A program made the position numbers and the translations under genes. This document shows, piece by piece, positions 1 to 64,000 of a stretch of DNA of 64,000 nt (position 1 is its first letter; each line of letters opens with the position of its first letter). The stretch is from assembly GCF_900106585.1 (NCBI RefSeq), contig NZ_FNWH01000005.1:311962-375961 (forward strand), written 5' to 3'. The notes beneath the pieces were generated by a model. That model was not told the origin of the DNA and searched no databases. It saw only the letters and a program-made list of their open reading frames with translations. Source of the stretch: Acidaminococcus timonensis (GTDB lineage: Bacteria > Bacillota > Negativicutes > Acidaminococcales > Acidaminococcaceae).

Positions 1-503
1 TTTCACGTAAATATGGGATGGCAAGTAGCAGCCAGCTGCTAAAGTGGGTTGCTGCTTACAAGGCATTTGGTGATAATGGACTGAAGAGATCCCGCTCTCA
101 AAAAATATACTCTTTCAAAGAAAAACTTTCTGTGGTAGAGTCTTACTTAACAAACGAAATCTCGTATCAGGAATTGGCAATTCAAGTAGGAATCAATAAT
201 CCATCCATGATTTCCAGATGGGTCAATGAATTTAAAATTGCGGGGCCGGAAGCGTTACGGCCACATAAAAAAGGCAGGAAGAGAACTTTGAACAAATCTC
301 AAACCAAAAAAACAGATCCCCAGGTTCAGCAGCCGATGGTCGACATCAGTGTGGAACATGTCCAGGAGTTAGAGGATGAACTCCTTAAACTCCGTATAGA
401 GAATGCTTTTTTAAAAGAACTGAGGAGACTGCGTTTAGAGGACGAAGCAAAAATGAGAGAGTTGCGAAAATCATCTCCAGTCTCCGAAGATCATTCAAAT
501 TGA
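1..503 (+). CDS. IS150-type transposase OrfA, 5' truncated by window
   Basis: OrfA is the DNA-binding helix-turn-helix subunit of an IS3-family transposase. The frame is open from base 3 (residues SRKYG) and the complete copy at 62703-63281 is 192 aa, so the true start lies before the window. Two helix-turn-helix segments are visible (around SSSQLLKWVAAYKAFG and QELAIQVGINNPSMISRW). They are followed by a basic linker (KKGRKRTLNK) and a C-terminal leucine-rich segment (ELEDELLKLRIENAFLKEL) that is the usual oligomerisation coiled coil. The stop TGA overlaps the TTG start of orfB by four bases, with orfB in the -1 frame. Confidence 0.92.
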   Translation, partial: SRKYGMASSSQLLKWVAAYKAFGDNGLKRSRSQKIYSFKEKLSVVESYLTNEISYQELAIQVGINNPSMISRWVNEFKIAGPEALRPHKKGRKRTLNKSQTKKTDPQVQQPMVDISVEHVQELEDELLKLRIENAFLKELRRLRLEDEAKMRELRKSSPVSEDHSN

Positions 504-1345
504 AAGACCTTCTCTCCTATACTCAAATGCCTAAAGCGACCTATATGTACTGGCAGAAACGGTTTGACCGCGTGAATCCAGACCAGGAAGTAGAGGACAA
601 AATACAGGAAATCCGCAGCCAGCATAAAGATTATGGATATCGGCGCATGACCGGTGAGCTGAAGAATCAAGGGCTTTGCGTGAACAAGAAGAAAGTTCAA
701 CGTATCATGCAGGAACTGAGCCTTCAGGTAACATCCTTTACCCGGAAAAGCCGTAAATACAGCTCCTATAAGGGTAAGGTAGGAACCATTGCTCCCAATA
801 GAATACATCGTCGTTTTGAGACGAATATCCCACATCAGAAGATTACAACCGACACTTCAGAATTCAAATACTATGAAGTAGATCCACAGGGACATCTGAC
901 CCTGCACAAGCTTTATCTGGATCCTTTCCTGGACATGTTCAATGATGAAATCATCAGCTATGGAATAGCAAAACGTCCTTCGGCTGAAAGCATACTGGAA
1001 GCTCAAGCTGAAGCAATCGAAATTACTGCTGATTGTCCGTATCGAAGAACGTTTCACTCCGATCAGGGTTGGGCATACCAAATGAAGGCCTATGCCAGGA
1101 ATCTAAAAAAAGGACGAATTTTTCAAAGCATGTCTCGAAAGGGCAACTGTCATGATAACGCTGTAATGGAGAATTTCTTCGGCTTAATGAAGCAGGAAAT
1201 GTATTATGGAGTAATCTACTACAGCTACGAAGAACTAAAAAACGCTATCGAACGATACATTAAATACTATAACGAGCAAAGGATCAAGGAAAAACTATGC
1301 TGGAAAAGTCCTGTTCAATATAGGCTTTCCTTGCAGGCAGCATAA
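500..1345 (+). CDS. IS150-type transposase OrfB (DDE integrase)
   Basis: OrfB is the catalytic rve/DDE integrase part of the IS3-family transposase. It is 281 aa and identical to the copy at 61861-62706. An HTH_21-type segment (SQHKDYGYRRMTGELK) precedes the catalytic core, with the DDE residues expected at TTDTSEF, FHSDQGWAYQ and GNCHDNAVMENFFGLMKQE. It begins at a TTG within the stop of orfA, so it is expressed by coupling or by a -1 frameshift. I see no classical A6G slippery site. It appears intact. Confidence 0.95.
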   Translation: MKDLLSYTQMPKATYMYWQKRFDRVNPDQEVEDKIQEIRSQHKDYGYRRMTGELKNQGLCVNKKKVQRIMQELSLQVTSFTRKSRKYSSYKGKVGTIAPNRIHRRFETNIPHQKITTDTSEFKYYEVDPQGHLTLHKLYLDPFLDMFNDEIISYGIAKRPSAESILEAQAEAIEITADCPYRRTFHSDQGWAYQMKAYARNLKKGRIFQSMSRKGNCHDNAVMENFFGLMKQEMYYGVIYYSYEELKNAIERYIKYYNEQRIKEKLCWKSPVQYRLSLQAA

Positions 1346-1422
1346 AAAAGTAACGAGACAGTAAAAACCATCTCGTTACTAAGGTCTAACTTTTTGGGGT
1401 CACATCATCACAGCCCCTTTTT

Positions 1423-3081
1423 TCAAATTTCATCGAAATAACTGCTGTCCTTATGGCAGATGGGACACTCAGCCGGTGGTTCCACCCCTTCACATTCATA
1501 ACCGCAGATTCGGCACCGCCATCTCTTGATTTCATCGAAATAGCTGCTGTCCTTGTGGCAGAGCGGACACTCAGCCGGCGGTTCATTGCCTTCCCAGATA
1601 TAGCCGCAGACCCGGCATTTCCATTTCCGGACCCGGTCTCCCGGCTTGGTCACTTCCACATATTCTTCTTTGGATTCCTGTTTCCGCGGGCTCTGATACT
1701 TCGTTACCGGCTCTCCCAGCATCCCGCTCCGATCCTCATACGTCGTATGGAGGATCTGTTCTGCCAGCGGGCTCAGCGGTTTCCCGTAAAATTCCCGGTA
1801 GAGTTCCAGCAGTTCCTGGTTTTCATGGCTGTTCCGGTTGGCCAGAGCAGCATCTCTCTGGTACAGGCCCTGGATCCGTTTGGCCAGCAGATCCTGCCCC
1901 TTCTGCTGCGTCCCTTTGGGCTGACCGCCACCTCCGATGCAGCCGCCGGGGCAGGTCATGACTTCGATGAATGTGTAATCCGCCAGTTTCTCCTTCTTTT
2001 TCTCCAGGAACTGACGCACATGTTCCGTGCCATAGATCACAGCCACTTTGAGGGAAAGGTCCCCCAGCCGGACCTGGGCTTCCCGGATTCCCTCCAGTCC
2101 CCTGACCGGTTCCAGATCATAGAAATCAGCAGGTGCATTATGCCCTGTGACCTGATGATATGCGGTCCGCAGAGCCGCTTCCATGACCCCGCCCGTATTG
2201 CCGAAGATCACTCCGGCCCCGGACGCTTCTCCCATGAGGGAATCATAGGGTTGGTCCTCCAGAGTGGCCAGATCTAGGCCGGCCGACCGTGCCCAGGCTG
2301 CCAGTTCCCGGGTGGTGATGACCTGATCCATGTCCCGCATTCCGGGGATATCCAGATAGGTTCCTGCCGCACCCATTTCTTCCCGGCGGATTTCGAACTT
2401 TTTGGCCGTACAGGGAGTCAGGGCCACATTGACGATCTTGCGGGGATCCAGTCCCATTTTTTGGGCAAAATACGTCTTGACCGTAGGTCCCTGCATCCCG
2501 ATGGGACTTTTGGCCGTAGAGATATGAGGCAGAAGTTCCGGATAGTACGTCTCTGCAAACTTCACCCAAGCCGGACAGCAGGAGGTAAACTGAGGCAAGG
2601 GACGGGTGTTTTGGGTCACCCGCTCCACCAGCTCCGCAGCTTCTTCCAGGATGGTCATATCCGCTGCGAAATTGGTATCCAGCACATAGTCCACGCCCAG
2701 AGCTTTCAGCAGGGCCACCATCTTGCCCTGGACAAAGCTGCCGTCCGGCAGGCCGAATTCTTCCCCCAGAGAAATCCGCACTGAGGGGGAAGTATTCACC
2801 ACCACGATTTTATCCGGGTCGGCCACGGCCTGACGCACCGTTTCCCATTCTGGAGTTTCCACGATGGAATCCACCGGACACACATTGGCACACTGGCCAC
2901 AATGGATACAAATGGGCACATCATCTGTCTGACTCAGGTCATAGTAACCCAGTACACCGATCTGATCCCGGCATACATCCCGACACTTCCCACAGCGGAC
3001 GCACAGGTCTTCCCGGCGCAGGATGGCCGGATTCCCCGGCTCGATCGGTACCCGGATATCCGGTGAAAGATGTTTGCTCAT
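1423..3081 (-). CDS. hydA: [FeFe]-hydrogenase with two C-terminal rubredoxin-like domains
   Basis: Iron-only hydrogenase catalysing reversible proton reduction to H2, the usual electron sink of amino-acid fermenters. Residues 27-37 (CxxCxxCxxxC) and 58-68 hold two [4Fe-4S] ferredoxin clusters. The H-cluster motifs are TSCCPAW (166-172), TPCTAKK (222-228) and CPGGCIGGGG near residue 380. All cluster cysteines are present, but the L2 motif has Thr222 where most family members have Met. The last ~75 residues are two near-identical rubredoxin-like units, each with CRxCGY and CPxCHKDSSYFDEI, arising from a tandem duplication visible in the DNA (about 1430-1640). A rubredoxin tail suggests electron exchange with rubrerythrin/rubredoxin partners (inference). 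GGGGGAG lies 5 bases before the ATG. An IS ends 15 bp beyond the stop codon. No hydEFG maturase genes are in the window. Confidence 0.95.
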   Translation of the reverse strand: MSKHLSPDIRVPIEPGNPAILRREDLCVRCGKCRDVCRDQIGVLGYYDLSQTDDVPICIHCGQCANVCPVDSIVETPEWETVRQAVADPDKIVVVNTSPSVRISLGEEFGLPDGSFVQGKMVALLKALGVDYVLDTNFAADMTILEEAAELVERVTQNTRPLPQFTSCCPAWVKFAETYYPELLPHISTAKSPIGMQGPTVKTYFAQKMGLDPRKIVNVALTPCTAKKFEIRREEMGAAGTYLDIPGMRDMDQVITTRELAAWARSAGLDLATLEDQPYDSLMGEASGAGVIFGNTGGVMEAALRTAYHQVTGHNAPADFYDLEPVRGLEGIREAQVRLGDLSLKVAVIYGTEHVRQFLEKKKEKLADYTFIEVMTCPGGCIGGGGQPKGTQQKGQDLLAKRIQGLYQRDAALANRNSHENQELLELYREFYGKPLSPLAEQILHTTYEDRSGMLGEPVTKYQSPRKQESKEEYVEVTKPGDRVRKWKCRVCGYIWEGNEPPAECPLCHKDSSYFDEIKRWRCRICGYECEGVEPPAECPICHKDSSYFDEI

Positions 3082-3164
3082 TACGACTCCCCCTTTTCAC
3101 TATACCGTGAGCATCACAAAGGACGGAGGGACCCACAGGCAGGGTCTTTACCCATACCGCCCCA

Positions 3165-3197
3165 AAACAGAACGGACGGGCTTTCTCAGCCCATCCG
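3165..3197 (-). terminator. Rho-independent terminator after the alpha/beta hydrolase
   Basis: On the minus strand a 10-bp stem (CGGATGGGCT / AGCCCGTCCG, one G-T pair) with loop GAGAA is followed by TTCTGTTTT, just beyond the stop at 3216. It separates the hydrolase from hydA. Confidence 0.7.
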
Positions 3198-3215
3198 CCC
3201 TCCGGCTCCATTTTT

Positions 3216-4199
3216 TCAGCGCAGATACCGGTCGAAGAAATCCCCGATTACCTGCAGTACCTTGTCCTGCACCCAGTATACGCCCCCATGGGCTGCTCCC
3301 GGGATCTCATACCGTTCCGCCGGCACCCCTTTGGCCTTCAGGGCCTGGTACAACAGGTCCGTCTGCCCCGGTGACACCACTTTGTCCGCTGTTCCGTGCA
3401 TCAGCAGCATGGGGGCGCTGTTTTTCCCGATATAGGCGATGGGATTGGCCGCTTCCGTAGCTTTGGGGTCAGCCAGGACGCCCCCATCCTTCCCGCCGAA
3501 CACGGGACTGCCGTTCACCCACAGGGCTTCCGTGGCCCCGGCGGATTTGTGGAGCTGCTGGACTTCCGGGCTGTAATCCATGCCCACCTGGGACAGGTCT
3601 GACAGGCCGTACAGATCGACGGCACAGCTGACCTTGCTGGATTCCTGGAGATTTTCACCCTTGTCGAAGGTCTTCGTACCGCTGGTGGTACCGGCAAAAG
3701 CCGAAAGATACCCGCCGGCGCTGCCGCCGATGATGCCGATCCGGTCCTTGTCGATGTTCCACTGATCCGCATGGGCCCGGAGGTACCGGATGGAAGCCTT
3801 CACATCCTCCAGGGGCTGGGGAAATTTGGCCGTGGGTGCTACCCGGTAGGTAATGCTGGCCACCACATAGCCTTTTTCCGCCAGGTAGTTCCGCAGCTGG
3901 ACCCCGTTGTCCTTATTGGCATTGATGAATCCGCCCCCGGTCACGTAGACGATGGCCGGCATCCTGGTCTTTTTCTGGGGCTGGAGCAGGTCCAGCTGCA
4001 TGGGTACGTTGGGGTACCCCCGGCTGGGAACCTGTTCATAGACCACCCCGGAAACCTGTTTCACTTCCGTCTTGACCGGAGCCACCTCCAGGGTCTTACT
4101 GGGATAGCGGGCTGCCGCCTCTGCGCCTGTAAACCCGGTCATCCCCAGAAGCAGCAGGCTGGATACAGCCAGCCTGCGTACTTTCCCGTTGATTTTCAT
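3216..4199 (-). CDS. Secreted alpha/beta hydrolase (esterase/lipase-like)
   Basis: A 327-aa hydrolase of the alpha/beta-fold esterase group (BD-FAE/lipase-like). A Sec signal peptide is visible: basic start MKINGKVRR, a hydrophobic core, then an AEAA cleavage region near residue 29, so it is exported to the periplasm or beyond. The oxyanion segment is VTGGGFI, the nucleophile elbow GGSAGG, the acid residue in HGTADKV and the catalytic His in GAAHGG. The substrate is not evident from the sequence. The gene is monocistronic and divergent from a PadR regulator. Its promoter (4284-4313) is followed by a PadR-type palindrome, so repression by the neighbour is likely. Confidence 0.88.
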   Translation of the reverse strand: MKINGKVRRLAVSSLLLLGMTGFTGAEAAARYPSKTLEVAPVKTEVKQVSGVVYEQVPSRGYPNVPMQLDLLQPQKKTRMPAIVYVTGGGFINANKDNGVQLRNYLAEKGYVVASITYRVAPTAKFPQPLEDVKASIRYLRAHADQWNIDKDRIGIIGGSAGGYLSAFAGTTSGTKTFDKGENLQESSKVSCAVDLYGLSDLSQVGMDYSPEVQQLHKSAGATEALWVNGSPVFGGKDGGVLADPKATEAANPIAYIGKNSAPMLLMHGTADKVVSPGQTDLLYQALKAKGVPAERYEIPGAAHGGVYWVQDKVLQVIGDFFDRYLR

Positions 4200-4250
4200 A
4201 AAAAGACCTCCTTATCTTCCTTCAGACAGTTTTCCGCCTGTCCCGGATAA

Positions 4251-4313
4251 TATGTAAATATTTACATAATAATGATTGCCACGAGTGTAGCACGTTTGCC
4301 GATCCATTGTCAA
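4251..4313 (-). promoter_or_regulatory. Promoter of the hydrolase with PadR-type operator
   Basis: On the minus strand TTGACA (4308-4313) and TACACT (4284-4289) are 18 bp apart, giving a start near 4277. Just downstream, 4251-4268 is a perfect 18-bp palindrome, TATGTAAATATTTACATA. It contains ATGT-N8-ACAT, the dyad known for PadR-family repressors. It sits between the predicted start and the ribosome binding site, where a bound protein would block elongation. The gene for a PadR protein begins 100 bp away on the other strand. Confidence 0.75.
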
Positions 4314-4371
4314 TCCATTATGTCTCTGCCTGTTTCCATGATATAATATCCCCGAAGAAAGGAGCCGCCCC

Positions 4372-4923
4372 ATGACCAAAGAAAACACTCTCCAATATAT
4401 ACTGCTGGGACTTCTGGCCAAACAGGATTTGACCGGCTATGACATCAAGAAACTGTTTGAACAGGAAGTGGGCGATTTCTGGTTTGCCCGGCACAGCCAG
4501 GTCTATCCGGAACTCCGGAAAATGGAAAAAAATGGAATGATCACCGCCCTTCCCTGTGCCTCCGAGGCAAAACGGCAGAAAACCTATTACCACCTGACGC
4601 CTGCAGGCCACCGGAAACTTCTGGAATGGCTGGCCCAGCCTCTGGGTACCATGACGCCCACCCGGGATGAATTCACCATGAAGATGTACCTGATCCGCAG
4701 CCGGCAGGATCCCCGGCTCCGGACCCTGCTCCAGGCAGACATCCACCGCCATGAAGAACGCCTGGCCCACCTGCATTTCCGCTGGCAGCTGCTGTTTTCC
4801 ACCCGGGAGGCCCGGGAAAAAGACTACGGCCATGCCCTGATCCTCCAGGAAGCCATCCAGCGGGAAACCGGGAAGCTGGAATGGGAGAAGCAGCAGCTGG
4901 AAACGCTGTCAAAGGATATATAA
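4372..4923 (+). CDS. PadR-family transcriptional regulator
   Basis: A 183-aa PadR repressor. The N-terminal winged helix (about residues 8-80, LQYILLGLLAKQDLTGYDI through YPELRKMEKNGMI) is typical. The C-terminal half is a predicted helical dimerisation domain of the Vir_act_alpha_C type. The start is preceded by AAAGGAG, and a TATAAT lies at 4342-4347. It is divergent from the secreted hydrolase, whose leader carries an ATGT-N8-ACAT palindrome, so the hydrolase is the obvious target (inference). The inducing ligand is unknown. Confidence 0.9.
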   Translation: MTKENTLQYILLGLLAKQDLTGYDIKKLFEQEVGDFWFARHSQVYPELRKMEKNGMITALPCASEAKRQKTYYHLTPAGHRKLLEWLAQPLGTMTPTRDEFTMKMYLIRSRQDPRLRTLLQADIHRHEERLAHLHFRWQLLFSTREAREKDYGHALILQEAIQRETGKLEWEKQQLETLSKDI

Positions 4924-4928
4924 AAAGA

Positions 4929-5053
4929 AAGGGGGTGTGAAAAAATGCTTTTTCACACCCCGTCACTAGTCTCTAGTCACTAGTCACTAGCCGATGGAAG
5001 CCAGCTGACGCTAGCGAAATAAAGGCGCTGTGGATGATTTTTTCACAGCGCCT
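4929..5053. repeat. Intergenic repeat, copy R1 (two hairpins around a CACTAGT array)
   Basis: Lies between the convergent padR and M23 genes. The order is hairpin A (GGGGTGTGAAAAA / TTTTTCACACCCC), a run of TCACTAG-like heptamers (4961-4990), a conserved GATGGAAGCCAGCTGACGCT segment, and hairpin B (AGGCGCTGTG / CACAGCGCCT) ending in a short T-run. Near-identical copies lie at 19.4, 24.7 and 60.3 kb, with degenerate ones at 32.7, 36.6 and 38.2 kb. The hairpins probably act as terminators for the flanking genes. Confidence 0.85.
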
Positions 5054-5057
5054 TTGT

Positions 5058-6017
5058 TCATCCTACCGGCCGCGCAAAGTTCAGCGGGTTCACGGGGCTG
5101 CCGTTCTGCCGCACTTCGAAATGCACGTGAGGACCGGTGCTGTACCCGCTGCTGCCCACGTAGCCGATGATATCACCCCGGTGCACGGTCTGGCCGGGCT
5201 GTACAGCGATGGCGCTCATGTGGCCATAGCAGGTGGTGATGCCGCTGCCGTGGTCGATGCTCACGAACCGGCCATAGCCCCCGTTCCATTGGGCATCCTG
5301 CACGGTGCCGGCCGCCGCGGCCCGGATGGGCGTACCGTAATCCACGGCGATGTCGATGCCGGGATGGTAATCACTGCCGCTGCCCCCGAAGGGATCCGCC
5401 CGCAGGCCAAAGAAAGAACTGATTTCGCCGCCGCTCACCGGCCAGCCATAGGTACCGTCCCCGGTATCCGACAGGGCCAGCAGCATGTTGGACAGGTTCT
5501 CCTTTTTATAGGCCAGCTTTTTCCAGTTGATCTCATCCTGCACTTCCAGCACCTGGAGCTGATCCGCCGTGGTAGAACCGCCCTGTCCGCCCTTGTCCAG
5601 TTCCTGGGACTTCTTGTCCACGCCATTGCCACCGATCTTTACGCCGTCCTTGGCCAGCTTCTGGCGCACGGCGTTCTCCACCTGCACCACCTGGGCCAGC
5701 TCCCTCTGGAGCTTTTCGTTGTCGTCCATGAGCTTGGCCAGCCGTTCCGTGTAGACGGCATAATCCGCCCGGTAGTTGGCCAGTTCCGTCTGTTCGTCCC
5801 AGGCCTTCACCAGCAGACCGGCACATACTGCCAGCCCCATAAGGCTGGCCAGGAAGGCGCCGCAGAACGCAATCAGGGTCCTGGGTCCCCCATGGACTTC
5901 CTGGATATGGCCGTCGTCGTCCTTCCACTGGAAGGAAAGGCCGGCTCCCACCAGATGTCCCCCCGGCAGCAGCTCCTTCAGGCTTTTCAGTTTCTCTCCG
6001 ATTTGTTTCTTATCCAT
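5058..6017 (-). CDS. M23-family membrane-anchored peptidase (peptidoglycan endopeptidase)
   Basis: A 319-aa LytM/M23 zinc peptidase, a family that cuts peptide cross-links in peptidoglycan. One transmembrane segment near residues 45-65 follows a short cytoplasmic part. A coiled coil (around residues 75-115, YTERLAKLMDDNEKLQREL) leads to a Gly/Asp-rich linker. The C-terminal M23 domain has the zinc ligands HPGID and HVHFE with the surrounding GYVGSSGYSTGPHVHF signature, so it should be active. The architecture (TM, coiled coil, LytM) is like cell-division or elongation hydrolases. SD AAGGAG precedes the ATG. A promoter and a terminator-like hairpin lie immediately upstream. Confidence 0.9.
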   Translation of the reverse strand: MDKKQIGEKLKSLKELLPGGHLVGAGLSFQWKDDDGHIQEVHGGPRTLIAFCGAFLASLMGLAVCAGLLVKAWDEQTELANYRADYAVYTERLAKLMDDNEKLQRELAQVVQVENAVRQKLAKDGVKIGGNGVDKKSQELDKGGQGGSTTADQLQVLEVQDEINWKKLAYKKENLSNMLLALSDTGDGTYGWPVSGGEISSFFGLRADPFGGSGSDYHPGIDIAVDYGTPIRAAAAGTVQDAQWNGGYGRFVSIDHGSGITTCYGHMSAIAVQPGQTVHRGDIIGYVGSSGYSTGPHVHFEVRQNGSPVNPLNFARPVG

Positions 6018-6030
6018 CCTGACTCCTTAC

Positions 6031-6058
6031 AAAAAGGACGTGCCAGGTGGCACGTCCG
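6031..6058 (-). terminator. Terminator or attenuator just upstream of the M23 gene
   Basis: On the minus strand a perfect 10-bp stem (GGACGTGCCA / TGGCACGTCC) is followed by TTTTTG and then directly by the SD of the M23 gene. It lies downstream of a good promoter (6106-6134), so it could attenuate the peptidase transcript as well as end the SDR operon. Confidence 0.65.
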
Positions 6059-6105
6059 GTACAACTGTTTGATTGGTCTTGCACATCCTTGACTACCAAG
6101 TCATT

Positions 6106-6134
6106 ATTTTAGCGCGGATGGAAGGTCGCTTCAA
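6106..6134 (-). promoter_or_regulatory. Predicted promoter of the M23 peptidase gene
   Basis: On the minus strand TTGAAG (6129-6134), a 17-bp spacer and TAAAAT (6106-6111). It gives a leader of roughly 80 bases that contains the hairpin at 6031-6058. Confidence 0.5.
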
Positions 6135-6177
6135 GCCGGTTGTCAAAAATTTTACATAAAGTTCCAGATTTTCCGAT

Positions 6178-6972
6178 TCAGTACGCCGTGGTCATGGCGC
6201 CGTCGCACAGCAGATGCTGTCCGCTGACACCACTGTTGGCCGGAGAGCACAGGAACACGGCGGTACGGCCATATTCCTCCACGTTCTGGTACCGGTTCAG
6301 CGGGAAGCTGGCGCAGTCCTTCTTCGTGTACTCTTCTTCCGTCATGCCGGCTTTCTGGGCCCGGATGCCATTCAGGTAGGCGATCCGCGCAGTATAGATC
6401 CGGCCGGGTCCCATGGTATTCACCAGGATGCCGTATTTCCCCAGTTCTCGGGCCAGGGTCTTGCTCATGCCCACCACACCCATGCGGAACGTGTTGGACA
6501 GGATCAGGTTGTCCAGGGCTTGTTTGATGGAAGAGGACGTGCTGTTCAGGATCCGGCCTTCGCCGGCTTCCTTCATGAACGGCAGGGCTGCCCGGATGGC
6601 GAAAGTATAGCTGTGCAGGCATTTTTCGTAGCCGTCGGCCCAGTCTTCTTCCGTCAAGGTCTCAAAGCTCCCTGCCTTGGGCCCGGGGCAATGGTTCACC
6701 AGGGCGTACAAGCCGCCCAAGCTATTCCCCACTTCTGTGACCATCTTCGTGATGCTGTCAGGATCCTTCACATCATAGAAGAAGATATGGGGACGGTTCC
6801 CGGTGGCCTGAGCAATGTCCTCCTGGGCCTGCAGCAGGTCCTTTTCATAGGCTTTGGCGGTGGCAATGGCCACCACAGCTCCTTCCCGGGCAAACTCCGT
6901 AGCGATTCCCTTCCCGATACCGGAAGCGGAAGACAATACCAGTGCGACTTTTCCTTTGAATCCCAGATCCAT
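6178..6972 (-). CDS. SDR-family oxidoreductase
   Basis: A short-chain dehydrogenase/reductase of 264 aa. It begins with a Rossmann strand (GKVALVLSSASGIGKGIA, the GxxxGxG cofactor site) and has a classical SDR length. The catalytic Ser is probably in LNSTSSS, but the usual YxxxK is replaced by TFRMGVVGMSKTLA (Phe where Tyr is expected, with Lys retained). This pattern occurs in divergent SDRs and may mean altered chemistry. The start at 6972 is chosen because GAGGAG lies 6-7 bases upstream; a longer reading from 6990 would overlap the previous stop codon. It is the last gene of the aminotransferase-FAH-SDR operon. Confidence 0.85.
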   Translation of the reverse strand: MDLGFKGKVALVLSSASGIGKGIATEFAREGAVVAIATAKAYEKDLLQAQEDIAQATGNRPHIFFYDVKDPDSITKMVTEVGNSLGGLYALVNHCPGPKAGSFETLTEEDWADGYEKCLHSYTFAIRAALPFMKEAGEGRILNSTSSSIKQALDNLILSNTFRMGVVGMSKTLARELGKYGILVNTMGPGRIYTARIAYLNGIRAQKAGMTEEEYTKKDCASFPLNRYQNVEEYGRTAVFLCSPANSGVSGQHLLCDGAMTTAY

Positions 6973-6986
6973 GTTTTTCTCCTCTC

Positions 6987-7913
6987 TCATTCTGCTTCAG
7001 GGTGCTTCTTCAGATCGACAACCGGGTTCACCAGCGGACGCATGGTGAAGCCATCCGGTCCGCAGATCCGACATTCTGCCCTGTCCTCATCCACGATGTG
7101 GAAGGCCCGGGGTGTCCCGGTGGACAGCACATCGCCGGCAAACCAGCCCTGGATCCTGCTGTGCAGGGAAATCAGTTTGGGTGGCTGGTGGATCATATGG
7201 TCCACCGTGTTTTTGGCGTGGACTTCTCCATTGTGGACGCTCTGGATCTCCAGTTTCGTCACATCGGGGACTTCGTCCGGAGTCACCAGTTCCGGACCGA
7301 AGGAGAAAAATGTGGGGAAGTTCTTCACGATGGTCAGATACCGGGGATTGCCGGCCAGAAATTCATTCCCTTTCAGGATGGATTCTTCCGTCATATCCAA
7401 AATGGTGGTATAACCCACGATGGCGGACTGCCAGTCAGCTTCCTCCACATCCCGGCAGTCCTTCCCCAGGATGATGCCCAGTTCAGCTTCGGCCGTAGTT
7501 TTCACGGCTTCCTTCAATTTCGGCAGCTTGATGGCGTCGCCGGGGCCGATCAGCGTGTCAGCCTGTTTGAAGAAGCTGCCGGGGAATCCGGAAGGAGGTG
7601 CACTGCCGATGTCTCCTGCATGGTCCCGATAATTCAGGCCGATACCGAAGATGCGTTTCGGATTCCGGTACAGAGGTCCATAAACCACTTTTTCCTGGGG
7701 AACGATCCCCGGGATGGTTTCCAGTTCTTCCCGGCCGCCGCCGTTATACCAGGCAGTCAGGCCCTGCACCTGCTGCTTCTGGATCAGGCTCAACAGATTT
7801 TCTGCCCAGGCCAGCCCCCTGGCGGCGTTCAGGCGTTCAATGGGCAGTACCCCTTTTTCTGTAACGATACCGGCCACTTCACGGCCGTTCAATTGGATGG
7901 TTGCCAGACGCAT
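6987..7913 (-). CDS. Fumarylacetoacetate hydrolase (FAH) family protein
   Basis: A 308-aa member of the FAH superfamily, whose members hydrolyse, decarboxylate or hydrate beta- or gamma-diketo acids using a divalent metal. The FAH core begins near residue 85 (RIFGIGLNYRDHAGD). The metal ligands are expected in AEAELGIILGKDCRD and in the segment around YTTILDMTEESIL; many members have ND at the latter position. The SD GAGGAGG lies about 7 bases before the ATG. The gene lies between an aminotransferase and an SDR, with 17-bp spacing to the former. The set looks like catabolism of an amino acid via a keto acid (inference); the exact substrate is unknown. Confidence 0.87.
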   Translation of the reverse strand: MRLATIQLNGREVAGIVTEKGVLPIERLNAARGLAWAENLLSLIQKQQVQGLTAWYNGGGREELETIPGIVPQEKVVYGPLYRNPKRIFGIGLNYRDHAGDIGSAPPSGFPGSFFKQADTLIGPGDAIKLPKLKEAVKTTAEAELGIILGKDCRDVEEADWQSAIVGYTTILDMTEESILKGNEFLAGNPRYLTIVKNFPTFFSFGPELVTPDEVPDVTKLEIQSVHNGEVHAKNTVDHMIHQPPKLISLHSRIQGWFAGDVLSTGTPRAFHIVDEDRAECRICGPDGFTMRPLVNPVVDLKKHPEAE

Positions 7914-7930
7914 GTTGTTTTCCTCCTCGC

Positions 7931-9118
7931 TTATCCTTTTTTCTCCATGATTGCTGCACAGACCTGAGCCAGCCGCCGACAGCCTTCCTGCACATTTTCG
8001 AGGCTGTTGGCAAAGGACATCCGGATGTAGTATTTCCCTTCCGGTCCGAACACACTGCCGGGAACCATGGCCACCCCGGCCTTTTCCAGCAGATAGGGTG
8101 CGAATTCATCCCCAGTCATGCCCAGTCCTTTGATATTGATGAAGATGTAGAAGGCCCCTTTGGGCTTCAGGCAATGGATGCCCGGCGTGGCGTTGATCGC
8201 TTCCACAGCACAATCCCGGCGGCGGGCATATTCTTTCACCATGTCCCGGACCTCCTCTTTTTCGTCCAGCAGGGCCGTTACCCCGGCCTGCTGCACAAAC
8301 GAAGGAGCGCAGGTGGTCACATGCTGATGAAGTTTGTTCATGGTCCGGATCAGTTCCTCCGGAGCCGCCGCATAACCCAGGCGCCAGCCCGTCATGGAAT
8401 AGGCCTTGGAGAACCCGTTCAGGGTCACGGTGCGTTCCTTCATGCCCGGCAAGGCGGCAATGCTGCGGTGTTCGGCATCATCATACAGCAGCCTTTCGTA
8501 CACTTCATCGGACAGCACCATCAGATCATGCTGGATGGCGATGTCCGCCAGTTCCTTCAGGACCCGTTCGCACAGGACGCCACCGGTGGGATTGCTGGGT
8601 GTGATCAAGACCAGGGCCCGGGTCTTGTCCGTGATCTTGCTGCGGATTTCGTCCAGGTCCAGCTGGTATTCGTTTTCTTCCTTTAAGGTATAAAAGATAG
8701 GAACTGCCCCCAGGGTCCTGGGGATGTTCTTGTAGTTCAGCCAGCCGGGATTGGGTACCAGGATCTCATCGCCCGGATCCAGGAGAGCGGCCATGGCTTC
8801 GTACACGGCTTCCGACAGCCCCACCGTGACCAGGATTTCCTCCGGCCGGTAGTCGATGTGGTTCTGGGTTTTCAGCTTCCAGGCAATGGCCTTGCGCAGT
8901 TCCATGGTCCCAAAATTAGAGGTGTAGAATACATCCCCTTTTTCCAGATCCGCCATACAGGCTTTCTTGATGTATTCCGGCGTATCGAAATCCGGCCGTC
9001 CCAGTTCAAAATGGAGGACTTTCTCGCCCTGCCGTTCCATGGCCAGGGCTTTTTCGTTGACCTTCCGGATTCCGGAAGGTTCCAGCACTTTCATCCGTTC
9101 AGCGATCCGCAGCTCCAT
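7931..9118 (-). CDS. PLP-dependent aminotransferase, class I/II
   Basis: A 395-aa fold-type I aminotransferase of the aspartate aminotransferase superfamily. The PLP-binding Lys is in NGFSKAYSMTGWRLGYAA. The conserved Asn of TPSNPTGGV and the C-terminal Arg of YYIRMSFA, which binds the substrate carboxylate, are present. It would convert an amino acid to its 2-oxo acid. The FAH and SDR genes follow in the same operon and a LysR regulator is divergent, which suggests a dedicated catabolic pathway. GGAGGTGGAAGC precedes the ATG and overlaps the stop of a small upstream ORF. Confidence 0.9.
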   Translation of the reverse strand: MELRIAERMKVLEPSGIRKVNEKALAMERQGEKVLHFELGRPDFDTPEYIKKACMADLEKGDVFYTSNFGTMELRKAIAWKLKTQNHIDYRPEEILVTVGLSEAVYEAMAALLDPGDEILVPNPGWLNYKNIPRTLGAVPIFYTLKEENEYQLDLDEIRSKITDKTRALVLITPSNPTGGVLCERVLKELADIAIQHDLMVLSDEVYERLLYDDAEHRSIAALPGMKERTVTLNGFSKAYSMTGWRLGYAAAPEELIRTMNKLHQHVTTCAPSFVQQAGVTALLDEKEEVRDMVKEYARRRDCAVEAINATPGIHCLKPKGAFYIFINIKGLGMTGDEFAPYLLEKAGVAMVPGSVFGPEGKYYIRMSFANSLENVQEGCRRLAQVCAAIMEKKG

Positions 9119-9130
9119 GCTTCCACCTCC

Positions 9131-9286
9131 TTATTTCCGGTTCCTGCAGCAGCACCGCTTTTCTGCTTCCGGTTTCTGCGGAGTGTCCCACAGATTCATC
9201 CAGGCCACCAGACGGGTCCGCAGGAATTCATCCTTATCCACTTTCGTGACCATGTCTGCAACGCTATCTTTAAAGGTTTCTCTCAT
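9131..9286 (-). CDS. Small predicted protein (51 aa), first gene of the aminotransferase operon
   Basis: An open frame of 51 codons starts with ATG at 9286, preceded by AAGGTG. It ends in TAA at 9131-9133, where the TAA runs straight into the SD of the aminotransferase (TAAGGAGGTGG). This is strong translational-coupling geometry. The product begins MRETFKDSVADMVTKVDKDE, contains AWMNLWDTP and ends in a basic Cys triplet (KRCCCRNRK). No known domain was recognised. It lies downstream of the predicted operon promoter and so is probably translated. It could be a small protein or a coupling leader. Confidence 0.5.
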   Translation of the reverse strand: MRETFKDSVADMVTKVDKDEFLRTRLVAWMNLWDTPQKPEAEKRCCCRNRK

Positions 9287-9353
9287 GATGCTCACCTTTT
9301 CCTTTCCATTCCGTGCATTGCTCTTTCAAAGGGCTCTTCCCTTTGACGCCTTC

Positions 9354-9404
9354 AGTATAAAGCAGGAGGAAACAGTTGTAAAATGATTGTTTCAACTTTA
9401 TAAT
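9354..9404. promoter_or_regulatory. Overlapping divergent promoters with LysR-type dyad
   Basis: Plus strand: TTGTAA (9376-9381), 17 bp, TATAAT (9399-9404), reading into lysR. Minus strand: TTTACA (9377-9382), 17 bp, TATACT (9354-9359), reading into the aminotransferase operon. The two -35 elements occupy the same bases. A dyad AGTTG...CAACT (about 9374-9397) overlaps both, a typical place for a LysR regulator. Confidence 0.65.
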
Positions 9405-9440
9405 ATTCTTTATGAGAATATTTAAAGAGAGGCGATTCCC

Positions 9441-10307
9441 ATGGATACATCCACCCTCCTCCTGTTCCGTGACCTGTGCCGCACCCGGAATATGACCCAG
9501 ACTGCCCAAGCCTTCTTTTTGACCCAGTCCACCCTGAGCAAGCGGCTGGCCCAGCTGGAGGAAGAACTGGGCTATCCCCTGCTGGTCCGCAGCAAGGGAC
9601 GGCAGCAGGCAGAGCTCACCAGCCGGGGCGAAAAGTTCCTGGTGCTGGCCACCCGCATGCTGGAACTGTATGAAGAAAGCCGGGCCCTGAAGGAAGAACA
9701 GGAACGGTTCTTCCTTCGGCTGGGCTGCATGCGCAGCGTCCAAGAGGCCTTCCTGTCCGATTTCCTGGAATGCTTCCTGGTGACCCATCCCCGGTTCAGC
9801 CTGACCCTGGAGGATCACCACAGCCACGAGATCCGGGAGCTGCTGCTGGAAGGACTGTTGGATCTGGGGGTTGTCCAGATTCCCTATACCGGGCATGGCC
9901 TGGTCAGCCAGCTGCTCTATGATGAATATTTTCAGGTGGTCATGAAGGACCCGGGGCGCTTCCGCGGAAAAAAGGAGCTTTCTGTCAGGGAGCTGGATGC
10001 CCGGCAGGAAATCTTCCAGAGCTTTACAGACGGGTTCCGCGCCTGGCATGATACCCACTGGCGGATCCTGGACAGCAAGATCCGGGTGAACAGCACCCCC
10101 ACCGCCGAAAAGTATTTCCAGGCCCCGGAGGACTGGATGATCGTCCCTTGCTCCGTGGCCAGAGCCATGACCGGCCGAGGCTTCACCGCTTTTCCTCTGA
10201 AGGAGGTCACCCCGCTGCACCAGGTGTACCTCTGCTGGCGCCAGGAGGAAGACCGCCCCCACGTAATGGCCTTGCTGGACGCCCTGGAGGAGCATTTCAA
10301 TCCGTAA
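9441..10307 (+). CDS. LysR-family transcriptional regulator
   Basis: A 288-aa LysR regulator. The N-terminal winged helix (residues 1-60) shows the family signature RNMTQTAQAFFLTQSTLSKRLAQLEEELGYPLLVRSKG. The rest is a periplasmic-binding-like co-inducer domain. SD AGAGAGG precedes the ATG. It is divergent from the aminotransferase-FAH-SDR operon and shares an overlapping promoter region with it, so that operon is the likely target (inference). The co-inducer is unknown. Confidence 0.9.
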   Translation: MDTSTLLLFRDLCRTRNMTQTAQAFFLTQSTLSKRLAQLEEELGYPLLVRSKGRQQAELTSRGEKFLVLATRMLELYEESRALKEEQERFFLRLGCMRSVQEAFLSDFLECFLVTHPRFSLTLEDHHSHEIRELLLEGLLDLGVVQIPYTGHGLVSQLLYDEYFQVVMKDPGRFRGKKELSVRELDARQEIFQSFTDGFRAWHDTHWRILDSKIRVNSTPTAEKYFQAPEDWMIVPCSVARAMTGRGFTAFPLKEVTPLHQVYLCWRQEEDRPHVMALLDALEEHFNP

Positions 10308-10343
10308 AAAAAGCGGTTGTGATTTTTCACAACCGCTTTTTTT
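10306..10343. terminator. Bidirectional terminator between lysR and the flippase gene
   Basis: A perfect 17-bp inverted repeat (10306-10322 and 10327-10343) with core AGCGGTTGTGA and A-runs/T-runs on the outer sides. It overlaps both stop codons and serves the two convergent genes. Confidence 0.9.
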
Positions 10344-11955
10344 ACAACAATTTCAATTGATGTCCCAGCCGTACCATGCGCCGTCCCACAAAAGGAATCT
10401 GGGCCAGTTCATCTTCCGGCATGGTCTTCAGGACCAGCAGCAACAGGGCGTACACAGGGATGGCCACGGCCATGCCCCCCAGGATGCTCCAGGCGCCCCA
10501 GTTGGGCACCAGGGCCAAAAAGCCCTTCACTGCAGCTCCCATGGCCACCGCTGCCACGGCCGTCTTCACCAGCTGCTTCAGCTCCAGAGAGAAGCCTGTA
10601 TATTTCTTGATGAAGAACAGGTTCAGGATGGCCGCAATGCCGATATCCGCCACCGTGGCCCAGCTGGACCCCACGATGCCCATGGTGGGCGTCAGGTTCC
10701 AGTTCAGGAACACCTTGGAAGCCGCCGCGATGATCATGTTGAACACCGGGATCTTGGTCTTGCCCAGGCCCTGCAGGATGCCCGTACTTACCTGGTGCAG
10801 CCCCAGGAGGAAAATGGCCCAGCTCATGGTCTCGATGGAAGGCCCGGCCTTGGGGGCATTATAGATCAGGGCCGCCACCCGTCCCCCCAGCACATGGAGA
10901 CCGATGCTGCAGGGAATGGTGATCACAGCCGCCACGGAAAAGGCCGCCGCCACTTTCTCCCGGATCCCCTCCGTATCCTCCAGGGTCCGGGATTCGCTGA
11001 TGGCAGGCACCAGGCTGATGGAAAGGGCCGCCGTCAAAATGGTGGACATATTCACCAGAGGCACGGCCATCCCTGTCAGGTACCCGAACAGGGTGGTGGC
11101 CTCCGACATGGACCAGCCACCGGCCATGAGCCGGCGGGGCACGATGACCATATCCAGATTGGACACGATGGGCAGCATCAGGCTGGCCATGGAAACGGGC
11201 AGAGCCAGCATGATCAGCCGTTTGATGATCTTGCCGGCCGGTTCCGGTTCCTGAGGCGGCACGTTCTCTTCCCCCTGGGGGAAGAACTTATGCTTCAGTT
11301 TCCGGTAGAACCCCAGCAGGACCAGAAGGCCGCAGAAGGCCCCGGCGCCGGCCCCCATGCTGGCCCCGGCAGCCGCATAGGTCAGGCCGTAGGGCAGCAG
11401 CAGATAGGAGAAGGCGATCATGGTCACCACCCGGATCAGCTGCTCCGTGATTTCCGAGCAGGCGGTAGGGGTCATGATCTGCCAGCCCTGGAAATATCCC
11501 CGGAAACTGGACAGGAAGGTCACAAAGAACACGGCAGGTGCCAGGGCGATGATGGAATAATAAGCCCGGGGGTCCGGAATGAACCCGGATTCCACCAAAA
11601 CGTGTGCCAGGGCCAGCAGGGCCCCTGTAAACAGCAGGCCCGTGGCCAGCATCATCCACAGAGACACTTTGAATACGTGCTGGGCGCCTCCGTAATCCTT
11701 TTTGGCCACCTTTTCCGCGGTGACAATGGAAATGGCCACCGGGATGCCGGCAGAGGACACGGTGATGGCCATCAGGTAGATGGGGAACCCCATCTGGTAC
11801 AGGCCGATGCCTTCGCCCCCCATGACCCGGGACAGGATCACCCAGTTCAGGGCGCCGATCACCTTGACCACAATGCTGGAAATGGTCAGGATCATGGTCC
11901 CTTTCAGGAATTTCTTGGTTTTGCTGTTTGCGGAAGTCTGTTCTTGCTGCGCCAT
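10342..11955 (-). CDS. MurJ/SpoVB-like polysaccharide or lipid-linked oligosaccharide flippase (MOP superfamily)
   Basis: A multi-spanning membrane protein of about 537 aa with roughly 14 hydrophobic segments. It starts with a flippase-like first helix (GTMILTISSIVVKVIGALNWVILSRVMGGEGIGLYQ). This pattern is typical of the PST/SpoVB branch of the MOP superfamily, which exports lipid-linked oligosaccharides or, in MurJ, lipid II. The ATG at 11955 is preferred because AAGGA is 9-10 bases upstream, whereas at 11964 it would abut the start codon. The gene stands alone between convergent and divergent neighbours. The exact substrate cannot be told from sequence. Confidence 0.82.
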   Translation of the reverse strand: MAQQEQTSANSKTKKFLKGTMILTISSIVVKVIGALNWVILSRVMGGEGIGLYQMGFPIYLMAITVSSAGIPVAISIVTAEKVAKKDYGGAQHVFKVSLWMMLATGLLFTGALLALAHVLVESGFIPDPRAYYSIIALAPAVFFVTFLSSFRGYFQGWQIMTPTACSEITEQLIRVVTMIAFSYLLLPYGLTYAAAGASMGAGAGAFCGLLVLLGFYRKLKHKFFPQGEENVPPQEPEPAGKIIKRLIMLALPVSMASLMLPIVSNLDMVIVPRRLMAGGWSMSEATTLFGYLTGMAVPLVNMSTILTAALSISLVPAISESRTLEDTEGIREKVAAAFSVAAVITIPCSIGLHVLGGRVAALIYNAPKAGPSIETMSWAIFLLGLHQVSTGILQGLGKTKIPVFNMIIAAASKVFLNWNLTPTMGIVGSSWATVADIGIAAILNLFFIKKYTGFSLELKQLVKTAVAAVAMGAAVKGFLALVPNWGAWSILGGMAVAIPVYALLLLVLKTMPEDELAQIPFVGRRMVRLGHQLKLL

Positions 11956-12268
11956 GCCATCCATCCTTTATCTTGTATCTGAAACCGGAATCCCCACCTG
12001 GGCTGCTCCGGCCCTTGTCATTGACTATAATCGTATTATTTTATCATATTTTTCCTGCTTTAGGCCACTTTCCTTCTATCCTTCCGGAAATAAAAGGACT
12101 CCCGGGCAAACAATAAGAATTCTTTTTTGGGAATAAATTTATTTTTTCTCCCGCTTTCTTTGTTTTTTTGCGGGTATTGTAGCCTATCTGCTTCTTTCGG
12201 TTGCCCCTGCAACTGGATTTTTACTTCAATTGTGCTATAATGATATACACTTTAGAATGAGGTGCATT
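11956..12268. other. Divergent intergenic region between flippase and activase genes
   Basis: AT-rich spacer of about 310 bases. A TATAAT at 12236-12241 lies 28 bases before the activase start and is a plausible -10, but no good -35 is evident. I see no RNA structure or small gene that I can support. Confidence 0.4.
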
Positions 12269-15200
12269 ATGAGTACGTATCGTGTAGGTTTAGACATCGG
12301 ATCCACCACCTGTAAGATCGTGGTGCTGGACAACCATTCCCATATGGTATTCTCCCGGTACAAACGGCACCAGGCCAATGTGGCCGGCGTCCTGAGGGAA
12401 GAACTGAAGAATCTCCGTTCCCAGATCGGCGGCGCCAGCCTGAAACTGAAGATCACCGGATCGGTGGGCATGGGCGTTGCAGAGAAATTCGACCTGCCTT
12501 TTGTGCAGGAAGTGATCGCGGCCACCAAGTTCGTGAAAACCAAATATCCGGAAGCTGCAACCCTGATCGACATCGGCGGCGAAGACGCCAAGATTGTCTA
12601 CATTAAAAAGGATGGCAGCTGCGACCTGCGCATGAACGGCAACTGCGCCGGCGGTACCGGGGCTTTCCTGGATCAGATGGCCGTCCTGCTGGGGATTCCC
12701 ATCGAACAACTGAACGGGCTGGCAGAAAAAGCCAAACACGTCCATTACATTGCCTCCCGCTGCGGTGTATTCGCCAAGACGGACATCCAGAACCTGCTGG
12801 CCAAGAACGTGAGCCGGGAAGACATCGCCATCTCCATTTTCCATGCGGTGGCAGTCCAGGTGATCGCCACGTTGAGCCATGGCTGTACCATCGAACCCAA
12901 GGTCCTGCTGTGCGGCGGCCCGCTGACCTTCATGCCGGCCCTGCGCAAGGCCCTGATGGATTGCCTGCAGATTCCCTATGTGAACTTCATCGTTCCGGAG
13001 AACGCCAACCTGATTCCGGCCTACGGCACGGCCCTCAGCGCGTCCGATGCCCCCTCCATCAGCTTCGATCAGCTCATTGAAAAGCTGGAAAGCGCTCCCA
13101 GGGTATCCGTCCGGACCGATGATGTACTGCCTCCCATCTTCCAGTCGCCGGAGGACTATGCGGCCTGGAAAAAGGCCAAGGAAGCAGACTTCATCCAGCT
13201 GACTCCCCTGACGGCAGATACGGACGAAGTGTACGTGGGCATCGACTCCGGTTCCACCACCACCAAGCTGGTGGTCACCAATCCCAAAGACGAGATCCTG
13301 TTCACCCATTACGGTCCCAACAACGGCAACCCCATCGGTGCCGTCCAGGAGGCCTTCGAGGCCTTCTACGCAGAATGCCTGAAAGTGGGGGCCAACCCCA
13401 AAATCCTGGGCAGCTGCTCCACAGGCTACGGGGAAGATCTGATCAAGGCTGCCTTCGGCCTGAAGACCGGCATCATCGAGACCATCGCCCACTACCTGGC
13501 CGCCCGGAAAATCAACAAGGATGTCTCTTTCATCCTGGATATCGGCGGACAGGATATGAAGGCCATTTTTGTGGACCACGGTGTGCTGAACCGGATGGAA
13601 CTGAACGAATCCTGTTCCTCCGGCTGCGGTACTTTCCTGGAAACCTTTGCCAAGGGCCTGAACTACAGTGTCAGTGATTTTGCCAAGCTGGCCTGCGAAG
13701 CCAAGGAACCCTGCGACCTGGGTACCCGCTGCACCGTGTTCATGAACTCCAAGGTGAAGCAGAGCCTGCGGGAAGGAGTCACCATCGCCGACATCTCCGC
13801 CGGTTTGGCCTATTCCGTCATCAAGAACTGCCTGTACAAGGTACTGAAGCTGCAGAACACCCACGAACTGGGCACGGATATCGTGCTCCAGGGCGGTACC
13901 ATGAAGAACGATGCCGTGGTCCGGGCCTTCGAACTGCTCACCGGCACCACTGTACACCGCAGCAACATCCCCGAGATCATGGGAGCCTATGGCTGCGCCC
14001 TGTTCGCCCGGAGCCGGGCCGAAGGGGAAGTGACCCTGGACGAGATGATCCATGTGGCCAACTATACTGACAGCCAGCTCCAGTGCCACGGCTGTGAAAA
14101 CAACTGCCTGATCAAGAAATACAATTTCAGCAACGGCAGAGTGTACTTTTCCGGCAACAAATGCGAAAAGTTCTTCACCAACAACGGGGAAGACCAGAAG
14201 CCCGGGGAAAACATCTATGACTACAAATACCGGCTGCTGTTCGACCGGCCGGTGAATGAGGATGCCAAGCGGACCATCGGCATCCCCCGCTGCCTGAACA
14301 TGTATGAAGACTATCCTTTCTGGCATGCCCTGTTCACCACCTGCGGCCTGAAAGTGCAGCTGTCCGATCCCTCCACCTTCAAGAACTACGAAGGCGGCAT
14401 CCACGATGTGATGAGCGACAACATCTGCTTCCCGGCCAAGCTGGTCCACGGACATATCAATGACCTGATCCGCAAGCGGGTGAACCGGATCTTCATGCCC
14501 TACGTGATCTACGAACGGCAGGACGACAAGCGGCAGCTGAACAGCTACAACTGCCCGGTGGTCTCCGGGTATTCCGACGTGATCAAGAGCGTGGTGGATA
14601 CGGACATTCCCATCGATTCCCCGCCCATCAACTTCCAGGATCCGAACCTGCTGAAGAAGCAGATCCGGAAATACCTGAGCTACATCGGTTTCGACCGGTT
14701 CACCGCCGACAAGGCCCTGAAAGCGGCCCTCAAAGCCCAGGATGAATACGGCAAGGCCATCAAGGCCAAAAACGAGGAAATCCTGGCAGACAGCCGGAAG
14801 AACCATCAGCTGACCATCCTGCTGGCCGGCCGGCCCTACCATACGGACCCGCTGATCCAGCACAAGCTCAGCGAATCCATTGCGGCCATGGGCATCAACG
14901 TGATCAACGAAGACCTGGTGCGGGACGACAGTTCCATCACCGTGGACGATTCCTATCTGGTGCGCCAGTGGGCCTACATCAACCGGATCTCCAAGGCCGC
15001 TGACTGGGTGGCCCGCCAGGACAACTCCGTGCACTTCATGGAAATGACCTCCTTCGGCTGCGGCCCGGATGCCTTCCTCCAGGACGAGGTACGGGGCATC
15101 CTCCAGCGCCACGGCAAGGCCCTGACCCTGCTGAAGATCGACGATGTGTCCAACATCGGATCCCTGAAGCTGCGGGTCCGCTCCATGGTGGACAGCATCC

Positions 15201-16558
15201 GCTACAACAGGGATGCCAAACCCAAGGAAGAACCCTTCGTACAGCCGCCCCGCTTCGAGAAGAGCATGAAGGATTACACCATCCTGTCTCCGTTCTTCAC
15301 CCCGTTCATTTCGCCCCTGATTCCCTCCGTCCTGAAGAATATCGGGTACCATGTGGTGACCCTGCCGGAAAGCACCATGCAGACGGCGGACCTGGGCCTG
15401 AAATATGCCAACAACGAAGTCTGCTACCCGGCCACCCTGGTGGTGGGCGACTTCATCCGGGCCCTGCAGTCCGGCAAATATGACCCCAAAAAGACCGCCG
15501 TGGCCATCACCCAGACCGGCGGCCAGTGCCGGGCGTCCAACTACTTCGGCCTGATCAAGCATGCCCTGATCGCAGCCGGCTTCAAGGATACTCCGGTGAT
15601 TTCCCTGGCCACCAGCAAGAATATCCAGAACGACCAGCCCGGGTTCGAAATCAATTGGCTGAAGATCGCCAAGATCACCATTTCTACCGTCCTGTTCTCT
15701 GACTGCCTGTCCAAATTCTTCAATGCTTCCGTAGTACGGGAGACAGTAAAGGGCAAGGCCCAGGAGCTGAAGGACAAATATCTGGAACTGGCCAAGAAAG
15801 AGATCGAAGCCAACAACTCCAACGGCCTGCTGAAACTGCTGAAGGAAGCCGCGTCGGAATTCAACGCTCTGGCCAAGCCGGATGTGCACCTGCCCCAGGT
15901 GGGGATCGTGGGCGAAATCTACCTGAAGTTCAATGCCTTTGCCCACAAGAACGTGACCGGCTGGCTCATGGAGCACGGCATCGAAGTAATGCCTCCGCTC
16001 CTGACTCCGTTCTTCATGCAGGCGTTCGTGAACCGGATCACCAACCGGAAATTCGGTCTGGAACGGCACCATATCCCCAATGTCATTGTGGATGTCATTT
16101 ACATGTGGGTCACCAAACAGATCAAGAAATTCAATGAGATCGGGGAACAGTTCTCCTACTTCACCCCCATCGAGGATATCTTCGACCTGGCCAATGAGGG
16201 CAAGGCCATCATCAACATGGCTGCCCAGTTCGGCGAAGGCTGGCTGCTGCCGGCGGAAATCGTGAACTTCGCCAAACACGGCATCAACAATGTGATGAGC
16301 CTGCAGCCCTTCGGCTGTATCGCCAACCACATCATCTCCAAGGGCATCGAAAAGAAGGTCAAGGCCCTGTATCCCCAGCTGAACCTGCTGAGCCTGGACT
16401 TCGACAGCAGCGTCAGCGACGCCAACGTAGCCAACCGGCTGCTGCTGTTCGTGGAGAACATCCAGACCTCCGGCGTACCCCAGCCCAAAGCCAGGGCCGA
16501 AAAGAAGAAGGAAGGCTTCTTCGACGAAAACCTGGCCCGCCGGGAAATCATGATTTAA
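12269..16558 (+). CDS. Giant 2-hydroxyacyl-CoA dehydratase activase-related protein
   Basis: About 1429 aa. Two ASKHA ATPase domains of the BcrAD/BadFG/HgdC type are in tandem: the first (about 1-260) has DIGSTTCKIVVLD, GGEDAKI and NGNCAGGTGAF, the second (about 325-590) has GIDSGSTTTKLVV, DIGGQDMKA and NESCSSGCGTF. The conserved Cys in each NxxCxxGxG motif could ligate a bridging [4Fe-4S] cluster as in HgdC. The C-terminal half carries a DUF2229-type region (from TIGIPRCLNMYEDYPFW) and a dehydratase-like part with several conserved Cys. Family members of this length are widespread in anaerobes, but their substrate is not established. GAGGTG precedes the ATG at 12269; a longer reading lacks an SD. 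No HgdA/HgdB-type dehydratase subunits are nearby. Its terminator is split by an IS. Confidence 0.88.
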   Translation: MSTYRVGLDIGSTTCKIVVLDNHSHMVFSRYKRHQANVAGVLREELKNLRSQIGGASLKLKITGSVGMGVAEKFDLPFVQEVIAATKFVKTKYPEAATLIDIGGEDAKIVYIKKDGSCDLRMNGNCAGGTGAFLDQMAVLLGIPIEQLNGLAEKAKHVHYIASRCGVFAKTDIQNLLAKNVSREDIAISIFHAVAVQVIATLSHGCTIEPKVLLCGGPLTFMPALRKALMDCLQIPYVNFIVPENANLIPAYGTALSASDAPSISFDQLIEKLESAPRVSVRTDDVLPPIFQSPEDYAAWKKAKEADFIQLTPLTADTDEVYVGIDSGSTTTKLVVTNPKDEILFTHYGPNNGNPIGAVQEAFEAFYAECLKVGANPKILGSCSTGYGEDLIKAAFGLKTGIIETIAHYLAARKINKDVSFILDIGGQDMKAIFVDHGVLNRMELNESCSSGCGTFLETFAKGLNYSVSDFAKLACEAKEPCDLGTRCTVFMNSKVKQSLREGVTIADISAGLAYSVIKNCLYKVLKLQNTHELGTDIVLQGGTMKNDAVVRAFELLTGTTVHRSNIPEIMGAYGCALFARSRAEGEVTLDEMIHVANYTDSQLQCHGCENNCLIKKYNFSNGRVYFSGNKCEKFFTNNGEDQKPGENIYDYKYRLLFDRPVNEDAKRTIGIPRCLNMYEDYPFWHALFTTCGLKVQLSDPSTFKNYEGGIHDVMSDNICFPAKLVHGHINDLIRKRVNRIFMPYVIYERQDDKRQLNSYNCPVVSGYSDVIKSVVDTDIPIDSPPINFQDPNLLKKQIRKYLSYIGFDRFTADKALKAALKAQDEYGKAIKAKNEEILADSRKNHQLTILLAGRPYHTDPLIQHKLSESIAAMGINVINEDLVRDDSSITVDDSYLVRQWAYINRISKAADWVARQDNSVHFMEMTSFGCGPDAFLQDEVRGILQRHGKALTLLKIDDVSNIGSLKLRVRSMVDSIRYNRDAKPKEEPFVQPPRFEKSMKDYTILSPFFTPFISPLIPSVLKNIGYHVVTLPESTMQTADLGLKYANNEVCYPATLVVGDFIRALQSGKYDPKKTAVAITQTGGQCRASNYFGLIKHALIAAGFKDTPVISLATSKNIQNDQPGFEINWLKIAKITISTVLFSDCLSKFFNASVVRETVKGKAQELKDKYLELAKKEIEANNSNGLLKLLKEAASEFNALAKPDVHLPQVGIVGEIYLKFNAFAHKNVTGWLMEHGIEVMPPLLTPFFMQAFVNRITNRKFGLERHHIPNVIVDVIYMWVTKQIKKFNEIGEQFSYFTPIEDIFDLANEGKAIINMAAQFGEGWLLPAEIVNFAKHGINNVMSLQPFGCIANHIISKGIEKKVKALYPQLNLLSLDFDSSVSDANVANRLLLFVENIQTSGVPQPKARAEKKKEGFFDENLARREIMI

Positions 16559-16645
16559 ACAGGGCCCCTGGCCTGTTACGCGAGAGCACTGAGCTGACCC
16601 CCAATTGTTAGACCAAAAATCTAACAATTGGGGGTTAGTTTTTTT

Positions 16646-17224
16646 ATGGCAAGACACAGCTATGAATTTAAGAAAAAAATAGTACTGGAATACTTGAACA
16701 GTGACAAAGGGTGTATTTCTATTTCACGTAAATATGGGATGGCAAGTAGCAGCCAGCTGCTAAAGTGGGCTGCTGCTTACAAGGCATTTGGAGATAATGG
16801 TCTGAAGAGATCTCGCTCTCAAAAAATATACTCTTTCAAAGAAAAACTTTCTGTGGTAGAGTCTTACTTAACAAATGAAATCTCATATCAGGAATTGGCA
16901 ATTCGTGTAGGAATCAACAATCCGTCATTGATTTCCAGATGGGTCAATGAATTTAAAATTGCGGGGCCGGATGCGTTACGGTCACATAAAAAAGGTAGGA
17001 AAAAGACTTTGAGCCAATCAAAACCCAAAAAAACAGATACCCAGGTTCAACAACCGATGGTCAACATCAGTGTGGAACATGTCCAGGAGTTAGAGAATGA
17101 AAACCTTAAACTCCGAATAGAGAATGCTTTTTTAAAAGAACTGAGGAGACTGCGTTTAGAGGACGAAGCAAAAATGAGAGAGTTGCGAAAATCATCTCCA
17201 GTCTCCGAGGATCATTCAAGTTGA
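16646..17224 (+). CDS. IS150-type transposase OrfA
   Basis: 192 aa from the ATG at 16646 (MARHSYEFKKKIVLEYLN); a longer reading from 16628 begins inside the terminal hairpin and is unlikely. It has two helix-turn-helix segments and a C-terminal leucine-rich coiled coil. It differs from copies 1 and 4 at several places (for example NNPSLISR, RKKTLSQSK). The GGGGG that could act as SD is in the 3' arm of the left-end hairpin, so transcripts entering from outside would hide it. The stop overlaps the orfB start. Confidence 0.93.
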   Translation: MARHSYEFKKKIVLEYLNSDKGCISISRKYGMASSSQLLKWAAAYKAFGDNGLKRSRSQKIYSFKEKLSVVESYLTNEISYQELAIRVGINNPSLISRWVNEFKIAGPDALRSHKKGRKKTLSQSKPKKTDTQVQQPMVNISVEHVQELENENLKLRIENAFLKELRRLRLEDEAKMRELRKSSPVSEDHSS

Positions 17225-18066
17225 AAGACATTCTCTCCTATACGCAAATGCCCAAAGCAACCTATATGTACTGGCAGAAACGGTTTGACCGCGAGAATCC
17301 AGACCAGGAAGTAGAGGAGAAAATACAGGAAATCCGCAGCCAGCATAAAGATTATGGATACCGTCGCATGACCGGTGAGCTAAAGAACCAAGGGATTTGC
17401 GTGAACAAGAAGAAAGTTCAACGTATCATGCAGAAACTGAGCCTTCAGGTAACATCTTTTACCCGGAAGAGCCGTAAATACAGCTCCTATAAGGGTAAGG
17501 TAGGAACCATTGCTCCAAATAGGATACATCGTCGTTTTGAGACGAATATCCCTCACCAGAAGATTACGACCGACACTTCAGAATTCAAATACTATGAAGC
17601 AGATTCACAGGGACATTTGACTCTGCGCAAGCTTTATCTGGATCCTTTCCTGGACATGTTCAATAATGAAATCATCAGCTATGGAATAGCCAAATATCCT
17701 TCGGCTAACAGCATACTGGAAGCTCAAGCCAAAGCAATCAAAATTACTGCTGATTGTCCGTATCGAAGAACATTTCACTCCGATCAGGGCTGGGCATACC
17801 AAATGAAATTCTATACCAAAAGACTAAAAAACGAACGAATTTTTCAGAGCATGTCTCGAAAAGGCAACTGTCATGATAACGCTGTAATGGAAAACTTCTT
17901 CGGCTTACTGAAGCAGGAAATATATTACGGAGTGACCTACTACAGCTACAAAGAATTAAAAGGCGCTATCGAACGATACATCAAATACTATAACGAGCAA
18001 AGAATCAAGGAAAAACTGGGCTGGAAAAGTCCTGTTCAATACAGGCTTTCCTTGCAGGCAGCATAA
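17221..18066 (+). CDS. IS150-type transposase OrfB (DDE integrase)
   Basis: 281 aa, identical to the protein encoded at 35057-35902 and slightly different from copies 1 and 4. The catalytic motifs TTDTSEF, FHSDQGWAYQ and NAVMENFFGLLKQE are present. It starts at a TTG overlapping the orfA stop (TTGA) in the -1 frame. It appears functional. Confidence 0.95.
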   Translation: MKDILSYTQMPKATYMYWQKRFDRENPDQEVEEKIQEIRSQHKDYGYRRMTGELKNQGICVNKKKVQRIMQKLSLQVTSFTRKSRKYSSYKGKVGTIAPNRIHRRFETNIPHQKITTDTSEFKYYEADSQGHLTLRKLYLDPFLDMFNNEIISYGIAKYPSANSILEAQAKAIKITADCPYRRTFHSDQGWAYQMKFYTKRLKNERIFQSMSRKGNCHDNAVMENFFGLLKQEIYYGVTYYSYKELKGAIERYIKYYNEQRIKEKLGWKSPVQYRLSLQAA

Positions 18067-18279
18067 AAAAGTAACGAGACGGTAAAAACCATCTCGTTAC
18101 TAAGGTCTAACTTTTTGGGGTCACATCACACCGCAACTGCGGTGCTCTCTTTTTGTTATGCGTTCAAGCTATGGCTATCGCTACTTTTTCGGTATTAGCC
18201 CAATCCCTACCTTTATGGTATCCTAAGGCCATACTTTTTCAAAAGACCTCTGAAATACCCATTGAAAGGAATGAATATC

Positions 18280-19404
18280 ATGACTGTAAAAAATAGACCC
18301 CCCTTCCGCTATGATATCGTTGGCAGCTTCCTGCGTCCGGCTGCCCTGAAAGAAAAACGGGACGAATTCGCTGCCGGCAAGATCACGGCCGATGAACTAA
18401 AGGCCGCTGAAGATGCCGCCATCGCCGACCTGGTGGCCAAAGAAAAAGAAGTGGGCCTCCACGCCGTCACCGACGGGGAATTCCGCCGCCGCTACTGGCA
18501 CCTGGACTTTTTGACCGAACTGCAGGGCGTCACGGAGATCTCTGCCGAAAACTGGTCCGTCCACTTCAAAGGCGCCCAGCCCAAGGCTCGCACCGCCAGG
18601 ATCACCGGCCTGGTGGATTTCGGCAGCCACCCGTTCCTGGACCATTTCAAGGCCCTGCAGAAAATCGCCTGCAAGGACACCCTGGTGAAGATGACCATCC
18701 CCTCCCCCAGCATGCTGCACCTGATCTGCTGCGTCCGGGAAAAGCACTATGAACCCATTCCCCAGTACCAGGACCAGAACCGGCTGTTCCACGACATCGC
18801 CATCGCCTACCAGCACGCCATCAAGGCTTTCTACGCCGCCGGCTGCCGGTACCTGCAGCTGGATGACACCAGCTGGGGTGAATTCTGCGACGCCGATAAA
18901 CGGAAGGCCTACGCAGAACGGGGCTTCGACCTGGACGAACTGGCCAAGCACTATGTAGCCATGATCAACCGGGCCCTAGAAGCCAAACCCGATGACATGA
19001 CCATCACCATGCACATCTGCCGGGGCAACTTCCGCTCCACCTGGTTCTCCAGCGGCGGTTACGAGCCGATAGCCGAGACCCTGTTCGGCCACTGTAACGT
19101 GGACGGATTTTTCCTGGAATACGACAGCGACCGGGCCGGCGGTTTCGAACCCCTGCGCCACATCAAAAACCAGCAGGTGGTGCTGGGCCTGGTGACTTCC
19201 AAGACCCCGGAACTGGAAAAAGAAGAAGACATCATCGCCCGGATCCACGAAGCCGAAAAGTATGTGCCCCTGGACCAGCTGTGCCTGAGCCCCCAGTGCG
19301 GGTTCTCCTCCACCGAGGAAGGCAACCTGCTGACGGAAAAAGAACAGTGGGCCAAGCTCCGGCTGATCCGTTCCATCGCAGAAAAGGTCTGGGAAGATGC
19401 ATAA
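18280..19404 (+). CDS. MetE C-terminal-like methyltransferase (cobalamin-independent methionine synthase family)
   Basis: About 374 aa, the length of stand-alone homologues of the MetE C-terminal catalytic domain (YxjG/YxjH-like). The family transfers methyl groups to thiols such as homocysteine using a zinc site. Matching features are RYDIVGSFLRPAALKEKR near the start, VTDGEFRRRYWHLDF, YLQLDDTSWGEFCD, MHICRGNFRSTWF (His and Cys of the zinc site) and LSPQCGFSS with the last zinc Cys. The start at 18280 is preferred because AAAGGA is about 10 bases upstream. About 150 bp upstream, after the IS, hold the rest of a split terminator and no recognisable riboswitch. The methyl donor is uncertain. 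Confidence 0.87.
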   Translation: MTVKNRPPFRYDIVGSFLRPAALKEKRDEFAAGKITADELKAAEDAAIADLVAKEKEVGLHAVTDGEFRRRYWHLDFLTELQGVTEISAENWSVHFKGAQPKARTARITGLVDFGSHPFLDHFKALQKIACKDTLVKMTIPSPSMLHLICCVREKHYEPIPQYQDQNRLFHDIAIAYQHAIKAFYAAGCRYLQLDDTSWGEFCDADKRKAYAERGFDLDELAKHYVAMINRALEAKPDDMTITMHICRGNFRSTWFSSGGYEPIAETLFGHCNVDGFFLEYDSDRAGGFEPLRHIKNQQVVLGLVTSKTPELEKEEDIIARIHEAEKYVPLDQLCLSPQCGFSSTEEGNLLTEKEQWAKLRLIRSIAEKVWEDA

Positions 19405-19533
19405 AAAAGGGGGTGTGAACAATGCTTTTTCACACCCCGTCACTAGTCACTAGTCTCTAGTCACTAGCCGATGGAAGCCAGCTGACGCTAGCGAAATAAA
19501 GGCGCTGTGAATGATTTTTCACAGCGCCTTTTT
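19405..19533. repeat. Intergenic repeat, copy R2
   Basis: Same order as at 4.9 kb: hairpin A (GGGGTGTGAA.. / ..TTTTTCACACCCC), TCACTAG heptamers (19439-19468), the GATGGAAGCCAGCTGACGCT block, and hairpin B (GGCGCTGTG / CACAGCGCC with T-run). It fills the space between the convergent MetE-like and adhesin genes almost exactly. Confidence 0.87.
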
Positions 19534-19535
19534 CC

Positions 19536-21446
19536 TTACCGTCCTTTGGCTGTCAGCTGATCGATCAGGGCACTCTGGCGGCTGACGATGGCTTTCAGTT
19601 CATCCACATTGCTGCGCAGGAGGCTGATTTCTTTGGCCATGGCCACCCGGGAAGTGGTCACATGGTTCCCCTGGCCCAGTTTGAAGGTCACTCCGGCGTT
19701 CACCATATTTTCTCCTCCGCCGAAGGAGCCGCCCACACTGAACATCATATCTTCCGTCGGCCGGTAGTAGGCTCCGATGGCTACCGCATGGGCACCGGCA
19801 TAATTTCCGTACCCGGCGGCGAAGTCCCATTTGTCATCGGGGTCAAAATCCAGTGGCTGGAGAGCTGCCAGTGCGGCTGCTCCGGCTCCCACCCGGTTCA
19901 CCCGAGCGTCCAGCTTGTTCAGGGAATTCCCCAGCTGGGTGATGTTCTGCCGGTTCTCCTGGACCATCTGGTTGGTGGCGTGGAGCTGGCTGCCGTTCAC
20001 GGCATCCATGGAAGTGGCCGACACTTCTCCCGGTGCCAGTCCGGTAATGGACAACCCCTTCATATCCATGCCCTTTCCATTCAACACCGGACCCTTTTCC
20101 CCGATGCTCACGCTGTCTACCCGGATATCCTTGTCCAGATGGATATGGATATTACCCACGGTTTGGCCATTGTCATTTGTAGTAGAGCTGGAAGCCGTAT
20201 GGATATTGTCCCCGCCCAGTACATTGACAGTCCCTCCGTCGTTGAGCCGGGCCGTATTCCCATCATCCGTGGCAAACTCCACTTCATTGGACACATAGCC
20301 TACATGGACCGGTCCGCCGTCCTCCACTTCCGGCTGTTCTGCCGCCACCCGCCGGGGAGCCGGTCTGGGGACTGGATGAGGCTGATCGGGAGACGCATCC
20401 GGCTGCTCCCGATTATCAGGGAATTCTTCCGGATTGGACAGGATGTGTACCGTTCCGTGTTCGTTGCTCAATCCGTTCAGATTGGCCTTAATCGTGTACT
20501 CCGTTCCCATTTTTTCCACAATGATCCCTTCACCGGCATGGATGGAGATCCGGGCATCGCTCATGGCTTCCTTCAGCTGGGCCACGTTCACAGCGTCCGT
20601 ATCTTCCGTCCCGGCGGCCAGGTTGATGATCTGCCGTGTCCGCTGGGGAATCGTCCGGCCATCTTCATCCTGGGAAGGTCCGGCCCCTACAGAAACTGCC
20701 CCCCAGGAGGACTGCCAGGCAGGAGAAACGTCCTGCATCTGGCCATACACCGGATGGTATCCCTGCCAGCCTGCTTCCCGGTCAGCCACGGAACTCATAC
20801 CCAGCGCCACGGATCCCGGAGCAGAAGCGCTGCTCAAGAACCCTGCCGCCGTACCACCTTCTCCCGTGACCTGGCTGGCAGCCCCTACGGCCGTGCCCCG
20901 AAGGCCAGATTCGCTGGCATAACCCAGGGAAGTGGCAAATTTTTCAGTGGCTTTGCTGAAACCACCCAGGGCGGTGGAAGCCACTCCGGAAGATTCAGAA
21001 TAGGCCCCTACGGCCGTGGAATGATCCCCGGCCGTTCCGCCTTCGCCCATGCCATTGGCCATGATGCCGATGCTGGTGCTGATTTCTCCTTTGCTCTTGG
21101 CCTGCTGGCCCAGGGCCACGGCCCCTTGGGCGGTGGCTTCGGAATAGCTTCCCACAGCCGTGGTATACATGCCTCTGGCAAGGGTCTGTTCCCCGATGGC
21201 GATGGCATTGGTCCCATTGGCTTCCCCCTGGCTTCCCGTACCGATGGCAATGGCGTCCAGCCCAATGGCCCGGGAGCCGCTCCCGATGGCCAGCGCCCGT
21301 TCTCCCTCTGCGTAGGCATCATTGCCCAGGGCCGTAGCCCCCATGGTTCCATCCGCATGAGCCCCGGCGCCGACGGCCAGGGAATCGGTCCCGACAGCGC
21401 CGTCATTGAAGTAATTCTTGTCCCGATTGCCATTTTCCGGCTTCAC
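19536..21446 (-). CDS. YadA-type trimeric autotransporter adhesin, 5' end damaged
   Basis: About 636 aa in frame. The N-terminal half is a series of YadA-head repeats of the AxAxGxxAxAxG type (for example AIAIGTGSQGEANGTNAIAIG). Next come neck/stalk segments (IINLAAGTEDTDAVNVAQLK) and a Pro-rich insertion (PHPVPRPAPRR). The C-terminal membrane anchor (ALAALQPLDFDPDDKWDFAA to AGVTFKLGQG) ends in an extra coiled coil. Such proteins trimerise in the outer membrane and mediate adhesion. The GTG at 21446 has no SD. The same frame extends upstream as PPAPAAIHYFSV, normal mature-start sequence, but the signal-peptide core is absent. The true start (ESPR, 21549) is in another frame, so secretion is probably lost. 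Confidence 0.85.
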   Translation of the reverse strand: MKPENGNRDKNYFNDGAVGTDSLAVGAGAHADGTMGATALGNDAYAEGERALAIGSGSRAIGLDAIAIGTGSQGEANGTNAIAIGEQTLARGMYTTAVGSYSEATAQGAVALGQQAKSKGEISTSIGIMANGMGEGGTAGDHSTAVGAYSESSGVASTALGGFSKATEKFATSLGYASESGLRGTAVGAASQVTGEGGTAAGFLSSASAPGSVALGMSSVADREAGWQGYHPVYGQMQDVSPAWQSSWGAVSVGAGPSQDEDGRTIPQRTRQIINLAAGTEDTDAVNVAQLKEAMSDARISIHAGEGIIVEKMGTEYTIKANLNGLSNEHGTVHILSNPEEFPDNREQPDASPDQPHPVPRPAPRRVAAEQPEVEDGGPVHVGYVSNEVEFATDDGNTARLNDGGTVNVLGGDNIHTASSSTTNDNGQTVGNIHIHLDKDIRVDSVSIGEKGPVLNGKGMDMKGLSITGLAPGEVSATSMDAVNGSQLHATNQMVQENRQNITQLGNSLNKLDARVNRVGAGAAALAALQPLDFDPDDKWDFAAGYGNYAGAHAVAIGAYYRPTEDMMFSVGGSFGGGENMVNAGVTFKLGQGNHVTTSRVAMAKEISLLRSNVDELKAIVSRQSALIDQLTAKGR

Positions 21447-21549
21447 ACTGAAATAATGGATGGCAGCCGGAGCAGGCGGAAATCAGTTCCGATCCCACCA
21501 TCCAGCTGTTTCTTGCCTTGTTCCATACAACCTTGAAAATTCTGTTCAT
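21447..21549 (-). pseudogene. ESPR signal-peptide remnant of the adhesin, frameshifted
   Basis: ATG at 21549 with SD GGAGGT encodes MNRIFKVVWNKARNSWMVGS, the extended signal peptide region (ESPR) of type V secretion proteins. It continues ELISACSGC and ends at a stop about 48 codons on, in a different frame from the adhesin body. The hydrophobic core and cleavage site expected after the ESPR are missing. The simplest reading is a deletion with frameshift that joined the ESPR to the mature part. Confidence 0.75.
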
Positions 21550-21673
21550 ACAGGCCACCTCCTGGCTTCTATCCTTCTTTCTTTTCCTGTGGAAGATGGT
21601 ATTGTTCGCGGAATTTTCTGTTAATTTTGAGTTGTTTCCTTTCTCCTTTCTTTTCTTCTGTTGGGTTTTATTG

Positions 21674-21703
21674 ATTATAGCATGAATTGAGGTTCTTTGT
21701 CAA
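21674..21703 (-). promoter_or_regulatory. Hybrid promoter: -35 in ISL3 end, -10 in flanking DNA
   Basis: On the minus strand TTGACA (21698-21703) lies in the terminal repeat of the ISL3 element and TATAAT (21674-21679) in the flank, 18 bp apart. It reads outward into the adhesin gene. With the IS removed, no comparable -35 lies at that distance, so the insertion appears to have created or strengthened the promoter. Confidence 0.7.
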
Positions 21704-23093
21704 ATGTTGGGGTAAGCTCCAATTCATCTACCACACACGGACGTGAGCGATTTTTGCTCACGTCTGTTTTTATTTTAATTTCACCATCGAAAGCAGTAAA
21801 ATCCGAGAACGGAATCGTTCAAAGTTGCGAAAACCAAATGCTACTCTCTTTAACACCTTAATCTTATTGTTCATTCCTTCCGTAAAACCATTCGAATACG
21901 CTTGACTCAATCCTTCCAAAATCTCTGTCTTCCAATCAGTGAACGTCTTTATAACACTCTTGAATTCTTCAACCCCACTTTCTTCGACTAATGATAACCA
22001 ACGAGATAAGAATGAAGCAACAGCAGACCGTTCTTTCATAGAAAACACCTTAAAGAATGCCTCTTTTAAGGCATAGGCTCTCTGTAATTCTGAAGACTGC
22101 TTCAAGATTTCCCGAAGGCTGGCCAGTTCTTCTTCTGTCAGACGATCACCCCTCTTGTTCAAGATATGTTTGTTTCTCTTGAAATAAATTCTTTTTTCGT
22201 CGAATAACTTTTGTACATTTTTCCTAACCCGTTCAAGCGCCCAAATGACCAGTCTCTGTATGTGGAATCGGTCACCAATAATTGTTGCACCAGGAAACAT
22301 CGCTCTGATGACCTTGCGGAAAAGTGACGAAAGGTCCATTACGACAAATTTTACTTTCAATCGCTCTGCTCTTGAAAATTGGCTAAAATAACGAATCAAT
22401 TCCAGCGCTGTCCTCTTTGGCAAAATATCGAGAGTTTCATGACGCTGAGGGTCATTCACAGCGACCTGGTATCTTTGCCCATGAGCGTTCCCACGAAATT
22501 CGTCTAAAGAAAGAACTTCAGGCAGATGGAGAGGCCTTTTAAAAGTAAGTCCATCAAAATACCGGATTACGGTGGAAACAGAGACACCATGGCTTCTGGC
22601 AATAGCTTTAAAGCTCGCCAGTTCAGAACAGGCTTGGATGATGCTGTTCTTTACATCGTTAGAACGCCGCTGGTAATGCTCGACGCCAGGAATTTTTTCA
22701 TAAAATGTCTTATGGCAGCAAGGGCAAAAAAATCTTCTTTTATGAACAATAGCAGAAACAGGATGGGTGTTCCAGTGCCCTAAGAGGACTTTTTGGTCCC
22801 GATAGTCCTTAATATGAAGAATTTTATGATGACAGTAGGGGCAACGAGAAGCTGTAGAAGTGAATTCCACGTAAAGGAGGAGGCTGGATCCCAATTTTTC
22901 AAATTCTTTTATGGAACCCTCTTCCCAATGGAAGCTTTTTTCGATAAAATGAAAGAAAGACATATCTATTCTCCTTTCAGTTCTTCGTGGTGGTTGAGGT
23001 GAAATGTAGCTTAGATATGTCTTTATTTTATCGTAAGACAAGGGGTCTTGTGAACAGGAGTGTCCACAAGACCCCAACATTTATTATAGAACC
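21691..23093 (-). mobile_element. ISL3-family insertion sequence, complete
   Basis: 1403 bp. The terminal repeats match at 19 of the first 23 positions; both start GGTTCT and contain AAATGTTGGGGT. The element is flanked by a perfect 8-bp direct repeat TGAATTGA (21683-21690 and 23094-23101), the duplication size known for ISL3. One transposase gene fills it. A hairpin GGGGTCTTGTG / CACAAGACCCC lies at the right end (23043-23075), and another (GACGTGAGC / GCTCACGTC, 21749-21772) follows the transposase stop. Confidence 0.93.
21770..22963 (-). CDS. ISL3-family transposase
   Basis: 397 aa from the ATG at 22963, preceded by AAAGGAG; a longer reading to 23080 has no SD. An N-terminal zinc ribbon (CPYCHHK, then CPCCHKTF) and an HTH segment (FKAIARSHGVSVSTVIRYFD) come before the DDE_Tnp_ISL3 domain. 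Acidic residues occur at LSLDEF, VVMDLS and the C-terminal EGMNNKIKVLKR block, the family hallmark. No frameshift is seen, so it is probably active. Confidence 0.94.
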   Translation of the reverse strand: MSFFHFIEKSFHWEEGSIKEFEKLGSSLLLYVEFTSTASRCPYCHHKILHIKDYRDQKVLLGHWNTHPVSAIVHKRRFFCPCCHKTFYEKIPGVEHYQRRSNDVKNSIIQACSELASFKAIARSHGVSVSTVIRYFDGLTFKRPLHLPEVLSLDEFRGNAHGQRYQVAVNDPQRHETLDILPKRTALELIRYFSQFSRAERLKVKFVVMDLSSLFRKVIRAMFPGATIIGDRFHIQRLVIWALERVRKNVQKLFDEKRIYFKRNKHILNKRGDRLTEEELASLREILKQSSELQRAYALKEAFFKVFSMKERSAVASFLSRWLSLVEESGVEEFKSVIKTFTDWKTEILEGLSQAYSNGFTEGMNNKIKVLKRVAFGFRNFERFRSRILLLSMVKLK

Positions 23094-23229
23094 TGAATTG
23101 ACACCTGTTCGCACTGTACTTTAGTACAGGTTTCCATAGAAAATTTTTAATCATTTCTTCCATTCTGTTTATTCTTTCTTTAAGGTTCTTCCTTATACTG
23201 GTGACAACTGAAACAGGGGAGGATGGAAG

Positions 23230-24738
23230 ATGGAATACTGGGAAAATGACCGCAGTCCGCTGCTGAAATTCTATCACCGGCACTGGCCCGCCTTTCTGTT
23301 GGGCCTGCTGAGCCTGCTGCTGTTCTTTTCCGCCAACGGACAGCTTCTGATCACGGACCCGGTGGAATCCAACTATGCCCTGACTGCCGGAGAAATGCTG
23401 GCTTCCGGGGACTGGCTGTCACCCCGGATCTACGGAAACTACTGGTATGACAAACCCTGGCTGTTCTACGGAGAGCTGTTGGCAGCCTTCCGGCTCTTCG
23501 GGGAAACACCCTTTGCAGCCCGTTTCTTTCCCGCGGTCTTCGGCACCATCGGAGTCCTCCAGACCTACTGGTTTGCCCAGAAACTGTATAATCGCAAAAC
23601 TGGTTTCCTCAGCGGCCTCATCATGGCCACCACAGTGGAATATTTCTACCTGGCCAAGGCTGTCATCACCGACATGACGCTTTTTGTCGTCATGGACGGT
23701 GCCCTGATGCTGTTCTATGTGGCCAGGACCGGGCAGCGGCCCCGGCTCTATTACGGAGCCTATCTCCTGGCGGGTCTCGCCATCCTGACCAAAGGGCCCA
23801 TCGGCCTGGTGCTCCCCGGTCTGATCATCCTGGCGTATCTGCTGGGCAACCGGGACAGCCATACCCTGTTCCACATGAAGCTGTGCCGGGGCCTCCTTCT
23901 TTCCCTGTCCATCGCCGCCCTGTGGTATGGTCCCATGGTACAGCTCCACGGCAGTGCCTTCCTGGAAGGGTTCATCGGAGTCCACAACATCCTCCGGGCC
24001 ACCGTATCCGAACATCCCCGGAACAATACCTGGTGGTACTATTTCCTGATTTTCCTCATCGGCTGTTTTCCCTGGAGCCTGAGCCTGCCCTGGCTCTGGA
24101 AAAAATACGGAAAAACCCTGCGGATCCGTTTCCACCGCCATATTTTCTGGCAGAGTCTGGATGACCGCCAGCGGTTTCTCTTCCTGTGGGTTGCTGTGAC
24201 CTGGTTCTTCTTTGAATGTATGGCCACCAAATACCCCACCTACACCTTTCCCTGTCTGCCGCCTCTTGCCATGGGGCTGGCTGCCAGCCTGGACACCCTC
24301 CAGGCGGAATACTGGGCCAAACGGCTGGCCGCCGGGCTGGCCCTGGTCTTCCTGGTCCTGGCCCACACCGTGGCCGTGCCTCTGTGCCGCCAGGCCTCTG
24401 CCTGGGACGTGGCCCAGCTCGTCAAGGTATACCGTCTCCCTTCTGTGCCGGTCTATGTCTACGGAGGCCGTTACCCCGTTTCCTTTACCTGGTACAGCGG
24501 CATCCCCGCTCCCCGCCTGGTGACCCGGGAACGGCTGGCGGAAATGCGGCCGGATGGGATCAGCTGGAATGCCAAGAACATGATGCCCTTCCAGGCCATA
24601 GAAGATCTGCCCCAAGAGGGCCATATGCTGGTCCTGGTGGATGGAAGCAGCCAGAAGGAATTCCTCAGGACCCTGCCGGGCCACTGGCATAAGGTGGGGG
24701 AAGGAGGCCGCTGGGCCGTATGGGCACGAAAGGGCTGA
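23230..24738 (+). CDS. ArnT-like glycosyltransferase, GT39/PMT_2 family
   Basis: A 502-aa integral membrane glycosyltransferase of the dolichyl-phosphate-mannose/ArnT type, which uses polyprenyl-phosphate sugars as donors. After the first TM helix the sequence DPVESNYALTAGEML takes the place of the usual acidic DE-x-RYA motif in the first periplasmic loop. Ten or more hydrophobic segments follow (for example LLAGLAILTKGPIGLVLPGLIILAYLL, where TKGP is characteristic). It probably modifies a surface lipid or polysaccharide (inference). GGGGAGG precedes the ATG. It starts 130 bp from the ISL3 element and ends against repeat R3. Confidence 0.87.
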   Translation: MEYWENDRSPLLKFYHRHWPAFLLGLLSLLLFFSANGQLLITDPVESNYALTAGEMLASGDWLSPRIYGNYWYDKPWLFYGELLAAFRLFGETPFAARFFPAVFGTIGVLQTYWFAQKLYNRKTGFLSGLIMATTVEYFYLAKAVITDMTLFVVMDGALMLFYVARTGQRPRLYYGAYLLAGLAILTKGPIGLVLPGLIILAYLLGNRDSHTLFHMKLCRGLLLSLSIAALWYGPMVQLHGSAFLEGFIGVHNILRATVSEHPRNNTWWYYFLIFLIGCFPWSLSLPWLWKKYGKTLRIRFHRHIFWQSLDDRQRFLFLWVAVTWFFFECMATKYPTYTFPCLPPLAMGLAASLDTLQAEYWAKRLAAGLALVFLVLAHTVAVPLCRQASAWDVAQLVKVYRLPSVPVYVYGGRYPVSFTWYSGIPAPRLVTRERLAEMRPDGISWNAKNMMPFQAIEDLPQEGHMLVLVDGSSQKEFLRTLPGHWHKVGEGGRWAVWARKG

Positions 24739-24746
24739 AAGAGAAA

Positions 24747-24873
24747 AGGGGGGTGTGAAAAATGCTTTTTCACACCCCGTCACTAGTCACTAGTCTCTAG
24801 TCACTAGCCGATGGAAGCCAGCTCACGCTAGCGAAATAAAGGCGCTGTGGATGATTTTTTCACAGCGCCTTTT
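24747..24873. repeat. Intergenic repeat, copy R3
   Basis: Same layout as R1 and R2, with the heptamer run at 24779-24808 and hairpin B at 24841-24870. It sits between the convergent GT39 and DUF815 genes, and the next gene's stop codon begins directly after it. Confidence 0.87.
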
Positions 24874-26130
24874 TCAGTGGTTTCCCAGGTACCACTGGAC
24901 GAATTGTTTGGCGATACGGCCGTTGCGGCCGGAATGTTCCATTTCCCAGCGCACGCCCAGAACCCGCAGTTCCTCCGGCGGCAGCTTCACGCCCTCTTTC
25001 TGCAGCTCGTGGTCGATGATGGCCAGGTATTCCTGCTGGGTGGGCGCCCCGAAATGGAGGATCAGACCGAACCGGTCCGACAGCGAGATGGACTCGTTGT
25101 CCGCATCTTCCCGGTACACCTCTGCCTCCGGCTCATCGCTGCGTTCCGCCCAGGTTTCCTTCAACAGATGGCGCCGGTTGCTTGTGGCACACAGCAGCAC
25201 ATTGTCCGGCTGCGGAGCGGCGCCTCCGTCAATGGCACTTTTCAGGTATTTGTACTCCTTTTCATTTTCATCAAAGGACAGGTCGTCAAAAAAGAACAGG
25301 AATCGGTGGCTGCGGATCTTCCCTGCCCGTTCCATGGCCCGGGCCAGCAAATGCAGCTCATCCCGCCTGATCTGTACCAGACGCAGTCCCTGGGCACTGA
25401 ACAACGGGATCAGGGCTTTGATGGACGTGGATTTCCCGGTGCCCCGGCTGCCGGTGGAAAGCACATTATTGCATCCCCGGCCGGCCATGAACTGCCGGGT
25501 ATTGGCCAGCAGCTGTTCCTTCTGGTCCTGGTACCCCAGGATGTCGTCCCAGGCGTAATGGGGAAAGTCCGGGATCCCCTGGAACCGTCCCTTCCGATCC
25601 AGGCAGAAGGCTTCATACCGGGCCAGTTCGCCCCGGCCGTACCGCTGGTAATGCTGCAGCAGCAGCTCTGCCTGCTGGGCGGCACTGGTAGCTGCGGCAA
25701 GTTGTTTCCCCAGCCGCTCTTCCAGGGGATCCTTCCGGACCCGGGCCGGCTGGTAAACCTCATACAGACGGTCCCCGAACACCTGGCCGGCAGTCAGGGT
25801 GAAAAAGGGCTGCACCTGTTCCAGATCCCGCACCAGAGCCGCCTTGATGCCGCTGCCGGCCTGGCCCTGTTCTTCCACCACTTCTCCGGCCAGATTGTTT
25901 CCTTCAGCCAGCAGATGGAGAAAATATCCCTGCCACAGGTCACCGGAAAGTCCCAGGGTTTCTGCCTGTTCCAGCATGGCCTCCCTGGCCCGGGCCAGAT
26001 GGTGCTCATGTTCCGGATGTTTCTCCGCCCGGCTCAGCTCCTGCAGCACCGGATCCTTCCGGAGACTGCGCAGGACGGTGAGATGGGCAAAGACCCGATA
26101 GCTCGGTTCCCGGTTTTCATTCTGATTCAT
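24874..26130 (-). CDS. DUF815-family AAA ATPase
   Basis: A 418-aa P-loop protein of the DUF815 family (AAA+-like, unknown role). The N-terminal ~170 residues are helical. The ATPase part has Walker A GSRGTGKST, Walker B FLFFFDDLSFD, a sensor-like LLCATSNRRHL and an Arg-rich ISLSDRFGL. The gene overlaps the end of ilvN by 14 bases, so it appears to be the last gene of an ilvB-ilvN-DUF815 operon under T-box control. I know no established link between DUF815 and branched-chain synthesis; the association may be accidental read-through. Confidence 0.85.
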   Translation of the reverse strand: MNQNENREPSYRVFAHLTVLRSLRKDPVLQELSRAEKHPEHEHHLARAREAMLEQAETLGLSGDLWQGYFLHLLAEGNNLAGEVVEEQGQAGSGIKAALVRDLEQVQPFFTLTAGQVFGDRLYEVYQPARVRKDPLEERLGKQLAAATSAAQQAELLLQHYQRYGRGELARYEAFCLDRKGRFQGIPDFPHYAWDDILGYQDQKEQLLANTRQFMAGRGCNNVLSTGSRGTGKSTSIKALIPLFSAQGLRLVQIRRDELHLLARAMERAGKIRSHRFLFFFDDLSFDENEKEYKYLKSAIDGGAAPQPDNVLLCATSNRRHLLKETWAERSDEPEAEVYREDADNESISLSDRFGLILHFGAPTQQEYLAIIDHELQKEGVKLPPEELRVLGVRWEMEHSGRNGRIAKQFVQWYLGNH

Positions 26131-26668
26131 GATTTTCTCCTTTCGGGACCTCCTGCTCTGCCAGCAGATCCCCTTTTACGGTCTTCGGTCCCCGTCCCAG
26201 GGCAATCTGCCCGGTGGTGGCGATTTCCAGGATCTGATATTGCTTCAGCATCTGTTCCAGGGCCTGGATGTGATCCGTTCCACCGGTCAGCCGCAGAATC
26301 AGAGATTCAGGATACACGTCCACCACCTTGGCGTGGAACAGGTTGGCCAGATTGGTCAGTTCCTCCCGCAGCTGGGGCGTGGGCGCACTGACCTTGACCA
26401 GGGTAAGCTCATAACTGACCAGGGGTGCATCATCCAGATTGACCACCTTCACCACGTCGATGAGCTGGCTCAGCTGGTGCAGGGCCTGGTCCAGCTGAAA
26501 ACGGCTTTCCACACCCACCACCAGGTTGATCCGGCTGATTTCCGGGATTTCCGTATACCCCACATTCAGGCATTCGATGTTGATGTTCCGGCGGGCGATC
26601 AGCCCTGCCACATGGGACAGGACTCCCGGCCGGTTATTGACCAAAAGGGCGATATGCTGCCATTTCAT
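26117..26668 (-). CDS. ilvN: Acetolactate synthase regulatory (small) subunit, set 1
   Basis: 183 aa. An N-terminal ACT domain (residues 1-75, IALLVNNRPGVLSHVAGLIARRNINIE) binds valine for feedback inhibition in this family. A C-terminal ALS_ss_C domain (about 85-165) follows. It overlaps the stop of ilvB by 4 bases (ATGA) and is paralogous to the gene at 34467. It has a longer C-terminal tail than the paralogue, ending in a charged stretch. Confidence 0.93.
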   Translation of the reverse strand: MKWQHIALLVNNRPGVLSHVAGLIARRNINIECLNVGYTEIPEISRINLVVGVESRFQLDQALHQLSQLIDVVKVVNLDDAPLVSYELTLVKVSAPTPQLREELTNLANLFHAKVVDVYPESLILRLTGGTDHIQALEQMLKQYQILEIATTGQIALGRGPKTVKGDLLAEQEVPKGENHESE

Positions 26669-28377
26669 GGTTGTCCTCCTTCCGTCTCCTCAGGACCCAG
26701 GATCATCTGATCCAGGCCTTTGCTCCCCGGCACCACCGGATACACCCGTTCATCCTCCGGAATGGTCACCTCCAGAAGGGCTGAATCCTCCGTCCCGAAC
26801 AGGAACTCCAGGCCCTCTGCCAGTTCTTCCGGTTTGTCAATGCTCCGGGAAGGGATGCCCATGGCTTGGGCGATGCCCGCCATGGATGGCTTGTGGATGA
26901 GCTTCGTCTGGGAATACCGGCCGCCCCGGAACAGGCCCTGGAGCTGGCGCACCATACCCAGCTGGCCGTTGCGCAAGACCAGGGTCTTCACATGGATCCC
27001 GTAGGTGGGCAGGGTGGTGAATTCCTGGCAGTTCATCAGGATGCTGCCGTCCCCGGTAATGAGCAGGACCGTTTTGTCCGGTTCACCCACTTTGGCCCCC
27101 AGGGCTGCCGGCAGGCCGAAGCCCATGGTGCCCAGGCCCCCGGAGGTCAGGAAATGACGGGGCCGATCCGTCGGAAAGAACTGGGCCGCCCACATCTGGT
27201 GCTGCCCTACATCCGTGACCACAATGGTATCCTTCGGGGCCTGTCGGGCGGCTTCCTTCAACACCGCTTCCGGCGAAATGCCACCGCTGCAGCAATGGGC
27301 CGAAAAAGGCACTTCTTTTTTCATTTCTTCTGCCTGTTCCCGCCAGGGCGCAACACTTTCCCGACACTGGGCCGCCCAGGGTTCTGTCAGTTTCCGCAGC
27401 AGGGGCAGGGACTCCTGCAGATTCCCTGGTACGGCCACCTGTACCGGGATGATCTTATTGATTTCCCCCGGTTCCACATTGAAGTGGACAATCCGGGCCG
27501 CCGGAGCGAACAGGCTGGCCTTGGCCGTGGACCGTTCATCGAAGCGCACCCCGAAAGCCAGCAGCAGGTCACAGCCGGCCACCGCCCGGTTGGCCGCATA
27601 GCTGCCGTGCATGCCCAGCATCCCCAGATTGTGGGGCAGACTGTCAGGGACAGCCCCCTTGCCCATCAACGTGGTCACCACCGGGATGCCGGTTTCTTCC
27701 GCCAATCGGGTCAGCTCCGGTGCCGTCTCGGACAGGATCACGCCCCCTCCGGCCATGATCACCGGCCGATGGGCCCGGCACAGGGCTTCTGCCGCCCGCT
27801 CCACATCACGATAGCGGGGATGGAGGCCACCCTGGTAGCCCAGCATATGGACGGTTTCCGGGTATTTGAAATCCAGTCTGGCATCGAACACATCGGTGAC
27901 GATATCGATGAGTACCGGTCCCGGTCGCCCGGTACGGGCAATGTAGAACGCTTCTTTCAGTACCTGGGGCAGGTTCTCCACCCGCCGCACCAGATAATTG
28001 TATTTGGTGATGGAGGTGGTGATGCCCGCCGTATCCGCCTCCTGGAAGGCGTCCTGGCCAATCAGGGAGGTGGCCACCTGGCCGCTGATGATCACCAGCG
28101 GAATGGAATCCATATGAGCCGTGGCAATGCCCGTGACCATATTACAGACCCCCGGACCACTGGTGGCAATGCATACACCCACCTTGCCCGTAGCCCGGGC
28201 ATAGCCGTCGGCGGCATGGATGGCCCCCTGTTCATGGCCGGTAAGGATGTGGGGGAATTTCGTTTTGTAGATGGCATCGTACAGCCCCAGGACAGCACCT
28301 CCAGGGTACCCAAAGACCACAGGGATCTGTTCGGCCTTCAAACATGCAAGGATGGCTTCTGCGCCGGTCATTTCCAT
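26665..28377 (-). CDS. ilvB: Acetolactate synthase catalytic subunit, set 1
   Basis: 570 aa, the TPP enzyme that condenses two pyruvates (or pyruvate and 2-oxobutyrate) in valine/isoleucine synthesis. It has the three TPP-enzyme domains, with the catalytic Glu in LTGHEQGAIHAADGYAR and the metal site beginning GDGSILMNCQEF. The second part of the metal motif reads RNGQLGMVRQL, with Gly where the paralogue at 32773 has the usual second Asn (RNNTLGMVHQW), so its cofactor binding or activity may differ. AAGGAGG is 8 bases before the ATG. A T-box leader and promoter precede it. Confidence 0.93.
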   Translation of the reverse strand: MEMTGAEAILACLKAEQIPVVFGYPGGAVLGLYDAIYKTKFPHILTGHEQGAIHAADGYARATGKVGVCIATSGPGVCNMVTGIATAHMDSIPLVIISGQVATSLIGQDAFQEADTAGITTSITKYNYLVRRVENLPQVLKEAFYIARTGRPGPVLIDIVTDVFDARLDFKYPETVHMLGYQGGLHPRYRDVERAAEALCRAHRPVIMAGGGVILSETAPELTRLAEETGIPVVTTLMGKGAVPDSLPHNLGMLGMHGSYAANRAVAGCDLLLAFGVRFDERSTAKASLFAPAARIVHFNVEPGEINKIIPVQVAVPGNLQESLPLLRKLTEPWAAQCRESVAPWREQAEEMKKEVPFSAHCCSGGISPEAVLKEAARQAPKDTIVVTDVGQHQMWAAQFFPTDRPRHFLTSGGLGTMGFGLPAALGAKVGEPDKTVLLITGDGSILMNCQEFTTLPTYGIHVKTLVLRNGQLGMVRQLQGLFRGGRYSQTKLIHKPSMAGIAQAMGIPSRSIDKPEELAEGLEFLFGTEDSALLEVTIPEDERVYPVVPGSKGLDQMILGPEETEGGQP

Positions 28378-28493
28378 TCAGGGACCTCCTTCTTTTTCCT
28401 GTCTCTGTCCAAACTCGCTCCTTTTCAACGGTACTCCGGTATCTGAGCCCCTTCCTTTTCAAACGGATCCTGGTATCGGGATCCCGGTTTTGG

Positions 28494-28765
28494 ACAAAAA
28501 AAACCGCCCCACAAAAGGGACGGAAAATCCGCGGTACCACCCTGTTTCCCCGGAAGGCTCCCGGGGCACTTCACTACGTACAACCATACGCGTTTCCGAT
28601 AACGGGGAATACCGTCCAGGCCTACTGGAACCCTGTTCAGCCTGTCTCCTCCGGGACCAGTTTCGTACAGTGCCTCTTCATGGCTTGCACCCTCCGCCAC
28701 GTCTCTGCATAGATTTCCTGGACTACTCTTTCCCTTCATGGGCGTATGCTGTGAAATTGTGAATT
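28494..28765 (-). promoter_or_regulatory. T-box riboswitch leader of ilvBN set 1
   Basis: On the minus strand the leader contains the T-box antiterminator sequence AGGGTGGTACCGCGG (28528-28542). Upstream is a Stem I-like region with GGAGGGTGCAAGCC in the distal part. Downstream is a terminator (CCGTCCC / GGGGCGG plus eight T, 28496-28523). T-boxes sense uncharged tRNA and allow read-through when it accumulates. A GTC triplet lies in a specifier-like place, but I cannot assign the codon with confidence. Confidence 0.88.
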
Positions 28766-28771
28766 AGAGGT

Positions 28772-28800
28772 ATTTTATCCTGTCAATGGACACTTGTCAA
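28772..28800 (-). promoter_or_regulatory. Promoter of the ilvBN set 1 leader
   Basis: On the minus strand TTGACA (28795-28800), 17 bp, TAAAAT (28772-28777), giving a start near 28765 at the beginning of the T-box leader. Confidence 0.7.
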
Positions 28801-28830
28801 TGATTTTTCCCGTATATTTATAAAATTCGT

Positions 28831-28907
28831 TTAACAGGTAAATATTTGTAAACAATTAAACACCTGTTTCCAATTTTACAGGAAACCTGCCCAAATAATG
28901 ATATAAT
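28831..28907 (+). promoter_or_regulatory. Putative promoter/operator of the two-component system
   Basis: TATAAT at 28902-28907 lies about 54 bases before the histidine kinase start; the -35 is poor. Upstream, AACAGGT (28833-28839) and ACCTGTT (28862-28868) form an inverted repeat, and a further ACAGG follows at 28879. These could be binding sites for the cognate OmpR-type regulator (autoregulation), which is inference only. Confidence 0.35.
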
Positions 28908-28960
28908 AAAACCATTGAAAAGAAAGGAGTGCCCTGGATCCTGCAGGGCAATGTGGAACC

Positions 28961-30463
28961 ATGCGCTGGAAAGATCTTCCCATTCGGAAACGGCTGCTGG
29001 CGGCCAATTATCTGATGATCCTGACGCCCATTCTCTGCTTTATGCTGCTCAGTGTGGGGATTTTCTGGATCTTCGGCATGGAAAACATGAACCGCAGCAG
29101 CGTCCTTTCCTTTATCTGGCCGGAAAGTGGCCCCACTCTGTCCATCCAGTTCGAGCTGACCCGTCTCCGGGTCCGGGCCGACCACTACAATCCCAAAAAG
29201 CCCCGCCCCCTGCTGCTGGTCAGTGACCACCTGGAGGATCAGGGACTGCGGGTCATGCTGGCCCGGAACGGCGTCCCTTTCTATGTGACAGAAAACCAGG
29301 ATCCGGAAGAAATCAGGAGGACCGCAGAGGCGGAGACTCCGGAAGGCCGGGGCGCCATCAGCTGGGGAGGAAGAGGGATCGCCTTCCGGTACCGCTCTCT
29401 CCGGACCGGTGTAGAAGTCTATGTGGCCGGGGCTGATCCTCTGGTAGAAAGAGATGATACATTCTCCATGCATTCCAAGGAACTGTTCAAGGGCAGCTTC
29501 ATCGGTGCTTTCCTGCTGGTCCTGCTGGTGGCGGCCCTGGCCGGCCTGGCGCTATCCCGGATCATGGCCACCCAGCTGCTGAAGCCCCTGGGAAAGCTGC
29601 GCCGGGTGGCCACCCAGGTCAGCCGGGGAGACCTGGATACCCCAGTAAGAGCCGACAGCCGGGACGAAATCGGCGATACCCTGCGGGCCTTCGAAAAAGC
29701 CCGTACGGAATTGAAAGCGGCCCGGGAACGGCGGATCCAGTATGATCAGAGCCGAAAGGAACTGCTGGCCGGGATCGCCCATGACCTGGCCACGCCCCTC
29801 ACCAAGATCCAGGGCTATGCCTCCGGGATCAAGGATGGCATTGCCGATACTCCGGAAAAACGGCAGCGCTACCTGGACAAGATCCTGGAAACTGTTGAAA
29901 GCATGGCCAGACTGGACCAGACCCTGTTCCTGTTTTCCAAGCTGGACCTGGATCAGGTCCCTTTCCATTGGGAAACCGTGGATCTGTGCCAGTACGTGGC
30001 CGATTATGTGGAAGAACAGCAGGATCACTGGAATCGGAATGGACTTTCCGTCACGTTCCACAGCGACCTGCCCCGGGCCTGTATCCAGCTGGACCGGGAC
30101 CAGTTCGCCCGGATCCTGGAAAATCTGCTGAGCAACAGCTGGAAATACCGGAGAAGCCACACAGGTTCTGTCGTCCTGAGCCTTGCTCCAGGCCGTCCCG
30201 GCTTTGTGGAACTGCGTTGCAGTGACGATGGCCAGGGGGTAGCCCCTGCCCAGCTGGACAAGATCTTCGAAAGTTTCTACCGCACTGACCGGGCCCGCAG
30301 CCATGTAGCCGCCGGCAGCGGATTGGGACTGGCTGTGGTCCGGAAAATCGTAGAAACCATGGACGGAACCATCCGGGCGCTCCCCAATGAGCCCCAGGGA
30401 CTGATCATTGCCATGGAATTCCCATGGAAGGAGAATATGGATGCAAAAAATCTTGATCATTGA
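28961..30463 (+). CDS. Sensor histidine kinase
   Basis: A 500-aa membrane kinase. TM1 is near residues 17-40, a periplasmic sensor part of about 135 residues follows, and TM2 is near 183-205. Then come HAMP (about 205-258), HisKA with the phospho-accepting His in LLAGIAHDLATPLTKIQG, and HATPase_c with N box NLLSNSWKY, DDGQGVAP and GSGLGLAVV. It phosphorylates the response regulator encoded next, with which it overlaps by 23 bases. The signal is unknown. The SD for the ATG used here is weak; AAAGGAG lies 31 bases upstream, so a non-ATG start nearer to it is possible. Confidence 0.9.
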   Translation: MRWKDLPIRKRLLAANYLMILTPILCFMLLSVGIFWIFGMENMNRSSVLSFIWPESGPTLSIQFELTRLRVRADHYNPKKPRPLLLVSDHLEDQGLRVMLARNGVPFYVTENQDPEEIRRTAEAETPEGRGAISWGGRGIAFRYRSLRTGVEVYVAGADPLVERDDTFSMHSKELFKGSFIGAFLLVLLVAALAGLALSRIMATQLLKPLGKLRRVATQVSRGDLDTPVRADSRDEIGDTLRAFEKARTELKAARERRIQYDQSRKELLAGIAHDLATPLTKIQGYASGIKDGIADTPEKRQRYLDKILETVESMARLDQTLFLFSKLDLDQVPFHWETVDLCQYVADYVEEQQDHWNRNGLSVTFHSDLPRACIQLDRDQFARILENLLSNSWKYRRSHTGSVVLSLAPGRPGFVELRCSDDGQGVAPAQLDKIFESFYRTDRARSHVAAGSGLGLAVVRKIVETMDGTIRALPNEPQGLIIAMEFPWKENMDAKNLDH

Positions 30464-31127
30464 AGACGATATGGATATCGCAGAACTGGAGCGGGATTAT
30501 CTGGAAGCCAACGGGTTTTCTGTGGAAATCGTCGGCGACGGTTCCCTGGGCGAAAAACGGGCCCTGGAGGCTGATGTGGATCTGATCCTGCTGGACATCA
30601 TGCTGCCCGGCATAGATGGTTTCCAGGTATGCCGAAAAGTGCGGGAGGCACGGAACATCCCCATCCTGCTGGTCTCCGCCAGGCAGGAGGACGTGGACAA
30701 GATCCGGGGGCTGGGCCTGGGAGCTGATGACTACATCGTAAAGCCCTTCAGTCCCAGCGAACTGGTGGCCCGGGTCAAAGCCCACCTGCAGCGGTACCTG
30801 CAGCTGACCGGCAAGAAGGATGCACCCCATGTGTTCCAGCGGGGCGCTCTGACCATCGACAGGGATGGGCACCGGGTCTTCCTGGACGGGCGGGAAGTGC
30901 CCATGCCCAACAAGGAATTTGCTCTGCTGCTGTTCCTGGCGGAAAATCCCGGTGTGGTCTTCAGCAAAGAAACCCTGTTTGAACGGATCTGGGGTGAAAC
31001 TTCCCTGGGAGATACAGCGACAGTTTCCGTCCACATCAACCGGATCCGGGAAAAAATCGAACCGTCCACCACCAGGCCCACCTATATCGAGACCGTATGG
31101 GGCGTAGGCTACCGGTTTAAAAAATAA
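30441..31127 (+). CDS. OmpR-family response regulator
   Basis: 228 aa from the ATG at 30441 (MQKILIIEDDMDIAELERDY), preceded by AAGGAG. The receiver domain has the acidic pair EDD, the phospho-acceptor Asp in LILLDIMLPG and Lys in VKPFSP. The C-terminal winged helix (about 130-228) ends with the usual YIETVWGVGYRFKK. It is translationally coupled to the kinase. The targets are unknown; the neighbouring ilv operons are controlled by T-boxes, so a link is not required. Confidence 0.93.
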   Translation: MQKILIIEDDMDIAELERDYLEANGFSVEIVGDGSLGEKRALEADVDLILLDIMLPGIDGFQVCRKVREARNIPILLVSARQEDVDKIRGLGLGADDYIVKPFSPSELVARVKAHLQRYLQLTGKKDAPHVFQRGALTIDRDGHRVFLDGREVPMPNKEFALLLFLAENPGVVFSKETLFERIWGETSLGDTATVSVHINRIREKIEPSTTRPTYIETVWGVGYRFKK

Positions 31128-31250
31128 AAGATTTTTCCTCACCGGCCCTGGATTTTCTATCCTCCGGAGGCCATTGTTCAAATCAGTTATTCAAAATGTA
31201 ACACTTTCTTGCTTATGTATTGCGATTTGAAAATATGATTCAAAATTTTG

Positions 31251-31279
31251 TTGACAAAGGTTCTTGTACAATGTATACT
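31251..31279 (+). promoter_or_regulatory. Promoter of the ilvC operon
   Basis: TTGACA (31251-31256), 17 bp, TATACT (31274-31279), directly before the T-box leader. Confidence 0.8.
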
Positions 31280-31284
31280 TACCT

Positions 31285-32651
<1,367 letters not shown>

Positions 32652-32662
32652 GCAGGCGGGAG

Positions 32663-32726
32663 CAGTCACTAGTCTCTAGTCACTAGTCTACAGCCAAAGG
32701 AAGGCAATCCTGCGGGATTGCCTTTC
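32663..32726 (+). terminator. Partial heptamer repeat (R6) and hairpin between ilvC and ilvB
   Basis: A run of TCACTAG/TCTCTAG units (32663-32688) is followed by a 10-bp stem AAGGCAATCC / GGATTGCCTT (32701-32724) and TTTCT. The stem looks like a weak terminator or mRNA stabiliser and could lower expression of the downstream ilvBN relative to ilvC. Confidence 0.6.
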
Positions 32727-32772
32727 TACTTAATGAATCCAACCAACAACCATCATTCACAAAGGAGGAACC

Positions 32773-34470
32773 ATGAAGATCACCGGTGCAGAAGCCGTCA
32801 TTGAAAGTTTACGAAAGGAACAGGTCCAGGTCGTCTTCGGATACCCTGGAGGAGCCGTACTGAGCCTGTACGATGCTCTGTACCGGATGAAGTTCCCCCA
32901 TATCCTCACCGGCCACGAACAGGGTGCCGTCCATGCGGCGGACGGATATGCCCGGGCCACCGGCAGGGTGGGCGTCTGTTTTGCCACCAGCGGCCCCGGT
33001 GTCTGCAACATGGTCACCGGCATCGCCACGGCCAACATCGACTCCATCCCTCTGGTGGTGATCAGCGGCCAGGTGGCCACCCACCTGATTGGACGGGATT
33101 CTTTCCAGGAAGCGGATATTTCCGGGATCACCACCCCCATCACCAAGCACAATTACCTGGTGAAAGACGTGCAGGACCTGCCCCGGGTGCTGAAGGAGGC
33201 CTTCTACATCGCCCGCAGCGGCCGGCCGGGACCGGTACTGGTGGATGTGGCCAAAGATGTGTTTGACACATCCTTCGACTATGTCTATCCGGAAGCCGTC
33301 TCTCTGCGGGGCTACCAGCCCCTGGAAAAAGGTCGGGAGGAGGAAGTGGAAGTGGCCCTGGAGGCCCTGCGGGAAGCCAAACGGCCCCTGCTCATGGTAG
33401 GTGGCGGTGTGGTCCTGTCGGGCACTACGGAGCCCCTGCGCCAGCTGGTGAAAGCCACCCACACCCCGGTGGTCTACACCCTGATGGGCAAGGGCGCCGT
33501 ACCGGACACCTGGGAGGAGAATCTGGGCATGGCCGGCATGCATGGTACCTGGACGGCCAATATGGCCATCACCCGATGCGATCTGCTGCTGGCCGTGGGA
33601 GCCCGGTTCGATGACCGGGTCACCGGATCGGTGGAGAATTTTGCCCCCAAAGCAAAGATCGTCCATTTCGACATCGACCAGGTGGAGATCAACAAGATCG
33701 TCCACGCGGATCTCAGCGTGAATGGTGATTTGCGCTGGTCCCTGCCCTCCTTCTGGCAGAAGCTGGAAGCAGCCCCCATCCCGGCGGTGCAGACCGTCTC
33801 CTGGCGGCAGGAACTGCAGGAACTGAAAGCCGGTCACCCGGCAGGCACCCGTCCCTCTTCGGAACGGGGCCTGTCACCCCAGGTGGTGCTGGAAGCCCTG
33901 GCCCGGAAAGCCGGCTCCGATTCCATTGTGGCTACGGATGTGGGCCAGCACCAGATGTGGGCAGCCCAGTTCTATCCAGTGGACCAGCCCCGCCATTTCA
34001 TTTCCTCCGGCGGTCTGGGGACCATGGGCTACGGCCTGCCCGCTGCCCTGGGTGCCAAAGTGGGACAACCGGGACGGCCGGTGGTCCTGGTCACCGGAGA
34101 TGGCAGCATCATGATGAACTGCCAGGAATTTGCCACCCTGCACAAATACGGTATCGCCGTAAAGACGGTGGTGCTGCGGAACAACACCCTGGGGATGGTG
34201 CACCAGTGGCAGGGCATGTTCTACCATGGCCATTTTGCAGAATCCGACCTGACCGCCACGCCCTCCATCGCCGGTATTGCCCGTTCCATGGGCGTTCCCG
34301 GCTGGACCGTGGAGAAAGAAAGCCAGCTGGCAGAGGCCCTGGACCGGCTGTTTGCCCAGCAGGGACCGGCTCTGCTGGAAGTGACCATCCCGCCGGATGA
34401 AAACGTGTATCCCATGGTACCCGGCGGTAAGAAACTGGATGAAATGGTAACGGGAGGCGACAAGCAATGA
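32773..34470 (+). CDS. ilvB: Acetolactate synthase catalytic subunit, set 2
   Basis: 565 aa, paralogue of the gene at 26665 with the same domain order. The catalytic Glu is in LTGHEQGAVHAADGYAR, and the TPP/metal motif is complete (GDGSIMMNCQEF then RNNTLGMVHQWQGMF). AAGGAGG precedes the ATG. It is followed by its own ilvN with a 4-base overlap and is downstream of ilvC, the more usual operon arrangement. It is probably the main biosynthetic enzyme (inference). Confidence 0.95.
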   Translation: MKITGAEAVIESLRKEQVQVVFGYPGGAVLSLYDALYRMKFPHILTGHEQGAVHAADGYARATGRVGVCFATSGPGVCNMVTGIATANIDSIPLVVISGQVATHLIGRDSFQEADISGITTPITKHNYLVKDVQDLPRVLKEAFYIARSGRPGPVLVDVAKDVFDTSFDYVYPEAVSLRGYQPLEKGREEEVEVALEALREAKRPLLMVGGGVVLSGTTEPLRQLVKATHTPVVYTLMGKGAVPDTWEENLGMAGMHGTWTANMAITRCDLLLAVGARFDDRVTGSVENFAPKAKIVHFDIDQVEINKIVHADLSVNGDLRWSLPSFWQKLEAAPIPAVQTVSWRQELQELKAGHPAGTRPSSERGLSPQVVLEALARKAGSDSIVATDVGQHQMWAAQFYPVDQPRHFISSGGLGTMGYGLPAALGAKVGQPGRPVVLVTGDGSIMMNCQEFATLHKYGIAVKTVVLRNNTLGMVHQWQGMFYHGHFAESDLTATPSIAGIARSMGVPGWTVEKESQLAEALDRLFAQQGPALLEVTIPPDENVYPMVPGGKKLDEMVTGGDKQ

Positions 34471-34970
34471 TCCGACAGCATCTGGCCATCCTGGCCGACA
34501 ACAAACCCGGCGTGCTGACCCATGTGGCCGGACTCATCAGCCGCCGTGCCATCAACATCGAGTTCATCAACGCCGGCTATACGGAAGAACCGGACGTAAC
34601 CCGGATCAACATCGTCGTTTCCGTGGAAGACCGGTATGAGCTGGACCAGGCCATCAAACAGCTGGCCAAGCTCATCGATGTGATCAAGGTGGTGAACCTG
34701 GACGACGCTCCCTTTGTGAGCTATGAACTGGCCATGATCAAGGTCAGCGCCCCCACACCCCAGGTGCGGGAGGAACTGACGAACCTGGCCGACCTGTTCC
34801 ACGCCAAGGTGGTGGACGTACAGAAAAAATCCCTGGTACTCCGCCTCACCGGCCGGGAGGATCACATCGATGCCCTCCTGGAAGTGCTGGAGGACTACCA
34901 GATCATCGAAATCGCCCGTACCGGGCAGATTTCCCTCTCCCGCGGGCTGATTCCAGTAAAAAAAATGTAA
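34467..34970 (+). CDS. ilvN: Acetolactate synthase regulatory (small) subunit, set 2
   Basis: 167 aa with an N-terminal ACT domain (LAILADNKPGVLTHVAGLISRRAINIEF) and the ALS_ss_C domain. It starts inside the ilvB stop (ATGA). It ends just before a terminator that is split by IS copy 3. Confidence 0.95.
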   Translation: MIRQHLAILADNKPGVLTHVAGLISRRAINIEFINAGYTEEPDVTRINIVVSVEDRYELDQAIKQLAKLIDVIKVVNLDDAPFVSYELAMIKVSAPTPQVREELTNLADLFHAKVVDVQKKSLVLRLTGREDHIDALLEVLEDYQIIEIARTGQISLSRGLIPVKKM

Positions 34971-35056
34971 TAAAAAAGAGAGCTGTGAACGATTTGATGT
35001 GACCCCAAAAAGTTAGACCTTAGTAACGAGATGGTTTTTACCGTCTCGTTACTTTT

Positions 35057-35902
35057 TTATGCTGCCTGCAAGGAAAGCCTGTATTGAACAGGACTTTTCC
35101 AGCCCAGTTTTTCCTTGATTCTTTGCTCGTTATAGTATTTGATGTATCGTTCGATAGCGCCTTTTAATTCTTTGTAGCTGTAGTAGGTCACTCCGTAATA
35201 TATTTCCTGCTTCAGTAAGCCGAAGAAGTTTTCCATTACAGCGTTATCATGACAGTTGCCTTTTCGAGACATGCTCTGAAAAATTCGTTCGTTTTTTAGT
35301 CTTTTGGTATAGAATTTCATTTGGTATGCCCAGCCCTGATCGGAGTGAAATGTTCTTCGATACGGACAATCAGCAGTAATTTTGATTGCTTTGGCTTGAG
35401 CTTCCAGTATGCTGTTAGCCGAAGGATATTTGGCTATTCCATAGCTGATGATTTCATTATTGAACATGTCCAGGAAAGGATCCAGATAAAGCTTGCGCAG
35501 AGTCAAATGTCCCTGTGAATCTGCTTCATAGTATTTGAATTCTGAAGTGTCGGTCGTAATCTTCTGGTGAGGGATATTCGTCTCAAAACGACGATGTATC
35601 CTATTTGGAGCAATGGTTCCTACCTTACCCTTATAGGAGCTGTATTTACGGCTCTTCCGGGTAAAAGATGTTACCTGAAGGCTCAGTTTCTGCATGATAC
35701 GTTGAACTTTCTTCTTGTTCACGCAAATCCCTTGGTTCTTTAGCTCACCGGTCATGCGACGGTATCCATAATCTTTATGCTGGCTGCGGATTTCCTGTAT
35801 TTTCTCCTCTACTTCCTGGTCTGGATTCTCGCGGTCAAACCGTTTCTGCCAGTACATATAGGTTGCTTTGGGCATTTGCGTATAGGAGAGAATGTCTTTC
35901 AA
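35057..35902 (-). CDS. IS150-type transposase OrfB (DDE integrase)
   Basis: 281 aa, identical to the product of 17221-18066, with the catalytic motifs TTDTSEF, FHSDQGWAYQ and NAVMENFFGLLKQE intact. TTG start within the orfA stop. Confidence 0.95.
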   Translation of the reverse strand: MKDILSYTQMPKATYMYWQKRFDRENPDQEVEEKIQEIRSQHKDYGYRRMTGELKNQGICVNKKKVQRIMQKLSLQVTSFTRKSRKYSSYKGKVGTIAPNRIHRRFETNIPHQKITTDTSEFKYYEADSQGHLTLRKLYLDPFLDMFNNEIISYGIAKYPSANSILEAQAKAIKITADCPYRRTFHSDQGWAYQMKFYTKRLKNERIFQSMSRKGNCHDNAVMENFFGLLKQEIYYGVTYYSYKELKGAIERYIKYYNEQRIKEKLGWKSPVQYRLSLQAA

Positions 35903-36477
35903 CTTGAATGATCCTCGGAGACTGGAGATGATTTTCGCAACTCTCTCATTTTTGCTTCGTCCTCTAAACGCAGTCTCCTCAGTTCTTTTAAAAAAGCATT
36001 CTCTATTCGGAGTTTAAGGTTTTCATTCTCTAACTCCTGGACATGTTCCACACTGATGTTGACCATCGGTTGTTGAACCTGGGTATCTGTTTTTTTGGGT
36101 TTTGATTGGCTCAAAGTCTTTTTCCTACCTTTTTTATGTGACCGTAACGCATCCGGCCCCGCAATTTTAAATTCATTGACCCATCTGGAAATCAATGACG
36201 GATTGTTGATTCCTACACGAATTGCCAATTCCTGATATGAGATTTCATTTGTTAAGTAAGACTCTACCACAGAAAGTTTTTCTTTGAAAGAGTATATTTT
36301 TTGAGAGCGAGATCTCTTCAGACCATTATCTCCAAATGCCTTGTAAGCAGCAGCCCACTTTAGCAGCTGGCTGCTACTTGCCATCCCATATTTACGTGAA
36401 ATAGAAATACACCCTTTGTCACTGTTCAAGTATTCCAGTACTATTTTTTTCTTAAATTCATAGCTGTGTCTTGCCAT
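35899..36477 (-). CDS. IS150-type transposase OrfA
   Basis: 192 aa from MARHSYEF at 36477, identical to the product of 16646-17224. HTH segments and a C-terminal coiled coil. The left-end hairpin of the element lies 12 bases before the start codon. Confidence 0.93.
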   Translation of the reverse strand: MARHSYEFKKKIVLEYLNSDKGCISISRKYGMASSSQLLKWAAAYKAFGDNGLKRSRSQKIYSFKEKLSVVESYLTNEISYQELAIRVGINNPSLISRWVNEFKIAGPDALRSHKKGRKKTLSQSKPKKTDTQVQQPMVNISVEHVQELENENLKLRIENAFLKELRRLRLEDEAKMRELRKSSPVSEDHSS

Positions 36478-36533
36478 AAAAAAACTAACCCCCAATTGTT
36501 AGATTTTTGGTCTAACAATTGGGGGTCAGCTCA

Positions 36534-36643
36534 ATTTTTTCACAGCTCTCTTTTTTGCCAGCGTAAGCTGGCTTCCATCAGCTAGTGACTATTTGACTAG
36601 TGACTAGTGACGGGTGTGTGAAAAAGTATTTTTCACGCCCCTT
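36534..36643 (-). repeat. Intergenic repeat, copy R5, reversed and degenerate
   Basis: Read on the minus strand it has hairpin A (GGGCGTGAAAAAT / TTTTTCACACACCC region), heptamers TCACTAG (36581-36611), GATGGAAGCCAGCTTACGCT, then a hairpin in the place of B (AGAGAGCTGTGAA...), which is interrupted by IS copy 3. It lies at the 3' ends of ilvN and the MBL-fold gene. Confidence 0.8.
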
Positions 36644-37438
36644 TTAGAAATGGATCGTCTGGCCGTCCCTGGGCATGATATAGCTGGTGACGCCCCGGTT
36701 GGTCAATCTGCCCCGCATCTCATGACGGGTGATGCAGGCCGCTGCATCGTTGTCCATATGGGTCACGTACACCACGGCATCGGGCAGGTTCCGGGATACG
36801 CTCTCGATGTCCTCGTCATCCATGGAAAGCCGGCCGCATCCCAGCAGCGCAGCTGCGCAACCATTCACCATCACCACCCGGGGCTTGAAATCCTGGAGTA
36901 CCTGTCGTACCCCCTCGTACCAGATGGTATCTCCGGCCACATACAGCGCCTTTTCTCCTTCTTTCAGGAGCACCACTCCCATGGCATCCCCGGTGGGGAT
37001 GATCTTTCCGTGGCAGGTGGCCGTCTTCACCAGGGTGATCTCCCCCAGCTCGGTGCCTTCCTCCGACACCACCCGCACATCTGCAAAGCCGGATTTCCGC
37101 AGGAGCGCTGCATCCGTCTCGTTCTGTACCAGGGCCGGGATCTTCTTATCCAGCAAAGCGCCCACCGTGCCATCCGCGGCCCGATCGATGTGGTCCGGAG
37201 CCAGGCTGGTGAACAGATAATAATCCACATGCTCCAGGATCGTCCCGATGGGGTCCGGAAGGGGATAAAAGGGCATGGGAAGCTGCATTTTCACCGGATC
37301 AGGGGTCTTATAGGGCTGGCCGGAAATATCCCCCAGGGTCCCCAAGGCCCCCTTTTCTCCCAGATAGGGATCCAGAAGGAACGTTGTATCTCCATAAACG
37401 ATTTTATTGGTACCATTGCGAATCTGTTGGATCTGCAT
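36644..37438 (-). CDS. MBL-fold (UlaG-like) metallo-hydrolase family protein
   Basis: A 264-aa protein of the metallo-beta-lactamase fold, closest in pattern to UlaG-like members. The canonical HxHxDH motif is degenerate: the strand reads FTSLAPDHID, keeping Asp-His but not the first two His. Later metal-ligand regions are recognisable (TATCHGK, YVAGDTIW, YVTHMDND). It may bind a single metal or be inactive. Substrate unknown. The start has a purine-rich GGAGGTC upstream. It is separated from tag by 110 bp and probably transcribed alone. Confidence 0.75.
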   Translation of the reverse strand: MQIQQIRNGTNKIVYGDTTFLLDPYLGEKGALGTLGDISGQPYKTPDPVKMQLPMPFYPLPDPIGTILEHVDYYLFTSLAPDHIDRAADGTVGALLDKKIPALVQNETDAALLRKSGFADVRVVSEEGTELGEITLVKTATCHGKIIPTGDAMGVVLLKEGEKALYVAGDTIWYEGVRQVLQDFKPRVVMVNGCAAALLGCGRLSMDDEDIESVSRNLPDAVVYVTHMDNDAAACITRHEMRGRLTNRGVTSYIMPRDGQTIHF

Positions 37439-37546
37439 TGTATGACCTCCTTTTCTGCCTTTTATTATACTCCCAGATTGGGCAGGGGACGCCCAGCAAA
37501 AAGAATCCTTCCCCGGCCTCCAGGACCCTTCTCCCAGGGGCTGCTG

Positions 37547-38116
37547 CTAGCGGCTTCCCCGATACTTGAAGCAGCCGGGCTCGTGGCTGTCCACCACCCC
37601 CACAGCCTGCAGGTAGGAATAGACCACCGTGGTGCCCACGAACTTCATCCCCAGTTTCTTCCATGCTTTGGACAGGTTGTCGGACAGGTCCGAATGGGTC
37701 CGGCCGTCGTGTTCCTGCAGGGTCTTCCCTTCTGTAAAATGCCACAGATACCTGTCGAAGCTGCCCCATTGCCCTGCCAGTTCCAGGAAGATCCGGGCAT
37801 TGGTCACGGCCGCCCTGATCTTCAGTTTGTTCCGGATGATCCCGGGATCCTGGCGCAGGGCCTCCAGTTTCCTTTCCTCATAAGCAGCGATCTTCACCGG
37901 GTCGAAACCATCGAAGGCATTCCGGAAGGCCTCCCGCTTATTCAGTACACATTCCCAGGAAAGCCCGGCCTGGAAGGTTTCCAGCAGCAGCATTTCAAAC
38001 AGCTTCCGGTCCGTATGGACCGGTACGCCCCATTCTTCGTCATGGTACCGGATGTACCGTTCATTTTTCGGATTGGCCCAGAAGCATCGCTGCTTCCCGT
38101 CAGCCCATTTTGTCAT
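37547..38116 (-). CDS. tag: DNA-3-methyladenine glycosylase I
   Basis: 189 aa, base-excision repair enzyme removing 3-methyladenine. It matches Tag family landmarks in order: CFWAN at the zinc Cys, YHDEEWGVP, LFEMLLLETFQAGLSWECVL, GIIRNKLKI, and the C-terminal FVGTTVVYSYLQAVGVVDSHEPGCF with the zinc-binding His and Cys. AAGGAG precedes the ATG. A terminator separates it from leuB upstream. Confidence 0.95.
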   Translation of the reverse strand: MTKWADGKQRCFWANPKNERYIRYHDEEWGVPVHTDRKLFEMLLLETFQAGLSWECVLNKREAFRNAFDGFDPVKIAAYEERKLEALRQDPGIIRNKLKIRAAVTNARIFLELAGQWGSFDRYLWHFTEGKTLQEHDGRTHSDLSDNLSKAWKKLGMKFVGTTVVYSYLQAVGVVDSHEPGCFKYRGSR

Positions 38117-38134
38117 TCTTTTACTCCTTATTCA

Positions 38135-38193
38135 AAAAATCGCCGATGGCGATTTTTCACCATCGGCTAGAGACTAGTGACTCGAGACTAGTG
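38135..38193 (-). terminator. Terminator after leuB with partial heptamer repeat (R7)
   Basis: A perfect 10-bp stem AAAAATCGCC / GGCGATTTTT (38135-38157) is followed by a T-run on the minus strand. Next to it (38165-38193) are degenerate ACTAGT heptamers of the intergenic repeat family. Confidence 0.8.
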
Positions 38194-38196
38194 GCT

Positions 38197-39270
38197 TTAT
38201 TGAGTTACCGCTTCCGCCACCTTATGGCCCATTTCGGAGGTACTGATCACCGTCAGTCCTTCGCCGGCCAGCTCCGGTGTCCGGTAGCCCTGTTTCATCA
38301 CTTCATCCACTGCCGCTTCAATGGCTTTGGCAGCCGCTTCCTGTTTCAGGGAATACCGCAGCAGCATGGCCGCTGACAGGATGGTCCCCAGCGGGTTGGC
38401 AATGCCCTTGCCGGCAATGTCCGGCGCACTGCCATGGATGGGTTCGTACAGCCCGGTTCCATCGCCCAGGCTGGCAGAAGGCAGCAGCCCGATGCTGCCG
38501 GCAATGGTGGAAGCCTCATCCGACAGGATATCCCCGAAAATGTTGTTGGTCAGGATCACATCGAACTGTTTGGGATCCAGCACCAGCTGCATGGCACAAT
38601 TGTCCACATAATAGTGGTTCAGTTCCACATCCGGATACTTCTCATCATGGATTTCCGTGACGATTTTCCGCCACATCCGGGAAGAACCCAGGACATTGGC
38701 TTTATCCACGCTGGTCACCTTGCCCCGGCGCAAACGGGCCGCTTCAAAGGCCTTGACAGCAATCCGTTCCACTTCAGGACGGGTGTATTTTTCAATGTCC
38801 GAAGCCGTTTCCACCCCATCCACCAAAGCGGCTTCCTTGTGTTCTCCGAAGTAGATCCCGCCGGTCAGTTCCCGGACAATCACCAGATCGGCGCCTTCTG
38901 CCCGTTCCGTCTTCAGCGGAGACAGATGGGCCATGTAGGGACGCACCTGCACCGGCCGCAGGTTGCAGTACAGCCCCAGGGCCTTGCGGATGCCCAGCAG
39001 CCCCTTTTCCGGCCGCTTGGTCACATCTTCGATGTGATCCCATTTGGGACCGCCTACCGCGCCCAACAGCACACCGTCCGCCGCCCTGGCACTGGCAATG
39101 GTCTCTTCCGGCAGCGGCGTTCCGAACTTGTCATAGGCACAGCCTCCCATGAGTTTGTGGTCATAGGAAATGTCCAGGCCAAACACATCGGCCGTTTTTT
39201 TCATGACTTCAAGGGCGGCATCGGTGATCTCAGGACCGATGCCATCCCCGGCCAATACGGTAACTTTCAT
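38197..39270 (-). CDS. leuB: 3-isopropylmalate dehydrogenase
   Basis: 357 aa, NAD-dependent oxidative decarboxylase of leucine synthesis. N-terminal [15 protein letters not shown], the substrate-binding Arg cluster around RPVQVRP and [11 protein letters not shown], and the metal/NAD segment [26 protein letters not shown] are all typical. The C-terminal [18 protein letters not shown] is diagnostic. The start ATG overlaps the leuD stop (TGATG). Last gene of leuCDB. Confidence 0.97.
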
Positions 39271-39752
39271 CAGGCATGCTCTCCTTTCACATAGTTGATC
39301 AGCCCGCCGGCTTCCTGGATTTTCCGGACAAAGGCCGGCAGCGGATGGGTCTTGATGGTGATGCCTTTATTCACCACATGGATCTCCCCTTTGTCCAGAT
39401 CCACATCCACCGTATCCCCGGCCTGGATCTTTTTGGCATCGTCACCCACTTCCAGCACCGGCAGCCCGATGTTGATGGCATTCCGATAGAAGATCCGGGC
39501 AAAGCTTTCGGCAATGATGCACTGGATGCCCTTTTCCTGGATGACAATGGGAGCATGCTCCCGGGAGGAGCCGCAGCCGAAGTTCCGGCCGGCCACGATG
39601 ATGTCCCCGGGCTTTACGTTGGGGGCAAAGGTGGTGTCGATATCTTCCATGGCATGTTCGCTCAATTCTTTGAAATCGGAGATGTTCAGGTAGCGGGCAG
39701 GGATGATCACATCCGTGTCCACATGGTCTCCGTAACGCCAAACCTTACTCAT
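39270..39752 (-). CDS. leuD: 3-isopropylmalate dehydratase small subunit
   Basis: 160 aa, swivel domain of the aconitase-type isomerase. [29 protein letters not shown] and [12 protein letters not shown](I)GLP are family signatures. The ATG at 39752 overlaps the leuC stop (ATGA), which decides the start over a longer in-frame reading. It pairs with LeuC. Confidence 0.96.
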
Positions 39753-41014
39753 TTCATTACCTCCCTGGGATCCGTGATATGGCCGGTCACTGCACTGGCC
39801 GCTGCCGTCAGCGGGCTGGCCAGATACACTTCGCTGTCTACGTGGCCCATCCGGCCTCTGAAGTTCCGGTTGGTGGTGGAAACGCACCGTTCACCGGCTG
39901 CCAGGATGCCCATATAGCCGCCCAGACAGGGTCCGCAGGTGGGCGTGGATACGGCGGCACCGGCGTTGATGAAGATGTCCAGCAGGCCGTTATCCATGGC
40001 CCGTTTGTAAATTTCCTGGGTAGCCGGGATGATGATGCAGCGCACCCGGTCGTTGACTTTCCGGCCCTTCAGGATGCGGGCTGCCGAAACCAGATCTTCG
40101 TACCGGCCGTTGGTGCAGGAACCGATGACCACCTGGTCGATGGCAATGTCCCTGCCTTCTGCGGCAGGATGGGTGTTTTCCGGAAGATGGGGATAGGCCA
40201 CCGTCGGCTCCAGCTGATCCAGGGCGATGGTGATGGTGCGAGCATAGACCGCATCTTCATCTGCTTCCACGGCTTCCCATTTCCGGGTGACGCCCCGTTC
40301 TTTCAGATATTCCCGGGTCTTGTCATCCACCGGGAAGATCCCGTTCTTGCCGCCGGCTTCAATGGCCATGTTGCAGATGGTGAACCGGTCCGCCATGGAC
40401 AGTTCTCCCACCCCGTCCCCAAAGAATTCCAGGGACTGATACAGGGCCCCATCCACTCCGATCATGCCGATCAGGGTCAGGATCACGTCCTTACCGGAAA
40501 TGTAGTCCGGTTTCTTGCCGGTGAGTACCACTTTGATGGCCCGTGGGACCTTGAACCAGGTCTGTCCGCTGGCCATGGCAGCCCCCAGGTCCGTCTGGCC
40601 CACCCCGGTGGAGAAGGCGTTCACGGCACCATAGGTGCAGGTGTGGGAATCGGCCCCGATGACCAGCTCGCCCGGTGCCACCAGGCCGCTGTCAGGGACC
40701 AGGGCATGTTCGATGCCCATCCGTCCCACTTCAAAATAGTTGGTGATATGGTGTTTCCGGGCAAAATCCCGCATGTGTTTGCACAGGGTGGCCGATTTGA
40801 TATCCTTGGGAGGAGAGAAATGATCCGGCACCAAAGCAATCTTATCCTTGTTGAACACAGGACGGCCGATTTTATCGAATTCATCGATGGCAGGAGGCCC
40901 GGTAATATCATTGGCCAGGGTCAGATCCACCTGGGAAACCAGCAGTTCCCCTTCTTCCACTTCCGGCCGGCCGGCATGGCGGGCCAGGATTTTTTGCGTT
41001 CTTGTCATTCCCAT
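39749..41014 (-). CDS. leuC: 3-isopropylmalate dehydratase large subunit
   Basis: 421 aa, the short bacterial/archaeal-type LeuC. The [4Fe-4S] cysteines are expected in [12 protein letters not shown] and [11 protein letters not shown], and [11 protein letters not shown] is present. It isomerises 2- to 3-isopropylmalate with LeuD. The start at 41014 ([10 protein letters not shown]) is chosen for AAGGAAG 8 bases upstream and lies after the T-box terminator; a longer reading would include the leader. leuA is not in this window. Confidence 0.96.
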
Positions 41015-41042
41015 TTGTATGACTTCCTTTCTTGTGCACCAA

Positions 41043-41275
41043 AAAGCCCCTACCTGCTGCAAAGCAGATAGGGGCGAACGAGCGCTGTACCACCCTATGT
41101 TGGGTCTCATTCAGCCTAACGCGCTGTGGACGGCAGAAGTTACTGGATTTCGCCTCTGCAGCTCCCGGGCCAGAGGAATCGTCATCGCTTACTGGCTCGC
41201 ACCCAACGCCAGCTCTCTGGAAGTTCATACGATTCCATTCCCGTTCATTGCCTGTGTTTGTTTGAAATGGTATGG
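41043..41275 (-). promoter_or_regulatory. T-box riboswitch leader of leuCDB
   Basis: On the minus strand: Stem I with the distal sequence AGAGAGCTGGCGTTGGGTGC, a helix GGAATCGT / ACGATTCC followed by a CTC triplet in a specifier-like position (Leu, tentative), the variant antiterminator box AGGGTGGTACAGCGCT (41081-41096), and a strong terminator GCCCCTATCTGC / GCAGCAGGTAGGGGC with TTTTT (41041-41075). Confidence 0.9.
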
Positions 41276-41280
41276 TTTAC

Positions 41281-41308
41281 ATTATACATCATTGGCAACG
41301 GGTGTCAA
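41281..41308 (-). promoter_or_regulatory. Promoter of leuCDB
   Basis: On the minus strand TTGACA (41303-41308), 16 bp, TATAAT (41281-41286), directly before the T-box leader. Confidence 0.8.
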
Positions 41309-41334
41309 TAGTTTTTTGTAGTCAAACATGAACT

Positions 41335-42750
41335 TTAATCGAACAATCCGGCATTATCATATTGTGCAGGGATGACAACCTGGGCATTTCCATCAATATA
41401 TCCCCATTTTTTAGTACGGCTGTCCTTGAAAGCAGCCCTGTCCGCCGTGAGAGGCCCCAGTTGCTGCAGTTCTTCCCGGAAGGGAGCCACGGCCCTGCCG
41501 GATCTGTCGATGACACCACCCTTGCCCTTTTCCATGGCCGTAGTCCGGTCTTCCAGGAAAGACTGGACGCTTTCGAACCGGTTGGCGATCACCACCTGGT
41601 TGGACGGGTCGATGAAGCCCCATTTCTTGTCAGAGGCAAAGGGAGCCAGTCCCCGGCTGAAGGGCAGCAGGGCATCGTAGGCAGCCGGGATCACGATCCG
41701 GCCTTTTTCATCCAGCATGCCCCAGTGGCCTTCATCCCGGAACAGGGCATATTTGCCGTAGAAGGGAGACACGTAGCTGTAATTGGGCGGAATCACTTCC
41801 TGCCCCTTCTTGTCCACATAGCCCCGGTACAGGTTGGAAGGCATGGCCATGGCCGGTGAGACGCTGATGCCGCCACCCCAGCCCCAGCCGTGGTGATGGT
41901 GATGATGGTACCCATAGCCCACATCACCCCAATAGGGACCCCAGCCGGGACCGATGCCCCAGTAGGGACCGCCCCAGCCCCAGCCGTCTCCCCAGCCCAG
42001 GCCGATGGAGAGATAATCCAGGAAGCTGTGGCTGGCCCGGCGGACACCCACTTCGGCCAGGCCGTTATCCTGGAAGTCGCCTACGTAGGCATACTTCTTC
42101 AGTTTGGCATACCGCCTGCCCGTGGTATCCATGAGCCAGCCGCCGTCCACCACGGCCACGCCCTGGTGGAAATCCCCGGCTTTTCTGGCACTGACACTGG
42201 GCAGCACGGTGCCGTCCCTGCGGATGTAGAACCACTGTTTGCCGGTTTTGACCGCAGCCAGCCCTTCGCTGAAGCCATGGACTTCCTTGTACTGGGGCTG
42301 GATCACCACTTTTCCGGTGGTATCGGCAAAGCCCCATTTGCCCTTCAGCTTGACAGGCGCCATTCCCTCGCTGAAAGCCTGGACCCCTTCATAGTCCCCG
42401 GGCAGCTTCTCCCCCTTCAGATTGTAAAAGCTCCAGGTCCTGCCGGCCTGCCCCCCCAGATATCCGGTGCCTCCGTCGGTGACTTTCTTCAGGGTGGGCG
42501 GCAGCAGCACCCTGCCGTCCCGGTCCATCAGACCGTATTTGCCCTTCTCCTGGACAAGGATCACCGGGTCCTCCTTAGGGTCCCCCAGGACCACTTTTTT
42601 ATAATGCAGGGGCAGGATTTCCTTTCCTGCCGTATCGATGACCCCCTGTTTGCCGGATTTTTCCACCACGGCCAGATGGTCGGCCGCCAGGGCTGTCTGC
42701 CCCAGAGCCAGGCACAGTCCCAGCACAACAGCCAATTTACCATATGTCAT
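41335..42750 (-). CDS. Secreted WG-repeat protein with Gly/Trp/His-rich insert
   Basis: About 471 aa. The signal peptide MTYGKLAVVLGLCLALGQTALA is followed by many WG/KWG repeats (for example GKQGVIDTAGKEILP, GKWGFADTTGKVVIQPQY, KKWGFIDPSNQVVI). WG repeats form beta-propeller-like surfaces, and their role is mostly unknown. In the middle (about residues 260-305) a low-complexity stretch rich in Gly, Trp, Pro and Tyr contains six consecutive His; it looks membrane-proximal or metal-binding, though function is unknown. The start at 42750 has GGAGGTG 6 bases upstream. Monocistronic. Confidence 0.85.
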   Translation of the reverse strand: MTYGKLAVVLGLCLALGQTALAADHLAVVEKSGKQGVIDTAGKEILPLHYKKVVLGDPKEDPVILVQEKGKYGLMDRDGRVLLPPTLKKVTDGGTGYLGGQAGRTWSFYNLKGEKLPGDYEGVQAFSEGMAPVKLKGKWGFADTTGKVVIQPQYKEVHGFSEGLAAVKTGKQWFYIRRDGTVLPSVSARKAGDFHQGVAVVDGGWLMDTTGRRYAKLKKYAYVGDFQDNGLAEVGVRRASHSFLDYLSIGLGWGDGWGWGGPYWGIGPGWGPYWGDVGYGYHHHHHHGWGWGGGISVSPAMAMPSNLYRGYVDKKGQEVIPPNYSYVSPFYGKYALFRDEGHWGMLDEKGRIVIPAAYDALLPFSRGLAPFASDKKWGFIDPSNQVVIANRFESVQSFLEDRTTAMEKGKGGVIDRSGRAVAPFREELQQLGPLTADRAAFKDSRTKKWGYIDGNAQVVIPAQYDNAGLFD

Positions 42751-42822
42751 CCAGAACACCTCCATCCATTTGCTGGTTTTATTGTACCACAGGGAAGTGA
42801 AAGGAAGCAGGTACAGGATGGC

Positions 42823-43737
42823 CTATTTCCCTGTCACGTTGCTGCGGATCAGCCGGGCCAGGGCCTCCATGGCCCGTGTCTGGTAGGCACCCCTGCGGCG
42901 GGCCAGATACAGCGTCCGGCGCAGGGGAAATGCCGGCAGCTGATAGAACACAGCCCGGTTCTTTTTCCGCAGGATCTGCAGGGCCATGCGGGGGATCAGT
43001 GCGAATCCCTGGTTGGCCAGGACCAGCCGATGGGACAGGGTCACACTGTCCGTTTCCAGGATCACCCGGGGATGCAGCCCCGCTTCCCGAAACAGGGAAT
43101 CTGCCTGGAACCGCATACCCCGCCCCGGCTTCAATAAGATGAAGGGCATATGCTCCAGCAGGGATACATCCGGCAGCACATTGGTGCTGCCATAGGACCA
43201 GTTCCCCTGCTTTTCATAAAAGAAAGCCGGCGCCTCCAGATAGATGGGATCCGTCAGAAGGGGCTGGTACTCCAGTTCCGGATCCGTGTTCTCATAAGTC
43301 AGGGAAAGGTCCAGCTTTCCCTGGCGAAGCAGGGGATTCAGTTCCCGGATCCAGGTTTCCGTCAGCTGCAGTTCCACCTGAGGATATTGTTTCCGGAACT
43401 GTTCCAGGATCACCGGCAGCAGCACTTCGCTGGAAATTCGGGAAAGTCCCAGCCGGACCTGGCCCGTATGGGAATCCCGGATATCGTGGATTTCCCGCTG
43501 TCCTTCCTGATAGGCCGCCAGGACCTGTCGGGCGGATCGGGCATAGATTTCCCCTGCCTGGGTCAGATAAACCCCGCCGGCCTCCCGTACCAGCAGGGGC
43601 AGTCCCGCCTCCTGTTCCAGTTCCCGGATGATCCGGCTCAGGGCCGGCTGGGCCAGCTCCAGTTTCCGGGCCGCCGCCGTGATATTTTTTTCTTCACAGA
43701 CGGTCAGGAAATACCGCAGGTATTTTTCGTGGAACAT
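42823..43737 (-). CDS. LysR-family transcriptional regulator
   Basis: 304 aa. N-terminal winged helix (FLTVCEEKNITAAARKLELAQPALSRIIRELEQEAGLPLLVRE) and a substrate-binding-like effector domain. It is divergent from an AbrB-family permease, which is its likely target (inference). The 113-bp shared region holds a palindrome ATAGCGCTAT and face-to-face promoters. Confidence 0.92.
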   Translation of the reverse strand: MFHEKYLRYFLTVCEEKNITAAARKLELAQPALSRIIRELEQEAGLPLLVREAGGVYLTQAGEIYARSARQVLAAYQEGQREIHDIRDSHTGQVRLGLSRISSEVLLPVILEQFRKQYPQVELQLTETWIRELNPLLRQGKLDLSLTYENTDPELEYQPLLTDPIYLEAPAFFYEKQGNWSYGSTNVLPDVSLLEHMPFILLKPGRGMRFQADSLFREAGLHPRVILETDSVTLSHRLVLANQGFALIPRMALQILRKKNRAVFYQLPAFPLRRTLYLARRRGAYQTRAMEALARLIRSNVTGK

Positions 43738-43774
43738 GATATTCTGCCTCCCATATCATTTTTGTTATAGCGCT

Positions 43775-43819
43775 ATTATACTATTAAGATTTTACAGCAT
43801 GGCAGGGATTTTTTATAAT
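43775..43819. promoter_or_regulatory. Divergent promoter region, LysR and AbrB-family permease
   Basis: Plus strand: TTTACA (43791-43796), 17 bp, TATAAT (43814-43819) for the permease. Minus strand: TATAAT at 43775-43780 for lysR, with a weaker -35. A 10-bp palindrome ATAGCGCTAT lies just beside the latter (about 43767-43776). Confidence 0.6.
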
Positions 43820-43850
43820 AGAAGGGAATTTGCTGGAGAGGAGCGTTTCC

Positions 43851-44903
43851 ATGAAAAAAATCACTGCATTCCTGACAGCCGCCCTGATCGGGTTCTTTCT
43901 GCGGCAGCTGGGTATCCCAATTCCCTATATGCTGGGCGGCATCCTGACCGGATTCGTCCTCAGCGCTTTCCTGGACAGCTCCTTCCACTGGCCCAGGCAG
44001 TGGCGCAATGCCATGCTGGGAGTGGCCGGCTATGGCATCGGCAGCAACTGCACCCCTGAAACATTTGTCAAACTGAGCCAGGAAACCCTGGGCATCTTCG
44101 GTGCCTCCCTCTTCACCCTGGCGGTGTCCGTGGCCGTGGCCATCTACATGCACCGGCATACCTTCGCCAATCTGCTCAGCTCCATTATGGGCTGCCTGCC
44201 CGGCGGCCTAACTGCCATGACGGTCCTGATGGAAGATTATGAAGAAGCGGACCAGAATGTAGTGGTGGTATCCCAATGCCTCCGTCTATTCGTAGTGGAA
44301 GTCAGTGTCCCGTTCCTGGCGGTGAATCTGTTCGGCGGCCAGGTCATCCGCCTGACCGGCCCCAGCCTGTGGGACACCAGCGTGGCGGATTTCCTGAGCC
44401 TGTTCCATCCGGGCTGGCTGCTGGTTTTCCCCCTGGCGCTGGGAGGCCGATACCTGGCAAAGAAGGGCCACATGCCCACCAGCCAGCTGCTGGGGCCCAT
44501 TATCGCCACAGCCCTGTTTGCCTGCTGGCAGGGCGGCGTATCCCGGATCCCGGCGCCGGCCATGGCGTTCGCCCAGCTCCACATCGGCCTGTACATCGGC
44601 ACCATGCTGGATCGGGACAAACTGCTGAAGACAAAGACGCTGATTCCCAACATTTTGATCGGTTCCCTGCTGATGGTGATCTCCAGCGCCCTTCTTTCCC
44701 TGTTCCTGTCCCGGCTCTACGGATTCACCACCCTGACGGCCTTCCTGGCCCTGGCTCCCGGCGGTATCGCCGAGATGTGCCTGTCCGGCCTGGAGATGCA
44801 GCAGGACGTGGCCGTGATCCTGACCTACCAGCTGGTGCGGGTCCTGATCCTGGCTCTGGGGGTCCCCTTTGCCATCCGAAAAGTATTCAAGCCTGCAAAA
44901 TAA
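43851..44903 (+). CDS. AbrB-family membrane protein (duplicated AbrB domain)
   Basis: 350 aa, about 10 hydrophobic segments, of the AbrB/ammonia-monooxygenase-annotated transporter family. Two homologous halves are visible, with PGGLTAMT in the first (about 114-121) and APGGIAEMCLSG in the second (about 304-315). These re-entrant-like motifs define the family. Substrate unknown. The start at 43851 has GAGAGGAG upstream. It is controlled from a region shared with a LysR gene. Confidence 0.85.
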   Translation: MKKITAFLTAALIGFFLRQLGIPIPYMLGGILTGFVLSAFLDSSFHWPRQWRNAMLGVAGYGIGSNCTPETFVKLSQETLGIFGASLFTLAVSVAVAIYMHRHTFANLLSSIMGCLPGGLTAMTVLMEDYEEADQNVVVVSQCLRLFVVEVSVPFLAVNLFGGQVIRLTGPSLWDTSVADFLSLFHPGWLLVFPLALGGRYLAKKGHMPTSQLLGPIIATALFACWQGGVSRIPAPAMAFAQLHIGLYIGTMLDRDKLLKTKTLIPNILIGSLLMVISSALLSLFLSRLYGFTTLTAFLALAPGGIAEMCLSGLEMQQDVAVILTYQLVRVLILALGVPFAIRKVFKPAK

Positions 44904-44938
44904 AAAATGGCTGTCGCTCCACGCGACAGCCATTTTTT
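44902..44938. terminator. Bidirectional terminator between AbrB-family gene and metY
   Basis: A perfect 16-bp inverted repeat (44902-44917 and 44923-44938) with core TGGCTGTCGC, loop TCCAC, and A/T runs on the outside. It serves both convergent genes. Confidence 0.92.
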
Positions 44939-44947
44939 ATTTTACAA

Positions 44948-46243
44948 TCAATCCAGGGCCGCAAAAGCCTGTTTCAGATCGTCGATGATATCATCGATAT
45001 GTTCCGTACCGATGGACAACCGGATGGTGGCCGGTGTAATGCCGGAAGCAGCCAGTTCTTCTTCATTCATCTGAGAATGGGTGGTGGAAGCCGGATGGAT
45101 GACCAGGCTCTTCACATCAGCCACATTGGCCAGCAGGGAGAAGATCTTCAGATGATCGATGAATTTCCGGGCTGCTTCTGCGCCGCCCTTGATTTCAAAG
45201 GTGAAGATGGAGATCCCGCCGTTGGGGAAATATTTCTTGTACAGTTCATGATCCGGATGATTGGGCAGGGAGGGATGGTTGACCTTGGCCACATGGGGAT
45301 CCTTCGCCAGGAAATCAACAACCTTCAGGGCATTCTCCACATGCCGTTCCACCCTCAGAGACAGGGTTTCCAGGCCCTGCAGCAGCAGGAAGGCGTTGAA
45401 GGGAGAGATGGTGGCACCCGTATCCCGCAGGATCAGGGTCCGGATGTAGGTTACATAAGCGGCCGCGCCCACGTCCTTGGCGAAGCTGATGCCATGGTAG
45501 CTGGGGTTGGGGTCTACCAGCCAGGGGAACCGGCCGGAAGCCACCCAGTCGAATTTACCGCTGTCGATGATCACGCCGCCCAGGGTAGTACCGTGGCCGC
45601 CGATGAATTTCGTGGCAGAATGGACTACCACGTCAGCCCCATGTTCGAAGGGACGCAGCAGGTACGGGGTGGCGAAGGTGCTGTCCACCACCAGAGGGAT
45701 ATTGTGCTTGTGAGCAATTTCTGCTACTGCATCGATGTCGATCAGGTTGGCGTTGGGGTTGCCCACGGATTCAATGTAGATGGCCTGGGTGTTTTCCTTT
45801 ACGGCATCTTCGAATACATGGACGCCCTGGGTGGGATCCACGAACGTGGTTTCAATGCCGAAATCCGGGAAGGTATGTTCGAACAGGTTGTAGGTACCGC
45901 CGTACACGGTGGTGGCGCAGACAATGTGCTGACCGGCATGGACCAGAGCCTGCATGGCGTAGGTCACTGCAGCGGCGCCGCTGGCCGTAGCCAGAGCTGC
46001 CACGCCGCCTTCCAGGGCAGCGATCCGTTGTTCGAAGACGTCTTCCGTAGGGTTGGTCAGACGGCCGTATACGTTGCCGGCGTCCTTCAGGGCGAACCGA
46101 TCAGCGGCGTGCTGGCTGTTGCGGAATACGTAAGAAGTGGTTTGGTAAATGGGGACTGCACGGGCATCCGTGGCGGGATCCGGTTGTTCCTGGCCCACAT
46201 GGAGCTGCAGGGTCTCAAAATGGTACTTTTTTTCTTCGCTCAT
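44948..46243 (-). CDS. metY: O-acetylhomoserine (thiol)-lyase, MetY-type
   Basis: 431 aa, PLP enzyme of the Cys/Met metabolism family. Length and the N-terminal [20 protein letters not shown] suit MetY (O-acetylhomoserine sulfhydrylase). The PLP Lys is in [18 protein letters not shown], and [15 protein letters not shown] and the C-terminal HPASTTHSQ are family hallmarks. It forms homocysteine from O-acetylhomoserine and sulfide. A consensus promoter lies 60 bases upstream. A MetE-like gene at 18.3 kb could use its product. Confidence 0.93.
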
Positions 46244-46301
46244 TGTCTTTGCCTCCCAAATTCAGAACGGTTTTAATTACCTGTACTTCACTATGAATTA
46301 A

Positions 46302-46330
46302 ATTATAGGGATATGTTTCTGTTTTGTCAA
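46302..46330 (-). promoter_or_regulatory. Promoter of metY
   Basis: On the minus strand TTGACA (46325-46330), 17 bp, TATAAT (46302-46307). No SAM riboswitch fits in the short leader. Confidence 0.8.
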
Positions 46331-46425
46331 CAGTTTTTGATACAAAAATCCAGGGATTTTTCAACTGTCTGTTGCCTTTCTATGAGGGGATGTCCATTTC
46401 TTTGAGAAACCTGCCCCCTGCAGTC

Positions 46426-47301
46426 CTATTTCCGGGCCAGCAGGACCACCATGGTGATGATGCACAGGGCCCCGATGCTTTCGGCCACTCCGATGTGATT
46501 CCCCAGGAACAGGATGGAGAAGAAATAGGCGGAAAGGGGTTCAAAAGCCGCCAGGGTTCCGGTCTCCGAAGCCGGGATGTACCGGGTGCTTTCCAGGTAG
46601 ACCGTATAGGCCACCAGGGTCCCCAGCACAAACAGCACACCGAAGGACCAGAGAGTATCGAAGTTGAAGAGGGCTCCCTGTACATTGGGATGGACCAGCA
46701 GTTCCAGCAGCAGGGCATTGCCCAGACTGCCCCAGCCGATGATCAGGAAACAGCTGTAGCGCTGGAGCAGTTCCGCCGCATACAGGGTGTACCAGGCCAT
46801 GCCAAAGGCTCCCAGGATGCCCCAGAACAGGGTTTCCGGCGAAACGGCCAGGACAGCCCCCTCTCCCCGGGTAGCAATCAGGGCCGTACCCAGGATGGCC
46901 AGCCCCACAGCCACCACTTCCCGCCGCCGGGGTCCCCGCTTCGCTTTCCACAGGGACATGACCAGCAGGATGGCCGGCATCAGGTACTGGAGCACCGTGG
47001 CCGTGGCCGCATTGCTGTAATAGATGGCCTTCACAAAAGGCACCTGCATGACAAACATGCCCAGCACGGTGAACTTCAGCATGAGCCAGGGATCCTTCCG
47101 CAGCGGTACCAGCAGCGGCTCTTTCTTGTAAAGGCAGAAGGCCAGGAAAAAAAGCCCGGTCAGGACCATCCGGGCAAAAAGGATGGCCTGCCAGGTGAAA
47201 TGCTGATGGGTCATGAGATATTCCATGCAGTTGCTGCTGCTTCCCCACAGGGAAGCTCCCAGAAGGACCATCCCCATGCCGATTTTCCGATTCCGATCCA
47301 C
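46426..47301 (-). CDS. DMT-superfamily (EamA) transporter
   Basis: 291 aa with ten predicted TM helices in two EamA repeats, the second beginning near residue 150 (TLFWGILGAFGMAWYTLYAAELL). The conserved Glu/Pro region ASETGTLAAFEPLSAYFFSILFLG is present in the C-terminal repeat. It probably exports a small metabolite or amino acid. Located 13 bases downstream of dinB, likely co-transcribed. Confidence 0.87.
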   Translation of the reverse strand: MDRNRKIGMGMVLLGASLWGSSSNCMEYLMTHQHFTWQAILFARMVLTGLFFLAFCLYKKEPLLVPLRKDPWLMLKFTVLGMFVMQVPFVKAIYYSNAATATVLQYLMPAILLVMSLWKAKRGPRRREVVAVGLAILGTALIATRGEGAVLAVSPETLFWGILGAFGMAWYTLYAAELLQRYSCFLIIGWGSLGNALLLELLVHPNVQGALFNFDTLWSFGVLFVLGTLVAYTVYLESTRYIPASETGTLAAFEPLSAYFFSILFLGNHIGVAESIGALCIITMVVLLARK

Positions 47302-47313
47302 TGTCTTTCCTCC

Positions 47314-48468
47314 TTATCGTTCCAGGCTCTTCCCTTTATGGATGATGCCTTCCCCGAATCGCTGTTTCAATGCGTCCAGGACCTGGGCCCGCTTCCGTTC
47401 CCTGCCGCTGCCATCCAGATCCAGGGCCACACTGCCACCCTGTGTCAGGTGGCTGACGCTGACTCCCAGGAGCCGTACCGGTTCCCGCCAGCTTACCTGG
47501 TCCGCCAGCAGGCGGATCTGCTCCCGCAGCTCCTCGTCCAGCTGCACCGGTTCCTCCACAGTCCGGCTGCGGGTGATCAGCTGGAACCGGGCCGTCTTGA
47601 TCTTCAGGGTCACCGTATACCCGCTGAGGCCATTGGCCCGCAGCCGCCAGCCCACCTGCTGGCACAGGTCCCACAGGGCTTCCAGGCAGGCTCTTTTCCC
47701 CATCAGGTCTTCCCCGAAGGTGGTTTCCTTGCCCAGGGATTTCCGCTGTTCATCAGGCACCACCGGGCGGTCATCCAGCCCCCGGGCCCGGTTGCGGATC
47801 TCCTGGGCCTGTTTGCCCAGAACGGGTTGCAGCAGGCTCACCGGACAGGCTGCCAGCTGGCCGATGGTCCGCAGCCCCAGATTCTCCAGGGCCGCCACGG
47901 ACCGCCGGCCCAGGCCGAACACCCGGTCAAGGGGCAGGGGAGCGATGAAATCCGCCGCCTCCTCCTGGTGGATGATCACCAGCCCGTCCGGTTTCTGGAG
48001 GTCACTGGCCAGCTTGGCCAGGAATTTATTGGGAGCGATTCCCACGGAGGCCGTCAGACCCGTCTGCTGCCGGATCACCTGTTTGATTTTTTCTCCCAGG
48101 GTGGTTGCGTCCCCCACCAGGGCTTCCATCCCGGTGAGATCCAGAAAAGCTTCGTCAATGGACAAAGGCTCCACCACCGGAGAAAAAGCATGGAAGATGC
48201 CCCGGATTTGCCGGGACAGTTCCACATACCGGGGATACCGTCCCTGCACATAGATGGCCTGGGGACACAACCGCCGGGCGGTGGTCATGGGCATGGCCGA
48301 GTGGACTCCGAACTTCCGGGCCTCATAGGAACAGGTGGAGACCACGCCCCGGCCGGACAGACCGCCCACGATCACAGGCTTGCCCCGGTATTCCGGATGG
48401 TCCAGCTGTTCCACCGATGCAAAGAATGCATCCATGTCCACATGCATGATGATCCGCCTGCTGCCCAT
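47314..48468 (-). CDS. dinB: DNA polymerase IV (Y-family)
   Basis: 384 aa translesion polymerase. Palm motif HVDMDAFFASVEQ, the YPRYVELSRQI region, the catalytic SIDEAFLDLTG, and the helix-hairpin-helix RVFGLGRRSVAALENLGLRTIGQL are all present, followed by the little-finger domain. AAAGGAGG precedes the start. I see no clear LexA box upstream, and the mntP terminator ends close to the start. Confidence 0.95.
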   Translation of the reverse strand: MGSRRIIMHVDMDAFFASVEQLDHPEYRGKPVIVGGLSGRGVVSTCSYEARKFGVHSAMPMTTARRLCPQAIYVQGRYPRYVELSRQIRGIFHAFSPVVEPLSIDEAFLDLTGMEALVGDATTLGEKIKQVIRQQTGLTASVGIAPNKFLAKLASDLQKPDGLVIIHQEEAADFIAPLPLDRVFGLGRRSVAALENLGLRTIGQLAACPVSLLQPVLGKQAQEIRNRARGLDDRPVVPDEQRKSLGKETTFGEDLMGKRACLEALWDLCQQVGWRLRANGLSGYTVTLKIKTARFQLITRSRTVEEPVQLDEELREQIRLLADQVSWREPVRLLGVSVSHLTQGGSVALDLDGSGRERKRAQVLDALKQRFGEGIIHKGKSLER

Positions 48469-48482
48469 GGTTTCCTCCTTTT

Positions 48483-48511
48483 AAAAAAGAGGGTGCCATG
48501 GTGACACCCTC
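48483..48511 (-). terminator. Terminator after mntP
   Basis: GAGGGTG / CACCCTC stem with T6 on the minus strand, between mntP and dinB. Confidence 0.8.
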
Positions 48512-48524
48512 CTTTCCAGTCAAT

Positions 48525-49085
48525 CTATCCCAGAAATCCGTAATGCTCCAGCACGGCCTTCAGGCCGATGAGGATCAGGACAATGCCCCCGCCGATTTCT
48601 GCTTTTTCCTTGCCCAGCATCCCGATCACTGAACCGCAGGCGCAGCCGACGAACGAGAAGCAAAACGTAATGGTCCCGATTTCCAGGACGGTGGGAAGGA
48701 TGGCGATGTCCATGAAGGCAAAACCCACCCCCACACCCAGAGCATCCAGGCTGGTGGCCACCGCCAGGCCCAGCATGGTTTTCACCCCAGTGATCTTTTC
48801 CTGTTCCTGGTCCTCCCCGGCTTCCCCGATCATGTTCCAGCCGATGTAGGCCAGGATTGCGAAAATGATCCAGTGGGAATAGGCAGATGCAGCCCTGGCA
48901 AAATGGCTTCCCAGTTCATATCCCAGGAAAGGCATCAATGCCTGGAACCCGCCGAACCAGAGTCCAAATACCACCCCGCCCTTCAGCCGTTCCCGGCCGC
49001 TCATCTTCAGCCCGCCGCACACAGAGACCGCAAAGGCATCCATGGAAAGGGACACGGCCAGCAGGAATAGGGTCAGTGCGTTCAT
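48525..49085 (-). CDS. mntP: MntP-family manganese efflux pump
   Basis: 186 aa, six TM helices, two DUF204-type halves. The conserved Asp residues are in LSMDAFAVSVCGG and ATSLDALGVGVGFAF. The family exports Mn2+. It overlaps the stop of the upstream small gene by four bases (ATGA). No yybP-ykoY Mn riboswitch was recognised upstream of the pair. Confidence 0.93.
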   Translation of the reverse strand: MNALTLFLLAVSLSMDAFAVSVCGGLKMSGRERLKGGVVFGLWFGGFQALMPFLGYELGSHFARAASAYSHWIIFAILAYIGWNMIGEAGEDQEQEKITGVKTMLGLAVATSLDALGVGVGFAFMDIAILPTVLEIGTITFCFSFVGCACGSVIGMLGKEKAEIGGGIVLILIGLKAVLEHYGFLG

Positions 49086-49390
49086 TTCTGGATCCCCTGC
49101 AGGACGAAATAGGTCAGAAACCGCAGGACCCGCAGTTCCTTCTCGTTATGCCGCTTATCCTCGCTCATTTTTCCGAACACGGGCAGGGCTGTCTTCAGCA
49201 TGGCTTTTGTAATGCCGTGCTGACGTACGCCGCCCTGGTTCACGCTCTTTTCGAATCCAGCCAGCACCTGCAGGGTCTGGCGCTTCTGGGCACCGGTGAG
49301 TTTGCCGTTGCTCAGGATCTGTTTTTTGATTACATCTTTCTGTTCCAGGAAATCCTGCTTGTCCAGCAGCCCGGTTTCTTCTGTTGCCAT
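49082..49390 (-). CDS. Small hypothetical protein co-transcribed with mntP
   Basis: About 102 aa from MATEETGLLDKQDFLEQKDV, with AGGGGAG about 10 bases upstream; a longer reading to 49468 is unlikely. Highly charged and helical, no TM segment or motif that I recognise. Its stop overlaps the mntP start, so the two are co-translated. On the minus strand upstream, TTGATT, 18 bp and TACAAT form a promoter that overlaps a GTACC / GGTAC dyad. Function unknown. Confidence 0.7.
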   Translation of the reverse strand: MATEETGLLDKQDFLEQKDVIKKQILSNGKLTGAQKRQTLQVLAGFEKSVNQGGVRQHGITKAMLKTALPVFGKMSEDKRHNEKELRVLRFLTYFVLQGIQK

Positions 49391-49492
49391 GGTTCTGTTA
49401 CTCCCCTGTGCGGAACCCTCGGACCGCCTTTCCCAGGCCGCCCGTTTCCGCCGATTTGATTGTATCATTGTACCATTTTTGGTACGGGAAAA

Positions 49493-50728
49493 TCAACGGA
49501 CCACCCGCAGGGGCTGAGGCCCCCCTGTCAGACACACAGGGCCGTCCGGTCCGATCCGGTAGGTGTTCTCCGTACCCACCATACCCAGTTCCGGCAGGGC
49601 GATCTTGGGTTCCACCGCAAACACCATGTTTTCCTGGATTTTCTCCTTCACACCACTGGCGATCACCGGAGTCTCGTCCATGCACATCCCGATGCTGTGG
49701 CCCAGGAACCGGCCGCCGTTCATGAAAATCCCCTCATACCGGGGATCAAAGTCCGCCATGACCTGATCGTAAATATCTCCCAGGACTGCTCCCGGTTTCA
49801 TCAGGGAAAGGGTCTTCTGCTCCAGGGAGAGGCAGTAATTATAGGCCCGGAGGATTTCCTCCTTTGCCGGATCCCGGTCCAGATCCCCATAATAGTACAC
49901 CACCGTCTTGTCCGTATTGTACCCATCGAAGCCACAGGGAATGTCCAGGTACACCAGCCGTCCCTGTTTCAGCAGACGGAAGGCGGAGCCGATGCTCTGT
50001 ACCGCCACACAGGTCCCGCCGGTCCCGCCAGGGCCGTCGAAGGCTGTGCGCACCAGGGCACTTTTGCCAAAGGAAGCCAGACCGATCACATCTTCACCCA
50101 GAGGCCGGTTGGTCCGTGCCACTCCCTGACTGCCCTTCAGCACCATGCGCAGATACAGCTGGATGGCCAGTTCTGCTTCGCTGATCCCTTCCTTCAGGAA
50201 TACCGGGGCTTCCTGCATGAGCACGTCCCCGTGGATCCGGCCGCTGGTGGCCAGCAGGGCCAGTTCGTAGGGACTTTTCACGCTCCTCAGGTGTCCCAGG
50301 ATGGGATCCAAATTCTTCCGGACTGCAAAAGGGAAATATTTGTGGAAGAACCGCAGCCACTCCAGAGAGGTGTGCTTTTCATCCAGATACACGGACCTGG
50401 GCAGATCCTCCCCGTAGAACTGGGCAGCCTGCCGATAGCTGTGCATGGGCAGGATCTGGGTGGAAGGCAGCAGGGATTCGTTCCGGGCCCGTTCCAGGCT
50501 GCGCCGCACCCACAGGATGGCATCCTGGGGACGTACCAGGAAGGCCCCCTCCTGCATGGTGCCTGTAAAGTAATACATATCCAGCTTATCGCTGACCACC
50601 GCCATCTGCCAGTCCGGATCCGCTTCCGTAAGGGATGCCCGCAGCCGTTCCAGACGGCCCTGGAGTTCCTCCAGAGGGACCCGCCGCAGATCTTCGCTGA
50701 CCAGGATATCATGTTCCAAAAAAGCCAT
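49493..50728 (-). CDS. M24-family metallopeptidase (Xaa-Pro aminopeptidase-like)
   Basis: 411 aa. The N-terminal creatinase-like domain (about 1-165) is followed by the pita-bread M24 domain. Dinuclear metal ligands are expected at the two Asp of DIPCGFDGYNTDKT, at His of RFLGHSIGM, and at Glu in AVEPK and VGTENTYRI. The family removes N-terminal residues before proline. GGAGGT precedes the ATG. The transcript has a leader with a terminator, so expression is probably attenuated. Confidence 0.9.
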   Translation of the reverse strand: MAFLEHDILVSEDLRRVPLEELQGRLERLRASLTEADPDWQMAVVSDKLDMYYFTGTMQEGAFLVRPQDAILWVRRSLERARNESLLPSTQILPMHSYRQAAQFYGEDLPRSVYLDEKHTSLEWLRFFHKYFPFAVRKNLDPILGHLRSVKSPYELALLATSGRIHGDVLMQEAPVFLKEGISEAELAIQLYLRMVLKGSQGVARTNRPLGEDVIGLASFGKSALVRTAFDGPGGTGGTCVAVQSIGSAFRLLKQGRLVYLDIPCGFDGYNTDKTVVYYYGDLDRDPAKEEILRAYNYCLSLEQKTLSLMKPGAVLGDIYDQVMADFDPRYEGIFMNGGRFLGHSIGMCMDETPVIASGVKEKIQENMVFAVEPKIALPELGMVGTENTYRIGPDGPVCLTGGPQPLRVVR

Positions 50729-50778
50729 GGTTCATTACCTCCGCTTGTAGTTTTCTCCGCAGGTACACAGTGTACCAC

Positions 50779-50892
50779 GAAAAAGGAGCTGCTGCACGTT
50801 TTTCATGCAACAGCTCCTGACGGGTTGATTCTCATGGGCTCCCCACCCCGGAGGGACGGGGCAGAACGAAATCATGGCTCACTTGATTCGAT
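50779..50892 (-). promoter_or_regulatory. Structured leader with terminator upstream of M24 peptidase (possible riboswitch or attenuator)
   Basis: Between a consensus promoter and the peptidase gene lies a ~110-base leader. It has helices TGATT / AATCA and CTGCCCC / GGGGAG. It ends in a strong hairpin AGGAGCTG..TGCA / TGCA..CAGCTCCT followed by TTTTTC (50779-50818). An overlapping 10-codon reading frame (MRINPSGAVA, SD GGGGAG) ends within that hairpin. It does not match a riboswitch class I know and is not a T-box. Confidence 0.5.
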
Positions 50893-50898
50893 GGCATT

Positions 50899-50927
50899 AT
50901 TATAGGCCCCCGGACAGGTTATGTCAA
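50899..50927 (-). promoter_or_regulatory. Promoter of the M24 peptidase leader
   Basis: On the minus strand TTGACA (50922-50927), 17 bp, TATAAT (50899-50904). Confidence 0.8.
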
Positions 50928-50959
50928 CCATTGTTTTTAACGGGTTAACCATTCACCAG

Positions 50960-52300
50960 TCACGACTCCCGTAAAACTTCACCCAGCACCTCCATCGCCT
51001 GTGTCAGTTCCTCCTTCGCAATGGTCAGCGGCGGATTGAAATACAGCACATCTCCCAGGGGCCGCAGCACCAGTCCCCTGGCCAGCGCTTTTTGATACAG
51101 CTGATAGCCCAGCCGTTTTTCTGCGGGAAAGGGACGTTTGGATTTTCGGTCCGCCACCAGCTCCAGCGCATGGATCAGTCCAATGTGACGGATTTCCCCT
51201 ATATGCTCATGCTTTCCGAACCGTCCTTCCATTTCCTTCGTCAGCCAGCGGGCCGTTTCCCGGGCTTTGAGCAGGATCTGCTGCTGTTCCAGAACGTCCA
51301 GTACCCCCAGGGCCGCTGCGCAGCCCAGAGGATTGCCTGCATAGGTATGGCTGTGGAGAAATGCCTTGTGGGTCCCATAATCATCGTAGAAGGCATCGTA
51401 GATTTCCTGGGTGGTCACCGTCAGGGACATGGGCAGATAGCCCCCTGTAAGGCCTTTGGAGAGACACATCACATCGGGCGTGATCCCGGCCTGCTCACAG
51501 GCAAACAGGGTCCCGGTGCGTCCAAATCCCGTAGCGATTTCATCGGCGATCAGCTTGACACCGTATCCGTCACACAGTTTCCGCAGCTTCTTCAAATACA
51601 GAGCCGGATAGATCCGCATGCCGGCACTGCCCTGGAGCAGCGGCTCCACGATCATGGCCGCCGCTTCCTTCCCATAACGGGCAAACGCCTCTTCCGCTTT
51701 GCCAAAACAGGGGCAGGTACAATCGTCCCTCTGCTTCCCATAGGGACAGCGATAGCAGTCCGGGGCCTCCACATGGATGGTCTCCATGAGCATGGGTTTG
51801 TACTTCAGGGAAAACAGGTCCATGCTGCCCACGGAAAGAGCCCCCACCGTCTCCCCATGGTAGCCTTCCGTCAGGCAGAGGAATTTTTGCCGTTCCGGAT
51901 GACCGGTCTGCTGATGATACTGGAAGCATAGTTTCAGGGCTGCCTCCACAGCGGCCGATCCATTGTCGTGGAACTGGAATTTGCTGAGACCGGGAGGCAC
52001 CAGCTTTTGCAATCGCCGGGCCAGGGTGATGGCCGGTTCATGGGTGAAATTGGCAAAAATCACATGTTCCAGTCTGTCCAGCTGGGCCTTGATCCGGGCA
52101 TTCAGCACCGGATGGGTATGTCCCAGCAGATTGGCCCACCAGGAACTTACGATATCCAGATAGGCTTTTCCGTGGATGTCATAGAGCCAGCAGCCATGAG
52201 CATGATCGATGACCATGGGCGGCAGGGTTTCATAGTCCTTCATCTGGGAGCAGGGATGCCAGATCAGCTCCAGATCTTGTTGTTCCATGGATTGTTCCAT
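50960..52300 (-). CDS. bioA: Adenosylmethionine-8-amino-7-oxononanoate aminotransferase
   Basis: 446 aa, class III PLP aminotransferase of biotin synthesis, making 7,8-diaminononanoate. IWHPCSQMKDYE near the start is typical of BioA, as are SSWWANLLGHTHP, the PLP segment IADEIATGFGRTG and the Lys in CLSKGLTGGYLPM. A Cys-rich insertion (CYRCPYGKQRDDCTCPCFGK) is seen in some family members. AAAGGAG precedes the ATG. It follows bioD by 12 bases on the minus strand. bioB and bioF are not present here. Confidence 0.95.
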   Translation of the reverse strand: MEQSMEQQDLELIWHPCSQMKDYETLPPMVIDHAHGCWLYDIHGKAYLDIVSSWWANLLGHTHPVLNARIKAQLDRLEHVIFANFTHEPAITLARRLQKLVPPGLSKFQFHDNGSAAVEAALKLCFQYHQQTGHPERQKFLCLTEGYHGETVGALSVGSMDLFSLKYKPMLMETIHVEAPDCYRCPYGKQRDDCTCPCFGKAEEAFARYGKEAAAMIVEPLLQGSAGMRIYPALYLKKLRKLCDGYGVKLIADEIATGFGRTGTLFACEQAGITPDVMCLSKGLTGGYLPMSLTVTTQEIYDAFYDDYGTHKAFLHSHTYAGNPLGCAAALGVLDVLEQQQILLKARETARWLTKEMEGRFGKHEHIGEIRHIGLIHALELVADRKSKRPFPAEKRLGYQLYQKALARGLVLRPLGDVLYFNPPLTIAKEELTQAMEVLGEVLRES

Positions 52301-52312
52301 ATTTTCTCCTTT

Positions 52313-52999
52313 TCAGCGGTACAGCTGGATCAATTTTCCTGTTTCTACATCCAGTTCCTGATCTCCTGCCTGGATGCAGGCCAGTACCGGTACCTCCGTC
52401 AATCGTTCCGTCATGACCCGGTTGTCCTCCTGCATGGGGTCCCCGGGAACCCAGTGGTTGAAGAAGATGCCCCGCACCGGAATTTGCCGGCGGCGGAGAT
52501 ATTCCACTGTGAGCACCGTACTGTTGATGGTTCCCAGCCCTGCATGGGCCACGATCACACACCCCAGGCCCAATTCCCGGATCACATCCTCCAGCAGCAG
52601 CTTCTCCTGCCCATCCCAGCGCAGGGGGCACAGGATCCCGCCGCTGCCTTCCATGGTCAGGTAGTCATGCCGGGATTTTGCCCGGGCAAAGTCCCGGCGG
52701 ATCCGGTCCATCTCCACCGGTACACCGGTGTGCCTGGCCGCCAGGTGGGGCGATACCGCCTCCTGATACACATACGTCACCAGATCCTCCAGGGGATCCT
52801 CCAGCCCGGCTGTCTCCTTCACCCAGGCCGCATCCCCCGGGATCAGGTTTCCCTGTCCATCCGGCTCCGCACCACTGAGAGCCCCTTTGTAATAGCCGGC
52901 ATCCAGCCCGGCCTCCTTCAATTTTTTCACCAGCAGTCCGGTTACATACGTTTTCCCCACATCCGTTCCGGTACCGGTCACAAACAATGCTTTTCCCAT
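52313..52999 (-). CDS. bioD: Dethiobiotin synthetase
   Basis: About 228 aa P-loop enzyme. FVTGTGTDVGKTYVTGLL is the BioD Walker A with the Thr/Lys; the substrate-binding GYYKGALSG and MEGSGGILCPL also match. It carboxylates diaminononanoate to dethiobiotin using ATP and CO2. The ATG at 52999 is preferred; a GTG two codons earlier is also possible. Co-transcribed with bioA. Confidence 0.95.
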   Translation of the reverse strand: MGKALFVTGTGTDVGKTYVTGLLVKKLKEAGLDAGYYKGALSGAEPDGQGNLIPGDAAWVKETAGLEDPLEDLVTYVYQEAVSPHLAARHTGVPVEMDRIRRDFARAKSRHDYLTMEGSGGILCPLRWDGQEKLLLEDVIRELGLGCVIVAHAGLGTINSTVLTVEYLRRRQIPVRGIFFNHWVPGDPMQEDNRVMTERLTEVPVLACIQAGDQELDVETGKLIQLYR

Positions 53000-53038
53000 A
53001 TTCACCCGTTCCTTTCCTGAAAAGGTCCTGCCGGAAGC

Positions 53039-53135
53039 ACCGTACCCCCCTATCCGCCCTTTTCAAGAGCGGCAGTGACAGTCTCCTGTTCGGATTCACA
53101 ACGTACCCCCCATATCCGCCCTTTTCAAGGGCGGG
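53039..53135. repeat. Pair of direct repeats with hairpins between bioY and bioD
   Basis: Two ~32-base direct repeats (about 53039-53072 and 53102-53135) share CGTACCCCCC, TATCCGCCCTTTTCAAG and a GGGCGG-type arm. Each folds as a hairpin of the CCGCCCTT / AAGGGCGG type. They lie in the 200-bp spacer between the end of bioY and the start of bioD. The role is unknown; one could be the bioY terminator. Confidence 0.6.
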
Positions 53136-53206
53136 GGACCATGCGGATGCATGGTGGTGGGTTCCGCGCAGCGGCCTCTTCCCTCTTTACTCTTCTTTCT
53201 CCACTT

Positions 53207-53746
53207 TCACTGTACCCAGATTCCCGCCCGATGGCAGCGCAGTCCCACCACCGTGGCGCCCAGGCACAGCAAAAAGTCCGGGACCACCTGCAGCACGCCG
53301 CAGATCCACAACGCTGCCCAGAACCCGATGGGAGCCTGGACCAGGTAATTGGAAGCCAGGTAGAAATACCCGATTCCCAGCACATAGACCACCGCCATAC
53401 CGATCAGGGTAATGCCCAGGAGCCTCCGGAAGGTCACCGCTCCCTGTCTGGCCAGATGGCCGCAGACCCAGGCCTGTACCGTAAATCCCACCAGATAGCC
53501 GAAGGTGGGTTTCAGGATATAAGCCGGCCCGCCACCGGAGGCAAACACCGGGATCCCCACCAGCCCCATGAACACATAAGCCCCCACGGCCACTGCACCC
53601 AGCCGGGGTCCCAAAAGCAGTCCCGCCAGCAGGGTGAACAGGAACTGCAGGGTATACACATCGGACCCTACCGGGATCTGGATCAGAGCCCCCACGGCCA
53701 CCAGAGCAATGAACAACCCGCACAACACCATTTCACGCAAACGCAC
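53207..53746 (-). CDS. bioY: Biotin transporter substrate-binding membrane subunit
   Basis: About 179 aa, six TM helices. BioY is the S-component of a biotin ECF transporter. The family signatures LIQIPVGSDVYTLQFLFTLLAGLLLGPRLG and GGGPAYILKPTFGYLVGF are clear. The start is probably the GTG at 53746, with GGAGGTG 5 bases upstream; an ATG four codons later is also possible. A BirA-like operator overlaps the promoter. No ECF ATPase genes are in the window. Confidence 0.92.
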   Translation of the reverse strand: MRLREMVLCGLFIALVAVGALIQIPVGSDVYTLQFLFTLLAGLLLGPRLGAVAVGAYVFMGLVGIPVFASGGGPAYILKPTFGYLVGFTVQAWVCGHLARQGAVTFRRLLGITLIGMAVVYVLGIGYFYLASNYLVQAPIGFWAALWICGVLQVVPDFLLCLGATVVGLRCHRAGIWVQ

Positions 53747-53801
53747 AGCCTCACCTCCAAAAAATTTCAGACGATTGTACCATACAGGAAACAGCACTTT
53801 T

Positions 53802-53833
53802 ATGTCAACCTAGTAATTCTGTATAGTTAACGT
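53802..53833 (-). promoter_or_regulatory. BirA-like biotin operator overlapping the bioY -35
   Basis: An inverted repeat ATGTCAACC (53802-53810) - 14 bp - AGTTAACGT (53825-53833) matches the general form of bacterial BirA sites (TGTnAACC, 14-15 bp, GGTTnACA). On the minus strand its TTGACA (53803-53808) is also the -35, and TATGGT 18 bp further is the likely -10. Confidence 0.7.
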
Positions 53834-53839
53834 AACAAG

Positions 53840-54180
53840 TGTCCCCAAAAAGGGGGTGTGAAAAAATCACAGCCTCCCTTTTTCAGTGGCTGGTGGATAG
53901 TGAGTCATGGTTGGGAAAGAATTTTTTGCCCGCAGGGCAGATCGGTAAGCGGGTCGATCAGAGCGATCGGACCCCTACGGATTGGTACCGCACGTGGGTT
54001 GCGTAGGGATGACCCGTCAGGGGCATCCGTTCCCAGGTCTGGAAGCGGGTCGATCAGAGCAATCGAACCCTACGGCGTTGGGGGCCCAGCGATACCATAC
54101 TCTCTCAGCCGGACGGGGTACCGCTGGCCGACCATGGAAGAAAAGTTGCTTCCAGGCGTGGAAAGGGAGACAAAAATAAA
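53840..54180. other. Non-coding spacer with internal direct repeats
   Basis: About 340 bases without a credible gene. It begins with a hairpin A-like sequence of the intergenic repeat family (AGGGGGTGTGAAAAAATCAC, 53853-53872). It contains two ~38-base direct repeats about 97 bases apart (53947-53985 and 54044-54081) that begin AAGCGGGTCGATCAGAGC and go on to CCCTACGG. The open frame here is low-quality and overlaps these repeats. Confidence 0.6.
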
Positions 54181-54214
54181 GCTGTGAAAAAATGAATCCT
54201 CATTTTTTCACAGC
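54181..54214 (-). terminator. Terminator after the DUF1653 gene
   Basis: A perfect 15-bp stem GCTGTGAAAAAATGA / TCATTTTTTCACAGC with a 4-base loop, just beyond the stop codon at 54222. Confidence 0.8.
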
Positions 54215-54221
54215 GTCTCCT

Positions 54222-54488
54222 TCACACCTTTTCAAACCGGTACTTCTGTTTCACGTCCGGATACTTCCTGTGGTCCACTTCACTGAGGAACATGGCCTCC
54301 GGCCGGGCATACAGCCCGAAATCCCCGTACAGGGCCTCGTAGATCATCAACGGTTCCCGGGTTTCTGAATGGATGGCCGTACCAATGACCCGGTACAGGT
54401 ACCGGTTGGTCCGTTTCTCTTCCTCCGTCAGCCCTTCCCGCTTGAAATGCTGCACAAGATCTCCCGGATGGAACACTCTCTTTTCCAT
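54222..54488 (-). CDS. DUF1653 family protein
   Basis: 88 aa. The sequence [47 protein letters not shown] and [21 protein letters not shown] is that of DUF1653 proteins, small single-domain proteins with no established function. GGAGGCAGCG precedes the ATG. It ends in a strong terminator. Confidence 0.9.
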
Positions 54489-54546
54489 CGCTGCCTCCTT
54501 TCTATCCCCGGGTTCCCGAACGAACCCTGCGGCCGGGAATACGGCC

Positions 54547-55428
54547 TTATTTGCGGGTTCCCCTTTCCCCGCTGATCATGCCGCCCAATACCAGGCACAC
54601 CCCGGCCAGCTGCAGTTCTGTAATGGGTTCCTGCAGCACGAACACACTCAGCAGCACTGCCACCACCGGATCCACGTAACTCAAAATGGCCGTTGTCTGG
54701 GCCGGCACCCGGGTCAGGCTGCCGAAATAGATGCCATAGGCCAGCCCGGTGTGGACCACCCCCAGCAGCAGCGTCAGCCCCCAGCCCAATCCTGTCATGG
54801 TATGGAAGTCCAGACTGCCGGATGCTCCGGAATAGACCAGCAGGAAGAGAGCCGCCGTCCCCAGCTGGACCGCCGTCTGTTCATAGGGATCCAGTCCGGT
54901 GAGGGTTTTGCTCAGGACGATGATGGCTGCATAGAAAAAGGCCCCCAGCAGGGCATATACCACCCCGCTGAAATCCCCTGGACCCCCGGTGGCGGTACTG
55001 CCCACCACCCCGGACACCAGCAGCATTCCGCCAATGGTGATGGCCGCACAGACCCGTTTCCGTCTCCCCAGGGTTTCATGGAATACCAGGGGTGCCGCCA
55101 CCAGCATGAACACCGGTGCCATATAGTAGCACAGGGTCGCAATGGCCACCGTAGTGTGGTTGAAGGCTTCGAAGAAAAACACCCAGTCCAGCCCCAGCAG
55201 CAGCCCGCTGAGCAGCAGTTTGGGAGCCTGCTGCCCCAGGATCTTCCCATGGAAGGAGATGTGCTTTCCCTGCATGAGCACCACCATGGCCAGGCATCCC
55301 AGGGCCGCCCGCAGAAAAGCCAGGGGCACCGAGCCCAGAGGAATGTACCGGCGCACCAGCCCGATAGTTCCGAAGATCACCAAAGAAAGCAGCATGCGTC
55401 CTTTGGGCGAAAGAAAAGAAAATTCCAT
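54547..55428 (-). CDS. DMT-superfamily (EamA) transporter
   Basis: 293 aa with ten TM helices in two EamA repeats. The C-terminal motif [32 protein letters not shown] is typical of EamA permeases. Substrate unknown. About 58 bp before the DUF1653 gene on the same strand, so possibly in one transcript. It is a different subfamily from the DMT gene at 46.4 kb. Confidence 0.88.
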
Positions 55429-55615
55429 ACCCAGCGTCCATCCTTTACAACAGATTGTCCATATTTTTTCATTATAGCATATGGATGGTGCCGGAAGCGA
55501 CCCTTCCTGTATCCAACCCTGTTGTACGATGTTTGGTTCAGGGTTGTATGAACCTTTTCCCCCGATTTCCCGTTTCCATGGTACAATGGAAGAAAACCCT
55601 CAAGGAGGCATCCCC

Positions 55616-56788
55616 ATGAAAGACTTCGTGTATGATATCCCCACCAAGGTCTATTTCGGCAAGACGGCCCTCAACCATGTGGGCGAAGAACTGTCCCGGT
55701 TCGGCCACAAGGTACTGCTGGTCTACGGCGGCGGTTCCATCAAACGCACCGGCCTGTATGACAGGCTGATTGCCCAGTTCAAAGCCTGCCGGCTGGATTG
55801 GGTGGAACTGCCCGGCATCGAACCCAATCCCAGGATCCAGTCCGTGCGTCAGGGCGCGGCTCTCTGCAAAAAGCAGGGCTGTGATATGGTGCTGGCCGCA
55901 GGCGGCGGCTCCTGTATGGATGCGGGCAAATTCATTGCCGCCGGAGCCTGTGTGGATTTCGACCCCTGGGATTTCATCTCGAAGCATCTTCCTCTGACAA
56001 AAGCCCTGCCCATCCTGACCATCCCCACCATGGCCGCCACCGGCTCCGAAATGAATCCGACTGTTGTCATCAGCAATATGGAAACCCGCCAGAAACTTGG
56101 CTGTTCCTCTCCTGCACTGCGCCCCAAAGTCTCCTTCCTGGATCCGGAGCTGACGGTTTCGGTCAGCCGGTATCAGACGGCCTGCGGCTCTGCTGACATC
56201 CTGTCCCACATTATGGAAACCTACTTCAACCCGGGCGAAGGCATGTTCATGCTGGATTCTGTCATGGAAGGCCTCATGAAGACCGTATTGAAATACGCCC
56301 CCATAGCCCTGGAGCATCCCGACGATTACGAAGCCCGGGCCAATCTGATGTGGGCATCCACCTGGGCCATCAACGGCTTCACCCGAACCTGCCAGAATCA
56401 TGTGTGGGCCTGCCACGGCCTGGAACACGAGCTGTCCGCCCTCTACGATATCACCCATGGGCTGGGGCTGGCCATTGTTACGCCCCGGTTCCTGGAATAC
56501 TGCCTGGACGAAAGCAATGTAAGCCGGTATGTGCGGTTCGGTGTCAATGTATTCGGCCTGGATCCCCGCCAGGAGCCCATGACCATCGCCCAGCAGAGCA
56601 TCCGGAAGCTGGCCGATTTCTTCTATAAAGACCTGGGACTCACCTCCACCCTTACAGAACTGGGCATCCGGAAAGAAGATTTCCCTCTCATGGCCCAAAA
56701 GGCCTGCGAAGCCAAGGGCGGAGAAATCAAAGGCTTCAAGACCCTGCACCAGCAGGATATCATCCAGATCTACAAAATGTGCTTGTAA
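55616..56788 (+). CDS. Iron-containing alcohol dehydrogenase (butanol dehydrogenase-like)
   Basis: 390 aa type III ADH. The NAD(P) region has VYGGGSIKRTGLYDR and AAGGGSCMDAGKFIA. Metal ligands are expected at the Asp and His of SADILSHIMETYF and the two His of CHGLEHELSALYDITHGLG. The N-terminal FVYDIPTKVYFGK and length fit BdhA/YqhD-like enzymes that reduce aldehydes. The start at 55616 has AAGGAGG upstream. A LysR gene follows 29 bases after the stop. Confidence 0.92.
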   Translation: MKDFVYDIPTKVYFGKTALNHVGEELSRFGHKVLLVYGGGSIKRTGLYDRLIAQFKACRLDWVELPGIEPNPRIQSVRQGAALCKKQGCDMVLAAGGGSCMDAGKFIAAGACVDFDPWDFISKHLPLTKALPILTIPTMAATGSEMNPTVVISNMETRQKLGCSSPALRPKVSFLDPELTVSVSRYQTACGSADILSHIMETYFNPGEGMFMLDSVMEGLMKTVLKYAPIALEHPDDYEARANLMWASTWAINGFTRTCQNHVWACHGLEHELSALYDITHGLGLAIVTPRFLEYCLDESNVSRYVRFGVNVFGLDPRQEPMTIAQQSIRKLADFFYKDLGLTSTLTELGIRKEDFPLMAQKACEAKGGEIKGFKTLHQQDIIQIYKMCL

Positions 56789-56817
56789 AACAGCCGCTGC
56801 CAACCCGGGAGGTTCCC

Positions 56818-57771
56818 ATGGATACCAACAATCTTCGATATTTTGCCGCCGTGGCCCAATATGGCTCCATTACCCGGGCCGCCAAAGCCATGTACATTTC
56901 CCAGCCCCAGCTCAGCCACATCATCAAACAACTGGAAAGAGAAATGGGCATGACCCTGTTCCGCCGCACCAGCCAGGGAACCTGTCTGACCATGGACGGT
57001 CAGCGGATCCTGTCCCACTGCCGGATCATCCTGCAGGAACTGGACCAGCTGCAGAACCTGACCAGCAGCCGAAAGCAGGATGCCGGCTGCCTGAATGTAA
57101 GCATGACCCGGTTCTCCCACACCGCCCAGTGCTTCAATGAAATCTGCCGCCGGTACCAGGATGTGGACCGCTTTTCCAATCACCTGTGTGAAGCGGCGCC
57201 CCTGGATGTGATTTCCCAGGTGAAAAGCGGCTATTCCAATGTGGGCGTCATCCATATGACCACCGCCCGGAAAGATCTGGAGTCCTATTTTGCTCTCCAG
57301 GGTCTCCAGTTCATCCCCCTGGCTTCCTTTTCCCCCTATGTGTGCCTGTCCGCCGAGCACGAGCTGATCCGGCGCTTCGGCCGCAGGGGGATCCATTTCC
57401 AGGATCTCCGGGACTACGGATTTGTCCGCTATATTGGCCAGTACGAGGATTTCATTTACCATATCAGTACAGAAAAGGGGCCCATCGATCTGAATGAGAC
57501 CCGCAAGATCATCTATGTCAATGACCGGCAGGAACAAATGGCCCTCCTTTCCCGGACCAATTTTTTCACAGTGGGGATCATGGAGTTCCAGGGGCAGGAC
57601 TCTCTGTACAAAGTGGTTTCCATCCCGTTGCTGGGCTGCAGTGAGCATCTCCGGTTCGGTGTCCTGCTCAATCAGGGCGCCATGCTCTCCCGCATGGAAA
57701 CGGACTTCATCCAGCTCCTGCGGGAGTGCTTTGCCCAATTGCAGAAGGAGGGTGACTCATTGGCATCATAG
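56818..57771 (+). CDS. LysR-family transcriptional regulator
   Basis: 317 aa from MDTNNLRYFAAVAQYGSITR with GGGAGG upstream. The winged helix is clear (AAKAMYISQPQLSHIIKQLEREMGMTLFRRTSQG) and is followed by an effector-binding domain. It lies between an alcohol dehydrogenase and an AGCS symporter/glutaminase pair on the same strand and may regulate either. Confidence 0.92.
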   Translation: MDTNNLRYFAAVAQYGSITRAAKAMYISQPQLSHIIKQLEREMGMTLFRRTSQGTCLTMDGQRILSHCRIILQELDQLQNLTSSRKQDAGCLNVSMTRFSHTAQCFNEICRRYQDVDRFSNHLCEAAPLDVISQVKSGYSNVGVIHMTTARKDLESYFALQGLQFIPLASFSPYVCLSAEHELIRRFGRRGIHFQDLRDYGFVRYIGQYEDFIYHISTEKGPIDLNETRKIIYVNDRQEQMALLSRTNFFTVGIMEFQGQDSLYKVVSIPLLGCSEHLRFGVLLNQGAMLSRMETDFIQLLRECFAQLQKEGDSLAS

Positions 57772-57872
57772 ATGGCCCCTATGTATATCATCTATTTCCC
57801 CGATGGCCTGCTTTTCCTCTATAATGAATTCAGTAAATAGTTACACAATTCAAATAGGGGAGGAATGCAACA

Positions 57873-59279
57873 ATGATGGAATTCCTGGACGCTGTGGATG
57901 GTATCCTGTACTATCCGATCCTATTGATCGTGATGGGTGCCGCCGGGTTGTATTTCAGTTTGAGGATGGGTTTTGTACAGGTACGGTGGCTGCCGGAAGC
58001 ACTGCGTCTCCTGATGGTAAAGCCCAAGGACAAAAACGGGACGTCTCCCTTCCAGGCGCTGATGGTTTCCACCGCGGCCTGCGTGGGCACCGGCAACATC
58101 ATCGGCGTGTCCACGGCCATCTGTCTGGGAGGCCCTGGTGCCGCCTTCTGGATGACCCTGATGGCCATCATCGGTGCGGCCTCTTCCTTCACGGAATGTA
58201 CCCTGGCCCAGATCTTCAAACGGAAAAAGGCAGACGGTTCTTCCTACGGAGGGCCTGCCTATTACATTGAAGATGCCCTGCACAACAGGGTCATGGCCAC
58301 AGCATTCGTCATCTTCCTGCTGCTGACCTACTCTTTCGGATTCAATCTGCTCTGTTCCTTCAACGTGCAATCCACGTTTTCCGTCTACAGCTTTTACCAT
58401 CCGGAGACCACCCCGGCTGTCATCGGGGCTATCCTGGCTCTTCTGGTAGGCGCCTGCGTCATGGGCGGGGCCAAAGCCATTGAAAAGGCCGCCGGCATCC
58501 TGGTCCCTTTTATGGGAGTGGCCTATGCCCTGGTGACCATCCTGGTCCTGGCCCTGAACTTCCAGGAAATCCCCCGGGTGCTGGAAGCCATCCTGCATGA
58601 CGCCTTCAACTTCCGGGCCATTTTCAGCGGCATTGGAGGCTCCTGCCTGATCATGGGCATCAAGCGGGGACTGTATTCCAACGAAGCCGGTGTAGGATCT
58701 GCCCCCAATGCGGCCGCCGCGGCCACGACCACCCACCCGGTAAAACAGGGCCTGGTCCAGATGCTGTCCGTATACATCGATACGGTGATCCTCTGCAATG
58801 CAACGGCCTTCATGTGCCTGGTATCGGAAGTCCCCGGCAATGCGGAAAACGCGGGCGCCCTGTGGGTACAGACTTCCCTGCACAAGGTGCTGGGTGATTT
58901 CGGTCCCCTGTTCATTACAGTTTCCATGCTGGTATTTTCCTTTACCACCCTGATCGGAAACATTTACTACTGTGAAAACGGTCTGGCGTATCTGAACCAC
59001 AAACGGATCCCCGGCAAAAAATTCATGAGAGGGTTCCACCTGTATGCAGTCCTGATCGTTTTCCTGGGGGCCATCATTCCCATGGCTGCCGCCTGGGATC
59101 TGGCTGACATCATGATGGGAGGAATGACCCTGATCAACCTGACAGCCTGCGTCCTGCTCAGCAGCGTAGCCGTCGGAGCCTATCAGGATTACAAAAAGCA
59201 GAAAGAAGCGGGCCAGGATCCCTGTTTCAAAGCAGCATCCCTTGGCCTGCCCACGGATGAACTTGATTTCTGGAAATAA
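57873..59279 (+). CDS. Sodium:alanine/glycine symporter family (AGCS) protein
   Basis: 468 aa, about 11 TM helices. The family signatures GPGAAFWMTLMAIIGAASSFTE and GIKRGLYSNEAGVGSAPNAAA are clear. It imports small neutral amino acids with Na+. It precedes glutaminase by 17 bases on the same strand, so it may import glutamine or alanine (inference). GGGGAGG precedes the start, which could be either of two adjacent ATGs. Confidence 0.93.
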   Translation: MMEFLDAVDGILYYPILLIVMGAAGLYFSLRMGFVQVRWLPEALRLLMVKPKDKNGTSPFQALMVSTAACVGTGNIIGVSTAICLGGPGAAFWMTLMAIIGAASSFTECTLAQIFKRKKADGSSYGGPAYYIEDALHNRVMATAFVIFLLLTYSFGFNLLCSFNVQSTFSVYSFYHPETTPAVIGAILALLVGACVMGGAKAIEKAAGILVPFMGVAYALVTILVLALNFQEIPRVLEAILHDAFNFRAIFSGIGGSCLIMGIKRGLYSNEAGVGSAPNAAAAATTTHPVKQGLVQMLSVYIDTVILCNATAFMCLVSEVPGNAENAGALWVQTSLHKVLGDFGPLFITVSMLVFSFTTLIGNIYYCENGLAYLNHKRIPGKKFMRGFHLYAVLIVFLGAIIPMAAAWDLADIMMGGMTLINLTACVLLSSVAVGAYQDYKKQKEAGQDPCFKAASLGLPTDELDFWK

Positions 59280-59296
59280 CCCAAGGAGGAAGAACC

Positions 59297-60238
59297 ATGG
59301 TCATGGATAAAACAGAAATCCAGGAAATACTGGAAAAGGCCCTGGCAGCAGGGCGACAGGTTTTGTATGAAGGCAAGGTAGCCAGCTACATCCCGGAACT
59401 GGCCAAGGCCAATTCCGGGAATCTGGGAGTGTGCCTCATGCGCAGGGACGGCAGTACGTACTGTGCCGGGGACTACGACATTCCCTTCACCATGCAGAGC
59501 ATTTCCAAAACGTTTTCCCTGATCCTGGCCCTGCAGACAGCCGGCTACGACAAGGTATTCAGCAAAATCGGCATGGAACCCACCGGAGACCGGTTCGACA
59601 GCATCCTGCAGCTGGAGCTGAAGGACTGGCGTCCCTTTAACCCTATGATCAATGCCGGCGCCATTGTCACGGCCAGCTGCATCGAGACCCCGGATCCCTT
59701 TGCCTCCTTTCTGGACCTGGTCCGGAAGCTGTGCGCCAATCCCCGCATCGACCTGAACCAGGACGTATACCATTCCGAAAAGAAGACCGGCACCCGCAAC
59801 CGGTCCATTGCCTTCCTGCTGAAAAGCGACAATGTGCTGGACGGAGAACCGGAAGAGATCCTGGATGTCTATTTCCGCATGTGCTCCGTGATGGTCACCG
59901 CCCGTGATCTGGCCCATTACGGCATGGTCCTGTCCAACCACGGAGTGGACCCCGTAACCGGAGAACAGCTGGTGGATTCCACCATTGTACGCATTGTCAC
60001 CACCCTGATGATGCTCTGCGGCATGTATGATGAATCCGGGGAATATGCCGTGAAGGTGGGCCTGCCCAGCAAAAGCGGCGTGGGCGGCGGCATCTGTGCC
60101 ATTGCCCGCCACGGCATCGGCATCGGCACCTTCGGCCCCATGCTGAACAAAAAAGGCAACAGCGTGGGCGGAGAAAAGATCCTGCAGGTCCTGTCCGATT
60201 CCCTGGGCCTGCACGTTTTCGACACGAAAGAATTTTAA
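59297..60238 (+). CDS. glsA: Glutaminase
   Basis: 313 aa serine-dependent beta-lactamase-like glutaminase (GlsA), releasing ammonia and glutamate. The catalytic Ser-x-x-Lys is in FTMQSISKTFSLIL. Other landmarks are NPMINAGAIVT, the later Tyr in ESGEYAVKVGLPSKSGVGGG and GIGTFGPMLNKKGNS. AGGAGG precedes the ATG. It is co-transcribed with the AGCS symporter; the glutamate formed could feed the fermentation expected of this group. Confidence 0.96.
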   Translation: MVMDKTEIQEILEKALAAGRQVLYEGKVASYIPELAKANSGNLGVCLMRRDGSTYCAGDYDIPFTMQSISKTFSLILALQTAGYDKVFSKIGMEPTGDRFDSILQLELKDWRPFNPMINAGAIVTASCIETPDPFASFLDLVRKLCANPRIDLNQDVYHSEKKTGTRNRSIAFLLKSDNVLDGEPEEILDVYFRMCSVMVTARDLAHYGMVLSNHGVDPVTGEQLVDSTIVRIVTTLMMLCGMYDESGEYAVKVGLPSKSGVGGGICAIARHGIGIGTFGPMLNKKGNSVGGEKILQVLSDSLGLHVFDTKEF

Positions 60239-60255
60239 GGATCCCCTGGATATAA

Positions 60256-60372
60256 AAAGGGGGTGTGAAAAAATGCTTTTTCACACCCCGTCACTAGTCA
60301 CCAGCTGATGGAAGCCAGCTGACGCTGGCGAAAAAAAGGCGCTGTGGATGATTTTTTCACAGCGCCTTTTTT
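60256..60372. repeat. Intergenic repeat, copy R4
   Basis: Hairpin A (GGGGTGTGAAAAA / TTTTTCACACCCC), a shortened heptamer part (60289-60304), GATGGAAGCCAGCTGACGCT, and hairpin B (AGGCGCTGTG / CACAGCGCCT plus T6). It separates the convergent glutaminase and AspT-type permease genes. Confidence 0.87.
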
Positions 60373-60382
60373 GCATGCAATA

Positions 60383-61789
60383 TCAGATGGGAAGCTTATG
60401 GATGATGATGGAGAAAATGACCATGAACAGCGTGGCCAGTGGCTGGGTAGCCCCATAAGAAACAGCCGGTTCATCACATTCCAGGGCATCTACGGCAGCG
60501 CCCAGGCCCGGAGCGGAAGTCATACCGCCGGTGATGGCACCGCTGAGCAGGGTCCAGTTGATATGGAACGCATAGCGGCCCAGCAGGAATCCGAACAGTA
60601 CGGACAGGATGGCCACCAGGGAGGAAATGATTACGATCATATACCCGGCGCCGGTGATGGCATCGATGACCCGGTATCCGTAGTTCAGCCCGGTCCCGGC
60701 CAGGAATACGGACAGGAAATAGGTCCGCATCTTGCCCAGCACGGTAGAGTTCATCCGGAAGTTGACAGGGCCCACCTTACCGAGGGAGCCCAGTCCAAGG
60801 GAAACCAGGATGGCACCACCGGTGGAACCCAGGGAGAACATCCCCAGAGGCCCCATGAAGATTTTGATAGAACCCAGCACATACCCCAGGAACGCCGCCA
60901 GGGAAAATCCCACGAAATCCATGGGCACTTCCGGCATGGTGGAAGCGGCCAGCTTTTCGTTGTTCTTGATATCGATGGCCTTTTGGGCGAAATATTTCTT
61001 CTTTTCTTCCTCTACATCAAACCCGAAGAATTTGGGGATCACGTTGATTCCCAGGATCAGGAACAGCACCCCGAACGGATATCCGATGGAGTGGCCCACC
61101 CCTACGCCGGCCTTGGCTTCCGTCACAAAGACTTCTACATCTTCCGGACTCAGGGATTGGGTGTTTTCCAGTGTCATGGTTTCCGGTACCGCAGTGCCCC
61201 GAAGTTTGGCATCACGGGTTTTGGCCCCGTTCACAATGGCCAGGATCTTCTTCTGGGCCTTTTCAGGCTGGTTGGAAAAATCCTGTGCCAACCGTCTGGA
61301 TTCACTGTCGGAAGACTCCGTAGCGGCAGCCAGACCCGCCGAACTGGTAAGAGCCCCGGTGTAAGTGCCGGTGATCTGGTACGGGCTCAGGTTGTCGAGA
61401 GCCTGAGAAAACCCATAGGAGGCCACTGCCCCTACAAAAGGAATGAAAATGGCCAGCGCCACAAACTGTTTTCCGAATTTGTTGATGGCGTATTTCATGT
61501 CCTTGGCAGCCAGCAGGCCGGTACCCACAATGAAGATCAGCAGGGCCAGGTTCATCAGAGAACCATCGATGATCTTCCCTTGCATGATCTTGGTGGCGGA
61601 AGCAAAATACTTGCTGCCCTTGGTGATGGTGGCAGCATATCGGGTCAGGAAGTAACCGATGGCCAGGCCTACGAACAAGGTCCCGGTGATCCCGAATTTG
61701 AATTTCCGGAATTTCAGTTCTCCGAACAGGTTCCCCAACGCCATGGTCAGAAACAGCAGGACCAGCGGGTTGAGAAAGAATGCGATCAC
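60383..61789 (-). CDS. AspT/YidE-type (AAEx family) permease, start codon removed by IS
   Basis: The remaining frame is 468 codons from a GTG without a good SD. Two homologous membrane halves flank a hydrophilic centre. The halves have GTYTGALTSSAGLAAATES and GAITGGMTSAPGLGAAVDAL, the repeated motif of AspT/YidE-type aspartate:alanine exchangers. On the other side of IS copy 4, the sequence GAGGGGGGAATATTATGCAA (minus strand) provides an SD, an ATG and codon 2. Joined across one CAA duplication, it reads Met-Gln-Phe-Asn-Val-Ile-Ala in frame. The gene is therefore disrupted after codon 2 and may be silent or weakly expressed. It probably exchanged amino acids, which fits the glutaminase cluster. 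Confidence 0.75.
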   Translation of the reverse strand: MIAFFLNPLVLLFLTMALGNLFGELKFRKFKFGITGTLFVGLAIGYFLTRYAATITKGSKYFASATKIMQGKIIDGSLMNLALLIFIVGTGLLAAKDMKYAINKFGKQFVALAIFIPFVGAVASYGFSQALDNLSPYQITGTYTGALTSSAGLAAATESSDSESRRLAQDFSNQPEKAQKKILAIVNGAKTRDAKLRGTAVPETMTLENTQSLSPEDVEVFVTEAKAGVGVGHSIGYPFGVLFLILGINVIPKFFGFDVEEEKKKYFAQKAIDIKNNEKLAASTMPEVPMDFVGFSLAAFLGYVLGSIKIFMGPLGMFSLGSTGGAILVSLGLGSLGKVGPVNFRMNSTVLGKMRTYFLSVFLAGTGLNYGYRVIDAITGAGYMIVIISSLVAILSVLFGFLLGRYAFHINWTLLSGAITGGMTSAPGLGAAVDALECDEPAVSYGATQPLATLFMVIFSIIIHKLPI

Positions 61790-61860
61790 ATTGAATTGTG
61801 ATGTGACCCCAAAAAGTTAGACCTTAGTAACGAGATGGTTTTTACTGTCTCGTTACTTTT

Positions 61861-62706
61861 TTATGCTGCCTGCAAGGAAAGCCTATATTGAACAGGACTT
61901 TTCCAGCATAGTTTTTCCTTGATCCTTTGCTCGTTATAGTATTTAATGTATCGTTCGATAGCGTTTTTTAGTTCTTCGTAGCTGTAGTAGATTACTCCAT
62001 AATACATTTCCTGCTTCATTAAGCCGAAGAAATTCTCCATTACAGCGTTATCATGACAGTTGCCCTTTCGAGACATGCTTTGAAAAATTCGTCCTTTTTT
62101 TAGATTCCTGGCATAGGCCTTCATTTGGTATGCCCAACCCTGATCGGAGTGAAACGTTCTTCGATACGGACAATCAGCAGTAATTTCGATTGCTTCAGCT
62201 TGAGCTTCCAGTATGCTTTCAGCCGAAGGACGTTTTGCTATTCCATAGCTGATGATTTCATCATTGAACATGTCCAGGAAAGGATCCAGATAAAGCTTGT
62301 GCAGGGTCAGATGTCCCTGTGGATCTACTTCATAGTATTTGAATTCTGAAGTGTCGGTTGTAATCTTCTGATGTGGGATATTCGTCTCAAAACGACGATG
62401 TATTCTATTGGGAGCAATGGTTCCTACCTTACCCTTATAGGAGCTGTATTTACGGCTTTTCCGGGTAAAGGATGTTACCTGAAGGCTCAGTTCCTGCATG
62501 ATACGTTGAACTTTCTTCTTGTTCACGCAAAGCCCTTGATTCTTCAGCTCACCGGTCATGCGCCGATATCCATAATCTTTATGCTGGCTGCGGATTTCCT
62601 GTATTTTGTCCTCTACTTCCTGGTCTGGATTCACGCGGTCAAACCGTTTCTGCCAGTACATATAGGTCGCTTTAGGCATTTGAGTATAGGAGAGAAGGTC
62701 TTTCAA
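61861..62706 (-). CDS. IS150-type transposase OrfB (DDE integrase)
   Basis: 281 aa, identical to the product of 500-1345 and intact at the catalytic motifs. TTG start overlapping the orfA stop. Confidence 0.95.
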   Translation of the reverse strand: MKDLLSYTQMPKATYMYWQKRFDRVNPDQEVEDKIQEIRSQHKDYGYRRMTGELKNQGLCVNKKKVQRIMQELSLQVTSFTRKSRKYSSYKGKVGTIAPNRIHRRFETNIPHQKITTDTSEFKYYEVDPQGHLTLHKLYLDPFLDMFNDEIISYGIAKRPSAESILEAQAEAIEITADCPYRRTFHSDQGWAYQMKAYARNLKKGRIFQSMSRKGNCHDNAVMENFFGLMKQEMYYGVIYYSYEELKNAIERYIKYYNEQRIKEKLCWKSPVQYRLSLQAA

Positions 62707-63281
62707 TTTGAATGATCTTCGGAGACTGGAGATGATTTTCGCAACTCTCTCATTTTTGCTTCGTCCTCTAAACGCAGTCTCCTCAGTTCTTTTAAAAAAG
62801 CATTCTCTATACGGAGTTTAAGGAGTTCATCCTCTAACTCCTGGACATGTTCCACACTGATGTCGACCATCGGCTGCTGAACCTGGGGATCTGTTTTTTT
62901 GGTTTGAGATTTGTTCAAAGTTCTCTTCCTGCCTTTTTTATGTGGCCGTAACGCTTCCGGCCCCGCAATTTTAAATTCATTGACCCATCTGGAAATCATG
63001 GATGGATTATTGATTCCTACTTGAATTGCCAATTCCTGATACGAGATTTCGTTTGTTAAGTAAGACTCTACCACAGAAAGTTTTTCTTTGAAAGAGTATA
63101 TTTTTTGAGAGCGGGATCTCTTCAGTCCATTATCACCAAATGCCTTGTAAGCAGCAACCCACTTTAGCAGCTGGCTGCTACTTGCCATCCCATATTTACG
63201 TGAAATAGAAATACACCCTTCGTCACTGTTCAAGTATTCCAGTACTATTTTTTTCTTAAATTCATAGTTGTGTTTTGCCAT
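62703..63281 (-). CDS. IS150-type transposase OrfA
   Basis: 192 aa, beginning MAKHNYEFKKKIVLEYLN; the full-length counterpart of the truncated OrfA at the window start. HTH segments and a C-terminal leucine-rich coiled coil. Confidence 0.94.
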   Translation of the reverse strand: MAKHNYEFKKKIVLEYLNSDEGCISISRKYGMASSSQLLKWVAAYKAFGDNGLKRSRSQKIYSFKEKLSVVESYLTNEISYQELAIQVGINNPSMISRWVNEFKIAGPEALRPHKKGRKRTLNKSQTKKTDPQVQQPMVDISVEHVQELEDELLKLRIENAFLKELRRLRLEDEAKMRELRKSSPVSEDHSN

Positions 63282-63336
63282 AAAAAACTGACCCCCAATT
63301 GTTAGATTTTTGGTCTAACAATTGGGGGTCAGCTCA

Positions 63337-63577
63337 TTGCATAATATTCCCCCCTCGATAAATAAAAATAAAAAAGAATAAAAAAGGAAAAAGATGAATT
63401 TATTTTACCGGAATGACATAAACTTTGCAATGGTCTCGAGAATTGTTTTAAATTACGGTAAATTGTGTTTTTACCAAGAGGATCCCTTACAATCTCGTTG
63501 TTTTTCCTATATTTTATGTCAATAATTTCGAATTTACAAGTAAGAATACTGTATAATGTTCGTATTTTACATGGACT
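63337..63577 (-). other. Orphaned start region of the AspT-type permease and AT-rich spacer
   Basis: On the minus strand ATG (63340-63342) and CAA (63337-63339), with a purine-rich SD GAGGGGGG (63349-63356), are the original 5' end of the permease gene. Upstream, TTGCAA, 17 bp and TAAAAT (about 63397-63425) is a possible promoter, and a TTGACA lies further up. No other gene is visible in this AT-rich stretch. Confidence 0.6.
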
Positions 63578-63582
63578 CAAAA

Positions 63583-63610
63583 AAAGGATGTGGACGGCTC
63601 CACATCCTTT
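63583..63610 (-). terminator. Terminator after serA
   Basis: A perfect 12-bp stem AAAGGATGTGGA / TCCACATCCTTT with a 4-base loop, followed by T7 on the minus strand. Confidence 0.88.
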
Positions 63611-63628
63611 CAGGAGATTCGATTTTTC

Positions 63629-64000
63629 TTATAACGTAACGAAATCGGCGCTCAGGATCCCATCCAGCCCTTCGATCATCTTCAGGGTAGCCTTTTCCAC
63701 AGGACTGTCCACGGTCATGATCATCATGGCACTGCCAGTCCTGGCGTTCCGGGCCACCTGCATGGTGGCAATGTTCACATGGGCGGCCCCCAGCAGGGTC
63801 CCGATCTGACCGATCATGCCGGGCTTATCATCGTTCTTGGCCAGGATCATGTAGTGTTCCGGCACCAGATCATACTGGTATCCCTGCACTTCCGTGATAT
63901 GGGCCGTTTCATCCGGAGCCACCGTCCCCGCGGCGGTGAAGATTTTTTCACCGCTGTACACCTTGAGGCTGACCCGATTCAACCGGTCTTCCCCGTTCAT
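63629..64000 (-). CDS. serA: 3' end of D-3-phosphoglycerate dehydrogenase (type I, C-terminal ACT)
   Basis: The last 123 codons of a gene that continues past the window edge. The visible part is the end of the allosteric substrate-binding domain (NRVSLKVYSGEKIFTAAGTV) and an ACT domain (HYMILAKNDDKPGMIGQIGTLLGAAHVNIATMQVAR), the order found at the C-terminus of long SerA proteins. These binding domains allow feedback control by serine in some members. The catalytic part is not visible, so the call rests on the C-terminus only. Confidence 0.8.
   Translation of the reverse strand: MNGEDRLNRVSLKVYSGEKIFTAAGTVAPDETAHITEVQGYQYDLVPEHYMILAKNDDKPGMIGQIGTLLGAAHVNIATMQVARNARTGSAMMIMTVDSPVEKATLKMIEGLDGILSADFVTL

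Follow-up and report, generated by a model that had tools for sequence, protein, structure and literature searches.

The window analyzed here, a stretch of 64,000 nucleotides from Acidaminococcus timonensis, harbors an IS3-family element of the IS150 type, 1538–1539 bp long, in four copies. Copy 2 is complete (16590..18128, + strand, 1539 bp) and is identical in sequence to copy 3 (34995..36533, − strand) and to eight copies elsewhere in the genome. Altogether, the window genome holds 10 identical full-length copies and 6 copies of a 93–94% variant. Copy 1 (1..1407, + strand, truncated by the window edge) and copy 4 (61799..63336, − strand) belong to this variant, a near relative of which is present in 22 copies in the congeneric Acidaminococcus massiliensis (G003).

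The ends of copy 2, TGAGCTGACCCC and TGATGTGACCCC, are inverted repeats of the 5'-TG...CA-3' type found in the IS3 family. Between them lie two overlapping frames on the + strand. OrfA (16628..17224, 198 aa) matches HTH_28 in two stretches as well as HTH_Tnp_1, and OrfB (17221..18066, 281 aa) carries the DDE integrase core and scores 242.9 bits against NF033516 (IS3 transposase; cut-off 160). The transposase domain matches (rve, rve_2, HTH_21, and HTH_28) place the DDE core in the second frame, after the HTH-bearing OrfA. The element belongs to the IS150 subgroup, as OrfB groups with that of IS150 and the OrfA frame spans about 180–250 codons, compared with about 105 in the controls. In the OrfB tree, IS150, G310, G265, and G296 share one branch, apart from G115, G268, and G289, with a support of 100/99; the branches are long, and the details are tentative.

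Restored insertion sites in the window

Empty sites were reconstructed by removing the element and one 3-bp duplicate, since the target duplication is 3 bp in most copies. Copy 2 is flanked by CAC duplications (16587..16589 and 18129..18131) and separates the interrupted 5' arm of the activase terminator (16582..16589, + strand) from the rest of that arm, the loop, the 3' arm, and the T-run (18132..18154, + strand). Restored, the site is GAGAGCACCGCA-ac-TGCGGTGCTCTC-TTTTT, a 12-bp stem with a T-run, just as an earlier note on this DNA had proposed from the removal of the element and one CAC. At copy 3, the left flank (34971..34994, + strand) comprises the 5' arm of the ilvN terminator with some of its loop and ends in a duplicated ATT, and the second ATT is followed by the loop remainder, the 3' arm, and the T-run (36534..36557, + strand). 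The restored sequence, TAAAAAAGAGAGCTGTGAA-cgatttt-TTCACAGCTCTCTTTTTTG, agrees with the placement of this copy in the terminator loop and locates the insertion at the hairpin center. For copy 1, only the right half of the hydA terminator that it interrupts lies in the window (1408..1425), starting with the TCA duplication. The complete version of this copy, read from the genome (L014), shows the same TCA duplication inside AAAAAAAGGGCTGTGAA-aaaaatca-TTCACAGCCCCTTTTTT, so that the half-terminator noticed earlier is one part of a whole hairpin. A strong terminator hairpin is thus restored at copies 1, 2, and 3, and the claim that three of the four window copies lie in terminators holds. The restored site of copy 4, with a TTG duplication, contains no hairpin and is located directly behind a start codon.

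Intact terminators occupy the orthologous positions in sister genomes, where an uninterrupted strong terminator follows ilvN in 5/5 cases and the activase gene ends close to a terminator-type hairpin in 6/8. Separately, four Acidaminococcus insertions, including window copy 4 (L013), are situated near a start codon (the others are L012, L015, and L085). They follow or adjoin a Shine-Dalgarno stretch rich in A or in G, which resembles one half of a terminator.

Insertions across genomes and within the IS3 family

We collected 86 insertion sites from Acidaminococcus, Enterococcus, Clostridium, Facklamia, and Lachnospiraceae. A terminator-type hairpin was defined as an ungapped stem scoring 18 or more with at least 5 A or T in the 7 bases at the stem base, and the same criterion was applied to the sites and to the background, which consisted of intergenic DNA lying no more than 120 nt past the 3' ends of genes and was taken from two genomes (20 stretches of 20 kb per genome). 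Such hairpins contain 63 of the 86 sites, compared with 9.6 expected (p about 1e-41), so the insertions in this and related genomes are enriched in terminators well beyond the general intergenic bias of insertion sequences, the comparison on which the earlier note had let its reading depend. Hairpin positions make up about 11% of the background, in contrast to 73% of the observed sites, and the enrichment persists (p = 8e-21) when the background is set at 0.25. After dropping sites that lack a 3-bp duplication and those whose target resembles an end of another insertion sequence, 51/64 remain in hairpins. The number of base pairs spanning the site in the predicted fold proved uninformative as a measure, with about 9 pairs in the background, and was replaced by the hairpin criterion and the folding energy.

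The main type in the window genome has 9/10 sites in terminator hairpins, and the corresponding values are 19/22 in A. massiliensis, 5/5 in Clostridium cadaveris, 4/4 in C. neonatale, and 2/2 in both Facklamia and E. columbae. Lachnospiraceae AC2031 also shows 4/4, with a local background of zero that makes the group p value unusable. Lower fractions were obtained for the 93–94% variant in the window genome (only 2/6), for E. cecorum (only 8/15), and for the remaining hosts together (8/16).

Several copies have unusual surroundings. Five (L006, L016, L059, L089, and L090) lack a duplication, some of them with mismatched hairpin halves, which may point to recombination between copies. In E. cecorum, a tandem array of partial copies (C3:174774-178337, L234–L236) includes one insertion that adjoins the OrfA-like sequence of another copy. 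Several Lachnospiraceae copies (L158, L160, L161, L172, L202, L203, and L207) lie in or beside a common palindrome, which in L161 and L172 directly precedes an OrfA-like frame (MRYSYEFKRK...) and looks like the hairpin end of another insertion sequence.

Within the hairpin, the insertion lies on average 3.1 nt from the center, for a half-span of 18.7, and it tracks the center (sd 3.65 nt) also as hairpins lengthen; this concentration is highly significant (KS p about 1e-18). Locking to one of the tracts was rejected, as the spread is larger when measured from the A-tract (sd 6.9) or the T-tract (sd 5.7). No consensus of the duplication or the flanks was found among the sites, and there is no clear bias of orientation relative to the gene (15 co-directional versus 11 opposite insertions between tandem gene pairs). 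The large enrichment and the position near the hairpin center support the earlier proposal that terminators serve as safe sites.

The trait was also found in distant IS150-type elements, whose OrfB is 35–47% identical. Eleven of 17 lie in terminator hairpins and 2 in genes. In contrast, IS3 elements outside the IS150-type branch, sampled in other host genomes, are found in hairpins in 0/16 cases and in genes in 9/16; the difference between 11/17 and 0/16 is significant (p 9e-5), although control elements from other genomes make the comparison weaker. IS256-type elements were dropped as in-genome controls because they had too few copies. IS150 of E. coli is close to the window element in subgroup, ends, its two ORFs, its long OrfA, and an OrfB 43% identical. 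However, none of its 15 sampled places, several of which are the same hokA and mokC loci, is in a terminator hairpin, many are in hok/mok loci, and it has no left-end fold-back. Terminator targeting is therefore neither general to the IS3 family nor universal in the IS150 subgroup. Most of the sampled E. coli copies (L326–L340) occupy type I toxin loci of the hok/mok/ibs kinds; a GRGGC motif stands some 2 nt to the right of the cut, and AGCCC is frequent some 20 nt to its left. The target of E. coli IS150 is apparently a sequence-defined dyad.

A literature search that covered few subscription papers and not ISfinder turned up no account of terminator targeting in the IS3 family, and an earlier description is possible. 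IS1447 of Clostridium thermocellum, also from the Firmicutes, is annotated to the IS150 subgroup and was compared through this annotation; the passages found in PMC6211511 are silent on terminator targeting.

The probable cue and alternative explanations

Terminator targeting is well supported, and the class of phenomenon is already known. As to what is recognized, we favor a dyad, to which structure or transcription may contribute. A dyad of A-tract and G, or a terminator in use, fits the sites better than a bare cruciform. Sites containing both half-sites (A-tract/G and C/T-tract) but no hairpin by our criterion number 4, compared with 0.3 expected, an enrichment about equal to that of hairpins, although one or more of these, L087 among them, is in fact a hairpin that the overlap rule failed to catch. 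Sites with neither hairpin nor half-sites number 3 versus 54 expected, an almost twenty-fold depletion. In a small check by eye of five new E. cecorum copies, two were in a hairpin and the other three (3/3) had half-sites. As the half-site motif was defined after the sites had been seen, the dyad cue is a lead only.

It is also conceivable, although unlikely, that DNA structure is the sole cue, with any cruciform or hairpin being a target and terminators merely the commonest. Insertions locked to the center, with no sequence consensus at the cut, are consistent with this, and hairpin recognition has been described in other systems. IS1272 and TnSha1 of the IS1182 family insert into hairpins, several of them confirmed terminators, and depend little on primary sequence (PMC4923244, PMC5678879), and for group IIC introns, DNA hairpins such as those of terminators are a recognition determinant (PMC3898094). 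Both resemble the window element in their targets but differ in mechanism. IS1272, from another family, removes some of the hairpin and leaves no duplication (PMC4923244, PMC5678879), whereas the window element makes a 3-bp duplication and the whole hairpin is recovered on restoration, which is not the hairpin replacement of the IS1272 type. Group IIC introns are retroelements with RNA-based insertion, whereas the window element has a DDE transposase. Hairpins without an A/T tract received 0/29 of the hairpin insertions in two genomes but make up about half of the weaker intergenic hairpins, a contrast that weakens at hairpin scores of at least 25 (p 0.2 and 0.02). That tract-less hairpins are not hit makes bare cruciform recognition unlikely. 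Together with the equal enrichment of the half-site-only sites (n = 4), this leaves the hairpin or cruciform recognition suggested in the earlier note not established.

The need for an A/T tract would suit functional terminators, and the transposase might then be drawn to paused polymerase or to transcript structure at active terminators. We consider such coupling to transcription quite unlikely, as the insertions show no clear orientation bias and the start-codon sites would need a separate cause.

A third possibility is that the target is a repeat family that serves as terminator only incidentally. IS1397 and ISKpn1, also of the IS3 family, insert into intergenic REP palindromes, and the transposase is held responsible for this choice (PMC1525189). 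They share with the window element a palindromic, intergenic target; theirs is a defined enterobacterial repeat family, whereas the window element uses diverse terminators in several Gram-positive or related families. In two Acidaminococcus genomes, recurrent stems (CTGTGAA, CTGTTGC, etc.) are over-represented in the hit hairpins, with 7/11 and 15/19 versus 23% and 44% (p about 0.009 per genome). Nevertheless, several Acidaminococcus targets lack these stems, and the hit hairpins in Enterococcus, Clostridium, and Facklamia are different and diverse in sequence, so that a REP-like target is very doubtful. Acidaminococcus terminators at unrelated genes share stems (TGTGAAA, CTGTGAA; CTGTTGC, CAGCCCC; L095–L134), and orthologous terminators (L342–L346) vary from one species to another; it looks as though stems had been copied from terminator to terminator.

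Finally, survivorship alone, with insertion anywhere and persistence only of harmless copies near gene ends, would account for the mostly intergenic insertions, a bias that insertion sequences generally show, but it is extremely improbable given the low hairpin background just downstream of genes, the gene insertions of the other IS3 elements, and the centering within the hairpin, a pattern that selection for harmless insertions or against gene damage would not yield.

Predicted terminators carried by the element

Both ends of the window element contain predicted inward-facing, terminator-like hairpins. At the left end, the terminal repeat and an inverted copy of it that comes next form a 22-bp fold-back stem (16591..16646, + strand; −34.3 kcal/mol) with a T-run before OrfA. 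At the right end, a 14-bp stem with a T-run (18065..18101, − strand) has a predicted energy of about −22 kcal/mol. Such hairpins are usually explained as shielding the transposase gene from outside transcription. With hairpins facing inward at both ends, transcripts entering from either side should stop within the element. All 13 of the terminator-targeting elements that were examined have the left-end fold-back (z −3.6 to −10.4), in contrast to E. coli IS150 and three controls, which show no fold-back (z −2.2 to +1.0).

We propose that the IS150-type element selects strong intrinsic terminators, inserts within a few bases of their center, and brings replacement terminators with it, leaving the insertion nearly neutral; we consider this explanation very probable. 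The most likely cue would be a symmetric arrangement in which an A-tract and a G-rich arm face a C-rich arm and a T-tract. The transposase may read this dyad, as OrfA has HTH domains, and transcription of the target terminator would perhaps assist. Insertion would then take place a few bases from the hairpin center, with a 3-bp duplication. The left-end fold-back terminator, joined in close relatives by the right-end one, would stop transcripts from both sides, so that the destroyed host terminator would be replaced by one borne by the element. Whether a widespread IS150-type lineage has evolved such an exchange of terminator for terminator, combining homing to an A-tract dyad with terminators in its own ends and thereby neutralizing its own insertion, seems to us evenly balanced.

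Here a DDE transposase lineage uses terminators as genome-wide safe sites, and its insertion appears to restore the function that it destroys. This would account for the multiplication of an element common in gut and clostridial bacteria with little harm to the host, and it bears on how insertion sequences attain high copy number. Recognition of a structural or dyad signal becomes testable, and the element might serve as a tool for placing DNA behind genes.

The end hairpins vary among the relatives. The distant IS150-type elements showed no terminator at the right end, and the energy of the right-end hairpin is not unusual in the C. cadaveris and Enterococcus elements. Most close relatives have the second hairpin with a T-run at the right end, and in some relatives the T-run of the left end is shorter or interrupted.
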